In this document: positions 1 through 64,000 of the stretch, piece after piece
Numbering within the stretch: position 1 is the first letter of the stretch
How the letters are laid out: the number at the start of each line of letters is the position of its first letter
From: Anaerolineales bacterium
Lineage (GTDB): Bacteria > Chloroflexota > Anaerolineae > Anaerolineales > Villigracilaceae
Direction: 5' to 3'
DNA: 64,000 bases
NCBI GenBank assembly: GCA_030583905.1
Contig: CP129481.1
Location: 496,001-560,000, forward strand
Translations under genes and position numbers: made by a program
The notes under the pieces: generated by a model
Databases searched by the model: none
Told to the model about the DNA's origin: nothing
The model's input: only the letters and a program-made list of their open reading frames with translations

Positions 1-199
1 TTCCAGCCAGTACCGTCAACAGTCCCGACCCAAGCATGATCTTTGAGAACACGGTCTTGCCCATCAAGTGACCGGCAAATTGCCTGCCGGCATCACCCGT
101 CGCGCCGATGGCTGGACCAATGACCAAATTCATCAGGACCGCGCCTCCAGCCCAGACGATCCCAGCGATAATGTGAATAAAACGCATTGCAGCAAACAT
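1..199 (-). CDS. Small membrane protein, 3' end beyond window (partial)
   Basis: The minus strand is open from an ATG at 199 to the window edge, giving 66 codons that begin MFAAMRFIHIIAGIVWAGG. A GGAGAG ribosome binding site lies about 5 bases upstream of that ATG. The peptide has an apolar first helix (residues 5-24), a short polar loop (IGATGDAGRQFAGHLMG) and the start of a second helix. The His-then-Trp-Ala-Gly-Gly pattern in the first helix resembles small CopD-like or DUF2269-like membrane proteins. The family cannot be fixed from this fragment, and the function is unknown. Confidence 0.6.
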   Translation of the reverse strand, partial: MFAAMRFIHIIAGIVWAGGAVLMNLVIGPAIGATGDAGRQFAGHLMGKTVFSKIMLGSGLLTVLAG

Positions 200-314
200 T
201 TTTTCTCTCCTTATAAAGTAAGATCTTATAAACTACAACACAAGTCGTTTTTGGACGATACACATTTTGAAAAAGTTCCCGCATCCCCCATTCAGGGGAT
301 GATAGAATCAATCC

Positions 315-1949
315 ATGCCCGATCTGCATCAATCCCTGCTCAAATCCGATCTTGGACATCTCCGCATCATTGCCGGATTCTGGGGACTTGAACTGGAATC
401 CATTGATGAAGATTCAGCGCGCGAAGAACTGTGCGCCTCACTTCTGGACCTTGAGGCTGTTTCTGAAACCCTTGAGATACTCCCCGCCGAAGCCCGCTCC
501 GCGTTGACTGCGCTCGTCGAAGCGGACGGCAAAATGGAATGGGTCATCTTCGCCCGCAAATACGGCGAGATCCGCGAAATGGGCGCAGGCAGGCGCGACC
601 GGGAACGCCCGCACCTCAAACCGACTTCCACAACCGAAATTCTCTTCTATCGCGGTCTGCTCGCCAGAGCCTTCTTTGACACCGGCAAAGGCGGTCAGGA
701 ATTCGCCTACATCCCTGAAGATCTGCTTGAGATCATCGTCGAGGTAGTGGCGATGCATGCATCGCCACTACCTCGACAAAAGAATGAGCCTTTGGGTCGT
801 CCCGCCACACCGGTGGAAAAGGCATATGAAATCCCCGCCAGTGATTTTATTCTGGACGATGCCACAACGTATCTTGCGGCGTTACGCATTGGCGATGGAA
901 ATATGTCACGCTTCAAACGTGACCTGCAAGAATTATTGAAAATCGCCGGACTCATCAAAAAGAACGCCCTGCAACCCGAAGTCGTCAAAAAATTCCTCGA
1001 GGCTCCCCGTCTCGAAGCATTGACCATGCTCTACAACGCCTGGTTCACATCCGGCACTTTCAATGAACTACGATTAGTTCCGGGCATCGTCTGCGAAGGC
1101 GAGTGGAAGAATCAGCCGCAGGTGACACGCGAATTCCTGATGAACCTCATCCACGACATTCCACCAGGAAAATGGTGGAGCATCCCCGCCTTCGTCAAGG
1201 GAATCAAGGAAAAATATCCCGATTTCCAACGCCCCGCCGGGGATTATGACTCGTGGTTCATCAAGCGCGAATCGGACGGTCAATTTCTGCGCGGATTTGC
1301 GTACTGGGATGCGGTGGACGGCGCGCTGGTCAAGTATTTGATTCAAATGCTGTACCGGCTTGGAAAAGTGAATTTGGCGGCGCCGGAAGAGGGGAAAGAA
1401 CCGACTGCCTTCTTTCTTCTTTCGTCTTCTGTTGAAGGGAAGGATGATAAAGGAAAGATCATTGCCTCTTCCAACGGCAAAATCACCGTTTCAAGATTTT
1501 TCTCCCGCGCAGTACGCTACCAGATTGCGAGGTTTTGCGAATGGGGTGACGAGAAAAACGATGAATACAGTTACTCCATCAGCGCCAAATCATTGAAGCG
1601 CGCCAACGAGCAGGGACTGAAAGCGGAGCAATTGCTGGCGATGCTGGTCAAATACACGAATGGAAACGTCCCGCCGGCGCTGGTGAAGGCGCTCAAGCGC
1701 TGGGATGCGAGCGGACCCGAAGCCCGGGTGGAGAGTCTGCTTGTGCTGCGAGTCAGCAAGCCCGAGGTTATGGAAGAGATGCGCAAGTCGAAGGCGGGGA
1801 AATTTCTGGGCGAGTTATTAAGTCCGACAGCAGTGGTCGTCAAAAGCGGAGCTGTCGACAAAGTCATGGCGGCGCTGGCAGAGTTAGGTCTGCTGGCGGA
1901 AGTGATACATGACGATTCAAATCGTGACACATCGCGCGCGGGGAAGTGA
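315..1949 (+). CDS. Protein resembling the XPB/Ssl2 helicase N-terminal domain, no motor domain
   Basis: This 544-residue protein starts [20 protein letters not shown]. The region around residues 95-145 ([17 protein letters not shown], then [10 protein letters not shown]) looks like the N-terminal domain of bacterial XPB/Ssl2-type helicases. No Walker A or DEAH motif is visible, so it is not a helicase itself. It is mostly helical and soluble, with no signal peptide. The start has no clear ribosome binding site. A TAGAAT hexamer at 303-308 ends 6 bases before the ATG, which would suit a leaderless mRNA. A 40-bp perfect palindrome sits in frame at about residues 142-155. The gene ends 28 bases before kbl. 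Its role is unknown; DNA binding or repair is a guess from the family. Confidence 0.6.
738..777. repeat. Perfect 40-bp palindrome inside a coding region
   Basis: Left arm GTCGAGGTAGTGGCGATGCA is followed directly by its exact reverse complement, centred between 757 and 758. It is read in frame, adding roughly [14 protein letters not shown] to the host protein between IPEDLLEII and KNEPLG. The inner 28 bp match the palindrome at 39350-39377 except for paired compensatory changes, so both belong to one dispersed family. Confidence 0.85.
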
Positions 1950-1977
1950 CTATAATGAAAACATCAAGGAGATGAAC

Positions 1978-3156
1978 ATGTCGAAGACTGACTGGATCCA
2001 ACAGGAAATTGACGGCTTGAAATCGCAAGGACTGTATAACAACATCCGCACCATCGGATCGCCGCAGGGCGCGTGGCTGGTGGTGGATGGTAAAAAGGTT
2101 TTGAATTTTTGCTCGAACAATTATCTGGGATTGGCGAACCATCCCACGTTGACCGCCGCCGCAAAACAGGCGACCGACACGATGGGCGTGGGATCCGCCG
2201 CGGTGCGCTCGATCGCAGGGACGATGACACTGCACGTCGAGTTGGAGAAGCGGCTGGCACAGTTCAAAGGCGTGGAAGCGACGATCACGTTCCAATCGGG
2301 TTTCACTGCAAATCTGGCGACCATTCCGGCGCTGGTCGGAAAAGAAGATGTGATTTTCTCAGACCGCTTGAACCACGCATCCATCATTGACGGATGCCGT
2401 TTGTCTGGTGCGAAGATCATCGCGTATGAACACAATGACGTGAAATCTTTGGAAGAACAGATTCAGGCAAACCTGAAGAATTACCGCCGCGCGCTCATCA
2501 TCACGGACGGCGTTTTCAGCATGGATGGCGACATTGCGCCCTTACCCGATATTTACGAAGTGGCGCAGAAGTACGATATTTTGTTGATGGTGGATGACGC
2601 GCACGGCGAAGGCGTGCTCGGCAAGGGCGGACGCGGCATCGTGGATCACTTCGGCTTGCACGGCAAAGTGGATGTGGAAGTCGGCACGTTCTCGAAGGCG
2701 TTCGGCGTGGTCGGCGGCGTGGTGGCGGGCAAGTCGGTCATCATCGAATGGCTGCGTCAGCGCGGACGCCCGTTCCTGTTCTCCTCCGCGATGACCGTCC
2801 CTGACACGGCGGCTTGTCTCGCGGCGGTGGACCTGCTCGAAGATTCCACGCAACTGGTGGACAAACTGTGGGATAACGCCAAATACTTCAAAGCCGAAAT
2901 GAAGAATCTCGGTTTCAACACCGGCGTGAGCGAAACGCCCATCACCCCGATCATGCTCGGCGAAGCGCCGCTGGCACAACAGTTCAGCCGCGAGCTGTTC
3001 GAAGCAGGTGTGTTCGCGATGGCGATCGGCTATCCCACCGTGCCGCAAGGCAAGGCGCGGATTCGAGTCATGATCTCCGCCGCGCACTCGCAGGACGATC
3101 TCGGCAAGGGTTTGGATGCATTCAAGAACGTCGGGAAGAAACTGGGCGTGATCTAG
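1978..3156 (+). CDS. kbl: Glycine C-acetyltransferase (2-amino-3-ketobutyrate CoA ligase)
   Basis: This is a PLP-dependent alpha-oxoamine synthase that joins glycine and acetyl-CoA to 2-amino-3-oxobutyrate, or runs the reverse as the second step of threonine breakdown. The start [11 protein letters not shown] is chosen because AAGGAG lies 6 bases upstream. That gives 392 residues, close to the 398 of E. coli Kbl. Visible marks are [10 protein letters not shown] near the N-terminus, [10 protein letters not shown] before the active site and the PLP lysine in GTFSKAFG (K240). BioF and serine palmitoyltransferase share the fold, but the N-terminal [15 protein letters not shown] pattern favours Kbl. 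No threonine dehydrogenase gene is nearby. A TATAAT at 1951-1956 may be its promoter. Confidence 0.88.
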
Positions 3157-3182
3157 TTAGAATCGCTACTCGGTAATAGACA

Positions 3183-3207
3183 ATGGCGGCAGAGGTTCTG
3201 CCGCCAT
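3183..3207 (+). terminator. Hairpin after kbl
   Basis: ATGGCGGCAG and CTGCCGCCAT form a perfect 10-bp stem with a 5-base loop, 26 bases after the kbl stop. There is no strong T-run behind it, so termination would be weak or factor-assisted. Confidence 0.5.
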
Positions 3208-3249
3208 CGTTCATATGGTTATTTAACATCCATTTTTCATGAACAATGC

Positions 3250-3471
3250 TACAATACCATCATGAACACAGCACGCCCTCCCTGCTAAGTCGTACACCAT
3301 GAAGCCCTCCTTCGGGCTGACTTCGCATTCCCCTTAACTCATAACAAACCCACACCCGACGACCTCGACGGTGCCTGACGCAGCCGTCTATTTGTATTTA
3401 AGCGCGCCCGTGGTCCGCCCCGCTCCAATTTGTCTCTATTCATCAATTCGACAAATTGGAGGTTTCAAATG
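3250..3471 (+). promoter_or_regulatory. Attenuator-like leader of the 16S rRNA methyltransferase gene
   Basis: This 200-base untranslated leader holds four elements in order. A TACAAT hexamer lies at 3250-3255. An 8-codon open frame follows at 3262. A small hairpin (AGCCC at 3303-3307 with GGGCT at 3314-3318) comes next. Last is a perfect 12-bp inverted repeat, CTCCAATTTGTC at 3423-3434 with GACAAATTGGAG at 3450-3461. The right arm contains most of the GGAGG ribosome binding site of the next gene, so the folded leader would hide it. This is the layout of translational attenuators known upstream of erm rRNA methyltransferases. No regulation has been shown for this gene. Confidence 0.5.
3262..3288 (+). 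CDS. Possible leader peptide MNTARPPC
   Basis: A complete 8-codon frame (ATG to TAA) with two adjacent proline codons encodes MNTARPPC. There is no ribosome binding site, but a TACAAT box ends exactly 6 bases before the ATG, so the transcript could begin at the start codon. Its position ahead of a hairpin that covers the next ribosome binding site makes it a candidate regulatory uORF. A frame this short can arise by chance. Confidence 0.3.
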   Translation: MNTARPPC

Positions 3472-4065
3472 GAAACAATTCGGGGCAGAACGTCCCTTGA
3501 TCTGGATTTAACTGACCTGCGCGCGCGACTCGCAGATTACAACCGCATCACACTGGACCTTGGAACTGGTGACGGCAAATTCGCCTTCCACCACGCTCAA
3601 GCCTTTCCGCATCACTTCATCGTCGGCGTGGACTCGTGCCGCGAGAACCTGCGCGATTCTTCGCGCGCAAAACTGCCGAACCTGCTTTATGTCATTGCCA
3701 ACGCGCAGGCATTGCCGCAAGAACTACATGGACTGGTCTCACACGTCACCATCAACTTCCCGTGGGGCAGCCTGCTGGAAAGTTTGCTGACCGGCGACCC
3801 GCGGCTCATGTGCGGACTTGAATCCGTTTTGGGTACAGCGGGCAGGCTCGAGGTCCGCTTGAACGGAGGCGCATTGACGGAGCAAGGTTGGTCGCTCGAA
3901 GATGGCGTGGAGTGTATCCGTGAGAATCTTGAGTCGGCGGGCTGGCGGGTTGGAAATCCCACCATGATGGATGCGCGTGCCTTGCGAAAATTCCCCAGCA
4001 CGTGGGCAAAGCGTCTCGCCTTCGGGCGCGATCCGCGCGCGACCCAATTAAGTGCATCCATATAG
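3469..4065 (+). CDS. KamB/NpmA-type 16S rRNA (adenine-1408-N1)-methyltransferase homologue
   Basis: The start METIRGRTSLDLDL is chosen because GGAGG lies 6 bases upstream; the protein has 198 residues. It is a Rossmann-fold SAM-dependent methyltransferase with motif I LDLGTGDGKFAF, the acidic motif II in GVDSCRENLRDSS, PNLLYVIANAQALP, and VTINFPWGSLLESLL. The FPWGSLL segment is characteristic of the KamB/Kgm family that methylates A1408 of 16S rRNA and gives aminoglycoside resistance. Homologues also occur in bacteria that make no antibiotic, so resistance here is inferred. The leader hairpin covering the ribosome binding site suggests inducible translation. It converges with the oxidoreductase gene that ends at 4100. 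Confidence 0.72.
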   Translation: METIRGRTSLDLDLTDLRARLADYNRITLDLGTGDGKFAFHHAQAFPHHFIVGVDSCRENLRDSSRAKLPNLLYVIANAQALPQELHGLVSHVTINFPWGSLLESLLTGDPRLMCGLESVLGTAGRLEVRLNGGALTEQGWSLEDGVECIRENLESAGWRVGNPTMMDARALRKFPSTWAKRLAFGRDPRATQLSASI

Positions 4066-4067
4066 AA

Positions 4068-4096
4068 AGTAGGTCACGCTTGTAGCGTGACCTACT
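4068..4096. repeat. Palindromic repeat between convergent genes
   Basis: Thirteen-base arms AGTAGGTCACGCT and AGCGTGACCTACT flank a TGT loop, filling the 34-base gap between two convergent genes. A diverged copy with a swapped C/G pair lies at 9823-9849. It may act as a bidirectional terminator. Confidence 0.7.
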
Positions 4097-4099
4097 CCG

Positions 4100-5587
4100 C
4101 TAATTCAATACTTTGACTGCGTTCCGTCCCGCCGCGCCGCTGACTCCGCCGCCGCCGTGGACTCCGCTTCCGCATAAATATAAATTGTCAATCGGCGTCT
4201 TGTGGTTCGACCAGCCCGGCATGGGACGCATGAAGAGGAACTGGTCGAGCATGAGTTGACCGTGGTTGAGGTCGCCTTCGGTGAGACCGTAGGTTTGTTC
4301 AAGGTCGATAGGCGTGATGGTTTTCTTATGTACGATTGACGATTTTAGATTGGGGAAGAATTCCGCAAGTGTACCAATTGCCAATCTCTCGATATTTTCA
4401 CTTTCCACTTTCCACTCACTGTTCTTCAATGCATACGGAGCGAATTGAAAATGGATACCCACCACATTGCCCGACGTAGTGACTTCGAGATACGGCTTTT
4501 CGGAAATCTCGCCGTACTTCGCCGCGTCGTAGGCTTTTTCGAGATATTTGATGGACGGGGCGAGGATGACTGTCCCTTCAGGGATGCCATGCTCCCCATT
4601 CGTCTGCAAGTGGATTTTTGCCACCGATCCGCGCATTTTGATGGATTGGACGTGCCAGACGAATTCAGGCGGCAACTCACGCGGACCGACCAGTTTGAGC
4701 AACGTGTGCTTCGGGTCGGCGGAAGAGAGAATGATATTTGCAGAAATCTCTTCGCCGTTCGCGAGCACAACACCTCTTGCAATTTGATTTTCAACTTTGA
4801 TACTGACTACTTCTGCATCGGTTCGTATCTCACCGCTGAAAGCTTTCACCGCATTTGCCAATGTTTGTGTTATTTCGCCCGCCTTGCCAACGTTCACATG
4901 CGAAAGTCCGCCGCGATTCAGCCAGTTGTGAATCAACGTGTAGCCCGTTCCCGCGGACATCGGTCCCAGCGTTGAGCCGTGGATGGCAACGGCGCAAATC
5001 GCGGCTTTGACAGTCTCAGACTCAAAGTATTCTTCCACGAGTTCCTGCGCGGTCATCGGCAGGGCGCGGATGAAGTTGAGCATATCCTTTCGCCCGGCGA
5101 GTTTCAGTTCGAGACCCCATTCGAGTAAGCCGTAGCCTTCTTTGATTCCGAAATTCATAGGCAGGCGCGGCATGATGGTGGAGTAGGTCACATCCATGAT
5201 CTGCGCCGCCTTATTCATAAAGCGGACAAATTCAGGGAAGCGTGCCGCGTCTTTTTCGGAGATGCGTTTGATGGACTCGGCGTCGAGGGTGAGGTGATTT
5301 CCATCGGGTTGCAATGAGATAAACGCTGGTCGAGTAGAGCGGGCGTTTTTCCCGCTCGTATCGAGACCAAGCTTCAGGTCTTTCACAATATCAGGGCGGA
5401 GGCTGCCACCTGTGAAAACCGAATCGACGGTGAAATCGTCGCCAAAAGATTCGGTCACAACCGAGCCGCCGACGATAGCACGGCGCTCGAGAACCAGAAC
5501 CTTTTTGCCCTGCTTAGCGAGATACGCGGCGGCAACCAGTCCATTGTGCCCCGCGCCGATGATGATGGTGTTGTAGTGATTTGTCAT
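4100..5587 (-). CDS. CrtI-like FAD-dependent oxidoreductase (phytoene desaturase family)
   Basis: This 495-residue protein begins MTNHYNTIIIGAGHNGLVAAAYLAKQ. The GxGxxG dinucleotide-binding motif is at residues 11-16 and is followed by VLVLERRAIVGG. The C-terminal GGGGVSGAAGRNAVKVL is the second FAD-contact region usual in CrtI/PYROXD2-type amine or carotenoid oxidoreductases. It is a divergent relative of the gene at 6752-8353. The expected operon of both with the GcvT-like gene is interrupted by the AT-rich gene at 5596-6630, 8 bases upstream. No carotenoid synthase is nearby, so the substrate cannot be named. A redox role on a hydrophobic substrate is the family-level inference. Confidence 0.75.
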   Translation of the reverse strand: MTNHYNTIIIGAGHNGLVAAAYLAKQGKKVLVLERRAIVGGSVVTESFGDDFTVDSVFTGGSLRPDIVKDLKLGLDTSGKNARSTRPAFISLQPDGNHLTLDAESIKRISEKDAARFPEFVRFMNKAAQIMDVTYSTIMPRLPMNFGIKEGYGLLEWGLELKLAGRKDMLNFIRALPMTAQELVEEYFESETVKAAICAVAIHGSTLGPMSAGTGYTLIHNWLNRGGLSHVNVGKAGEITQTLANAVKAFSGEIRTDAEVVSIKVENQIARGVVLANGEEISANIILSSADPKHTLLKLVGPRELPPEFVWHVQSIKMRGSVAKIHLQTNGEHGIPEGTVILAPSIKYLEKAYDAAKYGEISEKPYLEVTTSGNVVGIHFQFAPYALKNSEWKVESENIERLAIGTLAEFFPNLKSSIVHKKTITPIDLEQTYGLTEGDLNHGQLMLDQFLFMRPMPGWSNHKTPIDNLYLCGSGVHGGGGVSGAAGRNAVKVLN

Positions 5588-5595
5588 GAAAGATC

Positions 5596-6630
5596 CTATT
5601 GTTTTTTGATTAAGATTGACAGTTTATCTTCTAACTTCTTTAGGCTAACTAAATCTTCGGGATATATAGCAATAAGAGCAATATTGTGTTTCTTGCACAA
5701 AAGAATTTTCTCTTTTGTTTTCATATCATAATCTGGGCTACCCATAAGTCCAAAATACTCTATAAATGTTTCACCAACTTTGAAATCTGCTCTAAAATTT
5801 CCTTCTGGATATCTTGGTTCTTTTTCATGAAAGATTCCATGAGAATAAAGATATTCGTCAATAGTCTTTTCACCTAACGAAAGACATATATGTCCATCTT
5901 TAGCAATTGTCTGAATACCTCTACCGCTCTTTCTTGTACCATCATCAAGCACACCTGCTTGTATTAACGCATTTAGCCAAGAACCAAACACAGATTTAAC
6001 GCTTTTTATACTTGGTTTTCCTTGAAGTAATCTGATTAATGCCAATCTATCTTCATAAGAAAAATCTATAAGATCCCCAATTCCTTCCCCAAAGTTTTGG
6101 TGAGGAACACGTCCTAGTAAAGCAGATAAGTTTTGAAGATATTCTGATATCTTTTTCTTTGATGTCGTATTATTACCAGTACCCTGCAAGATACTATCTT
6201 TAAGACATGGGGCACAAAAATCCAAATTATTAATACCCAGCCGCTGAATTAAGGGGGCAGGTAACGAATCTTCAACAAATTCACAGTTGCATAAAGGACA
6301 TACTTTCTTTTGAGGTTTGCGTATAAATTTGGTGAATCCCAATTGCTCGGCGCGTGCTACAGCAAAATTCATTAAAATGTTATACCAAGCATATTTGGAA
6401 CAAAGAGGATCACTTTTTTTCCAATCATCAATGGTTGAGGAAGGAACTATTTCAATAATTTCATCAACAATACCGCCATACCATACCCATTGCCATTGTG
6501 AGATTCGGGTGGGTAAAAGTTCGTCAAGAGTCGAATCCCACCATTTCAAGATGTGTGGATTCTTAGCATACTCAGGCTCTATTTTGAAAAGCTCATAGGC
6601 GGGCTTATCTCTTTGATCGTAGATGCTCAT
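5596..6630 (-). CDS. Zinc-finger protein with PD-(D/E)XK-like C-terminus, probable acquired gene
   Basis: This 344-residue protein of unknown function is clearly richer in A and T than its neighbours and lies between two related oxidoreductase genes. Residues 111-142 hold paired cysteines (CPLC and FCAPC), a probable treble-clef or zinc-ribbon site. The last 75 residues (RYPEGNFRADFKVGE, then TFIEYFGLMGSPDYDMKTK) follow the order of PD-(D/E)XK nucleases, with candidate residues D282, E291 and lysines at 304-308. A buried strand ALIAIYPEDL follows. A repair or restriction-like nuclease is the best reading. A 31-bp repeat lies 62 bases upstream of its start and recurs upstream of the SIR2 gene. 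Transfer is inferred from composition and position. Confidence 0.55.
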   Translation of the reverse strand: MSIYDQRDKPAYELFKIEPEYAKNPHILKWWDSTLDELLPTRISQWQWVWYGGIVDEIIEIVPSSTIDDWKKSDPLCSKYAWYNILMNFAVARAEQLGFTKFIRKPQKKVCPLCNCEFVEDSLPAPLIQRLGINNLDFCAPCLKDSILQGTGNNTTSKKKISEYLQNLSALLGRVPHQNFGEGIGDLIDFSYEDRLALIRLLQGKPSIKSVKSVFGSWLNALIQAGVLDDGTRKSGRGIQTIAKDGHICLSLGEKTIDEYLYSHGIFHEKEPRYPEGNFRADFKVGETFIEYFGLMGSPDYDMKTKEKILLCKKHNIALIAIYPEDLVSLKKLEDKLSILIKKQ

Positions 6631-6691
6631 TTATGCTTCCTAAGAATGTTTTTTTAAACAACCTAAAGGGCATGCCAAATTTCATTCAACA

Positions 6692-6722
6692 GAATCAACT
6701 TCCAGTTAAGAAAGAAGCGGTG
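6692..6722. repeat. 31-bp dispersed repeat, copy 1
   Basis: The sequence starts GAATCAACTTCCAGTTAAGA and ends GAAGCGGTG. It matches 37567-37597 in 30 of 31 positions, in the same orientation. Both copies sit just upstream of an AT-rich minus-strand accessory gene. Confidence 0.8.
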
Positions 6723-6751
6723 GTCTTAATCCACCATCCACTCACCACTTT

Positions 6752-8353
6752 CTAAAATCCATCCTTCAAAATCTCCTTCGCCGCCAACATGCCGGGCGCG
6801 CCCATCACGCCGCCGCCGGGGTGTGCGCCGCTCGCGCCGAAGTAGTAGCCTTTGAGCGGGGTGCGGAAGTCTGCCCATTGCGGGGTGGGGCGCAGGAAGA
6901 AAATTTGATGCAGCAGCAGTTCGCCGTGGAAGATGTTGCCGCCGGTGATGCCTGCGATGCGTTCGATGTCTTTGGGCGAGATGACCTGCATACCCACAAT
7001 ACACTCGCGGATGTTCGGCGCGTATTGTTCGATGGTGGCGATGACCGCTTCGCCGAGTTCGTCGCGGCGCTGGTCGTTCCAGCCGCCTTCGAGATCATAG
7101 GGCGCGTATTGCACGAAGCAAGACATCACGTGATGTCCGGGAGGCGCCATGTCGGGGTCGATCATCGAGGGGAAGATCATGTCGATGTAGGGGTGTTTGG
7201 AAATCTGCCCATACTTCGCGTCGTCGTAGGCGCGCTCGATGTAATCAATGCTTGGGCTGATCGAAACCGCGCCGCGATGCAGAACCGAGTTCGCGCCATT
7301 GCCCGTGTATGGCAGCGCGGTGAAGTTCGGCAGTTTGCCCAACGCGATATTGACCTTGCCCGACGAGCCGCGTGTGCGGAAGTTTTGAATCGACGTGACA
7401 AAATCATCGGGCAGATGTTTCTGCTCGACAAATTGCAGGAAAGTGCGCTTCGGGTCGGCGGCGGACATCACGACTTTGGAATCGAGTTCATCGCCATTTT
7501 CTAGGATAACGCCTACGGCGCGTCCACCCTTGACCTTGACCTGCTGCACGCTCGCGTTGACTCTGACCTCCACCCCAAGCGCTTGCGCCGCGTTATAGAT
7601 CGAGCCGCTGACTCCACCAGAGCCGTTCTTGGCAAAACCCCAGGCGCGGAAGGCGCCGTCAATTTCGCCCATGTAGTGATGCAGCAACACATACGCGGTG
7701 CCGGGAGAGCGTGGTCCGAGATAGGTGCCGATGATTCCGCTGGCGGCTTTGGTGCCTTTGAGCGCGTCTGTCTCGAACCACTCTTCGAGCAAATCTGCTG
7801 AAGATTGCGTAGCGAGTTTGGCAACCATGTAGAGTTCTTTTTCGGAAAGCGATGCCGCGTATTGACCGACCTTGAGAAGTCCCATCAAATCGCGCGGGCT
7901 CATCGATGAGGGATCAGGTGGGATGAGATTGATAATCGGCTTGATGGCTTTTGCAGCACGCGCCATGACACGGGCATACTCGTCATACGCTTCGGCGTCT
8001 TTGGGCGAGTGGCGATACAACTCGCGGCGGGTCAGGTCGTGGTCATCCCATGCGGCGAGGTAGTCGCTATTTTCCATGGGCGTGAAGGTGGAAGGCAGCG
8101 GAAGGATTTTCAGTCCGTGCTTGGGCAATTCCAAGTCGCGGATGATCTCCGGGCGCAGCAGACTCACCACGTACGAGAACTCGGTGAACTTGTAGCCAGG
8201 GAAGATCTCTTCGGTCACTGCCGCCCCGCCGACGATGTGTCGTCGCTCGAGCACGACCACTTTCTTACCAGCCCGCGCCAGATACGCGCCAGCCACAAGT
8301 CCATTGTGACCGCCGCCGATGATGATTGCGTCGTACGTGTTTGATGATGTCAT
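6752..8353 (-). CDS. CrtI-like FAD-dependent oxidoreductase, second copy
   Basis: This is a 533-residue flavoprotein of the phytoene dehydrogenase/PYROXD2 group. The start MTSSNTYDAIIIGGGHNG is preferred over an upstream ATG that overlaps the AGAGGA ribosome binding site. GGGHNGLVAGAYLARAG followed by VVVLERRHIVGG forms the N-terminal FAD site. HPGGGVMGAPGMLAAKEIL near the C-terminus is the matching C-terminal motif. Middle segments GSGGVSGSIYNAAQALGVEVR and MSAADPKRTFLQ are also typical. It follows the GcvT-like gene on the minus strand across a 125-base gap that holds a compound palindrome. With that neighbour, demethylation or oxidation of an N-methylated compound is possible but unproven. 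Confidence 0.75.
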   Translation of the reverse strand: MTSSNTYDAIIIGGGHNGLVAGAYLARAGKKVVVLERRHIVGGAAVTEEIFPGYKFTEFSYVVSLLRPEIIRDLELPKHGLKILPLPSTFTPMENSDYLAAWDDHDLTRRELYRHSPKDAEAYDEYARVMARAAKAIKPIINLIPPDPSSMSPRDLMGLLKVGQYAASLSEKELYMVAKLATQSSADLLEEWFETDALKGTKAASGIIGTYLGPRSPGTAYVLLHHYMGEIDGAFRAWGFAKNGSGGVSGSIYNAAQALGVEVRVNASVQQVKVKGGRAVGVILENGDELDSKVVMSAADPKRTFLQFVEQKHLPDDFVTSIQNFRTRGSSGKVNIALGKLPNFTALPYTGNGANSVLHRGAVSISPSIDYIERAYDDAKYGQISKHPYIDMIFPSMIDPDMAPPGHHVMSCFVQYAPYDLEGGWNDQRRDELGEAVIATIEQYAPNIRECIVGMQVISPKDIERIAGITGGNIFHGELLLHQIFFLRPTPQWADFRTPLKGYYFGASGAHPGGGVMGAPGMLAAKEILKDGF

Positions 8354-8371
8354 AAATAATTCCTCTTTCAA

Positions 8372-8475
8372 ATGTCGTTGCGAGCCACGAAGTGGCGAAG
8401 CAATCTCCTGATATCAACTATATATTTGTTTCGAGGAGATTGCTTCGTCGGGCTACGCCCTCCTCGCAACGACAT
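8372..8475. repeat. Compound (cloverleaf-like) palindromic repeat
   Basis: Outer arms ATGTCGTTGCGAG (8372-8384) and CTCGCAACGACAT (8463-8475) pair perfectly. Inner arms CGAAGCAATCTCC and GGAGATTGCTTCG (8434-8446) pair as well. The segments between outer and inner arms differ in sequence on the two sides, but each folds on itself: CCAC-GAA-GTGG on the left, GGGC-TAC-GCCC on the right. The whole could form a four-way junction. It lies between the GcvT-like gene and an oxidoreductase gene. Confidence 0.75.
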
Positions 8476-8478
8476 AGG

Positions 8479-9681
8479 TTATTTCTTCTTCCACTCTGGC
8501 TCATAAAACGGAAGTTTCACCACTTTCGCGGGTGCGTGTTGACGGTGATGCTCGACGGTGATTTCCATGCGGACATCGGTGCCGATTTCGTAATAGGGTC
8601 TTTGCAAGTGAGCCAGGGCGATGTAGGTCTTCAACAGCGGAGACCATGTGGAAGTGGACGCATAACCGACTTGTACATTTCCCACCATCACGGGCAGACT
8701 GGCGCGTACTGCCGAGCCGGGGATTTGCGGAGGCAAGCCAACTTTGCCGAATAATTTTTCCATACCGACCCAATCCACTGCCAAGCCGACCATCTTCCAA
8801 TCAGAACCGTTTTTCTTTTCACGTTCCAGGGCGCGACGACCGACGAAGTAGCCAGGCTTGTCGAGTGCGACGGTCCAATCGAGACCAAGTTCAAACGGGG
8901 ATGATTTCTGCGATTCGATCCACGCGTGAGAAGTCGAGGTGTAATCCACATCGAGCATGAAGAGACCCGCTTCCACGCGCGCCATGTCCATGGCGAGGAT
9001 GCCGACGGGCGTAATGCCATAATCAGAACCCGCTTCCATGAGCGTGTCCCACACTTTGAGCGCGTCTTTGGCGTCCATCCAAATCTCATAACCGAGGTCG
9101 CCGGTGTAACCTGTTCTTGAAATCGTGACTTCCACGCCGTTGATCTTGTTCGTCATCAAACGGAAATACTTCAACTCGTCAACTGGTTTCTCGATAACTT
9201 TATTCAGCACTTTCCTTGTATTCGGTCCCTGAAAACTGAGCGCCGCCACGTCATCGGTCACTTCGATGATGGAGACGTCCATGCCGACCGCGTTCATCGT
9301 CAGCCAGCGCAGATTCGGTTCCGCGGCAGTCAGGCGGAAGGTCTGTTCTTCGAGGCGCGAAACGGTGCCATCGTCGATCATCTTGCCTTCTTCGTCGCAC
9401 CAGCCGGTGTAAGCGACCTGTCCCACTTTCATCTTATGGATGTCGCGGGTGGTGACACGGTGCAGCAATGCCGCCGCGTCCTTGCCTTTAATGACGTACT
9501 TGATCAGCGGCGAGACGTCAATCAGCGCCGCCGAGTTGCGGATCGCCCAATATTCGCGATCGAGCACATGTTCATACGAGCCGACGACAAAATAGCCCGC
9601 CCACTTGCGCCAGTTCTGCGGCTGGCACAACGCGGACGTCCGTTCGTGGAAGGGGGTGGTTTTGAGATTGAGATTCAGCAT
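8479..9681 (-). CDS. GcvT-like aminomethyltransferase family protein
   Basis: This 400-residue protein starts MLNLNLKTTPFHERTSAL. Its N-terminal half has the folate-binding GcvT pattern: WAIRNSAALIDVSPLIKYVIKGKDAAALLHRVTTRDI, here spanning about residues 44-80. EVTISRTGYTGDLGYEIWM is the usual central motif, and the C-terminal barrel domain ends TVEHHRQHAPAKVVKLP. These proteins move a one-carbon unit from an amine or methylated donor to tetrahydrofolate. GcvH and GcvP are not in view, and the two flavoproteins downstream suggest a DmdA- or dimethylglycine-type demethylase rather than glycine cleavage. That substrate assignment is inference. AAGGA precedes the ATG at a normal distance. Confidence 0.75.
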   Translation of the reverse strand: MLNLNLKTTPFHERTSALCQPQNWRKWAGYFVVGSYEHVLDREYWAIRNSAALIDVSPLIKYVIKGKDAAALLHRVTTRDIHKMKVGQVAYTGWCDEEGKMIDDGTVSRLEEQTFRLTAAEPNLRWLTMNAVGMDVSIIEVTDDVAALSFQGPNTRKVLNKVIEKPVDELKYFRLMTNKINGVEVTISRTGYTGDLGYEIWMDAKDALKVWDTLMEAGSDYGITPVGILAMDMARVEAGLFMLDVDYTSTSHAWIESQKSSPFELGLDWTVALDKPGYFVGRRALEREKKNGSDWKMVGLAVDWVGMEKLFGKVGLPPQIPGSAVRASLPVMVGNVQVGYASTSTWSPLLKTYIALAHLQRPYYEIGTDVRMEITVEHHRQHAPAKVVKLPFYEPEWKKK

Positions 9682-9762
9682 GGGGAAAATAGTTCCTTGG
9701 ATTGGCGCGGATTGTACATTATATATAATTTTGTGACAACCAGAATTTGGGGGATTAAAGAC

Positions 9763-9793
9763 AAAACAGGTCAGATATACATTGACCTGTTTT
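9763..9793 (-). terminator. Hairpin between the membrane-protein pair and the GcvT-like gene
   Basis: AAAACAGGTCA and TGACCTGTTTT pair over 11 bp with a 9-base loop. The stem is flanked by A on one side and T on the other, so it could terminate in either direction. Confidence 0.55.
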
Positions 9794-9822
9794 ATACATA
9801 AAGCCTCTTACAAAAATTGATC

Positions 9823-9849
9823 GTAGGTCAGGCTTGTAGCCTGACATGT
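9823..9849. repeat. Diverged copy of the 4068 palindrome
   Basis: GTAGGTCAGGCT-TGT-AGCCTGAC keeps the shape and loop of the repeat at 4068-4096, with the central C/G pairs inverted to G/C on both arms. The outermost bases no longer pair. Confidence 0.6.
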
Positions 9850-9867
9850 TCATAAAATCTAAAGAAT

Positions 9868-9886
9868 GGCGGGTTGGAAACCCGCC
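9868..9886 (-). repeat. Short GC-rich hairpin repeat
   Basis: GGCGGGTT-GGA-AACCCGCC is a perfect 8-bp stem 8 bases after the stop of the DUF998-like gene, followed by CTAC. Together with the two structures just before it, the 212-base gap holds three hairpins and no gene. Confidence 0.6.
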
Positions 9887-9893
9887 CTACTGA

Positions 9894-10484
9894 TTATGAA
9901 TAATACCTGTTCAACCATATTGCCACAACCTCATTCCACACTAAAATTGCGAATAAAAACACATAGAACGCCGCGCCTTTGAGCGCAAATGCCGGAGCGG
10001 CGAGCGCGAGCGTTCCCCATGTGTAGAGTGAAAGATTCCTCCATTTTTCATCGCTGCGGAAGGCGAAACCAAGGGCGATCATGGCGGGGAACAACGTCAG
10101 CCCGAGCAAGACGAACGAAAGGTCATGCAAACGTCCGTGCCAGGTGGATGGGGTATCGCGGATGGTTGGGTCGGTGGTGAAGGACAGGGCAGCCAGCGCG
10201 AGACCGGCGAACATCATCAGCGTGGAACCCGCTTTGGAGGCTGGAGCAGGTTTGAAGTCGAGAAAGAGGCGGATGCCCAGCATCGTCATGAGCATCCCGC
10301 TGACGATAAACGTCGCGGTCATGATCCACCCGAACCTGCCAAGCGCCAGCCCGCTAGGCCAGTCGAAGGTCGGGTCGTGGATGGGATGCCAGCCGAGGCT
10401 GAGCAGGAAGTCGTACTCGACGATGGTGAGTGTGATAAGGACAAGCGCGAACAGGATCGGACCGAATGGGAGGACGCGCTTCAT
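9894..10484 (-). CDS. DUF998-like polytopic membrane protein
   Basis: This 196-residue protein has about six apolar segments: 5-28, 52-72, 84-101, 119-140, 151-165 and 168-188. The order of segments and the HDPTFDWPSGLALGRFGWIM loop are like DUF998 membrane proteins. It has no recognisable catalytic motif and its function is unknown. It begins 10 bases before the end of the next gene upstream on the same strand, so the two form a small unit. The region just before its ATG reads CTGGGG, a poor ribosome binding site, which fits coupling to the upstream gene. Confidence 0.6.
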   Translation of the reverse strand: MKRVLPFGPILFALVLITLTIVEYDFLLSLGWHPIHDPTFDWPSGLALGRFGWIMTATFIVSGMLMTMLGIRLFLDFKPAPASKAGSTLMMFAGLALAALSFTTDPTIRDTPSTWHGRLHDLSFVLLGLTLFPAMIALGFAFRSDEKWRNLSLYTWGTLALAAPAFALKGAAFYVFLFAILVWNEVVAIWLNRYYS

Positions 10485-10493
10485 CCCCAGCCG

Positions 10494-10892
10494 TTACCTG
10501 TTCCACCCGCCGGGCAGACGCATCACCCCGAGGTAGACCAGCAAGAGAGCGCCGAGCACACAGAACAACGTGTTGCGAAAGCGGACGTTGTCGGCGGCAT
10601 TCTTCCAGCGCGCGGGCAGGTGCGCGACGACCGCCGCAACGATCATGGTGACGCCATGTTCGATGCGATACATCGGGAAGCCCATGCCTGCCACGCCCAT
10701 CCAAATGATGAGAATGAGACCAAGCGCAGCTTGCAGATCCATCACGCCGCTGAAACCTGCGGCGAGACCGCGGTCCATGCCTTTGAATTCGCTTTTCATC
10801 AGCCAGCCGGCGGCGAATTTGATGACGGCAAGCGCGGCGACGATCAACACCAGCCAGCGCAAGTGGGAGTGGGCAATAAATAAAAGGTCCAT
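10494..10892 (-). CDS. Four-helix membrane protein of unknown function
   Basis: The start MDLLFIAHSHLRWLVLIVAALAVI is chosen because GGAG lies 8 bases upstream; an in-frame ATG two codons earlier is too close to it. The 132 residues contain four transmembrane helices. A histidine pair (HSHLRW) at the start of helix 1 and RIEHG before helix 3 are placed like heme or metal ligands in small membrane proteins, but this is only a resemblance. It is followed directly by the DUF998-like gene on the minus strand. No family is recognised with confidence. Confidence 0.6.
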   Translation of the reverse strand: MDLLFIAHSHLRWLVLIVAALAVIKFAAGWLMKSEFKGMDRGLAAGFSGVMDLQAALGLILIIWMGVAGMGFPMYRIEHGVTMIVAAVVAHLPARWKNAADNVRFRNTLFCVLGALLLVYLGVMRLPGGWNR

Positions 10893-11017
10893 GTTCATTT
10901 CTCCGTTTTTCTCCGCAGATTGTTTCTCTGCAAATCTGCGGATCGTTTTTGATGTGTCCGCCAAATTATACAACAGGGCGCATCTCCTTTATAATCAAAT
11001 CAATATTTGGAGGCAAA

Positions 11018-11791
11018 ATGACCTATACAACGGTACTGACAGAGATCCGCGGGCGCGTTGGGCTGGTGCAGTTGAACCGTCCGCAGGCGATGAACGCATT
11101 CAACTTAGCCATGCTCGGCGAGGTCTTCGATGCGATGGAAGCATTCGACAGGAACGAACACGTCGGCGCGATCGTCGTCACCGGGAATGAAAAAGCCTTC
11201 GCCGCCGGAGCCGATATCAAAGAAATGGCGGATGCGTCCTATGTGCAAATGATGACGGAAGAACGCGTGGAGATCTGGGACCGCATCCGCGGCGTTAAGA
11301 AGCCGGTCATTGCGGCGGTATCCGGCTGGGCGCTGGGAGGCGGCTTTGAATTCGTCCTTTCGTGCGACATGATCATCGCATCCGAATCCGCGAAGTTCGG
11401 TCTGCCCGAAGTGACCATCGGTGTCATCCCCGGCGCGGGCGGCACACAACGTCTGACGCGCCTGCTCGGCAAACATCTCGCCATGGAAATCGTCATCAAT
11501 GACCGCAAAATCAACGCCGCCGAGGCGCTGCAATTTGGGCTGGCAAACCGTGTTGTCCCCGTGGAAGGTTATCTCGATGCCGCCATCGCCTTCGCGGAAG
11601 AGATCGCTTCGCGCGCGCCGCTTGCTGTCCGCATGGCGAAGGACTCGGTCAACGCTGCATTCGAAACCACCCTCACCGAGGGGTTAAAAATCGAGAAGCG
11701 CAATTTCTATCCGCTCTTTGCAACGGAAGATCAAAAGGAGGGAATGCAGGCGTTCATCGAAAAACGAAAACCGGAGTGGAAGGGGAAGTAG
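11018..11791 (+). CDS. Enoyl-CoA hydratase/isomerase family protein
   Basis: This 257-residue crotonase-fold enzyme probably hydrates 2-enoyl-CoA in fatty acid or amino acid breakdown. The start MTYTTVLTEIRGR has GGAGG 6 bases upstream. The oxyanion-hole sequences AFAAGADIKEM and GWALGGGFEFVLSCD are present. Both catalytic glutamates of true hydratases are in place, E111 in GGGFE and E131 in GLPEVTIG. IPGAGGTQRL follows as usual. It stands alone, facing away from the membrane-protein pair, and ends in a strong terminator before the tRNA cluster. The exact chain-length preference cannot be read from sequence. Confidence 0.88.
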   Translation: MTYTTVLTEIRGRVGLVQLNRPQAMNAFNLAMLGEVFDAMEAFDRNEHVGAIVVTGNEKAFAAGADIKEMADASYVQMMTEERVEIWDRIRGVKKPVIAAVSGWALGGGFEFVLSCDMIIASESAKFGLPEVTIGVIPGAGGTQRLTRLLGKHLAMEIVINDRKINAAEALQFGLANRVVPVEGYLDAAIAFAEEIASRAPLAVRMAKDSVNAAFETTLTEGLKIEKRNFYPLFATEDQKEGMQAFIEKRKPEWKGK

Positions 11792-11804
11792 GTTGATGGA
11801 AAAC

Positions 11805-11834
11805 AAAAACACGCCCTTTTCAGGGCGTGTTTTT
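11805..11834 (+). terminator. Terminator between enoyl-CoA hydratase and tRNA-Ser
   Basis: AAAAACACGCCCT and AGGGCGTGTTTTT form a 13-bp stem with a TTTC loop. A- and T-runs at the ends allow use from both sides. Confidence 0.85.
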
Positions 11835-11837
11835 CAG

Positions 11838-11924
11838 CGGAGAGGGCGGGATTCGAACCCGCGACTGGTTTTACCCAGCACTCACTTAGCAGGCGAGCCC
11901 ATTCAGCCACTCTGGCACCTCCCC
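11838..11924 (-). tRNA. tRNA-Ser (anticodon GCT)
   Basis: The minus strand folds as an 87-base tRNA. The 7-bp acceptor stem is GGGGAGG with CCTCTCC (one G-U pair). The anticodon loop is CTGCTAA, with U33 and A37. A long variable arm, typical of serine tRNA, is present, and the T-arm is GCGGG-TTCGAAT-CCCGC. The discriminator is G and CCA is not encoded. Confidence 0.95.
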
Positions 11925-11977
11925 AAATCAATTGACGACAATATTGTAACCATAAATCGGGAATCGTCAATAACCAG

Positions 11978-12062
11978 CGGAGGGAGTGGGATTCGAACCC
12001 ACGTTGGCTTTCACCAAACATGTTTTCAAGACATGCGCCTTCAGCCGCTCGGCCATCCCTCC
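11978..12062 (-). tRNA. tRNA-Ser (anticodon TGA)
   Basis: An 85-base tRNA with acceptor stem GGAGGGA/TCCCTCC, anticodon stem CATGT/ACATG around CTTGAAA, a long variable arm and T-arm GTGGG-TTCGAAT-CCCAC. The discriminator is G and CCA is not encoded. It lies 53 bases upstream of the other serine tRNA in the same direction. Confidence 0.95.
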
Positions 12063-12164
12063 ATGGAAGCCTAAATTTTGGGCGGAGGCGATTTTACCAT
12101 ACAATCCAATGCCCCATTTACAGCGGTGGATATATTCCCGCCTTTTGTGTATAATCCCAGCGTC

Positions 12165-12236
12165 GCCCTGATAGTTCAATGGACAGAACAAGGCACTCCT
12201 AAGGCTTAGATGTAGGTTCGATTCCTACTCAGGGCA
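12165..12236 (+). tRNA. tRNA-Arg (anticodon CCT)
   Basis: A 72-base cloverleaf has acceptor GCCCTGA/TCAGGGC, D-stem GTTC/GAAC, anticodon loop CTCCTAA (anticodon CCT) and T-arm GTAGG-TTCGATT-CCTAC. The anticodon stem is weak, with one G-U pair and an A-G mismatch next to the loop. The discriminator is A and CCA is not encoded. A TATAAT at 12150-12155 lies 9 bases upstream. Confidence 0.85.
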
Positions 12237-12287
12237 TCCGACAAAACGAATAGAAAAAAATTAATAATTTTCTAACCAATTTTAGAC

Positions 12288-12316
12288 TTGCAATTTCTCG
12301 ATAGTGGTAGTAATAT
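12288..12316 (+). promoter_or_regulatory. Sigma-70-type promoter of a candidate small RNA
   Basis: TTGCAA (12288-12293) and TAATAT (12311-12316) are spaced by exactly 17 bases. The predicted start, near 12321-12324, falls on the first base of a 19-bp hairpin with no open frame behind it. Confidence 0.6.
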
Positions 12317-12320
12317 TGTA

Positions 12321-12418
12321 AGCGTTGACCGCCAGGGTGCCCCCCTCACCCTGGCGGTCAACGCTTTAAACATATAAAAAGAGACAAAAAACGGACGTTT
12401 CGAAACGTCCGTTTTTTT
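12321..12418 (+). ncRNA. Candidate small RNA with C-rich hairpin loop
   Basis: A perfect 19-bp stem (12321-12339 with 12347-12365; arms begin AGCGTTGACCGCC) closes a 7-base loop CCCCCCT. An A-rich single-stranded linker of about 25 bases follows, then a strong intrinsic terminator at 12388-12418. A well-spaced promoter lies immediately upstream, and there is no credible open frame. The expected transcript is about 95-100 bases. C-rich loops are a known feature of antisense small RNAs that bind purine-rich ribosome binding sites, so a regulatory role is a reasonable inference. No Rfam family was recognised by eye. Confidence 0.5.
12388..12418. terminator. Bidirectional terminator (small RNA and recN)
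   Basis: ACGGACGTTT-CG-AAACGTCCGT is a perfect stem with A-runs before it and T-runs behind it. It can serve the plus-strand RNA unit and the minus-strand recN gene that ends at 12428. Confidence 0.88.
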
Positions 12419-12427
12419 AATTCCTAT

Positions 12428-14164
12428 CTACTTCTTTTCGCCTTTTATCATTTGCCGCGCGGTCTGCATCAGTTCGTGTGCCGAGCGGATCGTGCTCTCG
12501 CCCACTTCGCCAAGCATCTGGGACAGTTCAAGCAGACGGGATTCGCCGTCTAGCGGCTCGACGCGGGTGAGGGTACGTCCCTTGTCCACAAGTTTTTGGA
12601 CCTGGTAATGCTGGTCGCCGAAGACCGCCAGTTGCGGGAGATGCGTGACACAAAAGACCTGATGCGTGCGCGAGAGATTCCACAATTTTTGTCCGACGAC
12701 CATGCCCACACGTCCGCCAATGCCTTGATCGATCTCATCGAAGATCAGCGAAGGGACTTCGTCGGCGCGCGCCATGACGTTCTTCAAACCGAGCATCAGG
12801 CGCGAGGTCTCGCCGCCGGATGCGATCTTCGCGAGCGGCTTGAGTCCTTCGCCGGGGTTCGGGGCGACGAGAAATTCCACGCGGTCGAATCCGTTCTGGT
12901 CGAAGGCGATGCGGGTTCCGTCTGCGAGGGGAATGCCGTTAGGCTCGGGCTTGGTCCTGAAATCCACGCCGAATTGGGCGGACGCCATGCGCAGGTCGTC
13001 GAGTTCGGTCTCAATTCCCTTGCCCATTTCCGCCGCCGCGGACTTGCGTTTTTCGGAGAGAGTAGTGCCCTGTTTGGAAAGTTTTTCCAGCAGTTTGGCT
13101 TCCTGCATTTCCAACTCGACGATGCGGTCCGCCGCGCCGGTGATGGTTTCAAGCTGCTTTTGGGCATCTTCGCCATAGGCAATGACCGCGGGGATGCTGC
13201 CGCCGTATTTGCGCGTGAGCGAGTGGATCAGGTCGAGGCGTTCCTCCACGTCATCGAGACGTTTGGGGTTGAACTCGATCTCTTCGAGATAATCACGCAG
13301 GTTATGGATGACCTCGGATATCGTGTCGAGCATGAGTTCGGCTTGGTTCGCCAGTTCCGCCTGCCCCGCATCGATTTTGGCGAGCGCGGCTAATGCCTGC
13401 GCCGCCTGCCCGACCAGATCTGTTGCGGCGGGAGTTTCCGGCGAGCCTTCATCCAGCACCGCAAGCGCCTCCTGCGCGTTCTGCGCCAGCGACTCAGCAT
13501 TGGCAAGCCGGTCACGTTCCTTGCGGAGTTCCTCGTCCTCGCCCGGTTTCAGGCGCGCGGCTTCGATCTCCTCCACCTGATAGGTCAGCATTTCAGTGCG
13601 GCGGTCGGCGTCGGACTGCGCCTTCCGAAGCTCACCCAACTCACGGCGGAGATTCAGAAGCGCGTGATAGGTCTGGCGGTATTCCGTCAGCGGTTTGGCA
13701 ACCTCCGCGTAACGGTCAAGTAAACCGAGATGTGCCTTGGGATCGAGCAGGGAGAGATGCTCCGCCTGCCCGTGGATGTCCACCAACAGCGCGCCGAGTT
13801 CCTTCAACAAACCGACATTCACTGTACGCCCGTTGACGCGTGCCACACTGCGCCCCTCCTTGCGGACCTCGCGCATCAGCGTGAGGTAATCGGGATCATC
13901 CAGCAGTTCCTCGCGTTTCAGGACCTCATGTACCGCCTCTTTTTCGGGACCTTTGAGTTGGAACACACCCTCGACAAATGCCGCGTCCGAATCCGTGCGG
14001 ACGAAGGTCGTGTCCGCTTTGCCGCCGATGAGCATGACGACTGCATCAAGGATGATGGATTTTCCCGCACCGGTCTCGCCGGTGAGGATGATCAACCCGG
14101 GACCAAAACGCAGGTCGAGTTTGTCGATGATGGCGAAATTCTGGATGTGAAGTTCGGTGAGCAT
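12428..14164 (-). CDS. recN: DNA repair protein RecN
   Basis: RecN is an SMC-like ATPase that helps recombinational repair of double-strand breaks by holding DNA ends. The 578 residues match the usual length. Walker A GETGAGKS is at residues 29-36 after the family start MLTELHIQNFAIIDKL. A long coiled-coil middle (about 150-380) is rich in E, K, L and A. The C-terminal half has the ABC signature region IASGGETSRLMLGLK, Walker B SLIFDEIDQGIGG and CVTHLPQLAVFGDQHYQV. It is the last gene of a minus-strand group with the B-box-like protein and nadK; such nadK-recN pairing is common in bacteria. Confidence 0.96.
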   Translation of the reverse strand: MLTELHIQNFAIIDKLDLRFGPGLIILTGETGAGKSIILDAVVMLIGGKADTTFVRTDSDAAFVEGVFQLKGPEKEAVHEVLKREELLDDPDYLTLMREVRKEGRSVARVNGRTVNVGLLKELGALLVDIHGQAEHLSLLDPKAHLGLLDRYAEVAKPLTEYRQTYHALLNLRRELGELRKAQSDADRRTEMLTYQVEEIEAARLKPGEDEELRKERDRLANAESLAQNAQEALAVLDEGSPETPAATDLVGQAAQALAALAKIDAGQAELANQAELMLDTISEVIHNLRDYLEEIEFNPKRLDDVEERLDLIHSLTRKYGGSIPAVIAYGEDAQKQLETITGAADRIVELEMQEAKLLEKLSKQGTTLSEKRKSAAAEMGKGIETELDDLRMASAQFGVDFRTKPEPNGIPLADGTRIAFDQNGFDRVEFLVAPNPGEGLKPLAKIASGGETSRLMLGLKNVMARADEVPSLIFDEIDQGIGGRVGMVVGQKLWNLSRTHQVFCVTHLPQLAVFGDQHYQVQKLVDKGRTLTRVEPLDGESRLLELSQMLGEVGESTIRSAHELMQTARQMIKGEKK

Positions 14165-14167
14165 AAA

Positions 14168-14683
14168 TTAGAGTTGGATCCCTGATGTGCGGGAGTAGAC
14201 CATCGGGGTGGCGATGATGAGATAAATGACGATCCCGATGACGCCGAAGATATATCCCGTAAAAAGAAAACTGATCAGAACAGGCAGTGCGCCCAGCACC
14301 ATGCCTGCGGCGAAGGTCACGAACAAGGCTTTCGAACGGCGTTTTCCGACGGCACGCAAAGCCAGATCGGCGATCCACCTGCCTGCCGCGCCGCCAATGC
14401 CTGCGGCGATGAAGAACATGAAAAAACCAATGAACGACCCGATGAAAGCGATCAATCCGCTGGCGATCAACGAAAGGATGGATGTAATCGCAAAACCGAT
14501 CAGATAATCGTACCACTCGGCAGTGTCGAAGGCTTTTTGGTGCGCGCGCGAACAATCCCTGCAGATGTAACCCGTTGGGATGCGCACCGCGCAGGAGGTG
14601 CAGATCGGATTTTCACAGCGCTTGCAGCGCAGGGAAGTTTCACGGGTGGGATGGGCGTAACAAAATAAAGTCGTATTAGTCAT
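14168..14683 (-). CDS. B-box-like zinc finger membrane protein
   Basis: The first 45 residues hold a zinc-binding pattern (FCYAHPTRETSLRCKRC, then ENPICTSCAVR and YICRDCSRAH) like B-box fingers found at the start of many bacterial membrane proteins. The rest has four transmembrane stretches, roughly residues 60-80, 82-104, 121-140 and 143-160. The protein has 171 residues. It starts within a 4-base ATGA overlap of the nadK stop and ends 3 bases before recN, so the three genes are probably one transcript. Its function is unknown. Confidence 0.65.
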   Translation of the reverse strand: MTNTTLFCYAHPTRETSLRCKRCENPICTSCAVRIPTGYICRDCSRAHQKAFDTAEWYDYLIGFAITSILSLIASGLIAFIGSFIGFFMFFIAAGIGGAAGRWIADLALRAVGKRRSKALFVTFAAGMVLGALPVLISFLFTGYIFGVIGIVIYLIIATPMVYSRTSGIQL

Positions 14684-15543
14684 CGCGGCAATCCTAAAGA
14701 GTTTTCGTTCATGTGCATGGTGATATTGCGGTAGAAGTAGCCGGGGTCTCCAAAACGGACGAACTGCGCCGTCACATCCGCAGCGGTGACGATCACCTGG
14801 TCATCTTCCATGACCGGGGTCGGCAACTGTCCGTCCACGCTCATCACGGCGTTTTCACTCTTGACCAAAATTTTCACCGAAGAACCTGCCGCCAAGACCA
14901 CTGCCCGATCTACGGATAGGTGCGGGGCGATGGGCACCAGCAGGATATTGCGCAGTTCCGGCGGCAGGATCGGTCCGCCCGCCGCGAGCGCGTACGCAGT
15001 CGAACCAGTGGCGGTGGAGGCGATCAACCCGTCCGCGACGTAACTGGTCAACTGGCGGGCATCCACAAAAGCGGTCAGTCGTACAGGACGCAAGTTCTGT
15101 CCGCGCCCGACGACCACCTCATTCAACGCGTTGGAGCGCCCGATGGATTCCCCGCCGCGAAAGTGTTCGGCATGCAGCATCATGCGGTTTTCGATCCATG
15201 CCTCGCCGTTTAGCAATTTTTCAAAATACTCGTGCCATTCCTTGCGGTCGACCTGGATGAGAAATCCCAGCCTGCCAAGGTTGACGCCCAGGATCGGGAC
15301 GCCGCTTGGCGCGCACAGGTGACCTGCCCGCAGGACGCTTCCATCCCCGCCGACGGCGATGAGCATATCGAACTCTCCCTGCTTCACCCGCTTGCGAAGG
15401 TCTTCATCGTACAACGAGCCGACAGGCGCTTCCATGCCTTTTTCCCGCAAAAAAGCGGACATCGCTTCCGCTTCCGTGAAGGCTTCCGGCATTTTCGGAT
15501 ACGCCGTAACTACAGGACGTTTGGGAATGAATGGCGTGGACAT
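14680..15543 (-). CDS. nadK: NAD kinase
   Basis: NAD kinase phosphorylates NAD to NADP in the cytosol. The 287-residue protein has the diagnostic GGDGSVLRA at 65-73, followed by GVPILGVNLGRLGFL. The conserved NE motif is in SNALNEVVVGRG, and the C-terminal core carries YVADGLIASTATGSTAYALAAGGPIL. Length and motif order are normal for the family. It heads the nadK-(B-box protein)-recN group on the minus strand. Confidence 0.93.
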   Translation of the reverse strand: MSTPFIPKRPVVTAYPKMPEAFTEAEAMSAFLREKGMEAPVGSLYDEDLRKRVKQGEFDMLIAVGGDGSVLRAGHLCAPSGVPILGVNLGRLGFLIQVDRKEWHEYFEKLLNGEAWIENRMMLHAEHFRGGESIGRSNALNEVVVGRGQNLRPVRLTAFVDARQLTSYVADGLIASTATGSTAYALAAGGPILPPELRNILLVPIAPHLSVDRAVVLAAGSSVKILVKSENAVMSVDGQLPTPVMEDDQVIVTAADVTAQFVRFGDPGYFYRNITMHMNENSLGLPR

Positions 15544-15573
15544 ATCGGGGATTATACCTTTTGTCCATCCGAC

Positions 15574-16086
15574 CTACGCCAGCTTTTCTTCACAGACAGC
15601 CTGATACCCGCATCGCTTACAACGGGATGCCTGCTCATGCGAGCGATGGACATTTCTCCTCGCATCGTCCTCGCGCATGTCCGCCAGCAGTTCGATCAGC
15701 GCGGACTCCAATTCCCTCGTATAGTCCACGGCGAAGTCGCGGTTCTCGTAATGGATGATGCCGTACGGCGGACGTTTTTTATACGTCTTCTCCACCAGCA
15801 GACAATACGACGCCAGTTGAAAGATATGCGAATCATACGGCGCTTCGGGCGCGCGCCCCGATTTGACCTCCACCGGGATAATCTGTCCGTTCTTTTCGAT
15901 CAGGTAATCAGGCTTCCCCGTCAACCTGAGGGATGCGTAATACAACGGCTTCTCGACCTTGCCCCAGCCGTCCGTGTCGGTGTAGATGACCCGTCCGCCC
16001 GGCAGACCGGCGGCTTTTTGCTGGCGGTTCGACTGCCAGAAGAAGATCAAAGCAAGCACGAACAGGAGAAGAATAAGATAGATCAT
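15574..16086 (-). CDS. Cas4-like nuclease, C-terminal subunit with membrane anchor
   Basis: This 170-residue protein starts MIYLILLLFVLALIFFWQS, a membrane helix. Its soluble part is the core of a Cas4/Dna2-type RecB nuclease. D60 lies in GKPDYLIE and E73/K75 in IPVEVKSG; QLASYCLLVE resembles the QxxxY motif. The C-terminal cysteines C156, C159 and C165 lie in CKRCGYQAVCEE. The N-terminal cysteine motif that completes the Cas4 iron-sulphur site is missing here but present in the gene upstream, whose TGA stop overlaps this ATG by 4 bases. No cas1, cas2 or CRISPR repeats are in the window, so a repair role is more likely than spacer acquisition. Confidence 0.65.
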   Translation of the reverse strand: MIYLILLLFVLALIFFWQSNRQQKAAGLPGGRVIYTDTDGWGKVEKPLYYASLRLTGKPDYLIEKNGQIIPVEVKSGRAPEAPYDSHIFQLASYCLLVEKTYKKRPPYGIIHYENRDFAVDYTRELESALIELLADMREDDARRNVHRSHEQASRCKRCGYQAVCEEKLA

Positions 16087-16319
16087 AAGAATTGATAGGC
16101 AAGATACGCCACCAGCGTAAGTACCGCCGCCAGAAACAGGATCCAGCCCACGGTCCGCGTGAGAAGCGAGGCGAATACCTGGCGTCCATGACGGCGGTGG
16201 AGGTCGGTCCCCGCCGCAAGTTCGATCTGATTCTCGGAGGGGACACCCGTCTTTCGATACCACCAGGCGCGGCGGCAGTACAGGTAATTTCCGATTTCAG
16301 AGGAGCGGATCGTGCGCAT
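16083..16319 (-). CDS. Cas4-like nuclease, N-terminal subunit with membrane anchor
   Basis: This 78-residue protein starts MRTIRSSEIGNYLYCRRAWW. That is the N-terminal motif of Cas4-family nucleases, with the first iron-sulphur cysteine at C15 and the following aromatic/arginine cluster. GTDLHRRHGRQVF matches the next conserved segment. A transmembrane helix (about residues 56-78) ends the protein, and the TGA stop overlaps the ATG of the nuclease-core gene. Together the pair holds every part of a Cas4 domain, divided exactly between two membrane helices. Translational coupling is expected. A single-base error joining the two frames would give an unusually long apolar run with no turn, so a true split is preferred. 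Confidence 0.6.
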   Translation of the reverse strand: MRTIRSSEIGNYLYCRRAWWYRKTGVPSENQIELAAGTDLHRRHGRQVFASLLTRTVGWILFLAAVLTLVAYLAYQFL

Positions 16320-16412
16320 GGCGAAAGTATAGCACAAATTTTCTATGCCTTGCATGGCAGATAAACCGTGATAAACTTCCGATGCTGATTTCAAAATTCC
16401 ATGGAGGAAACC

Positions 16413-16964
16413 ATGACCCAACGCGAAACCTATGCCATCGAGATCGCCGGTGTGAAGCGCAACCTGCCGCTCTTCGAGATCAAACCCGGACTGCGCATTG
16501 CGATCCTGAACATCCTCGGCGACACCGAGCTGGTGCAAGCCTGCGCGCGCGGACTCGCCAAACAGATCCAGTCCATCGAGTATGACATGCTCGTCACCGC
16601 CGAGGCGAAATCCATTCCGCTGGCTCATGCGTTATCGGTCGAAACGAAGAAGCCGTACATTGTCCTCCGTAAAATGTACAAGCCCTACATGGGCGACGCC
16701 CTCAAAGCCGAAACGCTTTCCATCACCACTGGTCAGCCGCAAATTCTGATCCTCGACGAAAAAGACCGCGAAAGCATCAAAGGCAAAAAAGCGCTGATCG
16801 TGGACGATGTCATCAGCACAGGCTCCACGCTGCAGGGCATGCACATGATCCTCGACCAGGCGGGCGCAACCATCGCGGGCGAAGCGGCGATCCTGACCGA
16901 GGGCGACCACGCCCAGTGGACGCACATCCACGCGCTCGGGCATCTGCCTCTTTTTACAGATTAA
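16413..16964 (+). CDS. Phosphoribosyltransferase, adenine phosphoribosyltransferase-like
   Basis: The start MTQRETYAIEIAG is preferred because GGAGG lies 5 bases upstream; an ATG four codons earlier overlaps that site. The 183-residue type I phosphoribosyltransferase has the PRPP-binding loop KALIVDDVISTGSTL near residues 126-140. The segment YDMLVTAEAKSIPLAHALS before it is the APT-like base-binding side. It probably salvages a purine base to its nucleotide, with adenine the best guess. The stop codon is followed directly by the ruvC ATG, so the two genes are co-transcribed. Confidence 0.75.
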   Translation: MTQRETYAIEIAGVKRNLPLFEIKPGLRIAILNILGDTELVQACARGLAKQIQSIEYDMLVTAEAKSIPLAHALSVETKKPYIVLRKMYKPYMGDALKAETLSITTGQPQILILDEKDRESIKGKKALIVDDVISTGSTLQGMHMILDQAGATIAGEAAILTEGDHAQWTHIHALGHLPLFTD

Positions 16965-17444
16965 ATGACGCTCGCCCTCGGAATTGACCCCGGCACTGCG
17001 ACGACAGGCTACGGGCTCGTGCGCCTCCTGCCGGACGGGGAACTGGTCGCTGTTTCCTTTGGCATTATCTCCACCCCCAAGGAAGCAACCCCGCCCGCGC
17101 GGCTGGAGATGCTCTTCAACGACCTGAACAAGCTGCTGAAAAAATACAAACCCGAGACCGCCGCCGTGGAAAAATTGTTCTTTTCACGGAATGTCACCAC
17201 CGCCATCGCGGTGGGACAAGCGCGCGGCGTGGTTCTGCTGGCGTTGCAAAAAGCGGGGATCGAAGCCTTTGAGTACACTCCCAACGAGGTCAAACAAGCC
17301 GTGGCGGGGTACGGCTCCGCGGATAAGCGCCAGGTGCAGGAAATGGTGCGCGCGTTGCTGCAACTGGACAGCATCCCCAAACCTGACGATGCCGCCGATG
17401 CGCTGGCAATCGCCATCACGCATTTGAATACCAGCCGTTATTAA
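16965..17444 (+). CDS. ruvC: Crossover junction endodeoxyribonuclease RuvC
   Basis: RuvC cuts Holliday junctions together with RuvAB. The 159-residue protein shows the four acidic catalytic residues of the RNase H-like fold: D8 in LGIDPGTATTGYG, E69 in AAVEKLFF, and D142 and D145 in DDAADALAIAITH. It starts right after the phosphoribosyltransferase stop. Its TAA coincides with the left end of an inverted repeat that bounds a GxxExxY gene, which separates it from ruvA. ruvB is not in the window. Confidence 0.95.
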   Translation: MTLALGIDPGTATTGYGLVRLLPDGELVAVSFGIISTPKEATPPARLEMLFNDLNKLLKKYKPETAAVEKLFFSRNVTTAIAVGQARGVVLLALQKAGIEAFEYTPNEVKQAVAGYGSADKRQVQEMVRALLQLDSIPKPDDAADALAIAITHLNTSRY

Positions 17445-17466
17445 CCACAGATAAACACGGATAAAC
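17442..17466. repeat. Left inverted repeat of a GxxExxY cassette
   Basis: TAACCACAGATAAACACGG followed by ATAAAC matches the reverse complement of 17893-17918 at about 21 of 25 positions. The first three bases supply the ruvC stop codon. Confidence 0.65.
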
Positions 17467-17477
17467 GGGAGGTTGAT

Positions 17478-17885
17478 GTGCAGCCCCAAGATGTAAATAC
17501 CATAACCGAGAAAATCATTGGATGCGCTTACAAGGTAAGTAACACGTTGGGAATTGGGTTTGTTGAGAAAGTTTACGAAAACGCGCTTGCTCATTTGATC
17601 CGCAAAACAGGCATGCAAGTGATTCAACAACATCCGATCAAAGTCGAATTTGATGGAATTATTGTCGGGGAATTCGTTGCAGACATTCTTGTGGAAAACA
17701 GGGTATTGGTTGAGTTGAAGGCAGTTTCCACGCTCAAAGATGAGCATATGGCACAGGCATTGAATTATCTGCGGGCCACAGGTTCAGAAATTTGCCTGCT
17801 CATCAACTTCGGTACAACAAAAGTAGAAATCAAACGCCTTCGTCCCTCCTCCCATTGGAAACCGTCCGTCCAGAATTCGCCTTAA
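17478..17885 (+). CDS. GxxExxY family protein (PD-(D/E)XK nuclease-like)
   Basis: This 135-residue protein uses a GTG start with GGGAGG 5 bases upstream. The family signature is in LGIGFVEKVYENAL, near residue 30, and is followed by the core VGEFVADILVENRVLVELKAV, here spanning roughly residues 62-82. That core has the D...ExK arrangement of PD-(D/E)XK nucleases. The biochemical function of the family is not established. The gene lies between ruvC and ruvA and is bracketed by imperfect inverted repeats, which suggests arrival as a cassette. No transposase is present, so it would have to move with help from elsewhere. Confidence 0.8.
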   Translation: MQPQDVNTITEKIIGCAYKVSNTLGIGFVEKVYENALAHLIRKTGMQVIQQHPIKVEFDGIIVGEFVADILVENRVLVELKAVSTLKDEHMAQALNYLRATGSEICLLINFGTTKVEIKRLRPSSHWKPSVQNSP

Positions 17886-17892
17886 AAAATCC

Positions 17893-17918
17893 TTTTTATC
17901 TGCGTTCATCTGTGGTTA
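17893..17918. repeat. Right inverted repeat of a GxxExxY cassette
   Basis: TTTTTATCTGCGTTCATC followed by TGTGGTTA is the mirror of the repeat at 17442-17466. It ends 9 bases before the ruvA start. Confidence 0.65.
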
Positions 17919-17927
17919 AATGGATTT

Positions 17928-18503
17928 ATGATAGCAACTTTGCGCGGAGAAGTATCCCAGATCGAAGAGAACGCCCTGATCGTCGAAGTCGGCGGGGTGG
18001 GGTTGAGAGTCCTCGTCCCTGCGCCGGTGCGGACGAATGCCAAGGCGGGGGAAATGATCTTTCTGTTCACCCATCTCGCAGTCCGCGAAGATGCGTTGAC
18101 GTTGTACGGATTTGAATCCCAGGCGGATAGAGACCTCTTCAACATCCTGCTCGGCGTGGACGGGGTTGGTCCCAAGGTAGCGCTCTCGGTTCTTTCCACG
18201 CTGACGATTGATACCATCCAGCGCGCCATCTTCGCCGATGAAGAAGACCTGCTGAGCAAAGTCCCCGGCGTGGGCAAAAAGACCGCCCAGAAAATGGCGC
18301 TGCATCTCAAAGACAAACTCAAACCGACCGACGCGCTTGCAAAAGTTGCCGCAATGGCGGATTACGACAGCGAAGTGCTCGCCGCGTTGACCGCGTTGGG
18401 CTACTCCGTCGTCGAAGCACAAGCTGCCATTCAATCCATCCCGAAGGACGCGCCCAAGGATGTGGAAGAACGCCTGCGTGTGGCGTTGCAGCATTTCCAA
18501 TGA
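17928..18503 (+). CDS. ruvA: Holliday junction branch migration protein RuvA
   Basis: RuvA binds four-way DNA junctions and loads the RuvB motor. The 191 residues start MIATLRGEVSQIEENALIVE, the OB-fold domain. The paired helix-hairpin-helix motifs follow (LLGVDGVGPKVALSVLST and LLSKVPGVGKKTAQKM). A flexible linker leads to the C-terminal RuvB-binding domain (EVLAALTALGYSVVEAQAAI). Length and layout are normal. No clear ribosome binding site precedes the ATG, probably because the upstream cassette end replaced the original sequence. Its stop overlaps the next gene by 4 bases. Confidence 0.95.
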   Translation: MIATLRGEVSQIEENALIVEVGGVGLRVLVPAPVRTNAKAGEMIFLFTHLAVREDALTLYGFESQADRDLFNILLGVDGVGPKVALSVLSTLTIDTIQRAIFADEEDLLSKVPGVGKKTAQKMALHLKDKLKPTDALAKVAAMADYDSEVLAALTALGYSVVEAQAAIQSIPKDAPKDVEERLRVALQHFQ

Positions 18504-19003
18504 TGAAAATCGGAGACCGCATTCCCGTCCGCGCCTGTAAAGCGGATGGGACGGTATATCGAAGCTGGACAGCCATGATCGAGTCTGTGACCACAGACTC
18601 GATTGTTACAATTGGACGGGCGGGCTCATTCGTTCATAATGTGAATGGCGGGACGTTTAAGATCGAAAATCACCTTCGGGCATATTACTGGTTCGATAGG
18701 TTCTACAACCTGATCGAAGTCTTTGAAACCACGGGTGAACTGCTTGAGATTTATGTCAACATCGGTTCACCTGCGAAGTTTGAAAATGGTGTTTTGCATT
18801 TTGAAGATTACGAACTTGACGTTTCAAAATATCCGCCGAACCCCGCCGAGATCGTGGATGACGATGAATTCGCCGAAGCGGTTGTAAAATACAGCTACCC
18901 GCAGGAATTTCAAGAAAAAATGTACGCTGTGGCGCGCAAGGCTCTTGAAATTGCGGATAACTGGCAGGCAAAGCCCTGCCCATTTGGAGAGACCCATGCT
19001 TAA
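18500..19003 (+). CDS. DUF402 family protein (nucleotide phosphatase-like)
   Basis: This 167-residue protein belongs to the DUF402 beta-barrel family, whose studied members hydrolyse nucleoside di- and triphosphates or act on RNA-linked nucleotides. Typical segments are AYYWFDRFYNLIEVFE, LEIYVNIGSPAKFE and the acidic FEDYELDVSKYP, which would hold the metal. The first ATG overlaps the ruvA stop by 4 bases, and another ATG follows directly. Its end overlaps proC by 8 bases. The substrate is not known. Confidence 0.78.
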   Translation: MMKIGDRIPVRACKADGTVYRSWTAMIESVTTDSIVTIGRAGSFVHNVNGGTFKIENHLRAYYWFDRFYNLIEVFETTGELLEIYVNIGSPAKFENGVLHFEDYELDVSKYPPNPAEIVDDDEFAEAVVKYSYPQEFQEKMYAVARKALEIADNWQAKPCPFGETHA

Positions 19004-19838
19004 GAAAAAAATTGCCTTTATCGGTCCCGGCGTAATGGCAGAAGCCATGATCGCAGGCTTGCTGCGTAAAAAACTCGCGGATGCAAAAAACATCATCGCA
19101 TCCGGTCCGCGAGAGGAGCGGGGCGCGGAGTTAAAGAAGAAGTACGGCATCCAAGCCACCACCGACAACGCCGCCGCCATCCATGAAGCGGACGTGGTGG
19201 TACTCTCCGTCAAACCGCAGCGATTGACCGAAGTGATGAAGGGACTGAAAGGCATCCGCTCGGACGCGCTGGTCTTGTCCATTATTGCGGGCGCAACCAT
19301 CAAGAAGATCGGCACAGGGCTGAGACACAAAGCCATCGTCCGCTCGATGCCGAATACGCCCGGTCAGATCGGTGAGGGCATCACCGTCTGGGCGGCATCA
19401 AAGGAAGTGACTGAAGAACAGCAGGGAATCACCCGCGCCCTCCTCGGCGCATTGGGCGAGGAAGTGTTCGTGGAAGATGAAAGCTATCTAGACATGGCAA
19501 CCGCGTTGTCAGGTTCTGGTCCCGCGTATGTTTTCCTCTTCACCGAAGCGCTGATCGACGCCGGCGTCCACATGGGATTTCCGCGCCGCATTGCCGAGCA
19601 ACTCGTCTTGCAGACCATCAAAGGCTCGGCATCGTTTTATGAAAGCGCGGCACGGCATCCCGCCACCTTGCGGAATCAGGTCACGTCGCCGGGCGGAACG
19701 TCCGCGGAGGCATTGTATTATCTGGAAAAGGCAGGCTTCCGCACGGCGATCTCCCGCGCGGTGTGGGCGGCATATCAACGCTCACTGGAGTTGGGCAAGG
19801 AGAAGCCGGGGCATGTGGATGTGGAGGAGGAGAAGTAG
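18996..19838 (+). CDS. proC: Pyrroline-5-carboxylate reductase
   Basis: ProC reduces pyrroline-5-carboxylate to proline with NAD(P)H, the last step of proline synthesis. The start MLKKKIAFIGPGVMAEAMIAG is set by GGAGAG a few bases upstream and gives 280 residues. The Rossmann motif is GPGVMAEAM. The C-terminal substrate domain carries ATALSGSGPAYVFLFTEALIDAGVHMG and TSPGGTSAEALYYLEKAGFR, both diagnostic. It overlaps the DUF402 gene and ends in a terminator before the ABC-F gene. Confidence 0.94.
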   Translation: MLKKKIAFIGPGVMAEAMIAGLLRKKLADAKNIIASGPREERGAELKKKYGIQATTDNAAAIHEADVVVLSVKPQRLTEVMKGLKGIRSDALVLSIIAGATIKKIGTGLRHKAIVRSMPNTPGQIGEGITVWAASKEVTEEQQGITRALLGALGEEVFVEDESYLDMATALSGSGPAYVFLFTEALIDAGVHMGFPRRIAEQLVLQTIKGSASFYESAARHPATLRNQVTSPGGTSAEALYYLEKAGFRTAISRAVWAAYQRSLELGKEKPGHVDVEEEK

Positions 19839-19863
19839 ATTTATAAATTGGAAATCGGGAATC

Positions 19864-19900
19864 ATCGCGGATGGGTTAAAATCCATTCGCGATTTTTTTT
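19864..19900 (+). terminator. Terminator after proC
   Basis: ATCGCGGATGG and CCATTCGCGAT form an 11-bp stem with one G-T pair, followed by a run of eight T residues. Confidence 0.8.
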
Positions 19901-19932
19901 CGCATCACTTTCCACTGATCACTGAACCAACC

Positions 19933-21918
19933 ATGTCCCTCATCTCCGTTTCCAACCTCACCAAATCCTTCGGCGCGACCGACATCTTCGCGGGCGTGAC
20001 CTTCTCCGTTGCAAAGGGCTCGCGGCTCGCCATTGTCGGTCCGAACGGCGTGGGCAAGACCACGCTGCTGCGCATCCTTGCCGGGGAGGATGAAGCCTCG
20101 TCGGGAGCCGTCACCCGCTCACGGGGAGTCCGAAGCGGATACCTGTCGCAGGAAGCCGATTTCAAAATGGAGGGCACGCTGTGGGACGCGTGTCATTCCG
20201 TCTTTGAGAATTTGATCAAACAGCAAAACGAATTGCACCGCCTTGAAGAATTGATGGCGACGGATCCAAATGTGATCGAGCAATACGGCAAGTTACAGGA
20301 AGATTTCGAACGGCGCGGCGGATACACTTACGAGACACGCATCAAACAGGTGTTGACCGGTTTGGGATTCGACGCATCAGACTACAACCTGTCTTTGGAT
20401 CACCTCTCCGGCGGACAGCGCACCCGCGCCTTTCTCGCCCGCCTCCTTTTATCTGACCCGGACTTGCTCCTGCTCGACGAGCCGACCAACCACCTCGACA
20501 TCCGCGCCGTGGAATGGCTGGAAGGATATTTGAGCCAGTGGGAAGGCGCGGTGGTGATCGTGTCGCATGACCGCTATTTTCTGGACAAGGTCAGCAACAT
20601 CATCATGGAGATGCTGCCCGCCGCGTACGAGATGTACAACGGGAATTACAGCGCGTACCTGAAACAGCGCGAAGAACGCATCGCGCGGCGGCAGGAAGTC
20701 TTCGAGAGCGAACGCGAAAAACTCTTGAAGGAAGTGGAATACATCAAGCGTAATATTTCAGGACAGAACACCCTGCAAGCCAAAGGGAAGTTGAAACGTC
20801 TCACGCGCATTGTGCAGGCGATCGAGCAAGTCGGGTTGGAAGCTGTGCTGAACACCAAATGGATCGAGTTGGGCGTGAGTATGACCACCAGTCCGTTCAG
20901 CGTGGATGAAGCGGAGCGGCGTGTGCGCGCCATGAAGTCGCCTGTGCGCGTGCTTCCAAATCTGCATCTGCGGCTCGGCTCGCAAAAACGTTCCGGCGAT
21001 CTCGTCATCCGTACAAAAGAGTTGCAGGTCGGGTTTCCCGATAAATTCCTGTTCAGTTCTCCAGACATCGAATTGCGCCGTCAGGATTGCGCCGCGTTGA
21101 TCGGACCGAACGGCGCGGGAAAGTCCACGTTTTTGAGGACGATCCTCGGTCAGCTTGAACCGCTGGCAGGCGAGGTGATCCTTGGTTCAAGTCTGAACAT
21201 CGGCTATTTTGCGCAAGCGCATGAAGGACTCAACCCGAACAAGACCTTGATCCAGGAGATCGACGCGGTCATGCCGCAATGGCTGCCGGGGCAGATCCGC
21301 GATTATCTCGGCAAATATCTGTTCAGCGGCGATGACGTGTACAAAAAAGTATCCATGCTCTCCGGCGGCGAGCGCGGACGTCTGGCATTGGCAAAACTTG
21401 CCCTGCAGGACACCAATCTGCTCCTGCTTGACGAGCCGACCAATCACCTCGACATCCCTTCGCAGGAGATCCTCGAATCCGTGCTGGAGGATTACACCGG
21501 CACGATCCTGCTCATTTCCCATGACCGTTATCTCGTGGATGCTTTGGCTACCCAGATCTGGGAGGTCGATCCCGATGAGCAAAGCCTGAACGTGTTCAAG
21601 GGCACATACTCGGAGTTGAGAGCCGAGCGTGAGCAGAAGGAATACGAAGCGTTCATGGCGGCGCAGGCAAAGGAAAAAGCGGGCAACGCCAAAAAGGAAA
21701 AAAGCGCGGTCACGAAAGATGAAAGAAGAAGGATTGCCCAATTACAGGAATTGGAAAACACCATCGCCGAACTCGAAGCGACGCTGGCGAATCTCGGCGG
21801 ACAGTTGGAAAGTCCGCTGGTGAAACCGGATGAAGTGGCGGTGATCGGCAGGGAATACGAGCGCGTGCAAAAAGAGATGGACGAGAAACTGGAAGAATGG
21901 GAACAAATGCAGGGATAG
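19933..21918 (+). CDS. ABC-F family ATP-binding protein
   Basis: This 661-residue soluble protein has two ABC ATPase domains and no membrane segment, as in ABC-F ribosome-associated factors. Domain 1 has GPNGVGKTT, LSGGQRTRAFLARLL and LLLLDEPTNHLD. Domain 2 has GPNGAGKST, LSGGERGRLALAKLA and LLLLDEPTNHLD. The linker between them (about residues 240-320) is charged, like the P-site tRNA interaction motif. A charged coiled coil (about 575-660) closes the protein. The length and C-terminal coiled coil suggest the Uup/YdiF branch rather than EttA, which has its own gene at 37670. The ATG starts the family-typical MSLISVSNLTKSFG; a longer open frame upstream overlaps proC and is not used. Confidence 0.9.
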   Translation: MSLISVSNLTKSFGATDIFAGVTFSVAKGSRLAIVGPNGVGKTTLLRILAGEDEASSGAVTRSRGVRSGYLSQEADFKMEGTLWDACHSVFENLIKQQNELHRLEELMATDPNVIEQYGKLQEDFERRGGYTYETRIKQVLTGLGFDASDYNLSLDHLSGGQRTRAFLARLLLSDPDLLLLDEPTNHLDIRAVEWLEGYLSQWEGAVVIVSHDRYFLDKVSNIIMEMLPAAYEMYNGNYSAYLKQREERIARRQEVFESEREKLLKEVEYIKRNISGQNTLQAKGKLKRLTRIVQAIEQVGLEAVLNTKWIELGVSMTTSPFSVDEAERRVRAMKSPVRVLPNLHLRLGSQKRSGDLVIRTKELQVGFPDKFLFSSPDIELRRQDCAALIGPNGAGKSTFLRTILGQLEPLAGEVILGSSLNIGYFAQAHEGLNPNKTLIQEIDAVMPQWLPGQIRDYLGKYLFSGDDVYKKVSMLSGGERGRLALAKLALQDTNLLLLDEPTNHLDIPSQEILESVLEDYTGTILLISHDRYLVDALATQIWEVDPDEQSLNVFKGTYSELRAEREQKEYEAFMAAQAKEKAGNAKKEKSAVTKDERRRIAQLQELENTIAELEATLANLGGQLESPLVKPDEVAVIGREYERVQKEMDEKLEEWEQMQG

Positions 21919-21919
21919 G

Positions 21920-24373
21920 ATGCAAAAACTTATTCGCATCTTCTCCGCGCTGACAGTTGTCAGCGGGATCGCAGCGTTTGCCTATCTGACGTCCCTGCCC
22001 GGTGAGGGACTCTCTCCATTTCGTTTGGCATCTCTGGCTGGGATTCTCTCAGTGGCGATTGCCAGCGCGTTCGTTTTCTTCACATTCCGTTCCGCAGAAT
22101 TGACCGAACGCCTGACCGCATGGATCCAACGATGGAAGCCAGCCGTTCTGCTGTCATTCCTTTCCTTCGCCTTCGCGTGGATCGCCTGGCTCGCCGTCCT
22201 TTACAAAGACCTGTGGATCTTGCATTTCAGCGAAGCACTGTACGAGCGCTCCGTGCCCGTCCTGTTGATCGGAGCGCTGACAGGATTTCAAGCAGGCATT
22301 GTTTTTCTCATCCCGCACTTGGATAAAAAAAATCTTGCCCCGTCATCCAAATCCGTCTGGCGGACAAGCCTGTTCCTCGCGGCGGGATTTTTCCTTCTTG
22401 CTATATTCATTGCCGCAACAAAAATCGGTATCACGTATGATATCGTCGGGCTCAACTGGGGACCGGCAGGCGTGCCGATCAGTTTTGCCCAAGTCAACCT
22501 TGTCCTTGCCATCGGTTTTCTCTTCACCTTCGCAATGGCGCTTATAAGAAAAAACGCTGTGCTTATGGACATGCGCTGGCTGGTCAGGCTGGATGTGATC
22601 GTGTTCGCCGGTTTGTGGATGGCGGCTGTGATGCTTTGGTCGGCACAGACCATCAGCCCATCCCACTTCTCTCCAGCGGTATCCGCGCCCAATTTTGAAT
22701 ACTACCCATATTCGGATGCCGCCTTGTTCGACAAGGCATCCTATCGTTTCTTCACAGGCGTGGGGCTTGGGGAAAATTTGATCCGCCGTCCTTTATACGC
22801 CGGCTTGCTCGCCCTCTTCCACATGATCGGCGGCGTGACCCATGAAGGGACAATGTCGGTTCAGATCCTGTTCTTGGCGTTGATCCCCGCTCTTATCTAC
22901 CTGCTCACTGCAAAATTATCCAACCGTTTCGCCGGTTTCCTCGCAGGCGGATTTGTGATCCTGCGCGAAGCGAACGCCATCGAACTTTCGGGGAAAATTG
23001 CAACTTCCCATGCCAAACTGATGATGAGCGACCTGCCTGCAATGCTGGGGATTGTGGCTCTGGTATTTGCCTGCATCGTTCTGTTCGCAAGATCAAAACA
23101 GGATAAATGGTTGCTATTGGTCACCGGCGGCATTCTGGGGTTGACCGTATTGGTGCGGGCGCAATCCCTGATTTTGCTTCCGCTCATTCTTTTGCTTCTT
23201 CTGTTTCACCAAAAGTTCAGTAAACCGGCGTTCATTCAATCCACATTTCTCGTCCTCGGACTGGCAGCCGTCATCACCCCGTGGGCAATCCGCAACTGGA
23301 TCGTCACCGGCAGTCCATCCCTTGGCGATGGCGGCGAAAAAGTCCTCATGGCGCGGAATTATTCCTTTCAAGTCACCGAATATCCACAGCCATTGCCCGG
23401 CGAGACCAGTGACGAATTCTCGGATCGCCTCACCGACCAGATCCTCACGCACATCCTTCAACATCCCGGCGATGTCGCATTCTTTGTCTCTAACCACTTC
23501 CTGCGTTCATTGGCGACCAGCGCAGTGTTTATCGCCCCGGTCTATTCAGCGGATACGCCCGAAAGCCTCGTCGGCAACTATCCCTTTTGGGGCGACTGGA
23601 ATGGAACACTTCCCGGCGGAACACTCATCCCGCTTGCCGTCAACTTTGTGATCCTTTCATTCGGCATCGGCTTGGCACAGGCAGGCGGCAAACGCATCGG
23701 CTGGTATCCGCTGTTATTTTTCATTGTGTATCAGGCTGGGAACGCGATCGCCCGCACATCCGGCTGGAGATTCTCCCTGCCCATCGACTGGGTCGTCATC
23801 GTCTACTATTGCATTGCGCTTTCTTATCTTCCATATAAGCTTTCCTTCGCGGATGATAACCCGACAAAAACAGAATCTGGATCGACCCGACCATCCCGCC
23901 TCTACCCGACCATATTTCTGATCCTGTTTGCTGCGGGCATTCTGCTCCCTCTGGCAGGACAATTCGCCCCGCAGCAAGACTTCGCTCCCCTCACGGATGA
24001 AGCGTCTCAGACTCTGCTCGAACGGGATCTATCAACATCATCCCAATTCTCGGAATTTCTCGAACAGGAGAATGCAGTAATTATCTCTGGTATTGCGCTT
24101 TATCCCCGTTATTTCAGACCAAATGGAAATGTGTACATTGCAGAAATGCCACAAGACTTCAGATATTTACATTTCTGGCTGCTCCACGATCACGACTCGC
24201 AGATCGTCCTGCCGCGTGAAAGACCTCCCGACTTCTTCCCTCACGCATCCACAGTCACAGTGATCGGCTGTGAGGACGGCAATCACATATCCGCCTGGGC
24301 GGTCATTCTCCACGTGGAGACCGGAAAAGAGATCGTACTTCAAGAGCCCGTCCCGCCGCTCACTTGCCCGTGA
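21920..24373 (+). CDS. Polytopic membrane protein, probable GT-C-type glycosyltransferase
   Basis: This 817-residue protein has more than ten hydrophobic helices and long loops. A loop near residue 250 (NFEYYPYSDAALFDKASYRF, then GLGENLIRRPLYAGLLALFH) has the acidic-residue-plus-helix layout of dolichol-phosphate-mannose-type (GT-C) transferases. The C-terminal 150 residues are largely extracytoplasmic. A GT-C transferase using a lipid-linked sugar is likely, but the donor and acceptor are unknown. It begins 1 base after the ABC-F stop, so the two are co-transcribed. A strong terminator follows. Confidence 0.6.
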   Translation: MQKLIRIFSALTVVSGIAAFAYLTSLPGEGLSPFRLASLAGILSVAIASAFVFFTFRSAELTERLTAWIQRWKPAVLLSFLSFAFAWIAWLAVLYKDLWILHFSEALYERSVPVLLIGALTGFQAGIVFLIPHLDKKNLAPSSKSVWRTSLFLAAGFFLLAIFIAATKIGITYDIVGLNWGPAGVPISFAQVNLVLAIGFLFTFAMALIRKNAVLMDMRWLVRLDVIVFAGLWMAAVMLWSAQTISPSHFSPAVSAPNFEYYPYSDAALFDKASYRFFTGVGLGENLIRRPLYAGLLALFHMIGGVTHEGTMSVQILFLALIPALIYLLTAKLSNRFAGFLAGGFVILREANAIELSGKIATSHAKLMMSDLPAMLGIVALVFACIVLFARSKQDKWLLLVTGGILGLTVLVRAQSLILLPLILLLLLFHQKFSKPAFIQSTFLVLGLAAVITPWAIRNWIVTGSPSLGDGGEKVLMARNYSFQVTEYPQPLPGETSDEFSDRLTDQILTHILQHPGDVAFFVSNHFLRSLATSAVFIAPVYSADTPESLVGNYPFWGDWNGTLPGGTLIPLAVNFVILSFGIGLAQAGGKRIGWYPLLFFIVYQAGNAIARTSGWRFSLPIDWVVIVYYCIALSYLPYKLSFADDNPTKTESGSTRPSRLYPTIFLILFAAGILLPLAGQFAPQQDFAPLTDEASQTLLERDLSTSSQFSEFLEQENAVIISGIALYPRYFRPNGNVYIAEMPQDFRYLHFWLLHDHDSQIVLPRERPPDFFPHASTVTVIGCEDGNHISAWAVILHVETGKEIVLQEPVPPLTCP

Positions 24374-24394
24374 ATTTCATTACTGGTTAAATAA

Positions 24395-24427
24395 AAAACT
24401 TCCGATGTGATGAACATCGGAAGTTTT
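24395..24427. terminator. Bidirectional terminator
   Basis: AAAACTTCCGATGT and ACATCGGAAGTTTT form a perfect 14-bp stem with a 5-base loop between convergent genes. Confidence 0.9.
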
Positions 24428-24431
24428 CCTT

Positions 24432-24839
24432 TTAGTATTCGATCGCCCGTTTGAGCGTCTTCGCGTTCTTGACCCAGGCTTTTACCTGATTCAAACCCGG
24501 CAGCTGGCGGACAAGTCTCTTCTTGCCGGAGTTCGCCTTTGCGAACGCTTCGAGCAGGGATTCAGGCTTGCGGTTCGCCAATTCCATGACCGTATCCACT
24601 CCGGCGGCTTCGAGCAGATCGGAATACTGCGCGCCGATGCCCTTCACGCGGAACAGGTCCGCGCGGTTGACCCACTCAAGGATCGTCTTCGTGCTGAAAC
24701 CGGTGGCTTCCGCGAGTTCCTTGCGTCCCTTTTTGGTGCCGCCCGCCTTCAACAGAGCTTCAGTTGTGCGGATGCCTGCCTTGCGAAGTTTGGTGGCATA
24801 CGCGCCGCCAATACCTTCAATGTCTGTAATGGTTGCCAT
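24432..24839 (-). CDS. DUF4332 helix-hairpin-helix protein
   Basis: This 135-residue small soluble protein has two helix-hairpin-helix units: IEGIGGAYATKLRKAGI near residue 7 and VKGIGAQYSDLLEAAGV near residue 65. Each is followed by a segment on LLKAGGTKKGRKELAEATG-like lines. This is the DUF4332 pattern, thought to bind nucleic acid without sequence preference. It has its own ribosome binding site (GGAGATAAGACA-ATG) and is monocistronic. A role in DNA handling is inferred from the fold only. Confidence 0.8.
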   Translation of the reverse strand: MATITDIEGIGGAYATKLRKAGIRTTEALLKAGGTKKGRKELAEATGFSTKTILEWVNRADLFRVKGIGAQYSDLLEAAGVDTVMELANRKPESLLEAFAKANSGKKRLVRQLPGLNQVKAWVKNAKTLKRAIEY

Positions 24840-24971
24840 TGTCTTATCTCCTTTTGTTGTGTTTCCATCTTATATCATTCGAAACAGAAAACCAATCTCT
24901 TTATACCATATTTAACATGAATAAAAAACTAACATGCTAAAATATAAAGACCTTATCAATAGGAGCGTACA

Positions 24972-25463
24972 ATGACTGCGATCAACTTTAATGGAAGGAC
25001 CTACAACAGTCTCGATGAAATGCCTGCAAATGAACGCATGGCATACGAACAGATGATGCAGATCTTCGTGGACAAGAACGGGAACGGCATCCCCGATTTT
25101 CTGGAAGGTGACATGGTGCAGAATGTGCTCAAAGCCCATTCCACCAACATCAGCGTTGGCGGGAACACCGTTCACAGCATGAACGATCTCACACCCGAAG
25201 CCCGGGAAAGCGTGGAAAACGCCTTCAAGATGCTCTCACAACTTGGCATCCTTCCAAAGGATGTCCCTTCATCCGCCTATACCCAATCCGCGCCGGCAAT
25301 CAGCCGCGAACCAAAGATGACATCCAAGCCGTTCGTCTCGCGCGAATACAATCCCACCATCCAGGAGGAGAAGAGCAACCTCCCGCTGATCCTTGTGCTG
25401 CTCAGCGTTGGCGTGCTGTTATGTCTTGGAGTGGCGGCTCTTGCCTTTCTGATGCTGGGATAA
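24972..25463 (+). CDS. Tail-anchored protein with EF-hand-like loop
   Basis: This 163-residue protein is unknown. Residues 34-45 read DKNGNGIPDFLE, with the spacing of a calcium-binding DxNxNGxxDxxE loop as in EF-hand or dockerin-like sequences. The C-terminal 22 residues are one hydrophobic helix (LILVLLSVGVLLCLGVAALAF), so it is probably anchored by its tail, with most of the chain in the cytoplasm. AGGAG lies about 6 bases before the ATG. The stop codon abuts the start of the next gene, so they form an operon. Confidence 0.6.
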   Translation: MTAINFNGRTYNSLDEMPANERMAYEQMMQIFVDKNGNGIPDFLEGDMVQNVLKAHSTNISVGGNTVHSMNDLTPEARESVENAFKMLSQLGILPKDVPSSAYTQSAPAISREPKMTSKPFVSREYNPTIQEEKSNLPLILVLLSVGVLLCLGVAALAFLMLG

Positions 25464-25832
25464 ATGAAACCGATCTGGCGCATCCTGATCTACACCTTGA
25501 TCGCGGGAGTCTTCTCGGCTCTGACCGCGCCGATACCGGGCACATCCCTCCTGCTGACCGCGCTCGAGATCTACATGATCGTACATCTCGCCAAAGTCCA
25601 TGACTATACACTCGGCTTGAAAGAGATCGGTTATTCCGCCGTCGCCATTTACGGACTCTCCACCCTGCTCAAGGATACCGCCCTCGAACTCATGAACTTC
25701 TTCCCCGTCATCGGCTGGATCGCGGAACCGATCGTGGCGATGCTCTTCGTGCTGTTCCTCGGATTGCTGGCAAATCTGTATTTCGGAAAACCATCACGGC
25801 AGGGGCGGGACCTTCAAAAGCACACCGACTAA
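25464..25832 (+). CDS. Small membrane protein, DUF697-like
   Basis: This 122-residue protein has three apolar segments (about 8-40, 55-75 and 80-108) rich in glycine and isoleucine. The layout and the FFPVIGWIAEPIVAML stretch resemble the DUF697 family, but the match is weak. It starts right after the tail-anchored gene and its 3' end overlaps the convergent VIT1 gene by 39 bases, an overlap of coding sequences on opposite strands. Its function is unknown. Confidence 0.55.
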   Translation: MKPIWRILIYTLIAGVFSALTAPIPGTSLLLTALEIYMIVHLAKVHDYTLGLKEIGYSAVAIYGLSTLLKDTALELMNFFPVIGWIAEPIVAMLFVLFLGLLANLYFGKPSRQGRDLQKHTD

Positions 25833-26528
25833 ATATCCAGCCATCGCGCTGACAATGCCGATCACTGTCATCTCAAGACCGCTGCGCATCGGTTTACCGA
25901 CCGTCATCACCCGCGCCTTGTACGCACCGATCCCGAACAGCACCAGCGCCGTGAACAGGATGGAAACCCACATGCTGGTGGAAACAGGCAGAAGCATGAA
26001 CGGAATGATCGGCACGAGCGAACCGATGATCGCGGAAAGTCCCACCACCCACGCGGCTTTCAACGCCGTTTTACGGTCTATGGGCGAGAGTTTGTGTTCT
26101 TCCGCCATCATCACCGCCACCCAGACATCCTTGTTCGCCGTGATCGTCTGCACAATACGGTCCAACAGATCACCCTTGAATCCCTTGTTTTCATAAATAT
26201 CGCGGATCTCTTTCGTCTCCAAATTCGGCGCTTCGACGATGTGCCGGTACTCGCGTTCGCGCTCGCTCTGATACAGATCCGCATCAGCGAGTGTGGTCGT
26301 GTACGCCACCGCGCCCATCGAAATGGATTCGGCAAACGTGGTGGCAAGTCCCGCCACCAACACCACGCGGGCATCACTCGTTGCGGCGGCAATCCCCAGC
26401 ACCACGCCGAGGACGTTGACCAAGCCGTCTTGCGCACCCAGAATGAAGTCCGAGAGACCCGAACCGCGTTTATGCGGATCCGTATGGTTATGATGATACA
26501 GTTCATCGTGCAAAGTTGTCGTGTTCAT
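25794..26528 (-). CDS. VIT1/CCC1 family transporter (iron/manganese)
   Basis: This 244-residue member of the VIT1/CCC1 family moves Fe2+ or Mn2+ out of the cytoplasm. DFILGAQDGLVNVLGVVLG at the start and FAESISMGAVAYTTT carry the conserved acidic and polar residues of the first two helices. A cytoplasmic metal-binding helical domain rich in E follows (REREYRHIVEAPNLETKEIRDIY). Three more helices close it. The start MNTTTLHDELYHHNHTDP has a His-rich tail but no clear ribosome binding site; an ATG five codons earlier is possible. It diverges from the phosphodiesterase-like gene at 26571. Confidence 0.8.
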   Translation of the reverse strand: MNTTTLHDELYHHNHTDPHKRGSGLSDFILGAQDGLVNVLGVVLGIAAATSDARVVLVAGLATTFAESISMGAVAYTTTLADADLYQSEREREYRHIVEAPNLETKEIRDIYENKGFKGDLLDRIVQTITANKDVWVAVMMAEEHKLSPIDRKTALKAAWVVGLSAIIGSLVPIIPFMLLPVSTSMWVSILFTALVLFGIGAYKARVMTVGKPMRSGLEMTVIGIVSAMAGYLVGVLLKVPPLP

Positions 26529-26558
26529 ATCCCCATCATACATTCGCGCAAAAAAATA

Positions 26559-26570
26559 TATAATGGATGA
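26559..26570 (+). promoter_or_regulatory. Minus-10 box placed for a leaderless start
   Basis: TATAAT at 26559-26564 is followed by 6 bases and then the ATG at 26571. There is no ribosome binding site, so transcription would begin at or next to the start codon. Confidence 0.5.
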
Positions 26571-27563
26571 ATGTCACGGAAAACAATTATCGTCCTGCTG
26601 CTTATTGTTATCTCTGCCTGCCAGCCGCCGGCAACAGCAGTAGTGGAAACGGAAACGGCGACTCCAATTCCGCCTGCAACTGCGACGCTGACTCCCACAA
26701 CGACTCCAACGCTCGAACCGACTTTCACTCCCACGCCTGCGCCTCTTGCCCGCCGCGTGTTGATCCTGTCCATTGACGGACTTCGCCCCGATGCCATTGC
26801 GCTTGCATACATGAACAACTTGCTGGCATTGATGGAAAGCTCCGCTTATTCGCTCACCGCGCAGACGATCCGCCCCAGCGCTACACTGCCTGCGCATGTT
26901 TCCATGCTGAGCGGACAATGCCCAAGAAAACACGGCGTGAACTGGAACGATTACATGCCCGAGTTTGGATATGCACAAGTCACCGACCTGTTCGACATCG
27001 CTCACGCGGCGGGGCTGAAAACTGTGATGTATGTCGGCAAGGAAAAGTTGCGGCAGATCACCGAGCCGGAAAGCACGGATGTGTACGAGTTCATCCCCGA
27101 CCGCGACCTGGTTATCGTCGAACGCCTGCTCGAGAATTTCCCCGCCGATTTCGATTTGATGTTCGTCCACTTCCCAACCGCCGATTGGATGGGACATCTC
27201 TACGGCTGGCTTTCACCAGAGCAGTTCAGCGTGCTCTTCCGCGCGGATCAGGCGTTGGGCAACCTGCTCGCCGAACTTGACACGCGCGGCATCCGTGAGG
27301 AGACGCTCATCATCGTCACCGCCGATCACGGCGGACACGATTTCATCCATGGTTCGAGCCTGCCCGAAGACATGACCATTCCATGGATCGCGTTTGGAGC
27401 TGGCATTCAACCCGTGTCGCTGACGGGCAAGATCACCACCACAGACACGGCTGCGACTGCCGCCTTTGCATTGAATCTACCCATCCCCGAAGAATGGGAT
27501 GGCGTGCCGGTCTATGAAGCGTTCGGTTTGCCGGTGATAGAGGAAACGAGAGGGTGTAACTGA
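26571..27563 (+). CDS. Secreted lipoprotein, alkaline phosphatase/phosphodiesterase superfamily
   Basis: This 330-residue protein begins with a lipoprotein signal MSRKTIIVLLLIVISAC (Cys 17 would be lipidated). A Thr/Pro-rich linker runs to about residue 58. The catalytic domain resembles type I phosphodiesterase/nucleotide pyrophosphatases. LSIDGLRPDAI carries the first metal Asp and SATLPAHVSMLSG the nucleophilic Thr. HFPTADWMGHLYGW and VTADHGGHDFIHG carry the second-site His and Asp ligands. It would act on the cell surface on a phosphodiester or phosphomonoester that cannot be named. It ends in a strong terminator and converges with the TIR gene. Confidence 0.82.
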   Translation: MSRKTIIVLLLIVISACQPPATAVVETETATPIPPATATLTPTTTPTLEPTFTPTPAPLARRVLILSIDGLRPDAIALAYMNNLLALMESSAYSLTAQTIRPSATLPAHVSMLSGQCPRKHGVNWNDYMPEFGYAQVTDLFDIAHAAGLKTVMYVGKEKLRQITEPESTDVYEFIPDRDLVIVERLLENFPADFDLMFVHFPTADWMGHLYGWLSPEQFSVLFRADQALGNLLAELDTRGIREETLIIVTADHGGHDFIHGSSLPEDMTIPWIAFGAGIQPVSLTGKITTTDTAATAAFALNLPIPEEWDGVPVYEAFGLPVIEETRGCN

Positions 27564-27598
27564 AAAACAGGTCAGGTTTTGACACCTGACCTGTTTTT
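27563..27598. terminator. Bidirectional terminator
   Basis: AAAAACAGGTCAGG and CCTGACCTGTTTTT pair over 14 bp around an 8-base loop. The stem fills the gap between two convergent genes and ends 2 bases before the TIR gene stop. Confidence 0.9.
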
Positions 27599-27600
27599 TG

Positions 27601-29208
27601 CTATGGAGCCGGTGTCCATGGAATGATGGCGGGGACGGAATATCCATGTTTCTCAACGAGGTAGATAACGCCGCTCGATGGCTCGGAACAGCCGGGCTCA
27701 TCGGGAACCAGCACATCGTCCTGCCAGGTAAACCAGGGGGTAAAAACCAGCTCACCGCCTTTGCATAACCAAAGTTCCAGCAGATAGCGCGGACTTTGCG
27801 GGCTTTCCATTTCGCCGTCGGGGAGGATGAAGGGATCCCAATAGATGGCGATCTGCCTGCCGTCCCGGGCGCGGACAGTGTAGATATTCTGGGGAGGATC
27901 CCAGTAATAGGAAATGGGCAGGCTGACCTTGCCGGGGTAGACAGGTTCAAGTTTCTCAAGGTCTCCATCCATTTCGATGTTGCTGAAATCCACCCAGCAG
28001 AGTTTGTCTCTACTCTGGTCATTGTCATCCCGATAGCCGTCCGGGTGGACGTACACCCAGCCGGAGTTGACGTCGCGTCCGAATACCTGCAATTTGATCC
28101 CGGCTCGCAGGGTCTCGTCATCCAGATAATAGATACCGGGTCCGTAGCGGCAGGAGGTGCGTTCATTTCGGACAACGCCGGTGAAGACTTCGTACACGAT
28201 GGGCGTTAAGGTTGGTGTCGGCGTTTCGGTTGGGATGGACGTCGGAGTGGATGTTTGTGTGGGAATTTCCGAGGCTGTCTCGCTGGGAACTGTGGAGGGT
28301 GGAGCCGTCGGGGTGTAAGGGATCGGGGTGGCAGACCAGGCAACGGTTGGGTCAGAGGCGGGAGGTTCCGTCTGGGAAGGGGCAAAGGTGGTCAATCCAA
28401 CAAGGATGAGGATGACAGCCAGAATCATCACGATCTTTCCAACGATCGTTGAGAAGAATGCCTTGACGGGATTTGGTTTGGGCAGAGGGCTGAGTATGCC
28501 TTGCGCTGTGTGGATGTAAAGTTTGTTGCCTTCGAGGCGGAGCGAGACGATGTCCTGTGAGGCGAAGCGTGGGTCGGCGTTGAGGGCGAGGGTCTTGAGG
28601 CGGTAGGCGGCATCGGCGGGCATATCCACGAAGACGTGAACACTGCCGGCGGTCATGTTTGCGATGCGGAGTTGGGAGGTGTCGGACCCAGCGAGGTTGG
28701 CTACGAAGGCGAGGAGTTCCTGTTGTTTTTCGGGCGTGAAGGCGGAGAGATCGATACCTTGAATGACTAGTTCGACCTGTTTGTGGGAATCTTCACTCTT
28801 TGACGTTATTTTTTTTAGGTACGGCTTGAGTGCATCAATGAGGTCTTTCGTCGAGCGCTCAAAGCCAAGCAGGGGAACATTGATGAACTGTAATCCCGCC
28901 AGTTGATAACGGATCTCGGCAGGGACGCGCACCTCCTCCAGCATGACGACGTAAAGAGGGCGTGACGAATCTTGCGCGAGGATGACTTCCTTGTGGACAT
29001 TGGTGGATGCGGCGGAGTTCGAGGACAGCATAAGCACAAAAGCGTCACAGGTGTCGATGGCTTCGACGATCTGTACGCGCCATGAGTTGCCGACCTTGAT
29101 GTCTTCGCGGTCGATCCAAACGTTGGCTCCCTCCTGATCGAGCGAACCGATAAATTGGTCCACGATCTTGACGTCGCGGCGTGAGTAACTGATAAAGATG
29201 TGGCTCAT
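27601..29208 (-). CDS. TIR-domain membrane protein with extracellular SH3-like region
   Basis: This 535-residue protein has four parts. Residues 1-135 are a TIR domain (MSHIFISYSRRDVKIVDQFI, then DAFVLMLSSNSAASTNVHKEV, whose E is a candidate NADase glutamate). Residues 145-235 form an alpha/beta module (VELVIQGIDLSAFTPEKQQELL and GSVHVFVDMPADAAYRL) like effector-associated domains beside TIR and NACHT proteins. One transmembrane helix lies at about 256-282. A Pro/Thr linker leads to an extracellular beta-rich region that begins like an SH3 domain (NERTSCRYGPGIYYL). It looks like a one-pass receptor with an internal TIR output. Defence or envelope sensing are both possible, and NAD cleavage is not shown. 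Confidence 0.75.
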   Translation of the reverse strand: MSHIFISYSRRDVKIVDQFIGSLDQEGANVWIDREDIKVGNSWRVQIVEAIDTCDAFVLMLSSNSAASTNVHKEVILAQDSSRPLYVVMLEEVRVPAEIRYQLAGLQFINVPLLGFERSTKDLIDALKPYLKKITSKSEDSHKQVELVIQGIDLSAFTPEKQQELLAFVANLAGSDTSQLRIANMTAGSVHVFVDMPADAAYRLKTLALNADPRFASQDIVSLRLEGNKLYIHTAQGILSPLPKPNPVKAFFSTIVGKIVMILAVILILVGLTTFAPSQTEPPASDPTVAWSATPIPYTPTAPPSTVPSETASEIPTQTSTPTSIPTETPTPTLTPIVYEVFTGVVRNERTSCRYGPGIYYLDDETLRAGIKLQVFGRDVNSGWVYVHPDGYRDDNDQSRDKLCWVDFSNIEMDGDLEKLEPVYPGKVSLPISYYWDPPQNIYTVRARDGRQIAIYWDPFILPDGEMESPQSPRYLLELWLCKGGELVFTPWFTWQDDVLVPDEPGCSEPSSGVIYLVEKHGYSVPAIIPWTPAP

Positions 29209-29374
29209 GCTGGTTTCCTGATAAATGGCTGTTTGATTTGAACATAATACGGGATTATGCAGGGTGAGTCAATCGGTCTTGGGAGCCATCGCCAAAGTTC
29301 AGGGGATTTTTTAATCCGCCAAATTGTGAAATAATGTACAATAAATATTGACAATATCTATGCAAGGAGTCTCG

Positions 29375-30391
29375 ATGGACCATATAACGAAACATGAGGG
29401 CAAAACCTCATGGCAGAAAATTGTTTCTTCCTATTCCAAACCGGATCCGGGCAAAAGCCTTTGGCAAACCGCCAATACCCTGATTCCGTTCTTTGCGTTG
29501 TTCTACATCACCATGCGCAGCGTGGATGTTTCGCTCTGGCTGACCGTTCCGCTCGCCCTGCTCACGGCGGGATTCATGGTGCGGGCTTTCATCATCTTCC
29601 ACGATTGCGGTCATGGCTCGTTCTTCAAGTCACAGCGCGCCAATGACCTGTTGGGGATCGTGACAGGCATCCTGACCTTCACGCCGTATTACCGCTGGAA
29701 ACATGACCATGCCGTCCATCATGCCACAAGCGGCGACCTTGACCGGCGCGGCAAGGGGGATGTGTACACGATGACGGTCCAGGAATATCTGGATGCGCCC
29801 TGGTGGAAAAAGGTCGGCTACCGCGTGATGCGGAATCCGCTCGCGCTTCTATTGATCGGACCGATGCTGGTGTTCGTCGTCTCGGAGCGGATCCCACCCG
29901 CGAAGGGGAAGCGCGAGATCGCCAGTGTATGGTGGACCAATCTTGCGCTGGCAGTCATCATCCCTGTAATGGGATTTACCTTCGGCTGGAAGAATTACCT
30001 GATCACGCAGCTGCTCGTCCTTTTCTTTGGGACGAGCGCGGGCGTGTGGCTGTTCTACATCCAGCATAATTTCGAGGGCGTATATTGGGAACGGCACGAG
30101 AAGTGGGATTATTTCAAAGCCAGCTTGCAGGGAAGTTCCTTCTACAAACTGCCTGCCATCCTGCAATGGTTCAGCGGGAACATCGGCTTCCATCATATCC
30201 ATCACCTTGGCTCGAAGATCCCCAACTACAACCTGCCAAAGGCATACAAGGAAAATCCGATCTTTCAGGTCAAGCCATTGACATTGTTCGATAGCCTGAA
30301 ATGCCTGAATTGGCGGCTGTACGACGAAGCGGAACGCAGGCTGGTGGGATGGGACGTGTTGAAGCGGTATCGGCAGAAATCAACGGCATGA
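29375..30391 (+). CDS. Fatty acid desaturase
   Basis: This 338-residue membrane-bound di-iron desaturase adds a double bond to an acyl chain. The start MDHITKHEGKTSWQ is preferred over upstream ATGs because AAGGAG lies 5 bases before it. The three histidine boxes are HDCGHGSFF, HDHAVHHATSG and, near the C-terminus, GFHHIHHLGSKIPNYNL. Four transmembrane helices lie between them. It resembles the DesA/omega-6 type and would adjust membrane fluidity. Whether it acts on acyl-lipids or acyl-CoA is not visible. It is monocistronic with a strong terminator. Confidence 0.9.
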   Translation: MDHITKHEGKTSWQKIVSSYSKPDPGKSLWQTANTLIPFFALFYITMRSVDVSLWLTVPLALLTAGFMVRAFIIFHDCGHGSFFKSQRANDLLGIVTGILTFTPYYRWKHDHAVHHATSGDLDRRGKGDVYTMTVQEYLDAPWWKKVGYRVMRNPLALLLIGPMLVFVVSERIPPAKGKREIASVWWTNLALAVIIPVMGFTFGWKNYLITQLLVLFFGTSAGVWLFYIQHNFEGVYWERHEKWDYFKASLQGSSFYKLPAILQWFSGNIGFHHIHHLGSKIPNYNLPKAYKENPIFQVKPLTLFDSLKCLNWRLYDEAERRLVGWDVLKRYRQKSTA

Positions 30392-30410
30392 CAAAGAAGA
30401 AACGCCCCTG

Positions 30411-30446
30411 AACAATAAACTCCCGCGAATGCGGGAGTTTATTGTT
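30411..30446. terminator. Bidirectional terminator
   Basis: AACAATAAACTCCCGC and GCGGGAGTTTATTGTT form a perfect 16-bp stem with a GAAT loop. The right arm overlaps the stop codon of the convergent AMP nucleosidase gene. Confidence 0.9.
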
Positions 30447-31215
30447 AGAACTTCAAATGCTTGACCGTCTCGCCTTTGTTGATCAACTGCTTGAGCGAGT
30501 CAATGCCGATGCGCAGGTGCATATCCAGGTATTTCTGTGTGACCTTTTTATCGCTCTTCGAGGTCTTGATGCCGCCGGGAGTCATCGGCTGGTCGGAGAC
30601 GAGCAGCAAAGCGCCGGTGGGAATTTCGTTATAGAAGCCGGTTGTGAACAGCGTGGCAGTCTCCATATCAATTGCCATGGCGCGGATCTGGCGCAGATAG
30701 GTTTTGAACTTATCGTCATGCTCCCAGACGCGGCGGTTGGTTGTGTACACCGTACCAGTCCAATAGTCCCGGTGATGATCGCGGATGGTGGTCGAGATGG
30801 CTTTCTGCAAACTAAAGGCAGGCAGGGCTGGGACTTCAGGCGGGTAGTAGTCGTTGGATGTCCCCTCGCCGCGGATGGCGGCGATCGGCAGGATCAGGTC
30901 ACCGACCTTGCTCTTCCGCTTGAGTCCGCCGCACTTTCCGAGGAAGAGACAGGCTTGGGGGTTGACAGCCCGCAACAGGTCCATGATGGTGGCGGCGTTT
31001 GGGCTTCCCATCCCAAAATTGATCAGAGTGACGCCTTCAGCGGTGACATTGGGCATGGGCTTATCCTTGCCTCGAATGGGAACGTTGAACCACTGGGAAA
31101 ACATGATCAGGTAATCTTCGAAGTTGACCAACAGAATGTACTTGCCGAAGTCCTTGAGCGGGGTGTCGGTGTAGCGCGGCAGCCAGTTGTTGACGATCTC
31201 TTGCTTGGTTTTCAT
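30445..31215 (-). CDS. AMP nucleosidase
   Basis: This enzyme splits AMP into adenine and ribose 5-phosphate. The 256-residue form belongs to the short, purine nucleoside phosphorylase-like branch, without the extra N-terminal domain of E. coli Amn. The phosphate and base sites show as TLINFGMGSPNAATIMDLL, CLFLGKCGGLKRKSKVGDLI and MAIDMETATLFTTGF, with LLLVSDQPM near the end. The ATG at 31215 (MKTKQEIVNNWLP) is chosen because GGAG lies 6 bases upstream; the longer frame needs a TTG that overlaps it. It is monocistronic. Confidence 0.85.
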   Translation of the reverse strand: MKTKQEIVNNWLPRYTDTPLKDFGKYILLVNFEDYLIMFSQWFNVPIRGKDKPMPNVTAEGVTLINFGMGSPNAATIMDLLRAVNPQACLFLGKCGGLKRKSKVGDLILPIAAIRGEGTSNDYYPPEVPALPAFSLQKAISTTIRDHHRDYWTGTVYTTNRRVWEHDDKFKTYLRQIRAMAIDMETATLFTTGFYNEIPTGALLLVSDQPMTPGGIKTSKSDKKVTQKYLDMHLRIGIDSLKQLINKGETVKHLKF

Positions 31216-31377
31216 TATCAGCTCCAATTTGGACGGGTTGACTTAATCTTACCTGAATTCAGGAATATTCAGACAGGCAAAAATCCGCCTGTAACAGGCG
31301 CAAAATACGAATTTTGTTGATAAATAAAACATCCTGTCAATAAAATCAAAGTTTTAGTAAATAATTCTTAACTAATA

Positions 31378-31405
31378 TTGACAAATATTAAAAAATAAAT
31401 ATAAT
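31378..31405 (+). promoter_or_regulatory. Strong sigma-70 promoter of the MFS gene
   Basis: TTGACA (31378-31383) and TATAAT (31400-31405) are both perfect consensus hexamers with a 16-base spacer, inside a very A/T-rich 150-base stretch. The leader would be about 48 bases. Confidence 0.8.
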
Positions 31406-31459
31406 GTATTTTAATATTCTTATTGAAGTTTCGATAATCCTATCCGTGCAGGAGTATTT

Positions 31460-32713
31460 ATGGAAAAGAAAGCTCCCCTGATCACCCAAACCCTGGCGAT
31501 CCTGCTATTCAGCATGATCGTCGCCAATATCGGCGGGCAGATGTACGGTCCGTTGCTGCCGCTTTACGTGCAAGAACTCGGCGCGGACATGGGACAGATC
31601 GGCATCTTCTTCACACTGTCAATGATCGCCCCGCTGCTCTTCCAGATCCTGGGCGGCTGGCTTTCGGATGCGATCGGACGCGTGCAAGCCATAGCGATCG
31701 GAAGTCTGGCAGGTTTGACCGGCTATATCGTGTTCGTCATCGCTCCTTCGTGGGGATGGCTGTTACTCGCTATGATCGGTCTGGCAATGGCTTCGTCCTT
31801 TGTGGGACCAAGCTTCAACGCGCTGGTGGCGGAAGAATCATCCGAGGCATCACGCGGCAAAGTCTTTGGGATCGTACAAAGCCTCTTTCTCATCGTCGGC
31901 GTGATCGGTGCTCCGTTGGGCGGTTTCCTCGCTGACAGATACGGCTTCCGGATGATGTTCATCGTGGCGGCGGGACTGTATGGTCTGGCAACCATCGTCC
32001 GCTTAAGTATGGCGCGGAAGCTGCGCAAAATCCAAGCCGGGGAACCTGCGCCAGCGCCGTCCTTCGCCCACTTGAAAACCAGCCTCGCATCCATTTTCGG
32101 TCTGCTGACAGCGGGCGGAATCGTCACATGGATCTTCCTCGCCGACGGCGTGGGCGATGTGACCTTCAGTATGGTCGGCAACCTGTTCCCGCTTTACATG
32201 AACAACATCATGGGCATCAGCATGACCCAGTTGGGCGTGCTCGGCGCGATCTCGTCGGTGACCACGATGGTCTTCACGGTGCCGGGCGGCATGCTGGCAG
32301 ACCGCTACGGCGAGCGCGTGGGCATTGTGACCGGCAACCTGCTGGTGGCTGTCGCGCTGTACACCATGCTCAACACGCAAGGCTTCGCCTGGTTCGTGGC
32401 GGCATGGGCATTGCTGGGAGTTGGTCAGGCATTGTTTGGTCCCGCCTATAATTCTCTGATCTCGAAGGCGGTTCCGCAAAAACTGCGCGGCACGGCGTTC
32501 GGTCTGTTCTCGACCAGCCTCGGTTTGATCTCGCTCCCGTCGCCGTATATTGGCGTGATGCTGTGGGAGAACTTCGGACCCAAAGTTCCGTTCTACGTCC
32601 CGTTGACCGCCATGCTGTTGATGCTGCCGATCATCTGGATCAAGTTCCGTTTGCCGAAAAACGGCGAACCGGCAACCGATGCCCTGCCAGTCCCCGCACA
32701 GGCAGAGGGATAA
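31460..32713 (+). CDS. MFS transporter
   Basis: This 417-residue carrier has twelve predicted transmembrane helices. The motif A-like loop between helices 2 and 3 reads GGWLSDAIGRVQAIAIG, and its second-half equivalent is GGMLADRYGERVGIVTG. A central cytoplasmic loop (residues 180-205) separates the two halves. It belongs to the drug/proton antiporter-like part of the family, but the substrate cannot be deduced. A perfect promoter and an AGGAG ribosome binding site predict high expression. No regulator lies next to it. Confidence 0.85.
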   Translation: MEKKAPLITQTLAILLFSMIVANIGGQMYGPLLPLYVQELGADMGQIGIFFTLSMIAPLLFQILGGWLSDAIGRVQAIAIGSLAGLTGYIVFVIAPSWGWLLLAMIGLAMASSFVGPSFNALVAEESSEASRGKVFGIVQSLFLIVGVIGAPLGGFLADRYGFRMMFIVAAGLYGLATIVRLSMARKLRKIQAGEPAPAPSFAHLKTSLASIFGLLTAGGIVTWIFLADGVGDVTFSMVGNLFPLYMNNIMGISMTQLGVLGAISSVTTMVFTVPGGMLADRYGERVGIVTGNLLVAVALYTMLNTQGFAWFVAAWALLGVGQALFGPAYNSLISKAVPQKLRGTAFGLFSTSLGLISLPSPYIGVMLWENFGPKVPFYVPLTAMLLMLPIIWIKFRLPKNGEPATDALPVPAQAEG

Positions 32714-32732
32714 TAACAATCTCAAAGTACGC

Positions 32733-32765
32733 ACAGGGCTGACCTTTATGGTCAGCCCTGTTTTC
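32733..32765 (+). terminator. Terminator after the MFS gene
   Basis: ACAGGGCTGACC and GGTCAGCCCTGT form a perfect 12-bp stem with a TTTAT loop, followed by TTTTC. Confidence 0.9.
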
Positions 32766-32811
32766 TTTGCTCAAACCATCCCTTGACCTCCCCGCGATTA
32801 TGAGACAACAC

Positions 32812-33261
32812 TCATTGTGAACATAGATTTTCCCTTATCCATGCAAGGACATCACCCGGTGTTCCAATTTTCAGCCCTGCTTTTTCAGCGACCTTCGGAT
32901 CGTTCAGAAAATGCTTGCTATCGTGTGTCGCAAGATAATCCGCCTTGGCTTTGATGGCAGCAAGCAAAATAGGGACATCATCAGGGTCATCCATCAAATA
33001 TAAATTTGCCTGAATTTCTTCGTATGATGGGTCTTGGGTAATGATAATTCTTGCCTTCTCTATCTCTTTCTGAACATTTGCCAGATTTTCAGGCGACTTT
33101 CTTCCAATGGAGCGTGTAGTCTCATTGAACACCAATTCGCTGATCGTCAATGAGATATCTTCTGTCTCTCCAAGTTGAAGCAAGACATGAGCCGCGCCAT
33201 TTTCGGAAATCACACCTGCAATCAAAGCGCTACTATCCAGAAAGATGCTCACTTTCTTCAT
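32812..33261 (-). CDS. PIN-domain toxin of a type II toxin-antitoxin pair
   Basis: This 149-residue PIN-domain protein is probably a ribonuclease toxin. The acidic residues are in the expected places: D9 in SIFLDSSALIAGV, E42 in SELVFNETTR, D92 with D95 in MDDPDDVPILLAA, and D114 in ADYLATHDSKHF. It starts 3 bases after the stop of the AbrB-like gene, the usual antitoxin-first order. The target RNA is not visible. It belongs to the VapC-like group in a broad sense. Confidence 0.8.
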   Translation of the reverse strand: MKKVSIFLDSSALIAGVISENGAAHVLLQLGETEDISLTISELVFNETTRSIGRKSPENLANVQKEIEKARIIITQDPSYEEIQANLYLMDDPDDVPILLAAIKAKADYLATHDSKHFLNDPKVAEKAGLKIGTPGDVLAWIRENLCSQ

Positions 33262-33264
33262 GGG

Positions 33265-33549
33265 CTATTTTCCAGAATGCTTTATATTGCCATATTTTTC
33301 TTGAAATAACTTTTTTCTTTCTTCTTTTATGATTGGAAGCCATTCCTCAATGTCAAAATCCTCTTCCCTGAGGCTTTGAGATATTCGTCTTGAAAGGACA
33401 TCGACTTCCAGCACTTTTGGTGTAAGCAGAAATGATCCACCACCCAGATCAATGATGGTGAACACTTCACCTTCTTGAAGTTTGTATTTTGAGCGTAATT
33501 TGGCTGGAAAGGTGATTGTGCCTTTTCCACGCATTTGAACTGTAGCCAT
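33265..33549 (-). CDS. AbrB/SpoVT-family antitoxin
   Basis: This 94-residue protein begins MATVQMRGKGTITFPAKLRSKY, the swapped-hairpin AbrB DNA-binding fold, followed by LQEGEVFTIIDLGGGSFLLTP. The C-terminal 40 residues are charged and helical, as expected for toxin binding. It precedes the PIN gene by 3 bases. A 29-bp near-perfect palindrome directly upstream, overlapping the ribosome binding site, is the likely operator through which the complex represses itself. Confidence 0.82.
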   Translation of the reverse strand: MATVQMRGKGTITFPAKLRSKYKLQEGEVFTIIDLGGGSFLLTPKVLEVDVLSRRISQSLREEDFDIEEWLPIIKEERKKLFQEKYGNIKHSGK

Positions 33550-33558
33550 ATTTTTTCT

Positions 33559-33587
33559 CCAGAAAATCAGAATTTCTGATTTTCTGG
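33559..33587. promoter_or_regulatory. Palindromic operator candidate of the AbrB/PIN operon
   Basis: Arms CCAGAAAATCAGAA and TTCTGATTTTCTGG are exact 14-base mirrors around one T. The minus-strand 3' end of the palindrome runs into the GGAG ribosome binding site of the antitoxin, 9 bases before its ATG. Confidence 0.65.
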
Positions 33588-33719
33588 AATTCTACCATAA
33601 AGCTCCACTCTGTGCCTCCCCACCACCGCGTACAACACCTTCTCCCGCCGTTCATCTTCATCTTTCTGCAAATCGTGGATGTCGCCATCTGCTTCAATGA
33701 CCAGCCTCACCTTGTGGCA
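33567..33719 (-). pseudogene. Fragment of a DUF559 gene
   Basis: Reading the minus strand from 33719 gives CHKVRLVIEADGDIHDLQKD and then EDERREKVL. These 29 residues match the intact protein at 34319-34834 (residues 62-90) in 24 positions. After KVL the likeness ends, and the frame runs to a TGA inside the palindrome. No start codon or N-terminal half is present. It lies directly behind higA, so higBA sits between a whole and a broken DUF559 copy, as left by a partial duplication. Confidence 0.75.
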
Positions 33720-33736
33720 GGTGACAGTGGAAGTCC

Positions 33737-34135
33737 CTACAAAAACACAGCGCTTGACACCTTGAATTTTTTCGCCAAAAATCGAATCTGGCGGACATTC
33801 AATTCGCGCTTTCCATTCAATATTTCAGAGACCACACCTTGCGAGCCGACCTCTGGCAGATCGGATTGGGTCAAGCCATGCTCTTCCATGAGAAAACGTA
33901 ACACTTCAGCGCCCGTAGCGTCAGGGATTGGATAATTTTCTTCTTCATAGATTTCAATAAGCGTGCCAAGCGTATCCAACAACCCATAAAGCGGATGTTT
34001 CTCATTATCCCCGATCTCATCCAATAATTCATTGAGCCGTTTGACCGCCGCGTTGTATTCGCGCTCGTTGCGAATGGACAGCAATGGCGCAATATTTGCC
34101 CAGTGGACTTCAAGTTCTTTAGTTGCGAGAGTCAT
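33737..34135 (-). CDS. higA: HigA-type antitoxin (HTH)
   Basis: This 132-residue protein matches the HigA antitoxins that follow HigB-type toxins. The N-terminal helical part (WANIAPLLSIRNEREYNAAVKRL) is typical. The C-terminal helix-turn-helix is at about residues 83-125 (LMEEHGLTQSDLPEVGS, then VVSEILNGKRELNVRQIRFL). Its ATG overlaps the toxin stop by 4 bases, so the two are translated together. It should bind its own promoter with the toxin. Confidence 0.9.
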   Translation of the reverse strand: MTLATKELEVHWANIAPLLSIRNEREYNAAVKRLNELLDEIGDNEKHPLYGLLDTLGTLIEIYEEENYPIPDATGAEVLRFLMEEHGLTQSDLPEVGSQGVVSEILNGKRELNVRQIRFLAKKFKVSSAVFL

Positions 34136-34419
34136 TTTTTCCAGTCTCCTCGGTCATATTCTGCATGGGTTAGAACATGACGGACATACACTTTGCCGCG
34201 ATTGAAATGAATGGACGTGATCAACCTGTATTTATTGCCGCCGATATTGAAGATGACCCAATGGTCAAGTTTGTCAGCAGACGGGAAAACCTGTCTTAGT
34301 TCGGCAAAGGAGTGAAACTCAGTTTTTTGCACGATCTTGAACCAACGCTGTAACGCCATGCGGCTGTCGGGATGTTTTTCCCAGAATTGGATGAGCGTTT
34401 TGCGGGTGATGATGTGCAT
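34132..34419 (-). CDS. higB: HigB-type mRNA interferase toxin
   Basis: This 95-residue toxin of the HigB family would cut mRNA on the ribosome. Segments RKTLIQFWEKHPDSRMALQRWF, VFNIGGNKYRLI-like VIFNIGGNKYRLIT and YVRHVLTHAEYDRGDW are diagnostic and in the usual order. The toxin-first gene order is normal for higBA. The start has no ribosome binding site, but TATAAA lies 13 to 8 bases before the ATG, so a promoter within the upstream DUF559 gene could give a near-leaderless mRNA. Confidence 0.9.
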   Translation of the reverse strand: MHIITRKTLIQFWEKHPDSRMALQRWFKIVQKTEFHSFAELRQVFPSADKLDHWVIFNIGGNKYRLITSIHFNRGKVYVRHVLTHAEYDRGDWKK

Positions 34420-34834
34420 GGACTATTTTATATCTCAATTTGAGATATTTAGCAAGGGGCAGATTATTGCCTTTAACAAACTCTCTGATCTTCCCCACCA
34501 CCGCGGACAGGTTCTTCACGACCTCATCATTCCCAAAGCGGACAATCCTCAGCCCCAACGCGGACAACACCTTCTCCCGTCGTTCATCTTCCTCTTTCTG
34601 CAAGTCGTGGATATCCCCATCTACTTCAACGACCAACCCCGCCTTGTGACAGTAAAAATCGACAATGAATCCCTGAATGACCTGCTGCCTCCGAAAGTGG
34701 ACTCCCAGCTTATTCGCCCGTAATTCTTCCCACAAGAGTTTCTCGGCGGGAGTCATCTCGCGGCGCAGTTCCTTGGCGCGTTGAAGTTTTTCTTTGGTGA
34801 CTTTTTGATTCGTGACGATGTTTTTGATGGGCAT
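34319..34834 (-). CDS. DUF559 protein (Vsr-like fold)
   Basis: This 171-residue protein is of the DUF559 family, related to very-short-patch repair endonucleases. The N-terminus is KELRREMTPAEKLLWEELRA, the core LGVHFRRQQVIQGFIVDFYC with GLVVEVDGDIHD (catalytic acidic residues), and then DERREKVLSALGLRIVRFGN. The normal family length is reached near residue 125-135. Residues 139-171 are read from the first 100 bases of higB in another frame and look like random sequence, so the original stop seems to be lost. These genes often move with repetitive or defence DNA. Activity is not demonstrated. Confidence 0.8.
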   Translation of the reverse strand: MPIKNIVTNQKVTKEKLQRAKELRREMTPAEKLLWEELRANKLGVHFRRQQVIQGFIVDFYCHKAGLVVEVDGDIHDLQKEEDERREKVLSALGLRIVRFGNDEVVKNLSAVVGKIREFVKGNNLPLAKYLKLRYKIVHAHHHPQNAHPILGKTSRQPHGVTALVQDRAKN

Positions 34835-34975
34835 GGCGGAATTCTAACCCCTCTCCCGTCTCCCCTGAAGGGGAGAAGCTAAGACCATCCAATCAAATGT
34901 GACTTGCTTTGCCAAAGTCCGTGCCAGCGGACAAGATAAAAGCCGCGCCCATGTCCTTCCCTTCATCGTATAAAC

Positions 34976-35004
34976 AAGAACTCCGAGATAATTTCGGAGT
35001 TCTT
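34976..35004 (-). terminator. Terminator of the SIR2 gene
   Basis: AAGAACTCCGA and TCGGAGTTCTT form an 11-bp stem with a 7-base loop, 33 bases after the SIR2 gene stop. The 202-base gap to the DUF559 gene also holds a small CTCCCCTGAAGGGGAG hairpin (near 34858) and no gene. Confidence 0.75.
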
Positions 35005-35036
35005 AAGGCTGTTGATTGCAATTAAATATCTTGAAT

Positions 35037-37463
35037 TTATTGGGATGTTTTTTGAAGCAATGTATACAGGGAATTCTGACATTTACGAATACGCCAATCT
35101 TTTTGACGCTCTTTTGGGAGCATGTTTATTCGTGTTATTACATCACTAGCAGCCTTTTGCAAAGTTTCCACATGCTTAGTTTGCATGTCAACTGAATACA
35201 TATCATAAAAACTTTCATATAGACTTGCTACCTTGAACGGAAAGTGTAATCTTTCCTTTTTCGCCTGAATATGTATCAACCTATGAGCCTCTACAAAATC
35301 GCTCATAGCATCTTGGATATTTCTTTTCTCCTTTACGGCTCTATTAATAAGAAACTCAGCATACCTATTGTCAATCTGGAAAGTATCAAACCACGGAAGA
35401 TCATCTGCTAAAGAATATGCCGTTTGGAAGTATTTTTCAGTCTGCTCGAATTCTTCCAAGACCTCACAAGCAATTGCATATTGAAGCCAAAACAAGGGAT
35501 AGTTATTAATGGTATTGAAGTTTTTTATTGTCGCGTAATATCTGATTATTTCCGATTTGGTGCTGTTATTTTTGGGCAAAAGTTCCTGCAAACTACTAAA
35601 GCGCATCAAGAGGTTTTTTACATCGAAGTGAAACTGAATTGGCTTGGCGAGCCGATTGGATGTTTGCATCAGTTTAATCAATACATCAGCTAGAGTTTTA
35701 ACGTCAACGACATTGCGCAAGATATGCTTTGCAGTTACTGATGACTTAAAAGTAATACTGTTCTTCTGAAAATCAATCAACTGTCGAACCGCAGCATCTT
35801 GCTTGAAATTAGAATCCAAAATCTGATTACCCCAATAATCAATAAGCCTCTCAATACTTGGCGTCTTGTTCAGAGTGTTCAAGACCATTATTGTTATTAA
35901 GATTTGATAGTATGATTTCTTATGTTTTATATTCTCGATAATAGTTTCGAGTTTGGAAATAATGTTAGGTGACTTTAAGAGTTCGAGCAAAATCCCTTGA
36001 AATTCACCGCCACAGTTTACGGATAAAAACTCAAGTTTCTTTGCCCAGGATTTATTCTTATGCTCGCCCCATAGTCCAAATTCATCAAACACATTAGCAA
36101 ACCATTTGATTTCAAGATCGGTTAAATTATCAACGGGTATTTCTTTAACTTCAAGGTCGGGGAACATTTCGCTTAATCTGTCAATATTTACATCGTGAAG
36201 CGAAGTTCGTGATGTTAGGATAACGGAACATCTATCATCCGAGATTTGGGATATATGCCTAATTGGCTCCATCCAGTCGGTATAGTTCTCAATTATTATT
36301 ATCTTTTTTCCAGAATCATGAAAAACACTATCTATTTGTTCCAAAATATCGTCACTATTTTCAAGGAGAGTGTAAACATTAAAACCTGCTTGACTTGCTC
36401 TGTACTTGATTCCTTCGAGCAATAACGATTTTCCATTTCCTAACTCAGAATGAATAACTATTACAGACTGCTCATATCTAATCTGCTCTAAAACAAAGCC
36501 CAATTGTGGTCTTTCCAAGAAATATTTTATTTCACCATTAAGACTGTTTACCAAATAAGATGTATCTATATATCCTTGCAGGAATAGAGAAAACAAATCT
36601 TTGTCCAAGTATTCTTTTTTCTCTACTGGAACAATGTATTTTTCAATTACAGAACTCGAAAACCCAGAATCAATTGGCGGAACATAATTCTTTGAAACCG
36701 TTTTTACTTCAACAGAAAAAGAAGAAGTGTCCAACCCAGTAATTTCCCCAAATTTAGAGCATGAATTTATTGTCGCTTTACCAGGAGACCCAATTACGAA
36801 AAAGCATTTCTCTTTGAGTGCTTCCGACTCCATTAGGATTCGTTTTATATCCAAATCTGCTAACGAATATCCAACAAAAAATACCGACTGGGCAGATTTA
36901 ATGTCTGTCCTAAAAAGAGACACCCAAGAAGTGTCTTCAATAGAGGAAGTTAGGTAACTTGTCTCTGTTAATTTAAATTCCGATGTCAGAGTATTTCTAT
37001 CAAGCCGATCAATATAACCATTCAAATGCACGCATAAAGTATTTAACTCTGGAATATCACGGATATTATCGTTTATCGTTACAGGAACTAACTTTTTCCC
37101 ATTTTCAGAGTATGCCTTCTCCATGACATTGTCATAATTTGTGGTGTATATGCGTTTCCAAGGAATACCTGCAATAACAGACTGTGCTGATGTGATAACC
37201 TTCGCGGTAAATTCATTGTGCAACTCGTCAATTAATTTGTCTTTCCCGTTTGCTGATATGTATTCTTCTGCTGCATCATCTAAAGAGATTTCGTCCAGTT
37301 GAGTCCCCGTTATTCCAGATAACTCTGCTAAATGCTTTGCTAATTTTCTACCTGTCTTGAATGATACACCCCTTAAGTTTTGAGCATCAACAGAAAATCC
37401 AGCACCGATAAATAATATAGATTTACCTGAGAGAGCAAATTCAATTCCTTCTTGTAGATTCAT
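35037..37463 (-). CDS. SIR2-domain protein with P-loop NTPase module, probable anti-phage NADase
   Basis: This 808-residue protein is markedly AT-rich. The N-terminal 210 residues are a SIR2-like domain: SILFIGAGFS (GAGFS 20-24), TTNYD (107-111), VHLNGY with candidate catalytic H146, and GYSLAD (198-203). Residues 330-425 are a P-loop module with Walker A SELGNGKS (339-346), a Walker B-like IIIIEN and LTSRTS, as in STAND ATPases. The remaining 380 residues are helical and lack visible repeats; they would be the sensor. SIR2 plus STAND is the plan of Avs5-like and other sirtuin defence proteins that deplete NAD on infection. The neighbouring toxin-antitoxin genes support a defence role. The trigger is unknown. 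Confidence 0.8.
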   Translation of the reverse strand: MNLQEGIEFALSGKSILFIGAGFSVDAQNLRGVSFKTGRKLAKHLAELSGITGTQLDEISLDDAAEEYISANGKDKLIDELHNEFTAKVITSAQSVIAGIPWKRIYTTNYDNVMEKAYSENGKKLVPVTINDNIRDIPELNTLCVHLNGYIDRLDRNTLTSEFKLTETSYLTSSIEDTSWVSLFRTDIKSAQSVFFVGYSLADLDIKRILMESEALKEKCFFVIGSPGKATINSCSKFGEITGLDTSSFSVEVKTVSKNYVPPIDSGFSSSVIEKYIVPVEKKEYLDKDLFSLFLQGYIDTSYLVNSLNGEIKYFLERPQLGFVLEQIRYEQSVIVIHSELGNGKSLLLEGIKYRASQAGFNVYTLLENSDDILEQIDSVFHDSGKKIIIIENYTDWMEPIRHISQISDDRCSVILTSRTSLHDVNIDRLSEMFPDLEVKEIPVDNLTDLEIKWFANVFDEFGLWGEHKNKSWAKKLEFLSVNCGGEFQGILLELLKSPNIISKLETIIENIKHKKSYYQILITIMVLNTLNKTPSIERLIDYWGNQILDSNFKQDAAVRQLIDFQKNSITFKSSVTAKHILRNVVDVKTLADVLIKLMQTSNRLAKPIQFHFDVKNLLMRFSSLQELLPKNNSTKSEIIRYYATIKNFNTINNYPLFWLQYAIACEVLEEFEQTEKYFQTAYSLADDLPWFDTFQIDNRYAEFLINRAVKEKRNIQDAMSDFVEAHRLIHIQAKKERLHFPFKVASLYESFYDMYSVDMQTKHVETLQKAASDVITRINMLPKERQKDWRIRKCQNSLYTLLQKTSQ

Positions 37464-37566
37464 TTTGAGTTCTCCTTGGACGATCTGCTAAATTGATTAT
37501 AACATTTGAAAACCATATCTCTTTATGCGGGCTAACAGTCAGCGTAGCGCAAAACCCCAAGAAACC

Positions 37567-37597
37567 GAATCAACTTCCAGTTAAGAATGAAGCGGTG
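37567..37597. repeat. 31-bp dispersed repeat, copy 2
   Basis: This is the same sequence as 6692-6722 with one change (T for A at base 22). It lies about 100 bases upstream of the SIR2 gene start. Behind it, a further short element with the CTTCGTG-N4-TTCGTGGTTA pattern leads into the ettA promoter region. Confidence 0.8.
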
Positions 37598-37669
37598 CTT
37601 TTCATCTTCCCATTAAACCTTCGTGTACTTCGTGGTTAAAAAACAATCATCGGGTAAAATACCGCCACC

Positions 37670-39343
37670 ATGTCAAACGAAACCACACAAGTCATCTACT
37701 CAATGAATAAGGTCGGCAGAATCGTCCCGCCCAACAAACAAATTCTGCGCGACATCTCGCTCGGCTTCTACCTCGGCGCCAAGATCGGCGTGCTCGGTCT
37801 CAACGGTGCGGGCAAATCCACCTTACTGCGCATCATGGCAGGCGTCGATAACGACTACATCGGCGAGATCTCGCAATCCAAAGGCTACACCGTCGGCTTG
37901 CTCGAGCAGGAACCCAAACTCGACGAAAGCAAGACCGTGATGGAAGTCGTCAAAGAGGCGGTACAGCCCATCGTCGAAATGCTGGCGCGCTTCGATGAGG
38001 TCAACGCCAAATTCGCCGAACCCGACGCCGACTTCGACGCCCTCGTCGCCGAGCAAGCCAAACTGCAGGAGCAACTCGACAAGCACGACGCCTGGAACCT
38101 CGACAGCCGCCTCGAACTCGCCATGGACGCCCTGCGCTGCCCGCCGTCGGATACGCCCATCAACGTCTGCTCAGGCGGAGAAAAGCGCCGCGTCGCGCTC
38201 ACCCGACTGCTGCTCACCGAACCCGACATTCTCCTGCTCGACGAACCCACCAACCACCTCGACGCCGAGTCTGTGGCGTGGCTCGAACATCACCTGCGCG
38301 ACTACAAAGGCACCGTCATCGCCGTCACCCACGACCGCTACTTCCTCGACAACGTCGCAGGCTGGATCCTCGAACTCGACCGCGGCTACGGCATCCCCTA
38401 CAAAGGCAACTACTCCTCCTGGCTCGAACAAAAACAGGAGCGCATCCGCCTCGAAGAAAAATCCGAAAGCCAGCGACAAAAGACTCTCAACCGCGAACTC
38501 GAATGGATTCGCATGTCGCCCAAAGCGCGTCAATCCAAAGGACAAGCCCGCGTCACTGCCTATGAAAAATTATTGAGTCAAGAAGCCGAAGCGCGCCGCG
38601 AAGAACTGGAAATTTACATCCCGCCTGGACCTCGCCTCGGTGACGTTGTTTTTGAATTTGACAAAGTCACCAAGAGTTACGGTGACCGCCTCATTCTTGA
38701 CGAGTTTTCTGCTTCTGTTCCCCCTGGCTCTATCGTCGGGATAGTGGGTCCCAACGGCGCAGGCAAGACCACCCTGCTCAAGATGATCACAGGACAAGAA
38801 AAACCCGACAGCGGCACGGTCAAGATCGGCGAGACCGTCAAACTCTCCTACGTCGACCAAAACCGCACCCTCGACCCCGAGAAAACCGTCTACGAAGAAA
38901 TCTCGCAAGGCGCCGACTTCCTCGAACTTGGCAAGCGCAAGATCAACTCACGTGCCTACTGCGCCTCCTTCAACTTCCAAGGCTCCGACCAGCAAAAGAA
39001 AGTCGGCATCCTTTCAGGCGGTGAACGCAACCGCGTCCACCTCGCCAAGACCCTCACCGAAGGCGCCAACGTCATCCTACTCGACGAACCCACCAACGAC
39101 CTCGACGTCAACACCCTGCGCGCCCTCGAAGAAGCCATCGAAGAATTTGCAGGCGTCGCCCTCGTCGTCAGCCACGACCGCTGGTTCCTCGACCGCATCT
39201 GCACCCACATTGTTGTGTTCGAAGGTGATTCTGTGGCGAAGATGTATATCGGGAATTGGTCTGACTATGAAGCGATGATGGTTGAAAAGTTTGGGAAAGA
39301 TTTAACTCCCCATAGAGTCAAATATCGCACGATAAAACGGTAA
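37670..39343 (+). CDS. ettA: Energy-dependent translational throttle protein EttA (ABC-F)
   Basis: This 557-residue ABC-F ATPase gates entry of the ribosome into elongation. MSNETTQVIYSMNKVGRIVPP and KQILRDISLGFYLGAKIGVLG are the EttA-specific start. The first domain has GLNGAGKST, CSGGEKRRVALTRLL and LLLLDEPTNHLD. The EttA linker with RNRELEWIRMSPKARQSKGQAR-like sequence lies near residues 270-300. The second domain has GPNGAGKTT, LSGGERNRVHLAKTL and ILLDEPTNDLDV. Length and motifs fit the family. TAAAAT ends 9 bases before the ATG and no ribosome binding site is seen. A 28-bp palindrome follows the stop. Confidence 0.92.
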   Translation: MSNETTQVIYSMNKVGRIVPPNKQILRDISLGFYLGAKIGVLGLNGAGKSTLLRIMAGVDNDYIGEISQSKGYTVGLLEQEPKLDESKTVMEVVKEAVQPIVEMLARFDEVNAKFAEPDADFDALVAEQAKLQEQLDKHDAWNLDSRLELAMDALRCPPSDTPINVCSGGEKRRVALTRLLLTEPDILLLDEPTNHLDAESVAWLEHHLRDYKGTVIAVTHDRYFLDNVAGWILELDRGYGIPYKGNYSSWLEQKQERIRLEEKSESQRQKTLNRELEWIRMSPKARQSKGQARVTAYEKLLSQEAEARREELEIYIPPGPRLGDVVFEFDKVTKSYGDRLILDEFSASVPPGSIVGIVGPNGAGKTTLLKMITGQEKPDSGTVKIGETVKLSYVDQNRTLDPEKTVYEEISQGADFLELGKRKINSRAYCASFNFQGSDQQKKVGILSGGERNRVHLAKTLTEGANVILLDEPTNDLDVNTLRALEEAIEEFAGVALVVSHDRWFLDRICTHIVVFEGDSVAKMYIGNWSDYEAMMVEKFGKDLTPHRVKYRTIKR

Positions 39344-39349
39344 TGTCCC

Positions 39350-39377
39350 GTAGGGGCGACGCATGCGTCGCCCCTAC
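39350..39377. repeat. Perfect 28-bp palindrome after ettA
   Basis: Left arm GTAGGGGCGACGCA is followed by its exact mirror. It fits in the 39-base gap between ettA and a convergent gene. It is the same element as the inner part of 738-777, with paired compensatory changes. Confidence 0.85.
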
Positions 39378-39382
39378 ATTTT

Positions 39383-40168
39383 TTACTTCAACCCCTCCGC
39401 CAGTTCGATCAAGCCCTCCATGTCGAGATATTCAATGGAATGTATATCGCCGTACCTGGTCAGCTCGAACCAGACTCCGTCCTTGAACCAGCGCAGGCGG
39501 AAGATGGGCGCATCGGAATTCCACGTGGCGGAGGTCTCGCCTGCCATGACGACGAACGTGCCTTGCGTGTACTCCGCATCCACGCCGCCAACCTTCACTG
39601 GGACAATGGCGTTCGCGGGGACCTGATCCCACTCGGATTGGAGGAAGCCAGCCTGCGATTGCATGAGAATGAGGTTGCCCCCGCCGCCCGGTACAGCGTA
39701 TTCAATGCTGACATAATTTCCGTACATGCGTGCGCCGAGATATTCAAAGCCCTGCGGCACGGACGGCAGTTCGACGAGGTTGAAGCCAGCCAGTGCTTCG
39801 GCTTCCGCGACGCTGATCAGCGGTGAGGGCGGCATGGCGGTCGGGGCGGACGCATCCGTTTGCGCAACGGGTTCTTCGAGCGGGAACGATTCGCTTTGCG
39901 CGCGGGTGAACAGTTGGATGATGCTTTGCGCAAAAGCGCGTCCCTGCGGAGTGACGAAGGCGAGTGCCAGCAGGGCAACGATCGCCAGGGTTGCATAAGC
40001 GACGCGGGGAATGCGGCGCGGTTGGGTTGTGTTCATATTTGCTCCTTGTTGTTTGTTGGCTCCCGCAACAAGGCTGGTCTTCACAGAGCGCCAGAGATTC
40101 ACTTCCGAGGAGGGAACTTTCTCTTCGAGGGCGTCCTGCAAAATGGACTGTACTTTCTTCTTGTCCAT
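39383..40168 (-). CDS. Membrane-anchored DUF4367-like protein, probable sigma-factor partner
   Basis: This 261-residue protein has a short cytoplasmic N-terminus (MDKKKVQSILQDALEEKVP), one transmembrane helix near residues 55-72 (RVAYATLAIVALLALAFVTP) and a long extracellular part. The C-terminal 140 residues (ALAGFNLVELPSVPQGFEYL and later GVDAEYTQGTFVVMAGE) resemble DUF4367. It follows an ECF sigma factor gene by 9 bases, the usual position for an anti-sigma factor. No zinc-binding HxxxCxxC motif is seen, so the anti-sigma role is inferred from position and topology. Confidence 0.65.
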   Translation of the reverse strand: MDKKKVQSILQDALEEKVPSSEVNLWRSVKTSLVAGANKQQGANMNTTQPRRIPRVAYATLAIVALLALAFVTPQGRAFAQSIIQLFTRAQSESFPLEEPVAQTDASAPTAMPPSPLISVAEAEALAGFNLVELPSVPQGFEYLGARMYGNYVSIEYAVPGGGGNLILMQSQAGFLQSEWDQVPANAIVPVKVGGVDAEYTQGTFVVMAGETSATWNSDAPIFRLRWFKDGVWFELTRYGDIHSIEYLDMEGLIELAEGLK

Positions 40169-40177
40169 GTGTGACTC

Positions 40178-40732
40178 CTATCGTGTGGTTTCCATCAGAT
40201 CGCGCAGGCGTTGGCGTGCATCCCTGAGCCACCATTTGATGGTGCTGAGCGGTCGCTCCATGCGTTCGGACATGTCCGCTTCGCTGAGGTCGAGGAAGTA
40301 GCGCATCACGACCACGGCGCGCTGTTCTGGCGGCAGGGATTGGATCGCCTCCAGGATGTGCTCGCGGACCTGCTTCTCCTCCAGCCATTGCTCAGGCTGG
40401 GGTGCAGGATCAGCCAACAGCGCCGCGAGAGGCGAAGCGTCCTCGTCCAGATCTTCCAATGAAACATTGCGCTGCATCCGTTTGGCAAGTTTGAGCGCGT
40501 CGTTGACGACGATCCGAAAGAACCACGGTGCGAAGGGACGTTCCTCGTCGAACTGGTGGATGCGTTCCGCGGCTTTGACGAACGCCGATTGAGCAACGTC
40601 CTCCGCCAGCGTGCGGTCGTAAAGGATGAGGTACGCGGCATGCACCGCCCGAGCCTGATACCGATTGACCAAGATTTCAAGGCTGTCGAGGTGACCTTGT
40701 TTGATGCGGGAGATTGCGGTTCGATCTTCCAT
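40178..40732 (-). CDS. ECF-type RNA polymerase sigma factor
   Basis: This 184-residue sigma factor has region 2 (LEILVNRYQARAVHAAYLIL, then DRTLAEDVAQSAFVKAAERI) and region 4 (LPPEQRAVVVMRYFLDLSEADMSE, then PLSTIKWWLRDARQRL), and lacks regions 1 and 3 as ECF factors do. The start MEDRTAISRIKQGH is preferred because an AAGGT-like site precedes it; the longer frame adds an unlikely tail. A TATAAT lies about 28 bases upstream. It is co-transcribed with the membrane protein downstream, which may hold it inactive. The signal is unknown. Confidence 0.9.
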   Translation of the reverse strand: MEDRTAISRIKQGHLDSLEILVNRYQARAVHAAYLILYDRTLAEDVAQSAFVKAAERIHQFDEERPFAPWFFRIVVNDALKLAKRMQRNVSLEDLDEDASPLAALLADPAPQPEQWLEEKQVREHILEAIQSLPPEQRAVVVMRYFLDLSEADMSERMERPLSTIKWWLRDARQRLRDLMETTR

Positions 40733-40853
40733 GCACGGACCTTTCAGGAGAATTCTCTGATTATAGTATCCGCGAGGAGGAGAAAAGATAGTAAAAGAGA
40801 CCGCCACTTTTTGAGCAGCAGTCTCCTTTGTTTACGATGCAGAACTTCAGGTA

Positions 40854-42260
40854 TCAGACCGTTTCTTTTGCAGCATCCGACTGATCGATTTTTGGTGAAT
40901 TGTTTTTCCAGATGACAGCGCACAACAGGAACAGGCCTGCCAGCAGAGATGCGATTACATTCCAATAAAAATAGCGGAAATCGCAGGCAGTAGCGACAAA
41001 GAAATATGCCGCCCCGTACAATATTCCGCTTACGCTAAATACGAGGGCAATGACAGCAGGGTATCTTTTTTCAATAGAAGATCTCAAAACCATGAGCAAC
41101 GAAACAGCGAATAACATCAACGGCAAAAACAGGTACAGCCAGTTCCAGTAGAGAAAACTATTGCGTAGAGGTTCCATCCAGGTATAAATGACATTGGCAA
41201 CCGGGTTATCTGAATAGTAATTGCCGTCTGATTGGTAATATCCTTTCGGTTTGTAAACGGTGTCTTCGTAATAATATGGACTGCAATGACGCCCTCCCCG
41301 AAACCCCAGCACACCCATGAACACATCGGAGCGATGCATAAGATATGCGCGTGGATGATCCACAACCTCGGTGACCCAGGTATTGAACAGATCGTCCGCC
41401 AAGTCAGTTTCCGTCAAGATGCGGTAATGGATGTTCGTGAAATCGGGCCAATATAGGTTCTTCATGGACCGCAACTGATAGATCTGCCTCAGATCTTTCA
41501 TGGACGGCTGCTCGGTCGCAGCGACATATTCGGGGATCAAATAGGTGTTCAGGCGAATTGAAATACCCGCCAGGTCATGCAGCATGATCTGCTGGAATGG
41601 ATAGGTCTTGGTATCGGTCAGGCGGTTGTTCCAGATTCTCCCGGTCACAAAGACGATCAAAAAGAGCGAGGCTCCCAGTCCAATGGCGCGCCAACTAGGA
41701 GGAGTTTTACTCAGGATATCCGGGTGCATCTGCGTGAGGACATATCCGGCATACAGGAACAAAGGCAGGGCGGCGAGGATGGCATTATGCCGGATAAGCA
41801 TCCCATATCCCAGAAAGACCATTCCCGCCACAAAAGCGCCCATGGATTTTCTTCTTTCGGCGTATAGGATCGATGCGACCCCAAACAGGAAAACCGCCGC
41901 CATGAGAATATCCTTTATGACGGCTCCCAGAAACATGAAGGCGGGCGGAAATAAACCAAGTAGAAGATACAGGCTTTTGCTTGTTGGAGTGGATGCGATC
42001 AGGTTTGCGATGATCCCCATCCCGCTCCAGAATAGAACCACCTGCAACAGGAACAGGCTCAGAGGTCCGGGAAGGACGCGGTCAAACTGTCCCCACAACC
42101 ACGACATGGCAGGCGGATGCCAGTCATCAAAATGACCGCTTCGTATCTGCTCGAGCTGATTCGCTGAATCGTTGTCAATGTATCCCGGCTGGAAGATAAA
42201 GACCGTGAACGCGATTAAGGCAAGAATCAAAAATAGAAATAGCAGGTTCTTGGATTTCAT
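40854..42260 (-). CDS. Polytopic membrane protein, glycosyltransferase-like
   Basis: This 468-residue protein has about eleven transmembrane helices. An early extracellular loop reads DNDSANQLEQIRSGHFDDWHPP, with the acidic and His residues at the end of helix 1 that are common in GT-C-fold sugar transferases. KDILMAAVFLFGVASILYAERRK and MLIRHNAILAALPLFLYAGY are the following helices. A larger loop between residues 215 and 360 carries cysteine C332 in GGRHCSPYYYED. The donor and acceptor are unknown. It is monocistronic, placed between the sigma factor and the GntR operon. Confidence 0.55.
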   Translation of the reverse strand: MKSKNLLFLFLILALIAFTVFIFQPGYIDNDSANQLEQIRSGHFDDWHPPAMSWLWGQFDRVLPGPLSLFLLQVVLFWSGMGIIANLIASTPTSKSLYLLLGLFPPAFMFLGAVIKDILMAAVFLFGVASILYAERRKSMGAFVAGMVFLGYGMLIRHNAILAALPLFLYAGYVLTQMHPDILSKTPPSWRAIGLGASLFLIVFVTGRIWNNRLTDTKTYPFQQIMLHDLAGISIRLNTYLIPEYVAATEQPSMKDLRQIYQLRSMKNLYWPDFTNIHYRILTETDLADDLFNTWVTEVVDHPRAYLMHRSDVFMGVLGFRGGRHCSPYYYEDTVYKPKGYYQSDGNYYSDNPVANVIYTWMEPLRNSFLYWNWLYLFLPLMLFAVSLLMVLRSSIEKRYPAVIALVFSVSGILYGAAYFFVATACDFRYFYWNVIASLLAGLFLLCAVIWKNNSPKIDQSDAAKETV

Positions 42261-42296
42261 TGCATGGAATTATACACTTATGAACTTGATGCAATA

Positions 42297-42347
42297 AAAG
42301 AAAGTGAGTTTAATGCATCGTTCATTGCACCAAACTCACTTTCTTTA
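42297..42347 (-). terminator. Terminator of the GntR-led operon
   Basis: AAAGAAAGTGAGTTT (42298-42312) pairs with AAACTCACTTTCTTT (42333-42347). It lies 27 bases after the last operon gene. The 20-base loop holds a small ATGCA/TGCA repeat. Confidence 0.75.
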
Positions 42348-42373
42348 AGATCTTCAATGTCAGAACAAATGTT

Positions 42374-42604
42374 CTAATACTTATACTGCGGCATGGATCG
42401 CCGCCTGATCGTCTCCCGTGTCAGCGGACGCTTCGCGATCACGTTGATCTTGTTCGCGTTCTCAAGAATGTGCGTGGATACGACCTCCCAGCCTTCTTCA
42501 CCCCATTCGTTGAGAAGTGTTTCCAATTCATCGGCGGGGACTCCTTTGAAAAATCCGCCGACGGTCTGCACGCGGTATTCCCATTTTTGAAGTTCATCCG
42601 CCAT
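42374..42604 (-). CDS. DUF4177 protein
   Basis: This 76-residue protein matches DUF4177: LQKWEYRVQTVGGF at the start, ELETLLNEWGEEGWEVVSTH in the middle and INVIAKRPLTRE at the end. The fold is a small alpha/beta unit of unknown function. GGAGG precedes the ATG. It is the last gene of the minus-strand operon led by the GntR regulator, 9 bases behind the CPBP protease gene. Confidence 0.8.
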   Translation of the reverse strand: MADELQKWEYRVQTVGGFFKGVPADELETLLNEWGEEGWEVVSTHILENANKINVIAKRPLTRETIRRRSMPQYKY

Positions 42605-42613
42605 TCAAGCCTC

Positions 42614-43405
42614 CTATAACGCCAGCAACACATGCAGGACAATGTCTGCAGTGAAGTGTGCAATGATCGCGGATTCAAGTCCGCGCTTCCAATACAGCCA
42701 GCCGAATGCGACTCCTGCAACACCGTTCAAGACGATGGCGCGTGTGATGACCAGCGGAGTCAGCGGAAGGATGTTTGCGGTGGCGGGCAAATGTCCCAGA
42801 CCGAAAAGAACCGCAGCAAGGATATTGCCGATCCAGAACACCGCGCTGGTGGGTTTGCCTTCCGCTGTTTTGCTGACGAACGATCCCAGCCACACGAACA
42901 GCGACATGGTGAACAGTCTCAGCAAAACTTCTTCAGAGATGCCGCCATAGAACGATGCCAGGAATCCCTGCCATGCTGGCGGCTTGACGGATCCGTCCGC
43001 CAGAGATTCTGCGGCGCTGCCCAATTCATTTAGTAAAGCGGGCTGGAAAACGAATACATCCAAACCGACGATCAACACCGCCGCGACCGCGCCGATAATG
43101 ATGCTGGGCAAAAGGATCGCGCGGACTTTATCTGCAACGGATTCGCCCGCCAGTTTCGCTTCCAGAATTGGCAATCCAAGACCGACGCGGTTGGCGAAGA
43201 AGAGTCCGAGCGCCGTCAGGATGGCGAACATCACAGCGTTCTGACCAATTTGAATGGCGAGCAGAAGCGGCAGAGGGATCGGAAGTTCCACGCTCTCCAA
43301 AATTCCGCCTTGCAGGGTCAACGAATATGGGATGACGGCTATCACGCCAAATACTGCCGCGAGCCAAACGATGAGAAAAATTTTCCAATTGAAGGGTTTT
43401 GTCAT
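42614..43405 (-). CDS. CPBP-family intramembrane protease
   Basis: This 263-residue membrane protein has about seven helices. The catalytic motifs of CPBP/ABI proteases are clear: EEVLLRLFTMSLFVWL (Glu-Glu and Arg) and FGLGHLPA (His), then ARVNGVAGVAFGWLYWKRG-like VLNGVAGVAFGWLYW and SAIIAHFTADIVLH with the last His. These enzymes process membrane proteins, and in Gram-positive bacteria several give immunity to bacteriocins. The neighbours SdpI, slipin and an ABC-2 exporter fit that kind of role. The substrate is unknown. Confidence 0.85.
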   Translation of the reverse strand: MTKPFNWKIFLIVWLAAVFGVIAVIPYSLTLQGGILESVELPIPLPLLLAIQIGQNAVMFAILTALGLFFANRVGLGLPILEAKLAGESVADKVRAILLPSIIIGAVAAVLIVGLDVFVFQPALLNELGSAAESLADGSVKPPAWQGFLASFYGGISEEVLLRLFTMSLFVWLGSFVSKTAEGKPTSAVFWIGNILAAVLFGLGHLPATANILPLTPLVITRAIVLNGVAGVAFGWLYWKRGLESAIIAHFTADIVLHVLLAL

Positions 43406-43420
43406 TTCATTCTCCTTGAA

Positions 43421-44241
43421 CTAAAGTTTTGCGATCAACGAACTGCGCTTGAACTTTTTCACGCTGATGTAGATCAGCGCCGCATCCACCAGCCAGATGA
43501 CCGCGCCAATGGCAAGCGCGGTACCAACTCCCAAAAACAGCACGCCCGTAACCTGCCCGATGACGAGCGCCAGCACCAGCACCACCAGCGACGCGCTCAT
43601 TTGATACGCCTCCATGAACGTGCGCACGCGGGACGAGATGAGCACCGTGGCGGAAATTCCCAGCACCGCCAGCGCGGGCGTCATCCACAACATCAGCGGA
43701 TACCATGTCGGCAGCGGGAACCAAACCTCGCCGAACAACGGATAACTCGCCACGTTCACCACGATGATGTACATCAGGTACGTGATCCACGACAAGCCGA
43801 TGGCGGGAATAACCGCCGCCAGCACTTTACCAAGAAACAATTCCATATCGCTGGTCGGCGCGTATAGCAGGGCTTCCATCGTTTTGCGTTCGCGTTCGCC
43901 TACAAATGAATCCGAGCCGATCACGGTCGAAAACATCAGCGGCATGATCAGGAACAGCGGCGCGAGCGTGAAGCCTGCCATGTACAACACGAACATCTGC
44001 TCCAGGCTTCGCCCCTCGAACAACGCCTGCATCGCGGGCGGCATCGAACGCAGCATTACATTAATATCGCCCAGCTCGCGCTCCACATCCTCCACGGGAA
44101 TTACCTGCGGCAGGATGATGAAGATCAACGGCATCAAAATCGCGAAGATCAACGGCACGGCAATGCCGGGTCCCCACGCCGCCTTGTTCTGCCGCACTTC
44201 CTTCAAATCCTTTTTGGCAATCGCCCAGATCGAACGCCAGT

Positions 44242-44245
<4 letters not shown>
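43421..44245 (-). CDS. ABC-2 type transporter permease
   Basis: This 274-residue permease begins MNWRSIWAIAKKDLKEVRQNK, the usual cytoplasmic amphipathic start of ABC-2 permeases. About six helices follow. The segment FVGERERKTMEALLYAPTS, near residues 113-131, is the characteristic coupling loop of Nat/ABC-2 exporters. Its ATG overlaps the stop of the ATPase gene by 4 bases. It would export a small molecule, lipid or peptide, or protect against one. Confidence 0.85.
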
Positions 44246-45177
<932 letters not shown>

Positions 45178-45828
45178 TTACTGCCCTTTCATCTCGCGCT
45201 GGTACAGCACGAAGGAGTAGAGCACCACGAACAACGCCGAGCCGAGCATGGGAATAAGCGTCAGGTACAGGGCGATCGTTCCGCCGAAGAAAGCCCCGAG
45301 GAAGGCTAAAACCCCGGATGCAATGAACAGCACCGAGCCGAGTTGATGCGTCTTGTCCCAGACCGTGTCGCTGGAAAGCGTCCACGGAGTCCGGATCCCG
45401 ATGAACCAGTTGCGTTTTGCCTGTCGCAGCATATAGCCCATGAAGACGAACAGGATGCCCATGAACGGCAGCATGGCGGAGCTCATGCGGAATTCATAGC
45501 CGAGGTTCCAGGCGAGCGTCAGCCCGTGAATGTAGAGCATGAAGGCGGTGATGAGCAAGATGAACAGATTGAATATATTGCGGAATTTGGCAATGTTCGC
45601 CTTGAGCGGATCAATGACGGGAACCAGCAGGAATATCCCGAACATGCCGAGCACCATCAGCGGCATCATCCACACGCCCCAGAATTTGCTCATGTAGCCG
45701 TCCACCTGGTCGTTCTCGTTCCAGTGGGAAGCCATCGACTCAGGCAGTTGATCCCAGAACAACGCGCCTGCAATGACCGCCGCGGCGATCAGGATGAGTA
45801 CAAGAATTGTAGTGAGTTTTGTTGACAT
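45178..45828 (-). CDS. SdpI/YhfL-family membrane protein
   Basis: This 216-residue protein has six to seven helices. The N-terminal DUF1648 part contains QLPESMASHWNENDQVDGYM, and the SdpI part has RQAKRNWFIGIRTPWTLSSD followed by VWDKTHQLGS, both diagnostic. In Bacillus subtilis SdpI gives immunity to the SDP peptide toxin and also signals its presence. Here it stands in a GntR-regulated operon with an ABC-2 exporter, a slipin and a CPBP protease, which supports an envelope-stress or immunity function. No toxin gene was found. Confidence 0.85.
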   Translation of the reverse strand: MSTKLTTILVLILIAAAVIAGALFWDQLPESMASHWNENDQVDGYMSKFWGVWMMPLMVLGMFGIFLLVPVIDPLKANIAKFRNIFNLFILLITAFMLYIHGLTLAWNLGYEFRMSSAMLPFMGILFVFMGYMLRQAKRNWFIGIRTPWTLSSDTVWDKTHQLGSVLFIASGVLAFLGAFFGGTIALYLTLIPMLGSALFVVLYSFVLYQREMKGQ

Positions 45829-45843
45829 TTGTTTTCCTTTCGT

Positions 45844-45859
45844 TGTTTCACGTGAAACG
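45844..45859. promoter_or_regulatory. parS-like ParB-binding site 3
   Basis: TGTTTCACGTGAAACG matches parS at 15 of 16 positions. This copy lies between genes, in the 31-base gap between the SdpI and slipin genes, so codon use does not explain it. Confidence 0.78.
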
Positions 45860-46795
45860 TTATTTATCTTCCTTCGGCACTGTGTTTTGCGCCAAGGAGA
45901 CCATGCCGCTGATGCCGCCGAGATTCATCGTATCCACTGCGGAACTCGGCACGATGACCAATGCGCCTTTTTCCTTCAAACCTTCGAAGAGCATGTTCAT
46001 CGCACGCAGATGCAATGCCGTGGGATTGTTGATGTACGCCTGTGAAGCCTCTGCAAAAGATGCGGCGATCTGTTTCTCGGATTCACCGAGGATGACACGC
46101 GCCTGACGTTCACGCTCCGCCTGCGCCTGACGCGACATGGCATCTTCCAGATCCTGCGGGATGACGATATCGCGGATCTCGACCGACTGAACCGTCACGC
46201 CCCACGGCGTGGTACGCTCGTCAATGACCTGTTGCAGTTCCTGGTCAATCGCGCTGCGCCCGACGAGGATATCCGCCAGCATTTTCTTGCCGATGATGTC
46301 GCGCAGAGCGGTCTGCGCCGCCCAATCCACCGCGGCGCGATAGTCTTCCACTTCCAGCGCGGCTTTCTCGGCATCCCACACCACCCAAAACAGCACGGCG
46401 TCCACATCAACGGGCACAGTGTCTTTTGTCAGCGTTTTCTGCGCGGCGAACGGCGTGACCATCACGCGATGATCGATCCACGTCGGCGTGGTATCCACGA
46501 TGGGAATGATCCAGAACAAGCCGGGTCCCTTCAATCCCATGAACTTTCCAAGCCGCAGGACGATGACCTTCTCCCATTGCGAAGCAACCTTCAGCGCGAA
46601 CAGGATATACGTGCCGATTGCCGTCCACAGAACGACCCACCCGCCGAGCACGTTGTCCGAATACTTCCCGTCGCCAAGCACTGCGCCAAGGATGGCAACC
46701 AGCAGGAACACGGCAAATATAGTCCCTGCGATCGGCGGAATGTGCTGGTCACGGGTATTGGTTTGGATCATTGATCGTAGTAATCTTGAATTCAT
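45860..46795 (-). CDS. SPFH/slipin family membrane protein
   Basis: This 311-residue protein has two N-terminal hydrophobic helices (about 24-42 and 50-70), then a stomatin/prohibitin (SPFH) domain. EKVIVLRLGKFMGLKGPGLFWIIPIVD, here across about residues 75-101, and VQSVEIRDIVIPQDLEDAMSRQAQAERERQAR, near 205-236, are typical slipin sequences. A coiled coil and an oligomerising tail follow. Slipins scaffold membrane patches and often guard membrane proteases or fluidity. It follows GntR directly. Confidence 0.88.
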   Translation of the reverse strand: MNSRLLRSMIQTNTRDQHIPPIAGTIFAVFLLVAILGAVLGDGKYSDNVLGGWVVLWTAIGTYILFALKVASQWEKVIVLRLGKFMGLKGPGLFWIIPIVDTTPTWIDHRVMVTPFAAQKTLTKDTVPVDVDAVLFWVVWDAEKAALEVEDYRAAVDWAAQTALRDIIGKKMLADILVGRSAIDQELQQVIDERTTPWGVTVQSVEIRDIVIPQDLEDAMSRQAQAERERQARVILGESEKQIAASFAEASQAYINNPTALHLRAMNMLFEGLKEKGALVIVPSSAVDTMNLGGISGMVSLAQNTVPKEDK

Positions 46796-46807
46796 TGGAC
46801 ATTCTCC

Positions 46808-47233
46808 TTAATAAGATTTTTCTTTGTCTTCACTCGCTTCTTTTCTGAACTTCAACCTGTCTCTCACCATCTGGCTGACTTCACGCTCGGAAAATCCCAG
46901 CCGTTCGGCTTCGCCGAGGAATCGGTCTGTCAGTTCGATCAAGGACTCGGTCCGTAATTTCTCGTTCACGTCCGGCGGCGGGATTTGCATGATGAATGTG
47001 CCGCGTCCTTGCTGCGTGGAGATGATGCGCTCCTCATCCAATATACGATACGCGCGCGCCACGGTGTTGAAGTTGACCCTTAATTCCAGCGCCAGCGCAC
47101 GGACTGTAGGGAGTTGATCGCCCGGTTTCAGGATCCCATTCACCAATTGACTTTGTATCTGGTTCACGATCTGGGTGTAGATCGGCAAGCCGGAGTGAAA
47201 GTCGAGCTGCAGGGTAAGTTTCTTTTCAGCCAT
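46808..47233 (-). CDS. GntR-family regulator (YtrA type)
   Basis: This 141-residue regulator has the GntR winged helix at residues 18-80 (GLPIYTQIVNQIQSQLVNGI, then GDQLPTVRALALELRVNFNTV and GRGTFI). A short helical tail of about 50 residues replaces the usual ligand domain, as in the YtrA subfamily, which controls ABC transporter operons. It heads the operon down to 42374. Four ATTGTAY repeats just upstream are the likely operator. Confidence 0.9.
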   Translation of the reverse strand: MAEKKLTLQLDFHSGLPIYTQIVNQIQSQLVNGILKPGDQLPTVRALALELRVNFNTVARAYRILDEERIISTQQGRGTFIMQIPPPDVNEKLRTESLIELTDRFLGEAERLGFSEREVSQMVRDRLKFRKEASEDKEKSY

Positions 47234-47247
47234 CGGTCTCTCTATAT

Positions 47248-47280
47248 TGTACTAATTGTATCATTGTATATATTGTATCT
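47248..47280. promoter_or_regulatory. Four ATTGTAY direct repeats upstream of the GntR gene
   Basis: ATTGTAC, ATTGTAT, ATTGTAT and ATTGTAT start at 47248, 47257, 47265 and 47274, spaced 9, 8 and 9 bases. On the minus strand they read ATACAAT, which also resembles minus-10 boxes. They lie 15 bases before the regulator ATG. The remaining 226 bases up to pdxS hold no recognised gene. Confidence 0.6.
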
Positions 47281-47507
47281 AAATTTGAATTTAAGTCAAG
47301 AGGGAGTTGCCCGCCCTCCAGTGTGGATTCTGTTTGAAGCGCTGGAGCAGGTCAGGGTCAGGGATGAGGCGCTTTGCGCTTACAGTCCTCTTATGCTTTA
47401 AATATGTCCACATGGTAGAATTTGCGTGCACATACAAAACATCAGGAAACAAAAAAATCAAAATCCTCTCGCGATTGCGAGACAGGCGAAATTCAAGGAG
47501 TAAATAA

Positions 47508-48395
47508 ATGGAAGCAAAGACTGGTACCTGGACCGAGAAAAAAGGTTTAGCGCAGATGTTGAAAGGCGGCGTCATCATGGACGTGGTGAATGCCGAGCAG
47601 GCGAAAATCGCCGAAGACGCGGGCGCGTGCGCGGTGATGGCGTTGGAACGCGTGCCTGCCGATATCCGCGCGGATGGCGGCGTGGCGCGTATGTCCGACC
47701 CGGACATGATTCTGAAGATCATTGATGCCGTTTCCATCCCTGTGATGGCGAAATGCCGCATCGGTCATTTCGTCGAGGCGCAGATTCTGGAATCTCTCGG
47801 CGTGGATTACATTGACGAATCCGAAGTGCTCACTCCCGCGGACGAGGAACATCATATTTTGAAGCACAACTTTAAAGTGCCGTTCGTGTGCGGATGCCGT
47901 AACATAGGCGAGGCATTGCGCCGCATCGGTGAAGGCGCGGCGATGATCCGTACGAAGGGCGAAGCAGGCACGGGCGATGTGGTCGAGGCGGTGCGTCATG
48001 CCCGCAGCGTGATGGGTTCCATCCGCCAGTTGCAGACGATGAACGACGAAGAGTTGATGACCTTCGCCAAGAACAACGGCGCGCCGTATGAACTGGTGAA
48101 GGAAACCAAGGAACTTGGACGCATGCCCGTGGTCAATTTTGCGGCGGGCGGTGTGGCTACTCCTGCCGATGCGGCGTTGATGATGCAGCTCGGCGTGGAC
48201 GGCGTGTTCGTCGGCTCGGGTATTTTCAAGAGCGGCAACCCTGCCCAGCGCGCGCAAGCCATCGTCAAGGCGGTGACGCATTATCAGGATGCTTCCATCC
48301 TCGCCGAAGTGAGTAAGAATCTCGGTGAGGCGATGGTCGGGCGCAATGTCTCACAGATGCCTGAGGGCGAGAAGCTCGCAGGTCGCGGCTGGTAA
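47508..48395 (+). CDS. pdxS: Pyridoxal 5'-phosphate synthase subunit PdxS
   Basis: PdxS makes PLP from ribose 5-phosphate, glyceraldehyde 3-phosphate and ammonia supplied by PdxT. The 295 residues are the normal length. D25 in GGVIMDVVN and K82 in [10 protein letters not shown] are the catalytic pair, and the second lysine is in [45 protein letters not shown] is the phosphate-site end, here near residues 215-243. AAGGAG lies 8 bases before the ATG. pdxT follows in the same direction. Confidence 0.97.
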
Positions 48396-48402
48396 ATAAA
48401 TT

Positions 48403-48431
48403 GCAGGGACATAGCGCCGCTGTGTCCCTGC
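48403..48431. repeat. Palindromic repeat between pdxS and pdxT
   Basis: GCAGGGACATAGC-GCC-GCTGTGTCCCTGC is a 13-bp stem with one T-G pair. A related copy follows pdxT at 49026. Confidence 0.75.
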
Positions 48432-48442
48432 CTTTGGATAAC

Positions 48443-49021
48443 ATGAAAATCGGAGTTCTCGCCCTGCAGGGCGATTTTGCAGAGCATATCTCCATGCTGA
48501 AAAAACTCGGCGTGGAAACAGCGGAAGTTCGTTTGTCCAAACATTTGGATGGGCTGGACGGACTTATCATCCCCGGCGGAGAGTCCACAACGATCGGCAA
48601 GCTGGCGGTGGCGTATGATTTATTGGATCCGCTCAAGAAGTTTGGAAAGACCCGCGCCATTTGGGGAACATGCGCAGGCGCGATCTTCCTTTCCAAAAAC
48701 ATCGGGCGTGACCAGCCCCTGCTTGGCTTGATGGATATCAAAGTCCAGCGCAATGCCTTCGGACGGCAGGTGGATTCATTCGAGACCGACCTTGAGATCG
48801 ATGAGTTATACAAAGCCACCGGCACGGAGCATCCATATCATGCGGTCTTCATCCGCGCGCCGATCATTGAATCTGTTGGCGGAAATGTGAAAGTTCTGTC
48901 TGCTTTGGAAGATGGTCGAATTGTTGCTGCGCAGGAAGGTCATCTGCTGGCGACGTCGTTCCATCCTGAGTTGACCAACGACACACGCTTCCACGAGTAT
49001 TTTATTTCGCTGGCGTCGTAA
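48443..49021 (+). CDS. pdxT: PLP synthase glutaminase subunit PdxT
   Basis: PdxT releases ammonia from glutamine and passes it to PdxS. The start MKIGVLALQGDFAEH gives 192 residues, as expected for the family; an earlier in-frame start would be read through the hairpin. PGGESTTIGKL (oxyanion site), the nucleophile C77 in WGTCAGAIFL and the His-Glu of TSFHPELTND are all present. It lies 47 bases behind pdxS, and a palindromic repeat fills the gap. Confidence 0.96.
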   Translation: MKIGVLALQGDFAEHISMLKKLGVETAEVRLSKHLDGLDGLIIPGGESTTIGKLAVAYDLLDPLKKFGKTRAIWGTCAGAIFLSKNIGRDQPLLGLMDIKVQRNAFGRQVDSFETDLEIDELYKATGTEHPYHAVFIRAPIIESVGGNVKVLSALEDGRIVAAQEGHLLATSFHPELTNDTRFHEYFISLAS

Positions 49022-49025
49022 ATCC

Positions 49026-49051
49026 GCAGGGACACGGCGTTGTGTCCCTGC
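49026..49051. repeat. Palindromic repeat after pdxT
   Basis: GCAGGGACAC-GGCGTT-GTGTCCCTGC has 10-bp arms that match the outer part of the 48403 repeat. The pdxT gene is thus framed by two members of one family. Confidence 0.75.
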
Positions 49052-49060
49052 AAATATCAA

Positions 49061-49975
49061 ATGACCATTCGCCCGCTCGACTTTCTCGACTTACCCACAA
49101 TTGCACGTTATCGAAACGATGTGCTGACACTCGATAGCGCGCGTGCCCTCACGCGCGGACATCCGCTGGGAGCGATGGGGTTGCTGGCGTATATCAACCC
49201 GTCGCGGCATTTGTATGCGGCGATCGACAACAGCAATAACGAGACGATCCTGGGCGGCGTCATCCACACGCGCGGAGAGACGTTCGCAAAACTGTTATAC
49301 CTCGCGCCGGCATCCAACTTGAACGACTCGCAGCTGCCCGCGCTGATCGAGCATTTGTCGGCTCAGGCGGGGGAATGGCAGGCGGCGCATATCATTGCTG
49401 AGGTGGATGAGACCAGCGATGTCTTCCCGGCGCTGCGGATGGCGGGATTCTCCGTCTATGCGTGGCAGCGGGTTTGGGATGTGAGTCTGCTCGAGAAAAC
49501 AGGGTCAAATTCAAGTACGAGTTGGAGGCGGATGCAGTCGGTGGATCTGCATGGCGTGCAGAGTCTTCATTATCAGATCGTCCCGCAGTTGCTGCATCCG
49601 GTCGAGCCGGCGCCGAACCGTGTGCAGGGATATGTGCATGAGGGAATGCGTTGTTTTGCGAATATCACATCGGGCATGTATGGGATCGCGCTGACGCCGC
49701 TCATCCACCCGGAGGAGAACGGCGTGAGTGAAAAGATCGTTTCACTTATCTCGAACCTGCCCGGGCGCGGGCGCCCCATCTATTTGAACGTTCGTTCGTA
49801 TCAGACTTGGCTCGAACCGGTGCTGGAGGATCTGGGGGCAAAGGCTTCGGCGCGGCAGGCGGTAATGGTGAAACATCTCGCGCACCTGGTAAAGAACGGG
49901 CAGCCCGTGCGCACTCTTCCAACCACAGCGGGCGTACAGCCCTCGCGCATGAGCAGGATGAAAGTGGATGAGTAA
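49061..49975 (+). CDS. GNAT-like protein of unknown function
   Basis: The start MTIRPLDFLDLPTIARYRND gives 304 residues; upstream codons overlap the hairpin. The opening and the strand LYAAIDNSNNETILGGVIHTRG look like a GNAT acetyltransferase fold, and a second such half may follow (residues 160-300, SVDLHGVQSLHYQIVPQLLH to LGAKASARQAVMVKHLAHLV). No clear acetyl-CoA loop (Q/RxxGxG/A) is seen, so enzymatic activity is uncertain. It overlaps the next gene by 8 bases and is probably co-transcribed with it and the HAD hydrolase. Confidence 0.5.
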   Translation: MTIRPLDFLDLPTIARYRNDVLTLDSARALTRGHPLGAMGLLAYINPSRHLYAAIDNSNNETILGGVIHTRGETFAKLLYLAPASNLNDSQLPALIEHLSAQAGEWQAAHIIAEVDETSDVFPALRMAGFSVYAWQRVWDVSLLEKTGSNSSTSWRRMQSVDLHGVQSLHYQIVPQLLHPVEPAPNRVQGYVHEGMRCFANITSGMYGIALTPLIHPEENGVSEKIVSLISNLPGRGRPIYLNVRSYQTWLEPVLEDLGAKASARQAVMVKHLAHLVKNGQPVRTLPTTAGVQPSRMSRMKVDE

Positions 49976-50288
49976 CTGGGTCGCATACAACGCCGGGCGG
50001 AGCATCGGCACGAAGGGTCTGGAAGGCGGAATGATCCTGTACGATGAGGAACATGCCAGCGGCGCGCGCATCACCCTGCGGCGCGGCAGCCGTTTTATTT
50101 CCGTCTCTGCCAACATCTACGGCTGGATGGACCACACCCGCTTCTTTAGCACTGATGTGGACGGCGAACGCGAGTACCGCGCCATGCGTTCCGCATTGAG
50201 CGACCTGCTAAAACTCATCAACACCGACGGGGTTCGGGAAATAAAGATTTGGGAAGCAATATCAGATTTCGTAAGGCGGTTTCCATAA
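49968..50288 (+). CDS. Hypothetical protein
   Basis: This 106-residue soluble protein of unknown function starts MSNWVAYNAGRSIGTKGLE. It appears to be alpha/beta, with the central segment GARITLRRGSRFISVSANIY and a C-terminal helix (MRSALSDLLKLINTDGVREI). Its first 8 bases overlap the GNAT-like gene and its stop abuts the HAD gene. That tight spacing is the main evidence that it is real. Confidence 0.55.
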   Translation: MSNWVAYNAGRSIGTKGLEGGMILYDEEHASGARITLRRGSRFISVSANIYGWMDHTRFFSTDVDGEREYRAMRSALSDLLKLINTDGVREIKIWEAISDFVRRFP

Positions 50289-50948
50289 ATGCTTAAAGCG
50301 TTAATATTCGATTTTGACGGGTTGATCCTCGATACGGAGACACCTGAAGTTTTTGTCTGGGAATCCATTTACCGTGAACACGGATTCGAACTTCCAGTGC
50401 ATGAATGGGAGAAGACCATCGGGGGATACGGCATCTCGACTTTCGATGCTGCCAACCATCTCTCGCTTCTTTCTCAGGGACGGCTGGATGCTGTTTCGAT
50501 GCGCAGCCGTTACCGACGGGAGGCAGACCAACTTATCCATGCCAGTCCGGTCATGCCCGGCGTGCTGGAGATGATCCATCAGGCACGGGAAGTCGGGATG
50601 AAAATTGCCATCGGCTCCAGTTCCCCCCACTCCTGGGTGGATACCCACGCAAAGCGTCTTGGAATCTTTAATCTCTTCAATCACATCATTTGCCAGGACG
50701 ATGTTCCGCCCGGCAGGACGAAGCCCAACCCGGATATCTACCTGAAGGTGTTGGAGCGGCTGCGGGTTCAAGCCAGCGAGGCGGTTGTCTTCGAGGATTC
50801 GCTCAACGGTGTGGAAGCGGCTCGCCGTGCAGGCATCTTCGTAGTGGCAGTACCCAATCCGCTGACGGCAAAGATGGGTGTGCGTGGTGACATGACGATT
50901 ACGTCTCTTGCGAACCTGTCCCTGCGGGATTTGATGGCAAGGATTTAA
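50289..50948 (+). CDS. HAD-family hydrolase (beta-phosphoglucomutase-like)
   Basis: This 219-residue haloacid dehalogenase-type phosphatase or mutase has motif I FDFDGLILDTETPE, where D9 and D11 are the nucleophile and acid/base. Motif II is IGSSSPHSW, the motif III lysine is in PPGRTKPNPDIYLK, and motif IV is VVFEDSLNGVEAARRAG. The helical cap inserted after motif I is of the beta-phosphoglucomutase type. The substrate is unknown. It closes a three-gene run and ends in a strong terminator. Confidence 0.88.
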   Translation: MLKALIFDFDGLILDTETPEVFVWESIYREHGFELPVHEWEKTIGGYGISTFDAANHLSLLSQGRLDAVSMRSRYRREADQLIHASPVMPGVLEMIHQAREVGMKIAIGSSSPHSWVDTHAKRLGIFNLFNHIICQDDVPPGRTKPNPDIYLKVLERLRVQASEAVVFEDSLNGVEAARRAGIFVVAVPNPLTAKMGVRGDMTITSLANLSLRDLMARI

Positions 50949-50954
50949 AAAACA

Positions 50955-50988
50955 AAAAGGACTGGCTTTGTAAAGCCAGTCCTTTTTG
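50955..50988 (+). terminator. Terminator
   Basis: AAAAAGGACTGGCTTT and AAAGCCAGTCCTTTTT form a long perfect stem with A- and T-runs, between convergent transcription units. Confidence 0.92.
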
Positions 50989-51002
50989 TTTTCAAGAAGG
51001 TG

Positions 51003-52823
51003 CTACACAACCTTCTCACGCATCACAGAACTGACGTAATCCATGAGGGAGACAACAACAGCGATCGCGATCATCTGCGCACTGGCATCACGGTAGTTCA
51101 AGAGGTTGATATTTTGCTGGAGCAGAAAACCGATACCACCGCCGCCGACGAACCCGATGATGGTGGACATACGGACATTGATATCCCAGCGATACATGGT
51201 GTAGGAGATATACGGCGGGACGATCTGCGGAACGACCGCATAGATGATGGTTTGCAGGCGATTTGCGCCGGTGGCTTGTATGGCTTCTATGGGACCCGCC
51301 ATGATACTTTCCACTTGTTCGGAATACAACTTGGCAAGCGATGCAATGGTATGCAACGCCAGCGCAAGTGAACCAGCAAAAGGTCCGATCCCGACCCATA
51401 CGACAAAAACAATCGCCATCACCAGCGCCTCAACGGAACGTAACGCGTTGAAGATGGTACGAGCCACGTAATAAATGACAAGTCCGCTTGGGACCGCATC
51501 AGCAGGCTTGTAGAACAAGCTGGTTATAAGCCCCAACCCCGCACCGATCGCGCCGGCATACATGAAGAAACTCTGAACATCCTGAAATTGATAGAACCAG
51601 TTAATGATCGCAGCAAGGATGACAACAAGAGCTGCTCCAGCGGCAGTCGCCAGTATTATGTGGAGTAAATAGGCAGTGGTGCCTGTTTTTCGGCTCAGGG
51701 ATTCACCCCAGCGTCCTGCGAGACCGTTTAAGATGCCTGCGCCAGCGAGGGCAACCACCGCTTTTACCACCATGTTCAAGATATCACCGAGATCGCGGAT
51801 AAAGAATCCCAAAAATCCGAAATTGCCCATGGAAAGCCCCAACGATCTTCCTCCACTTAGGGCAAGGAATGCTATGAGGTAGAGCGCCAGGATGAAGATG
51901 AAGAACAGCGCAAGCAATGTCAGGATACGGGCAACTCTCAATCCCACGGATGGGTTGACGATCTCCTGTTGCGGCAGTGCCCAGCGCACACCTCTTACCA
52001 GAATAAATGGCGCTATGATCAAAACTGCCATGATAACTAGAAGATTGTTTGTCAATAACAGGCTGATCCGTTCCGCCTGGTCAGCCAACTGACTACCCAA
52101 ATACAAACCAACAGGAATAAGCAGAATGGAAAGTGATATGCCTGCAAGGGAATTGGTCACATCCTTCATCAGGTTGCGGGCGGCAAAGAAACTCAACGGG
52201 ATTGCAAACACGATGCCCAAGGTGGTTGCCAACAAAGCTAGAAAAACCGTTTCTATGATCTTATTCCACGTATCGTAGGCTGTTTTTGTCAATTGAGGAG
52301 CGCCTACGTTGCGACGGGTTATGGCTACGATCTCATGAGCATCTTCACTGGGGCGGTTCGGCAAGAGTACAGTGGCTTCAAATTCCCCGAATCGATCCAC
52401 TTCGATACTGGCAAGTTGCAAATTGACCCCGCTTTCAAACGGGACGAGGTTAAGAGGTCCGCGGGTCTGCGGTTCGAAGTTATATCCTTTTATTGTAATA
52501 TTCGTGCGAACATCACTGCAGGCGGGTGTGACAACCATATAAGGCTGTGACGGATCTTCATTGACTTCAGGCTCAAATCCCTCCGGAGGACACGGGATCA
52601 TGATCGGGGTGCGAACCTCAAACTCCTCCTTTTCATAGGTGAAGAAGTTGGGTCTGGCTAAGGCGCGAAGAATACGGAACAGTTGCTGCTGGCGGTGTTC
52701 GGATTTTGTCTCTGCAAGGTTGACCTGTGTAACTTGAAAGCCATAGGCATATACTACAAGAACTGCAATAATAAACAGACCAAGTCTTAGGGAACGAAAC
52801 GGGCTAGGTTTTTTGTCCTTCAT
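51003..52823 (-). CDS. phnE: Phosphonate ABC transporter permease PhnE, long form
   Basis: This 606-residue permease is about twice the usual PhnE length. After a first helix (13-33) comes an extracytoplasmic domain of about 150 residues with a TIG-like strand pattern (CSDVRTNITIKGYNFEP). The PhnE core begins near residue 180 (TVFLALLATTLGIVFAIPLS). Extra helices fill residues 240-440, and the coupling region EALVMAIVFVVWVGIGPF then GPIEAIQATGANRLQTIIY closes it. It is the last gene of phnDCE. The transported compound may be phosphonate, phosphite or another phosphorus compound. The extra N-terminal domain may bind the substrate-binding protein. Confidence 0.82.
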   Translation of the reverse strand: MKDKKPSPFRSLRLGLFIIAVLVVYAYGFQVTQVNLAETKSEHRQQQLFRILRALARPNFFTYEKEEFEVRTPIMIPCPPEGFEPEVNEDPSQPYMVVTPACSDVRTNITIKGYNFEPQTRGPLNLVPFESGVNLQLASIEVDRFGEFEATVLLPNRPSEDAHEIVAITRRNVGAPQLTKTAYDTWNKIIETVFLALLATTLGIVFAIPLSFFAARNLMKDVTNSLAGISLSILLIPVGLYLGSQLADQAERISLLLTNNLLVIMAVLIIAPFILVRGVRWALPQQEIVNPSVGLRVARILTLLALFFIFILALYLIAFLALSGGRSLGLSMGNFGFLGFFIRDLGDILNMVVKAVVALAGAGILNGLAGRWGESLSRKTGTTAYLLHIILATAAGAALVVILAAIINWFYQFQDVQSFFMYAGAIGAGLGLITSLFYKPADAVPSGLVIYYVARTIFNALRSVEALVMAIVFVVWVGIGPFAGSLALALHTIASLAKLYSEQVESIMAGPIEAIQATGANRLQTIIYAVVPQIVPPYISYTMYRWDINVRMSTIIGFVGGGGIGFLLQQNINLLNYRDASAQMIAIAVVVSLMDYVSSVMREKVV

Positions 52824-52833
52824 GATGCATCCT

Positions 52834-53586
52834 CTATCCTACACGTTCCGCATCGCGGCCGTAAATCTCTTTGAATTTGACATCATCGATCTCTTTGGGC
52901 GAACCGTCAAACATCAGTTTTCCTTCATTAAGAGCCACTACGCGGTCGGCATAACGGTGTACCAAATCCAGAAAGTGCAGACTGCATAACACTGTTACGC
53001 CATCCTCTTTATTGATCATTTCCAGGTATTGCATGATGCTGTGCGCCAGAACTGGATCGAGGCTTGCAACGGGTTCATCCGCCAATATCATTTCAGGGTT
53101 CTGCATCATGGCACGCGCCACCCCCACGCGTTGCTGCTGCCCGCCGCTTAGTTCATCAGCACGGTGGTTGGCTTTATCAGCGATGCCAACCCGTTCCAAT
53201 TGCTTGAATGCGTTTTCCACATCACTTTTTGGAAAGCGGTTGACCAGACTCCAAGCGGGATTGACATATCCCAGGCGCCCAGCAAGCACATTTGTGAGAA
53301 CAGAAGAGCGGTGAACAAGGTTGAAATGCTGGAATACCATGCCGATCTTGCGGCGGACGCGGCGTAATTCATCGTCGGAAGCGTCTGTTACATCCACCCC
53401 ATTCCAAAGTATCTTTCCATCGGTTGGTTCGATCAGGCGATTAATGCAACGCAACAGCGTTGATTTACCGGAACCGCTCAAGCCGATCACAGCCAAGAAT
53501 TGACCTTTTGGCACATCAAAACTTACATCCGTCAGGGCTTGGACGCCGCCATCATAGATTTTTGTCAGGTTTTGAATTTTTAGCAT
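52834..53586 (-). CDS. phnC: Phosphonate ABC transporter ATP-binding protein PhnC
   Basis: This 250-residue ATPase drives phosphonate import. Walker A is GLSGSGKST near residues 31-39, the signature ELSGGQQQRVGVARAMMQNP and Walker B MILADEPVASLDP. The PhnC-type features GMVFQHFNLVHRSSVLTNVL and RLGYVNPAWSL lie between them. The ATG at 53586 (MLKIQNLTKIYDG) is used; the longer frame needs a TTG. It lies between phnD and phnE, with a hairpin after phnD. Confidence 0.93.
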   Translation of the reverse strand: MLKIQNLTKIYDGGVQALTDVSFDVPKGQFLAVIGLSGSGKSTLLRCINRLIEPTDGKILWNGVDVTDASDDELRRVRRKIGMVFQHFNLVHRSSVLTNVLAGRLGYVNPAWSLVNRFPKSDVENAFKQLERVGIADKANHRADELSGGQQQRVGVARAMMQNPEMILADEPVASLDPVLAHSIMQYLEMINKEDGVTVLCSLHFLDLVHRYADRVVALNEGKLMFDGSPKEIDDVKFKEIYGRDAERVG

Positions 53587-53627
53587 GATTATCACCGCCA
53601 ATGGAAGAAAAAGGTTGTAAGTACAAA

Positions 53628-53658
53628 ATCCCGGACAGGGGAGACCCCTGTCCGGGAT
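53628..53658 (-). terminator. Intercistronic hairpin between phnD and phnC
   Basis: ATCCCGGACAGGGG and CCCCTGTCCGGGAT form a perfect 14-bp stem with an AGA loop. It would protect or partly end the phnD message so that the binding protein is made in excess. Confidence 0.85.
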
Positions 53659-53676
53659 GAATGCTACCGGGACAGA

Positions 53677-54801
53677 TTATTGACCAAGTCCTTCAAGGGT
53701 GTAGCCTGAAGCTTCCACCATCTTGCGAACAACATCATATTCTGCATCCGTTGCCGCTTCGATGCCGGTCCAGCCATAGAAATCCTGATTGCCGATTGAT
53801 TCATTCCAGGCATCAGTTCCAGCGAAAGCCACCAAGGCGGCTTCGATCTGGGCGCGCAAGTCGGCGGGGAATTCAGGACCGAAGGAGAGCGTATCGTTGG
53901 GAATGCCGGTGGAGATCATCAAAATGCGGGTCTTCTGCATGATATCCGGGGCTTCCGTGCGGATGCTGGCGCGGGCATCCAGTACGCGGTATTCGCCATT
54001 GGGTCCGCACAATAAGCGGGATCCATCAGCATTCGGACCGCAGGTATCGATCACATCTTCAGGGAGGTCGGGATTTTCAAACGACCATTCAACACCGCCT
54101 TCGGGATGCAAGTAGGGGCTGTAGAAGGTGGTAGCGAAATCCACAGAGCCATTGTAAAGGGCGAGAGCTGCACCATTGTGGCTGCCGCCAGTTTCAAAGT
54201 GAACGGGCTCAATACCGGCTTCCTGGAACATGACCAACGGGACCATGTAACCGGAGGTGGAGCCGGGATCGCCATAACCCCAAGTCAGACCATCCAAGTC
54301 TTCAAGGGAGTCAATGTCACTGTCACGCGGGACCAAGATCTGAGCCCAGTATTCGGAAAAACCGAAGCGGACAGCTTTGAAGGCAACATCCACGCCACAC
54401 AACTGGCTGGCAAGTGCGTACCCCAAACCAGGGATGAACGCCATGGTGTCGGCAGGGGATGCACACATCTCTTCAATGGTGGCTGCATAGGAGGTCGGCA
54501 CAACAACTTCAAAGGTCAAGCCGGTGGCTTCGTTAAGGGCTTGAGCCATGATCTCACCGCCGCTCACAATGACCTGCGCGTCCACGGAGGGGACGAACAA
54601 GACTTTGATGGGGTGTTCCGGGGAGCCGATTTCCGGCGCGGGTTCTTCGGTGGGTTCAGGTACTGCGGTCGGCGGCACCGCCGTGGGTTCTTCAACCGGC
54701 TCAGGGGCAGGAGCCTCTGTGGCGGCTGGACCGCATGCGCTGAGGATCATCGCAACGGACACGATGAGCGCCAGCAGGACAAAAGACATACGTTTGTTCA
54801 T
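53677..54801 (-). CDS. phnD: Phosphonate/phosphite-binding lipoprotein PhnD
   Basis: This 374-residue periplasmic-type binding protein is anchored as a lipoprotein (VSVAMILSACGPAATEAP; Cys 23) followed by a Pro/Glu-rich linker. The binding domain begins at HPIKVLFVPSVDAQVIVSGG, and SPADTMAFIPGLGYALASQL with DLDGLTWGYGDPGSTSGYMV are family features. It captures phosphonate, phosphite or a related anion for PhnCE. It leads the operon. A small GGGGTGGACGTCACCCC hairpin (54836-54852) lies in its upstream region. Confidence 0.9.
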   Translation of the reverse strand: MNKRMSFVLLALIVSVAMILSACGPAATEAPAPEPVEEPTAVPPTAVPEPTEEPAPEIGSPEHPIKVLFVPSVDAQVIVSGGEIMAQALNEATGLTFEVVVPTSYAATIEEMCASPADTMAFIPGLGYALASQLCGVDVAFKAVRFGFSEYWAQILVPRDSDIDSLEDLDGLTWGYGDPGSTSGYMVPLVMFQEAGIEPVHFETGGSHNGAALALYNGSVDFATTFYSPYLHPEGGVEWSFENPDLPEDVIDTCGPNADGSRLLCGPNGEYRVLDARASIRTEAPDIMQKTRILMISTGIPNDTLSFGPEFPADLRAQIEAALVAFAGTDAWNESIGNQDFYGWTGIEAATDAEYDVVRKMVEASGYTLEGLGQ

Positions 54802-54948
54802 GGTTTCTCCTCTTTCACAACGTTAGATTCTACCGGGGTGGACGTCACCCCTGACCTTAGGATAATAACGCAAACATTGGGGATGAACAAGTGCCTATTT
54901 CTTAAAAAATGGGTTTGCAGGGTAAGGTTTGAATTCGTTGTATGTATA

Positions 54949-57294
54949 TCAATCCTGGGTTTGAGCCTTCGTTTCATCTTTAACAAGGAATGCAACCGCC
55001 CGGCTCTTCTGTGAATCCATTACCAGATCCATGTGGTGATGCGGGCGATAGTCATGGACAGCGATCAAATGCAGAGCGGAGAGGACGCGCGGATTATCGA
55101 TGGAGATGAATTCCTTGATGCGATTCGGCGTTCGATAGAAAAATTCCCGGTTGAACACCGTATCCATATCATCGAGAAAGACCGCCAGCGGATAAATGTT
55201 CGCTTCCATCAAGTCTTGAAAAAAGTGAGTACCAAAGGACGGTTCGGGAGAGGCGCCAATGGATTCACCCGCCAATTCCACCAAGGCGCGGGCATTATAG
55301 ATATCACCATACGCGATGTGCACGCCAAGGTCGGGAGTGGATGTGCCCCAGCGCCCCGGACCAACCGCGATGTACACCTCGTCCTTCATGAGCGCATTGA
55401 ATTGCCCAATGGCGCGCTCCAGCGCAGTCCGCTCTGCCTGCGATTCAAGGCTGAAATACCCTTCCGATGGGACGAAAAGAACATAACGGATGTTTTGGAT
55501 CGCTCCCTGAGGAACCATTCGCGATGTGGAGAACACAATATTTTCATTCCGCAAGTCGCTTGGGATCTGCACTTCTCCCGATTCTTGAATATGGCTTTGC
55601 GGGCGGCATTGCAGAAGGGTGATGCGAACTTCAGACCGCTGTTCGTCAGGCGTAAGAAGCTCCAATGTGAATTCGGTATCCACCGGGGATCCATAATGAG
55701 TTTCAAGCAGTTTCAATGCTTCGCGGATCGATGCGGCAAAAGGCGTACGGGATAACAATCCGTTGAAGTTGATCACCATTTTTTCGGGTGGGGCGATCCG
55801 TGAGCGGATGGCAGCGAGATACCCTTCCTCCACGATCTGGGCAATATAACGCACTGCTTCATAATCCACGCCAATAAGCTCACGGACAGGGAGCGTAACA
55901 AAATCGTTTTTATCAAGATCAATGACATCCACACTCCGTTGCGAGTAGCTTTGTGTCGCGCGGACATCGGATGAGGGAGTCAACGTAGGGTGACTAAGCG
56001 CCACGAGGCGGGGATAATCATCCGCGACCACATCCACTGCGCGGGTGCCCAACCCCCAGACAAGACGCAAAAATCCGTCTTCCTGCTTGATCTGCGGTGA
56101 CCAACGGTATAGGTTGCGGCTGAAAGCGACCCCGGCGGCGTGCGGTAAATAATAATTTCCCCAACGCCTTCCCTCCACAAACTGGATAAGGATGCCGATA
56201 CGCTCATCATAATCCGCCAAGTCTTTGAGGTGACGATAAAGCAGCGCATCGGGATCCAGTACACTGGCATAGATCTTTGCAATGGCATCTGTCAGCTTGG
56301 AAAGTTTCCGGTCTAGCTCCCCTTGATTCGGGAGAAAGATGCTTTCATATTTCCCGGCGAAGGAGTTTCCAAAGTTGTCCTCCAGCAAACTGGAGGAACG
56401 GACAATGAGAGGCGTATCCCCTGCCTCGGCAAGGATTTCCTCCAACCGCTCGATGATCTCCGGCGGAAACTTGCCATCGGCAAATTCGGCACACAGCACA
56501 GGATAGTCCGCGCGCATCTCTTCCTCGGTTTTATATTTCTGGTCATTCCAGTGCATCAACCCGTTTAATGACAGAAAGTTATAGAAAACATCCGAACCGA
56601 GGTAATAGGAGGTGGGGATCTTGAATCGCTCGCGAACTTCCTGTGGGGCGGTTTCCTTGATGATTCGGTGAGCGAGCAGCATCCCTGCGGCTTTTCCGCC
56701 GATCTTACCGCCGCCGATCTTGCGCCGATGGATCTCCTTGAAATCATCCACAGTGAACCAGTGACGCGCCATCTTGATGTATTTCAACTGGTCGCTGATC
56801 ATGGTGCGGATGAGCACGACCTTCAATTCCTTCAAGCGCGCCTCGTACCTCCCCCGGTCTGGTTCCGCCATGGACTCGATCATCGCCGCCTGTTCGAATA
56901 CCATGTCCTGCGGGGCAAGTTCAGGGTTGAACCAGATGAACTCCACATCATCCCTGCCGCGTTCCGCCAGCATTTGCCGCACGAGGGTCTCAAACTCGGC
57001 ATACGGCAGGTTGTAGGCGAAGTAAAAATCCGTCAACGAATCCCGGACGCGCTGCAAGCGCTCTTCCCAGACATCCGCTTTTTCCTCTTCGTAGGGATTA
57101 TGCAGCCCCTCACGCGTCTGCGACTCGACCGCTTTCCGCTTTGCTTCATCATCAAACGCTTCACGTGTAATGACTCCGCGATTAAATAGCGTTTTACGCA
57201 TGTAGTGACGGATACGCCTGCTCAGAATTGGATACTGACTTAAGGCAAGGAATATTCTGGTGACGTTATCTTCGGAAAGACTGGGGAAGGTCAT
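54949..57294 (-). CDS. PEP/pyruvate-binding domain protein
   Basis: This 781-residue protein contains an ATP-grasp-like pyruvate phosphate dikinase N-terminal domain. GGKIGGKAAGMLLAHRII (near 198-215), PLIVRSSSLLEDNFGNSFAGKYESIF and LVWGLGTRAVDVVADDYPRL are the nucleotide-site segments. The mobile phosphohistidine domain of PPDK or PpsA is not visible, so it is not a full enzyme. The first 150 residues are helical and unrelated. A phosphotransfer or regulatory role on PEP/pyruvate metabolism is possible. It is monocistronic between phnD and the lamin-tail gene. Confidence 0.72.
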   Translation of the reverse strand: MTFPSLSEDNVTRIFLALSQYPILSRRIRHYMRKTLFNRGVITREAFDDEAKRKAVESQTREGLHNPYEEEKADVWEERLQRVRDSLTDFYFAYNLPYAEFETLVRQMLAERGRDDVEFIWFNPELAPQDMVFEQAAMIESMAEPDRGRYEARLKELKVVLIRTMISDQLKYIKMARHWFTVDDFKEIHRRKIGGGKIGGKAAGMLLAHRIIKETAPQEVRERFKIPTSYYLGSDVFYNFLSLNGLMHWNDQKYKTEEEMRADYPVLCAEFADGKFPPEIIERLEEILAEAGDTPLIVRSSSLLEDNFGNSFAGKYESIFLPNQGELDRKLSKLTDAIAKIYASVLDPDALLYRHLKDLADYDERIGILIQFVEGRRWGNYYLPHAAGVAFSRNLYRWSPQIKQEDGFLRLVWGLGTRAVDVVADDYPRLVALSHPTLTPSSDVRATQSYSQRSVDVIDLDKNDFVTLPVRELIGVDYEAVRYIAQIVEEGYLAAIRSRIAPPEKMVINFNGLLSRTPFAASIREALKLLETHYGSPVDTEFTLELLTPDEQRSEVRITLLQCRPQSHIQESGEVQIPSDLRNENIVFSTSRMVPQGAIQNIRYVLFVPSEGYFSLESQAERTALERAIGQFNALMKDEVYIAVGPGRWGTSTPDLGVHIAYGDIYNARALVELAGESIGASPEPSFGTHFFQDLMEANIYPLAVFLDDMDTVFNREFFYRTPNRIKEFISIDNPRVLSALHLIAVHDYRPHHHMDLVMDSQKSRAVAFLVKDETKAQTQD

Positions 57295-57329
57295 GGATGC
57301 ATCAAAGTTATGTAAGATTTAGCGGAAAC

Positions 57330-57358
57330 ATGCAAGAAGCACCGGGGATTTCTTGCAT
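57330..57358 (-). terminator. Hairpin after the lamin-tail gene
   Basis: ATGCAAGAA and TTCTTGCAT form a 9-bp stem with an 11-base loop, just beyond the stop of the minus-strand surface protein gene. Confidence 0.45.
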
Positions 57359-57367
57359 TCAAGCAGT

Positions 57368-59314
57368 CTATTCAAAATACGATTCCCATTTGCTGGTATT
57401 GGATTGGAGCATCCTCCAACCCAGCCAGCCGTACCGGTCCCAATAATAGGGATTCCAAATGTTCGTGCCATAACTACGGCATTCCGCCGTGAGAAAATCA
57501 GACGGAATAGTGTCGGGCAGTTCGCAAACAAGAGATTCATAACCGCCGCCCGGCATGGATGGGACCGTACCTTCACGTGTATTAACCAGATTTGGGGTGG
57601 GAATGCAGTCTTCGAACCACGATCCAAAGAATTCCCGATCGGGCATGCGGCAGAAGGAGCGGTCGGGAGTTCCTGCAAATGAATAGGTATAGGCGTCGAT
57701 GATGGTCCTGCCGGGGTTGATCAAGCGGACGGTCTCGCCGCCGTCGCTGAGCAGCAGGTTGGTTTGCGAACCGTAAAAGACCACCCGTTCGCCCGGTCTT
57801 AGTGAAACCGACGGCAGGACAAAGGCTGCCTCGGCATTCACGGCATCCAACTGCCAGCCGCTCAGGTCTTCAGTGACGGGACCAAGATTCTTGATCTCGA
57901 TGAATTCATCGAAAACATCCACCTTGCCATCTTGATTCCAATCAAAGCCGGGGCGCGCAAGGATCTCGTTGATGACGAGGCGCGGGATAACAACAAGGGT
58001 CGGCACTCGGGATGGTGTGGGCGTACGCGTAGGGGTGCGGAATGGCGTGGCAGTTGGTGTGACGTTGACCGCCCAATTTGCCTGTTTCGGGGAGCCGCGC
58101 ACCAGAGCAGTATCACGATTAATGGCAAAGGGTGTGCCGCCAAACGTGAACCAGGCATTTGCCCCGTCCAAAATTTTTCCGCGCCGTTCCATACTGGCGT
58201 ACGTCGTTGCAGCAGTGCCGGCATACCATCCAGATTGCCTGCCAAGGTTGGCAGAGTCGATGAAGGTTCCTTGTGCGTTGTACAAGCGCAGAATGACAAC
58301 ACCATCGTTCGGGAGCGCTGTTGAAAATGCCTTGTCCACTATCACGTTATTAAAAATGTTTAGCGCACGTCCCAGCAAAAAGAACCCGCCAGCGGGGATC
58401 TCATCATCACCGTTGAAGATTATAAAATCTATCTCTCCATCACCTCTATCCATTGTTATTTTCCAGCCATCCAAGTTTAGTGAACTGGATAGAGTGTTGT
58501 GCAGTTCGATCCACTCATCATTCGTACGCGTGGATGATGTACCAGACCAGGCAACTTCGTTGATGAGAACAGACAACGGTCCCGTGACCGGGGTAGCGGT
58601 GCTGCTCGGCGTGGATGTGCGGGTTTGCGTGACGGTGGGAGTATTGGTTGGTGTTCCCGTTTCGGTTGGAGTGTTGGTAATTGTGGGCGTAGGTGTCGGA
58701 ATGATAGAAGAATTCGGCTGTTTTGGAGTACCGTTTATTGGATTTCCACTCGCATCTAGTCCATTTCTTGTAATTCCATCATTTGAAACCCAAGATGATG
58801 GACCATCTGGATCGCCCGTTTTTCGCTCCATGCTATAGAAGCCAGTTGTATTTCCAGCAAGCCAAACAGTACTCCCCTCATTGGCAGTGTCTATCAAATT
58901 ATTGCTTTCATCACGTAATTCCAAGTTCTCAGCCGGAGCGTTTCCAAGAGCACCAGTGTATATCTGATCAGCCGGAATGTCATTTACAGTAGTGTCAGCA
59001 GTGCGTTCTAATAAGTAATATCCATTTGCAGGTATGATTCCAGTTAATATAATATTTGGGGTTCCATCAATTGCTCTCAGTGTCCACCCATTCAAATTAA
59101 TATCAACAGCACCTGGGTTATATAGTTCAATCCATTCAGCATTTACATTGGCTTGCGTTCCTGCCCATGCAATTTCATTAAAAATAACCTCCATGGTTCC
59201 AGAGTAAACTGGCTTCGCCTCGACCCGCTCCAAACGCGGAGCGAACATCCCTGCGCCAAGTGCGATCAACAGGGAAACGACGAGAAGCAAGCGCGGAAGT
59301 CTGTTCTTTTGCAT
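57368..59314 (-). CDS. Secreted surface protein with three lamin-tail domains
   Basis: This 648-residue protein has a signal peptide (MQKNRLPRLLLVVSLLIALG). Three lamin-tail domains follow, at about 40-195, 244-400 and 445-550, each with an IxxNEIAW- or INEV/ILAR-like start, a WIELYNP or WIELHNT strand and a GWxL strand. Mucin-like Thr/Pro linkers separate them, and a Trp/Tyr-rich tail closes the protein (WNPYYWDRYGWLGW). Such domains occur in exported proteins and may bind surfaces or polymers. DNA for the first domain (about 58,680-59,170) is visibly richer in A and T than the rest, which suggests a mosaic origin. Confidence 0.8.
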   Translation of the reverse strand: MQKNRLPRLLLVVSLLIALGAGMFAPRLERVEAKPVYSGTMEVIFNEIAWAGTQANVNAEWIELYNPGAVDINLNGWTLRAIDGTPNIILTGIIPANGYYLLERTADTTVNDIPADQIYTGALGNAPAENLELRDESNNLIDTANEGSTVWLAGNTTGFYSMERKTGDPDGPSSWVSNDGITRNGLDASGNPINGTPKQPNSSIIPTPTPTITNTPTETGTPTNTPTVTQTRTSTPSSTATPVTGPLSVLINEVAWSGTSSTRTNDEWIELHNTLSSSLNLDGWKITMDRGDGEIDFIIFNGDDEIPAGGFFLLGRALNIFNNVIVDKAFSTALPNDGVVILRLYNAQGTFIDSANLGRQSGWYAGTAATTYASMERRGKILDGANAWFTFGGTPFAINRDTALVRGSPKQANWAVNVTPTATPFRTPTRTPTPSRVPTLVVIPRLVINEILARPGFDWNQDGKVDVFDEFIEIKNLGPVTEDLSGWQLDAVNAEAAFVLPSVSLRPGERVVFYGSQTNLLLSDGGETVRLINPGRTIIDAYTYSFAGTPDRSFCRMPDREFFGSWFEDCIPTPNLVNTREGTVPSMPGGGYESLVCELPDTIPSDFLTAECRSYGTNIWNPYYWDRYGWLGWRMLQSNTSKWESYFE

Positions 59315-59470
59315 GGGAACACGTCAGCGTGGCACCAGCTCACGCGCGGAAGCAACCGTCGGCGGCGCGTGAAGCGAATACCCGCTTAAGAAGGATTATA
59401 CCCGTCGTATTTATAATTTGTGAATAAAACGGGCAGTTACGCCACCCTGCGCGGGGATGTCTAAAACATC

Positions 59471-59511
59471 AGGCGGCGCATTCACCAATAAAAGACGCCG
59501 CCTCGTTTTTT
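59471..59511 (+). terminator. Hairpin with T-run at the end of spoVS
   Basis: AGGCGGCG and CGCCGCCT form an 8-bp stem followed by CGTTTTTTAT on the plus strand. On the minus strand it covers the last base pairs of spoVS and the sequence behind it. The 195-base gap also has a TATAAT (minus strand, 59395-59400) that may serve the surface protein gene. Confidence 0.5.
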
Positions 59512-59782
59512 ATGTAGTTGGCACCCGCACCTCGACCACCAACTTGATCGCCGTGCGCACCTTCTCTTCGATCTCCACATCCACGAACTCGGGGACGCAG
59601 AACACCTCGATCCCGTCGTTCTTGAGATAACTGGAGGCAAGCACCAATGCCTTTACCGCCTGATTGACGGCGCCCGCTCCAATGGCTTGCACTTCTGCCC
59701 GCTTGTGCTCGCGGATCACGCCCGCGATCGCCCCGGCAACTGCAGAGGTACGGGAGTTGGCTGAAACTTTGATCATATCCAT
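59510..59782 (-). CDS. spoVS: Stage V sporulation protein S (SpoVS)
   Basis: SpoVS is a small Alba-like-fold protein that affects septum formation and coat maturation in Bacillus; it also occurs in non-sporulating phyla. The 90 residues begin MDMIKVSANSRTSAVAGAIAG and continue IREHKRAEVQAIGAGAVNQAVKALVLA, here from about residue 24, which is very close to the family consensus. GGGAGG lies 5 bases before the ATG. It is the last gene to the left of the gene-free stretch with DnaA boxes. A role in nucleic-acid binding is suggested by the fold. Confidence 0.93.
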   Translation of the reverse strand: MDMIKVSANSRTSAVAGAIAGVIREHKRAEVQAIGAGAVNQAVKALVLASSYLKNDGIEVFCVPEFVDVEIEEKVRTAIKLVVEVRVPTT

Positions 59783-59822
59783 GGCAACCTCCCAAGGTTG
59801 GCAAAGAGGGGACAAACGTACA

Positions 59823-60231
59823 TGTGGATTGTACAGGAATCCCTTAATAGATTCAAGCAGTATATTAGTATGATTATGGATTCGTAATAGTAGTAGGGGC
59901 TGTGGATAGTGTGGATAGATAACGTACGACCCTATATATGGGTTCGGATGCCGCGCCTCCCACCAGACCTGCGGGTTAACTCGACTCCCAAGCCTTCTCC
60001 ATACTGTGGATTTCTCTGTTGCAACTTTTCAACAGAATGAATGATCTAAAAAGAGCGCTTTTGATGATTTTTCCATATATCGGTATATCAAAAAAACACC
60101 CCCCATATATGGGGGCAAGCCTTTCTTAACTTGTCTGACCTTTTCTCTCATAAAAAGGGCTCTTGTCCACAGGGCAGGGGAGTTTTCCACAATTTACTGG
60201 CAGTTATCCACAGATTTTGGCTTGTGGACGG
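59823..60231. other. Candidate chromosomal replication origin (DnaA-box cluster)
   Basis: The 596-base gap between spoVS and the next gene contains no open frame of interest but many 9-mers near the DnaA box TTATCCACA. The exact 9/9 box is at 60204. Boxes with 8/9 are TTTTCCACA at 60183, TTGTCCACA at 60163 and two tandem TGTGGATAG copies at 59901 and 59910. Weaker forms lie at 59823, 60005 and 60223. An AT-rich block (60068-60096) that could unwind and an AT-rich right edge are present. Genes diverge at this point. dnaA is not adjacent, so this is a candidate only. Confidence 0.6.
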
Positions 60232-60378
60232 CTGTGTTGTCTAAACAAATAACCCAATATATGGGATGGCAGATGGGATATTTCGGATAGTAAAAGGAAC
60301 TTTGATGCTTTTTTGGCGTATTTCTATACCGTGTAGATTAATTTAATGTTTTGTTACAATTCGTGGATATAGAAGCCT

Positions 60379-61404
60379 ATGAAAAAACTCTTCTTCTTTG
60401 TTGTGTTATTCCTCGGCGTGATCGTAGTGGCGCTCAGTTTGAGCGAGTTGGAAACGATCCTCGAAACGCTTGAAAGGGCAAAACTTCGCTTCTTCACTCT
60501 TGCACTGTTGATCCAAATGCTCTGGTTCATCACCAACGGGCGAATGTACCAGAGCATTTTCCACCTGCTCGGCATCCACGAGAGTGTTCTGACGCTCAGC
60601 CGCATTGCCACAGCGGCGAATTTCATCAATATTGTAGCGCCAACTGCCGGCGCGGGCGGAGTCGCACTGTTCGCTGCCGAGGCACGCCGCCGCGGACATC
60701 CCACTGGCAAAGCCACCGTCGTTGCCGCGCTTTTCCTCCTGCTCGATCAGGCGGCATTCCTCGTCATTCTTGCCTTGGGGCTCATCGTCCTATTTCGCCG
60801 CAATGACCTCGAAGTCGGGGAAATTTCTGCATCACTTTTCTTATTTCTCATTGCAGTTTGTTACGCGTTCGTGCTGTATCTGGGATACCGTTCCGCAGAA
60901 CGGCTTGGGAACCTGCTGGCAAAACTTGCGCGCGCCATTAATCGCTTTGTGAAATGGTTTCGCAAGGAAGAATATCTCAGCGAAGCGCGCGCGCGCCATT
61001 TTGCGGTTGAAATTTCCGAGGGCTTTTCCGGGCTCACCGAAAAACCGTCCAGCCTGTTTCGTCCCATTTTGTGGGGGATCTTCAACAAGGGCTTGTTGAT
61101 GCTGATCTTGGTTTGTTCTTTCCTGTCTTTTGGTGTTCCATTTTCATCCGGCACCATCGTTGCAGGATTTGCGATGGCATATCTCTTTCTAATCGTATCA
61201 CCGACTCCTTCCGGCATTGGCATTGTCGAAGGGTTGATGCCTCTTGCGCTTGCATCCCTCAATGTGCGTTGGGGGCAGGCGGTTGTGATCACGCTCATCT
61301 ATCGCGCCGTAACCTTCTGGGTCCCATTCATTGTCGGAGCCTGGGCATTCCGGACACTTCATGCGGGCGAACGCCTGCCGCGAGTTGAAAGTGATAAGCC
61401 GTGA
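60379..61404 (+). CDS. Flippase-like membrane protein (LPG synthase TM-region family)
   Basis: This 341-residue protein has about eight transmembrane helices in the pattern of the lysylphosphatidylglycerol synthase transmembrane/UPF0104 family. Diagnostic segments are FINIVAPTAGAGGVALFAAEA (near 92-112) and LIVSPTPSGIGIVEGLMPLAL (near 272-292). The soluble aminoacyl-transferase domain of MprF is absent, so it is a flippase-like or lipid-linked transporter. Its stop overlaps the GTG start of the helicase by 4 bases. It is the first gene to the right of the candidate origin. Confidence 0.85.
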   Translation: MKKLFFFVVLFLGVIVVALSLSELETILETLERAKLRFFTLALLIQMLWFITNGRMYQSIFHLLGIHESVLTLSRIATAANFINIVAPTAGAGGVALFAAEARRRGHPTGKATVVAALFLLLDQAAFLVILALGLIVLFRRNDLEVGEISASLFLFLIAVCYAFVLYLGYRSAERLGNLLAKLARAINRFVKWFRKEEYLSEARARHFAVEISEGFSGLTEKPSSLFRPILWGIFNKGLLMLILVCSFLSFGVPFSSGTIVAGFAMAYLFLIVSPTPSGIGIVEGLMPLALASLNVRWGQAVVITLIYRAVTFWVPFIVGAWAFRTLHAGERLPRVESDKP

Positions 61405-63962
61405 ATATCCTGCAAACTCTTTTGGATTTTTGGAAACAAGACGCGGACACCGCGCCGAACATCTCCGCCTGGCGGACAACGCCTCCCCGCGCCGCGCAGA
61501 CGCATCCTTTCCCTGACGATCTGCCTGCTCCGCTTCGGGAAGCCTTATCCACCCGCGGCATTGACTCGTTGTACTCCCATCAACTCTCCGCATGGACTCA
61601 CATCCGCGCCGGCAGGAATATTATTCTCGCCACCGGTACTGCCAGCGGAAAGACACTCGCCTACAACCTGCCCGTGCTTGCAGAGATGCTCCATGCCCCC
61701 GAAGCCCGCGCCCTGTATCTCTTTCCCACCAAAGCCCTTGCCCAAGATCAGCTTTCCACACTTCAGGCATTTCAATCGTCAGCAGTGCCTCTGCAATCAT
61801 CAATTTATGATGGCGATACCCCTCAAACTCATCGCCCAACCATCCGCAGAAGTGCGCGCATTGTTTTGTCCAATCCCGATATGCTTCACACCGGCATCCT
61901 TCCACATCACGCCAACTGGAGCGACTTTTTCTCCAACCTGAAATTCATCGTCATTGACGAGGCGCACACCTACCGCGGAGTCTTCGGTTCCCACGTTGCC
62001 AACGTCCTGCGCAGAGTGAAGCGGGTTGCTCAATTTTACGGCTCGACGCCGCAGTTCATCCTTGCATCTGCCACCATTGGCAATCCGCGCGAACTGGCGG
62101 AACGGCTCATCGAAGAGCCGGTCGAGCTGGTCGATAATGACGGTTCGGCGCGCGGCGAACGACACTTCATCATGTATAACCCGCCGGTCACGGAACCTGC
62201 GCTCGGTTTGCGGAAAAGCAGTCTGCTTGAAAGCGTGCGGCTGGCAAATGACCTATTTTCGCGCAATATCCAAACCGTTGTCTTTGCGCGGACGCGAAGA
62301 ACGGTGGAAATGTTGTTGATGTATTTGCAGGAGGGCAGGAAAGAAGAAAGAAGAAAAAATGAAAAAGGCGATCTCTTTCCTCGTCCATCTTTCATTCGAG
62401 GCTACCGCTCCGGCTATCTTCCTAATCAGCGCCGCGAGATCGAGCAGGGACTGCGCGACGGCTCTGTCAAAACTGTGGTAGCGACCAACGCGCTCGAACT
62501 CGGCATTGATGTCGGCGGACTTGGCGCGGCGATCCTTGTCGGATATCCCGGCACAATTGCGAGCGCACGTCAGCAGGCGGGGAGGGCAGGCAGGGGTGAC
62601 GAACCAGCTGTCGCTGTGTTGGTGGCGTCTCCCAATCCGCTCGATCAGTTTTTGGCGCACCATCCGGAATATTTTTTTGGCAGATCGCCGGAACAGGCGC
62701 TGATTAATCCGAACCATTTGCTGATCCTGCTGGAGCATTTACGCTGTGCCATGTTCGAACTGCCCTTTCAAAAGGGGGAAGGCTTCGGCGGTATTTCGGA
62801 TGAATTGCTCGATGAGTATTTGGATTTTCTTGTCTCCAACAGCGAAGCGCATTTCTCGAATGAAAAATATTATTGGATGCAGGACCAGTATCCCGCCGCG
62901 AACATTTCCCTGCGTTCCGCATCGCCGCAGCGTTTTATCTTGCAAAGCGTCACTGAAGATGGCAAGCCGCTGACGATCGGCACAGTGGACGGCGAATCCG
63001 CTCCATGGATGATTCATCCCGGCGCGGTTTACATGCACGAGGCACAACAGTATTTTGTGCAGGAACTCGATCTGGAAAACCACGTTTCGCAATTGATCCC
63101 CGTCAGTTTGGATTATTACACCGAAGCCCAACAGCAGTCGGAGATCCAAGTGCTTTCTGTGAGCGAACATATTGCGTTATCGCCTGTCGGCAAAAAGTGG
63201 GGCGAGGCTTGCTACAAGGGATATGGCGAAATTCAGGTCACCACGCAGGTGGTTGGATTCCGCAAGATGCGCTGGTTTACCAACGAGACATTGGGGCAGG
63301 AACCGTTGGACCTGCCTCCCTCCGAGTTGCAGACGACCGGTTACTGGCTGACCATCTCTGAAGCGACTCTTTCGCATCTGCGCGACACTGGAGCCTGGTC
63401 CAACGACCCGAACGACTACGGACCCGGTTGGAGGAAGATTCGCGAAGCCGTCCGTGCGCGGGACAAATTCACCTGTCAGGTGTGCGGCGCGGTGGAATCC
63501 ACACGTGAACATGATGTGCATCACAAGATCCCGTTCCGCGCGTTCACATCAAAGGAAGAAGCGAACCGGCTGGAAAATCTCACCACGCTGTGCAATAGTT
63601 GTCATCGCAAAGTGGAGCAGAATGTGAAGATCCGCAGCGGATTGGCGGGTTTGGGATTTGTGCTTGGCAACCTCGCACCGTTGTTCCTGATGTGCGATAC
63701 CGGCGACCTTGGTGTTTACACCGACCCGGCGTGGGCGATGGTCAATGGACTGCCGTCCATCGTTCTATATGACCTTGTCCCTGCCGGGATCGGTTTCAGC
63801 CAGAGATTGTTTGAGATCCACGATGAGTTGATCGTCCGTGCTCATGAGCTGGTCAGTCAATGTGAATGTGAGGACGGTTGTCCGTCCTGCGTGGGACCGG
63901 GCGGTGAAAACGGATATGGCGGCAAGCCGGAAGCGCTCGCCATTTTGAAGGAATTGCTATGA
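61401..63962 (+). CDS. MrfA/YprA-like DEAD/H helicase with inserted HNH domain
   Basis: This 853-residue superfamily 2 helicase starts at a GTG. Motif I is ATGTASGKTLAYN, motif II VIDEAHTY, motif III SATIGNP, and motifs V-VI are ATNALELGIDVGG and QQAGRAGRG. Like Bacillus MrfA it should unwind DNA in crosslink or damage repair. The C-terminal DUF1998/MZB region has the zinc cysteines CECEDGCPSCVG. An HNH nuclease-like domain is inserted at about residues 678-737: CQVCGAVESTREHDVHHKIP, then LENLTTLCNSCHRKVE. Its zinc cysteines and the HH/N/H residues are present, and the MZB domain resumes after it. Confidence 0.85.
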   Translation: MNILQTLLDFWKQDADTAPNISAWRTTPPRAAQTHPFPDDLPAPLREALSTRGIDSLYSHQLSAWTHIRAGRNIILATGTASGKTLAYNLPVLAEMLHAPEARALYLFPTKALAQDQLSTLQAFQSSAVPLQSSIYDGDTPQTHRPTIRRSARIVLSNPDMLHTGILPHHANWSDFFSNLKFIVIDEAHTYRGVFGSHVANVLRRVKRVAQFYGSTPQFILASATIGNPRELAERLIEEPVELVDNDGSARGERHFIMYNPPVTEPALGLRKSSLLESVRLANDLFSRNIQTVVFARTRRTVEMLLMYLQEGRKEERRKNEKGDLFPRPSFIRGYRSGYLPNQRREIEQGLRDGSVKTVVATNALELGIDVGGLGAAILVGYPGTIASARQQAGRAGRGDEPAVAVLVASPNPLDQFLAHHPEYFFGRSPEQALINPNHLLILLEHLRCAMFELPFQKGEGFGGISDELLDEYLDFLVSNSEAHFSNEKYYWMQDQYPAANISLRSASPQRFILQSVTEDGKPLTIGTVDGESAPWMIHPGAVYMHEAQQYFVQELDLENHVSQLIPVSLDYYTEAQQQSEIQVLSVSEHIALSPVGKKWGEACYKGYGEIQVTTQVVGFRKMRWFTNETLGQEPLDLPPSELQTTGYWLTISEATLSHLRDTGAWSNDPNDYGPGWRKIREAVRARDKFTCQVCGAVESTREHDVHHKIPFRAFTSKEEANRLENLTTLCNSCHRKVEQNVKIRSGLAGLGFVLGNLAPLFLMCDTGDLGVYTDPAWAMVNGLPSIVLYDLVPAGIGFSQRLFEIHDELIVRAHELVSQCECEDGCPSCVGPGGENGYGGKPEALAILKELL

Positions 63963-64000
63963 CGAAGGATCATCGCAGGGATATTGTTCTGCTCTTTGCC
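63959..64000 (+). CDS. Start of the next gene (partial)
   Basis: An ATG overlaps the helicase TGA by 4 bases and opens MTKDHRRDIVLLFA up to the window edge. In Bacillus the helicase gene mrfA is followed by the exonuclease gene mrfB, so that partner is a reasonable guess, but 14 residues are too few to test it. Confidence 0.5.
   Translation, partial: MTKDHRRDIVLLFA

Follow-up and report, generated by a model that had tools for sequence, protein, structure and literature searches.

Gene surroundings of the candidate region

The window considered in this study is a stretch of 64,000 nucleotides, namely positions 496001-560000 of the single contig (G000:C1; 4,127,769 bp) that represents the genome of a Villigracilaceae member of the Anaerolineales. 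Coordinates below refer to the window, and positions in kb above 64 refer to the contig. Two genes face away from each other across a gene-free gap, for which a first-pass annotation had given a length of 596 bases, and this is exact:

59510-59782, minus strand: spoVS (Pfam SpoVS, E 1.7e-34), bordering the gap on the left
from 60379, plus strand: LPG_synthase_TM ("flippase-like") gene, bordering the gap on the right

The gap had been proposed as a candidate replication origin (oriC) lacking dnaA, with genes oriented as expected where two forks start. Within the window this orientation holds, since genes lie on the minus strand from 59.8 down to 51.0 kb and on the plus strand from 60.4 kb. However, the same-direction run is short: ~6 kb past the gap on its right side, beyond the window edge, genes return to the minus strand, so that gene direction lends the origin weak support. 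As had been proposed, dnaA is absent from the locus: it lies at 1,486 kb, ~0.93 Mb from the candidate origin, and therefore does not adjoin it. No DnaA boxes were found near dnaA, and the dnaA locus was considered as the origin and rejected. The encoded DnaA is intact, with the N-terminal, ATPase and box-binding domains all present. In relatives, dnaA is found on a different contig from the origin or distant on the same contig, and because the distance amounts to 1.84 Mb in one complete relative (G142) and ~0.62 Mb in another (G011), dnaA is not tied to the origin.

DnaA boxes and a BUS-type unwinding element

The following elements were located in the gap:

59823-60295, no strand: conserved non-coding DNA, proposed oriC core, ~470 bp DNA alignment in most same-genus genomes
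59840-59884, no strand: predicted DNA unwinding element (DUE), AT-rich, low duplex stability
59885-59896, plus strand: four DnaA-trios TAA-TAG-TAG-TAG (3'-GAT-GAT-GAT-AAT-5' read away from the boxes)
59897-59900, plus strand: GC-rich spacer GGGC, 4 bp
59901-59918, minus strand: two abutting DnaA boxes (starts 59901 and 59910), CTATCCACA twice, each 8/9
60005-60013, minus strand: weak central DnaA box TGTGGATTT, TGTGG retained in 31 of 32 aligned loci
60100-60115, no strand: 16-bp palindrome CCCCCATATATGGGGG, degenerate copies at 59930-59942, 60073-60083 and 60252-60265
60163-60171, plus strand: DnaA box TTGTCCACA, 8/9, right-hand array
60183-60191, plus strand: DnaA box TTTTCCACA, 8/9, right-hand array, 20 bp beyond the 60163 box
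60204-60212, plus strand: DnaA box TTATCCACA, exact, 21 bp beyond the 60183 box, core invariant in relatives
60237-60248, no strand: conserved near-palindrome TTGTCTAAACAA, single copy in 1.61 Mb of the genome
60277-60290, no strand: conserved GATATTTCGGATAG block

The exact DnaA box at 60204, the two 8/9 boxes to its left (60163 and 60183), the tandem 8/9 boxes at 59901 and 59910, and several weaker boxes had been listed in the first-pass annotation, and all were recovered, the weaker ones as seven boxes with two mismatches. Compared with random sequence (3000 order-1 Markov simulations), the gap holds five boxes with at most one mismatch versus 0.22 expected (reached in 0 of 3000 simulations, maximum 3), and 12 with at most two mismatches versus 2.5 expected. 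The DnaA-box cluster of a bacterial oriC is thus present beyond chance. Over the 39% of the genome covered, only one 400-bp stretch scored higher for boxes, at 792.6 kb.

What had been overlooked is a complete BUS-type element at 59885-59918, which reads TAATAGTAGTAG GGGC TGTGGATAG TGTGGATAG on the plus strand and comprises the trios, the spacer and two boxes, with the AT-rich DUE alongside. A BUS is defined by a DnaA box at most 16 bp from at least three NAN trios, of which 3'-GAT-5' is commonest beside the box; the GC-rich gap averages 4 bp, and the spacer to the better box is usually 10-13 bp (PMC8287927). Here, the four trios GAT-GAT-GAT-AAT sit 4 bp from the nearer box and 13 bp from the farther one. 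By duplex stability, the 50-mer that begins at 59840 falls within the lowest 0.2% for the genome portion sampled, in line with the AT-rich DNA noted previously; a predicted unwinding region of the kind found in bacterial origins therefore adjoins the boxes.

Palindromes of the form CCC(N)ATATATGGG are repeated across 59930-60265 and kept in relatives, and of six CCCATATATGGG-like sites (at most one mismatch) in 1.61 Mb of the genome, three fall within the origin region. The gene spoVS remains beside the origin across the family while the opposite flank varies. It is conceivable, albeit rather doubtful, that a lineage-specific regulator of initiation, with SpoVS itself as a possible candidate, binds CCCCCATATATGGGGG with its copies and TTGTCTAAACAA.

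Occurrence of the core in other genomes and conservation in the family

The 23-bp core of the element occurs once in the 4.13-Mb genome and is still single when three mismatches are allowed. Across 84,980 species genomes, where ~0.1 chance matches were expected, a scan for TCCACANCCCCTACTANTATTAC (with 21 fixed bases) found the string in at least 120 other stretches. Among these matches listed, 77 carry a DnaA-like gene 64-442 bp away, none of them in Chloroflexota (carriers include Clostridium, Staphylococcus and Sporosarcina), and 31 carry spoVS 96-387 bp away, all in Chloroflexota according to their records; no stretch among them adjoins both genes. The 12 listed matches with neither gene comprise eight that lie too close to the end of the stretch and four others. 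Since the string is dnaA-adjacent in 77 cases and single in this genome, it marks dnaA-linked origins in other phyla, as in firmicutes, and the window site here.

As DNA, the gap matches in 101 of 152 family genomes and in 19 of 26 genera, the remaining 51 genomes (fragmented or diverged) giving no DNA match. In an alignment of 32 loci, which come nearly all from one genus with the addition of G011 and G053, the most conserved parts are the boxes, the trios, the central TGTGG, CCCCCATATATGGGGG, TTGTCTAAACAA and GATATTTCGGATAG; the trios are unchanged apart from the third base of the second trio. Conservation drops past ~60295, and the final 80 bp before the plus-strand gene are unalignable. 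In G142 a different gene lies to the right of the origin, and the counterpart of that gene is found at 672-675 kb in the present genome.

Two observations concern individual records. Contig C21 of G053, which belongs to another genus, holds two origin-like matches (25752 and 86145) 60 kb apart, one of which is 74% identical to the genus of the present organism, possibly through transfer, duplication or contamination. A locus labelled Herpetosiphon (L209) carries a Villigracilaceae-type origin, and its label is probably wrong.

parS sites and ParB

The parS consensus GTTTCACGTGAAAC matches at three sites in the window:

44456-44471, no strand: parS-like site, 2 mismatches, within an ABC-ATPase gene
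45092-45107, no strand: parS-like site, 1 mismatch, within the same ABC-ATPase gene
45844-45859, no strand: parS-like site, 1 mismatch, intergenic

Three such sites had been reported at 14-15 kb from the gap; they lie 14.4-15.7 kb to its left, all at 540-542 kb, and are the sole matches with at most two mismatches in the whole genome. Among 55 family genomes compiled with both parS and the origin region, 21 have them on separate contigs, where the distance is unmeasurable; in every one of the 34 others, where a single contig carries both, they are 6-58 kb apart (median 21 kb). As in ParABS centromeres, parS is thus unique and origin-proximal. The parB gene is located at 1,516 kb, ~0.96-0.98 Mb from oriC and parS. 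Within the ABC-transporter ATPase gene (44242-45177), the two internal parS sites translate as Phe-His-Val-Lys.

Strand-composition skew

For this genome, skew was derived from 1.61 Mb (39%) sampled as stretches, with fourfold sites corrected for transcription, a correction that proved useful in relatives and incompletely so here. The noise in raw GC skew at 2-kb binning precluded origin placement. The terminus is clear at ~2.40-2.44 Mb, roughly opposite the candidate origin. A GC-skew minimum near the gap had been named as a test of the first-pass proposal: GC skew places the origin on a flat plateau at 0.34-0.74 Mb, which contains the site, but the minimum is broad. AT skew at fourfold sites fits a switch best at 720 kb, 164 kb from the candidate, and rejects the candidate position (556 kb), where the fit is over 6 log units worse. 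Comparison with G142 reveals many inversions in gene order up to ~450 kb from the origin, of which several are symmetric around the origin, and such inversions would flatten the skew; the AT-skew preference for 720 kb in this genome may well arise from them.

The two complete relatives give sharper positions. For G142, the switch in AT skew at fourfold sites falls at 500 kb, the candidate being at 505 kb, and positions outside 460-500 kb all fit worse by more than 6 log units; its GC skew is uninformative on origin position. In G011, GC and AT skew are both best at 3,920 kb, with the candidate at 3,905 kb.

A second DnaA-box array and alternative explanations

The higher-scoring stretch outside the window is the following:

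G000:C1:792608-792862 (L016:8608-8862): eight co-oriented DnaA boxes, four exact, spanning the 3' terminus of an rmlD-like gene and the gap that follows

About half of this array is coding. It is kept with 5-11 boxes in 15 of 15 relatives checked, and its distance to the origin is 56-465 kb where both share one contig; neither an unwinding element nor trios were found at it. A better box cluster next to dnaA had been named as evidence against an origin in the gap; a denser cluster does exist, but it is not near dnaA and has no unwinding element. The array is a candidate datA-like site for DnaA titration or regulation.

Could the array itself be the true oriC, leaving the window site as a secondary DnaA-binding locus? 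Its eight co-oriented boxes, four of them exact, its conservation and its position nearer to the 720-kb AT-skew peak speak for this, yet it lacks an unwinding element, is partly coding and lies 250 kb from parS. The relatives also speak against it: the corresponding array lies at 150 kb in G142, where AT skew switches at 500 kb, and at 3,677 kb in G011, where 3,680 kb fits worse than 3,920 kb by 3.3-3.4 log units. An origin at 792.6-792.9 kb is accordingly regarded as very unlikely. That the boxes in the gap form a DnaA-controlled spoVS promoter or a titration site rather than an origin is suggested by the location of the element, ~100 bp upstream of spoVS in a fixed orientation. However, trios, a GC spacer and a melting region would be superfluous for either function, the identical string marks dnaA-linked origins elsewhere, and parS linkage and skew also oppose this reading, the probability of which is minimal. 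It is equally improbable that an integrated plasmid or mobile element contributed this origin: the right flank does vary among relatives, but family-wide conservation already makes such an origin unlikely, and the site is single-copy, kept in 19 genera, and tied to chromosomal parS and the skew switch.

The region 59823-60295 is therefore, with little doubt, the chromosomal oriC, working by a DnaA/BUS mechanism and unlinked from dnaA. The original oriC proposal is strongly supported by the unwinding element, DNA conservation in the family, parS linkage and the skew switch in two complete relatives.

Proposed initiation mechanism

Judging from the arrangement of the elements, DnaA made from the gene 0.93 Mb away would bind the two abutting boxes at 59901-59918, and the DnaA filament would then extend leftward across GGGC onto the single-stranded trios at 59885-59896, melting the AT-rich ~59840-59884 so that the helicase could be loaded. 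The boxes of the right-hand array (60163, 60183 and 60204), with their 20-21 bp, two-turn spacing, probably form a second DnaA platform that would help via DNA looping. ParB, likewise encoded at a distance, may load at parS 14-16 kb to the left and segregate the new origins.

Comparison with known systems

The B. subtilis-type oriC consists of a BUS with DnaA-boxes #6/#7, a GC-rich spacer, DnaA-trios and a DUE (PMC6669920, PMC8287927). The order, orientation and spacing of the elements described here (gaps of 4 and 13 bp to the near and far box) are alike, and the 23-bp core is letter-identical to the dnaA-side core in Staphylococcus simulans, several Clostridium, and Bhargavaea/Siminovitchia records. 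In B. subtilis, distal upstream boxes assist through looping (PMC6669920), and the right-hand array, a predicted platform, is likened to these. Unlike the B. subtilis-type oriC, the present region adjoins spoVS, is 0.93 Mb from dnaA, and has additional conserved palindromes and a three-box array on the opposite side. Unusual features are the location beside spoVS, the remoteness of dnaA, the palindromes and the second, distant box array, which is conserved.

Of the 568 chromosomes covered by Ori-Finder, only 342 have an oriC that lies beside dnaA and near a GC-skew switch (PMC2275245), and the present origin resembles the dnaA-unlinked ones in that the initiator gene is apart from the origin. 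The neighbours given there are dnaA, dnaN, hemE, gidA or hemB (PMC2275245), as opposed to spoVS here. In the literature searched, neither spoVS as a neighbour of a replication origin nor anything relevant on replication origins of Chloroflexota was found. For this large Chloroflexota family, most of whose members are uncultured, a well-supported, base-level origin map is now available, which may serve to derive growth rates from coverage and to orient genomes, and the BUS model becomes testable in a phylum for which the literature found describes no such origin.

The region is also like ParABS centromeres near oriC, with the parS consensus in a cluster of one to three sites at most 58 kb from the origin. 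It is unlike the usual ParABS region in that parB lies ~0.96-0.98 Mb from oriC/parS and two parS sites are inside an ABC-ATPase gene. The cis sites oriC and parS thus remain together, although dnaA and parB lie elsewhere.
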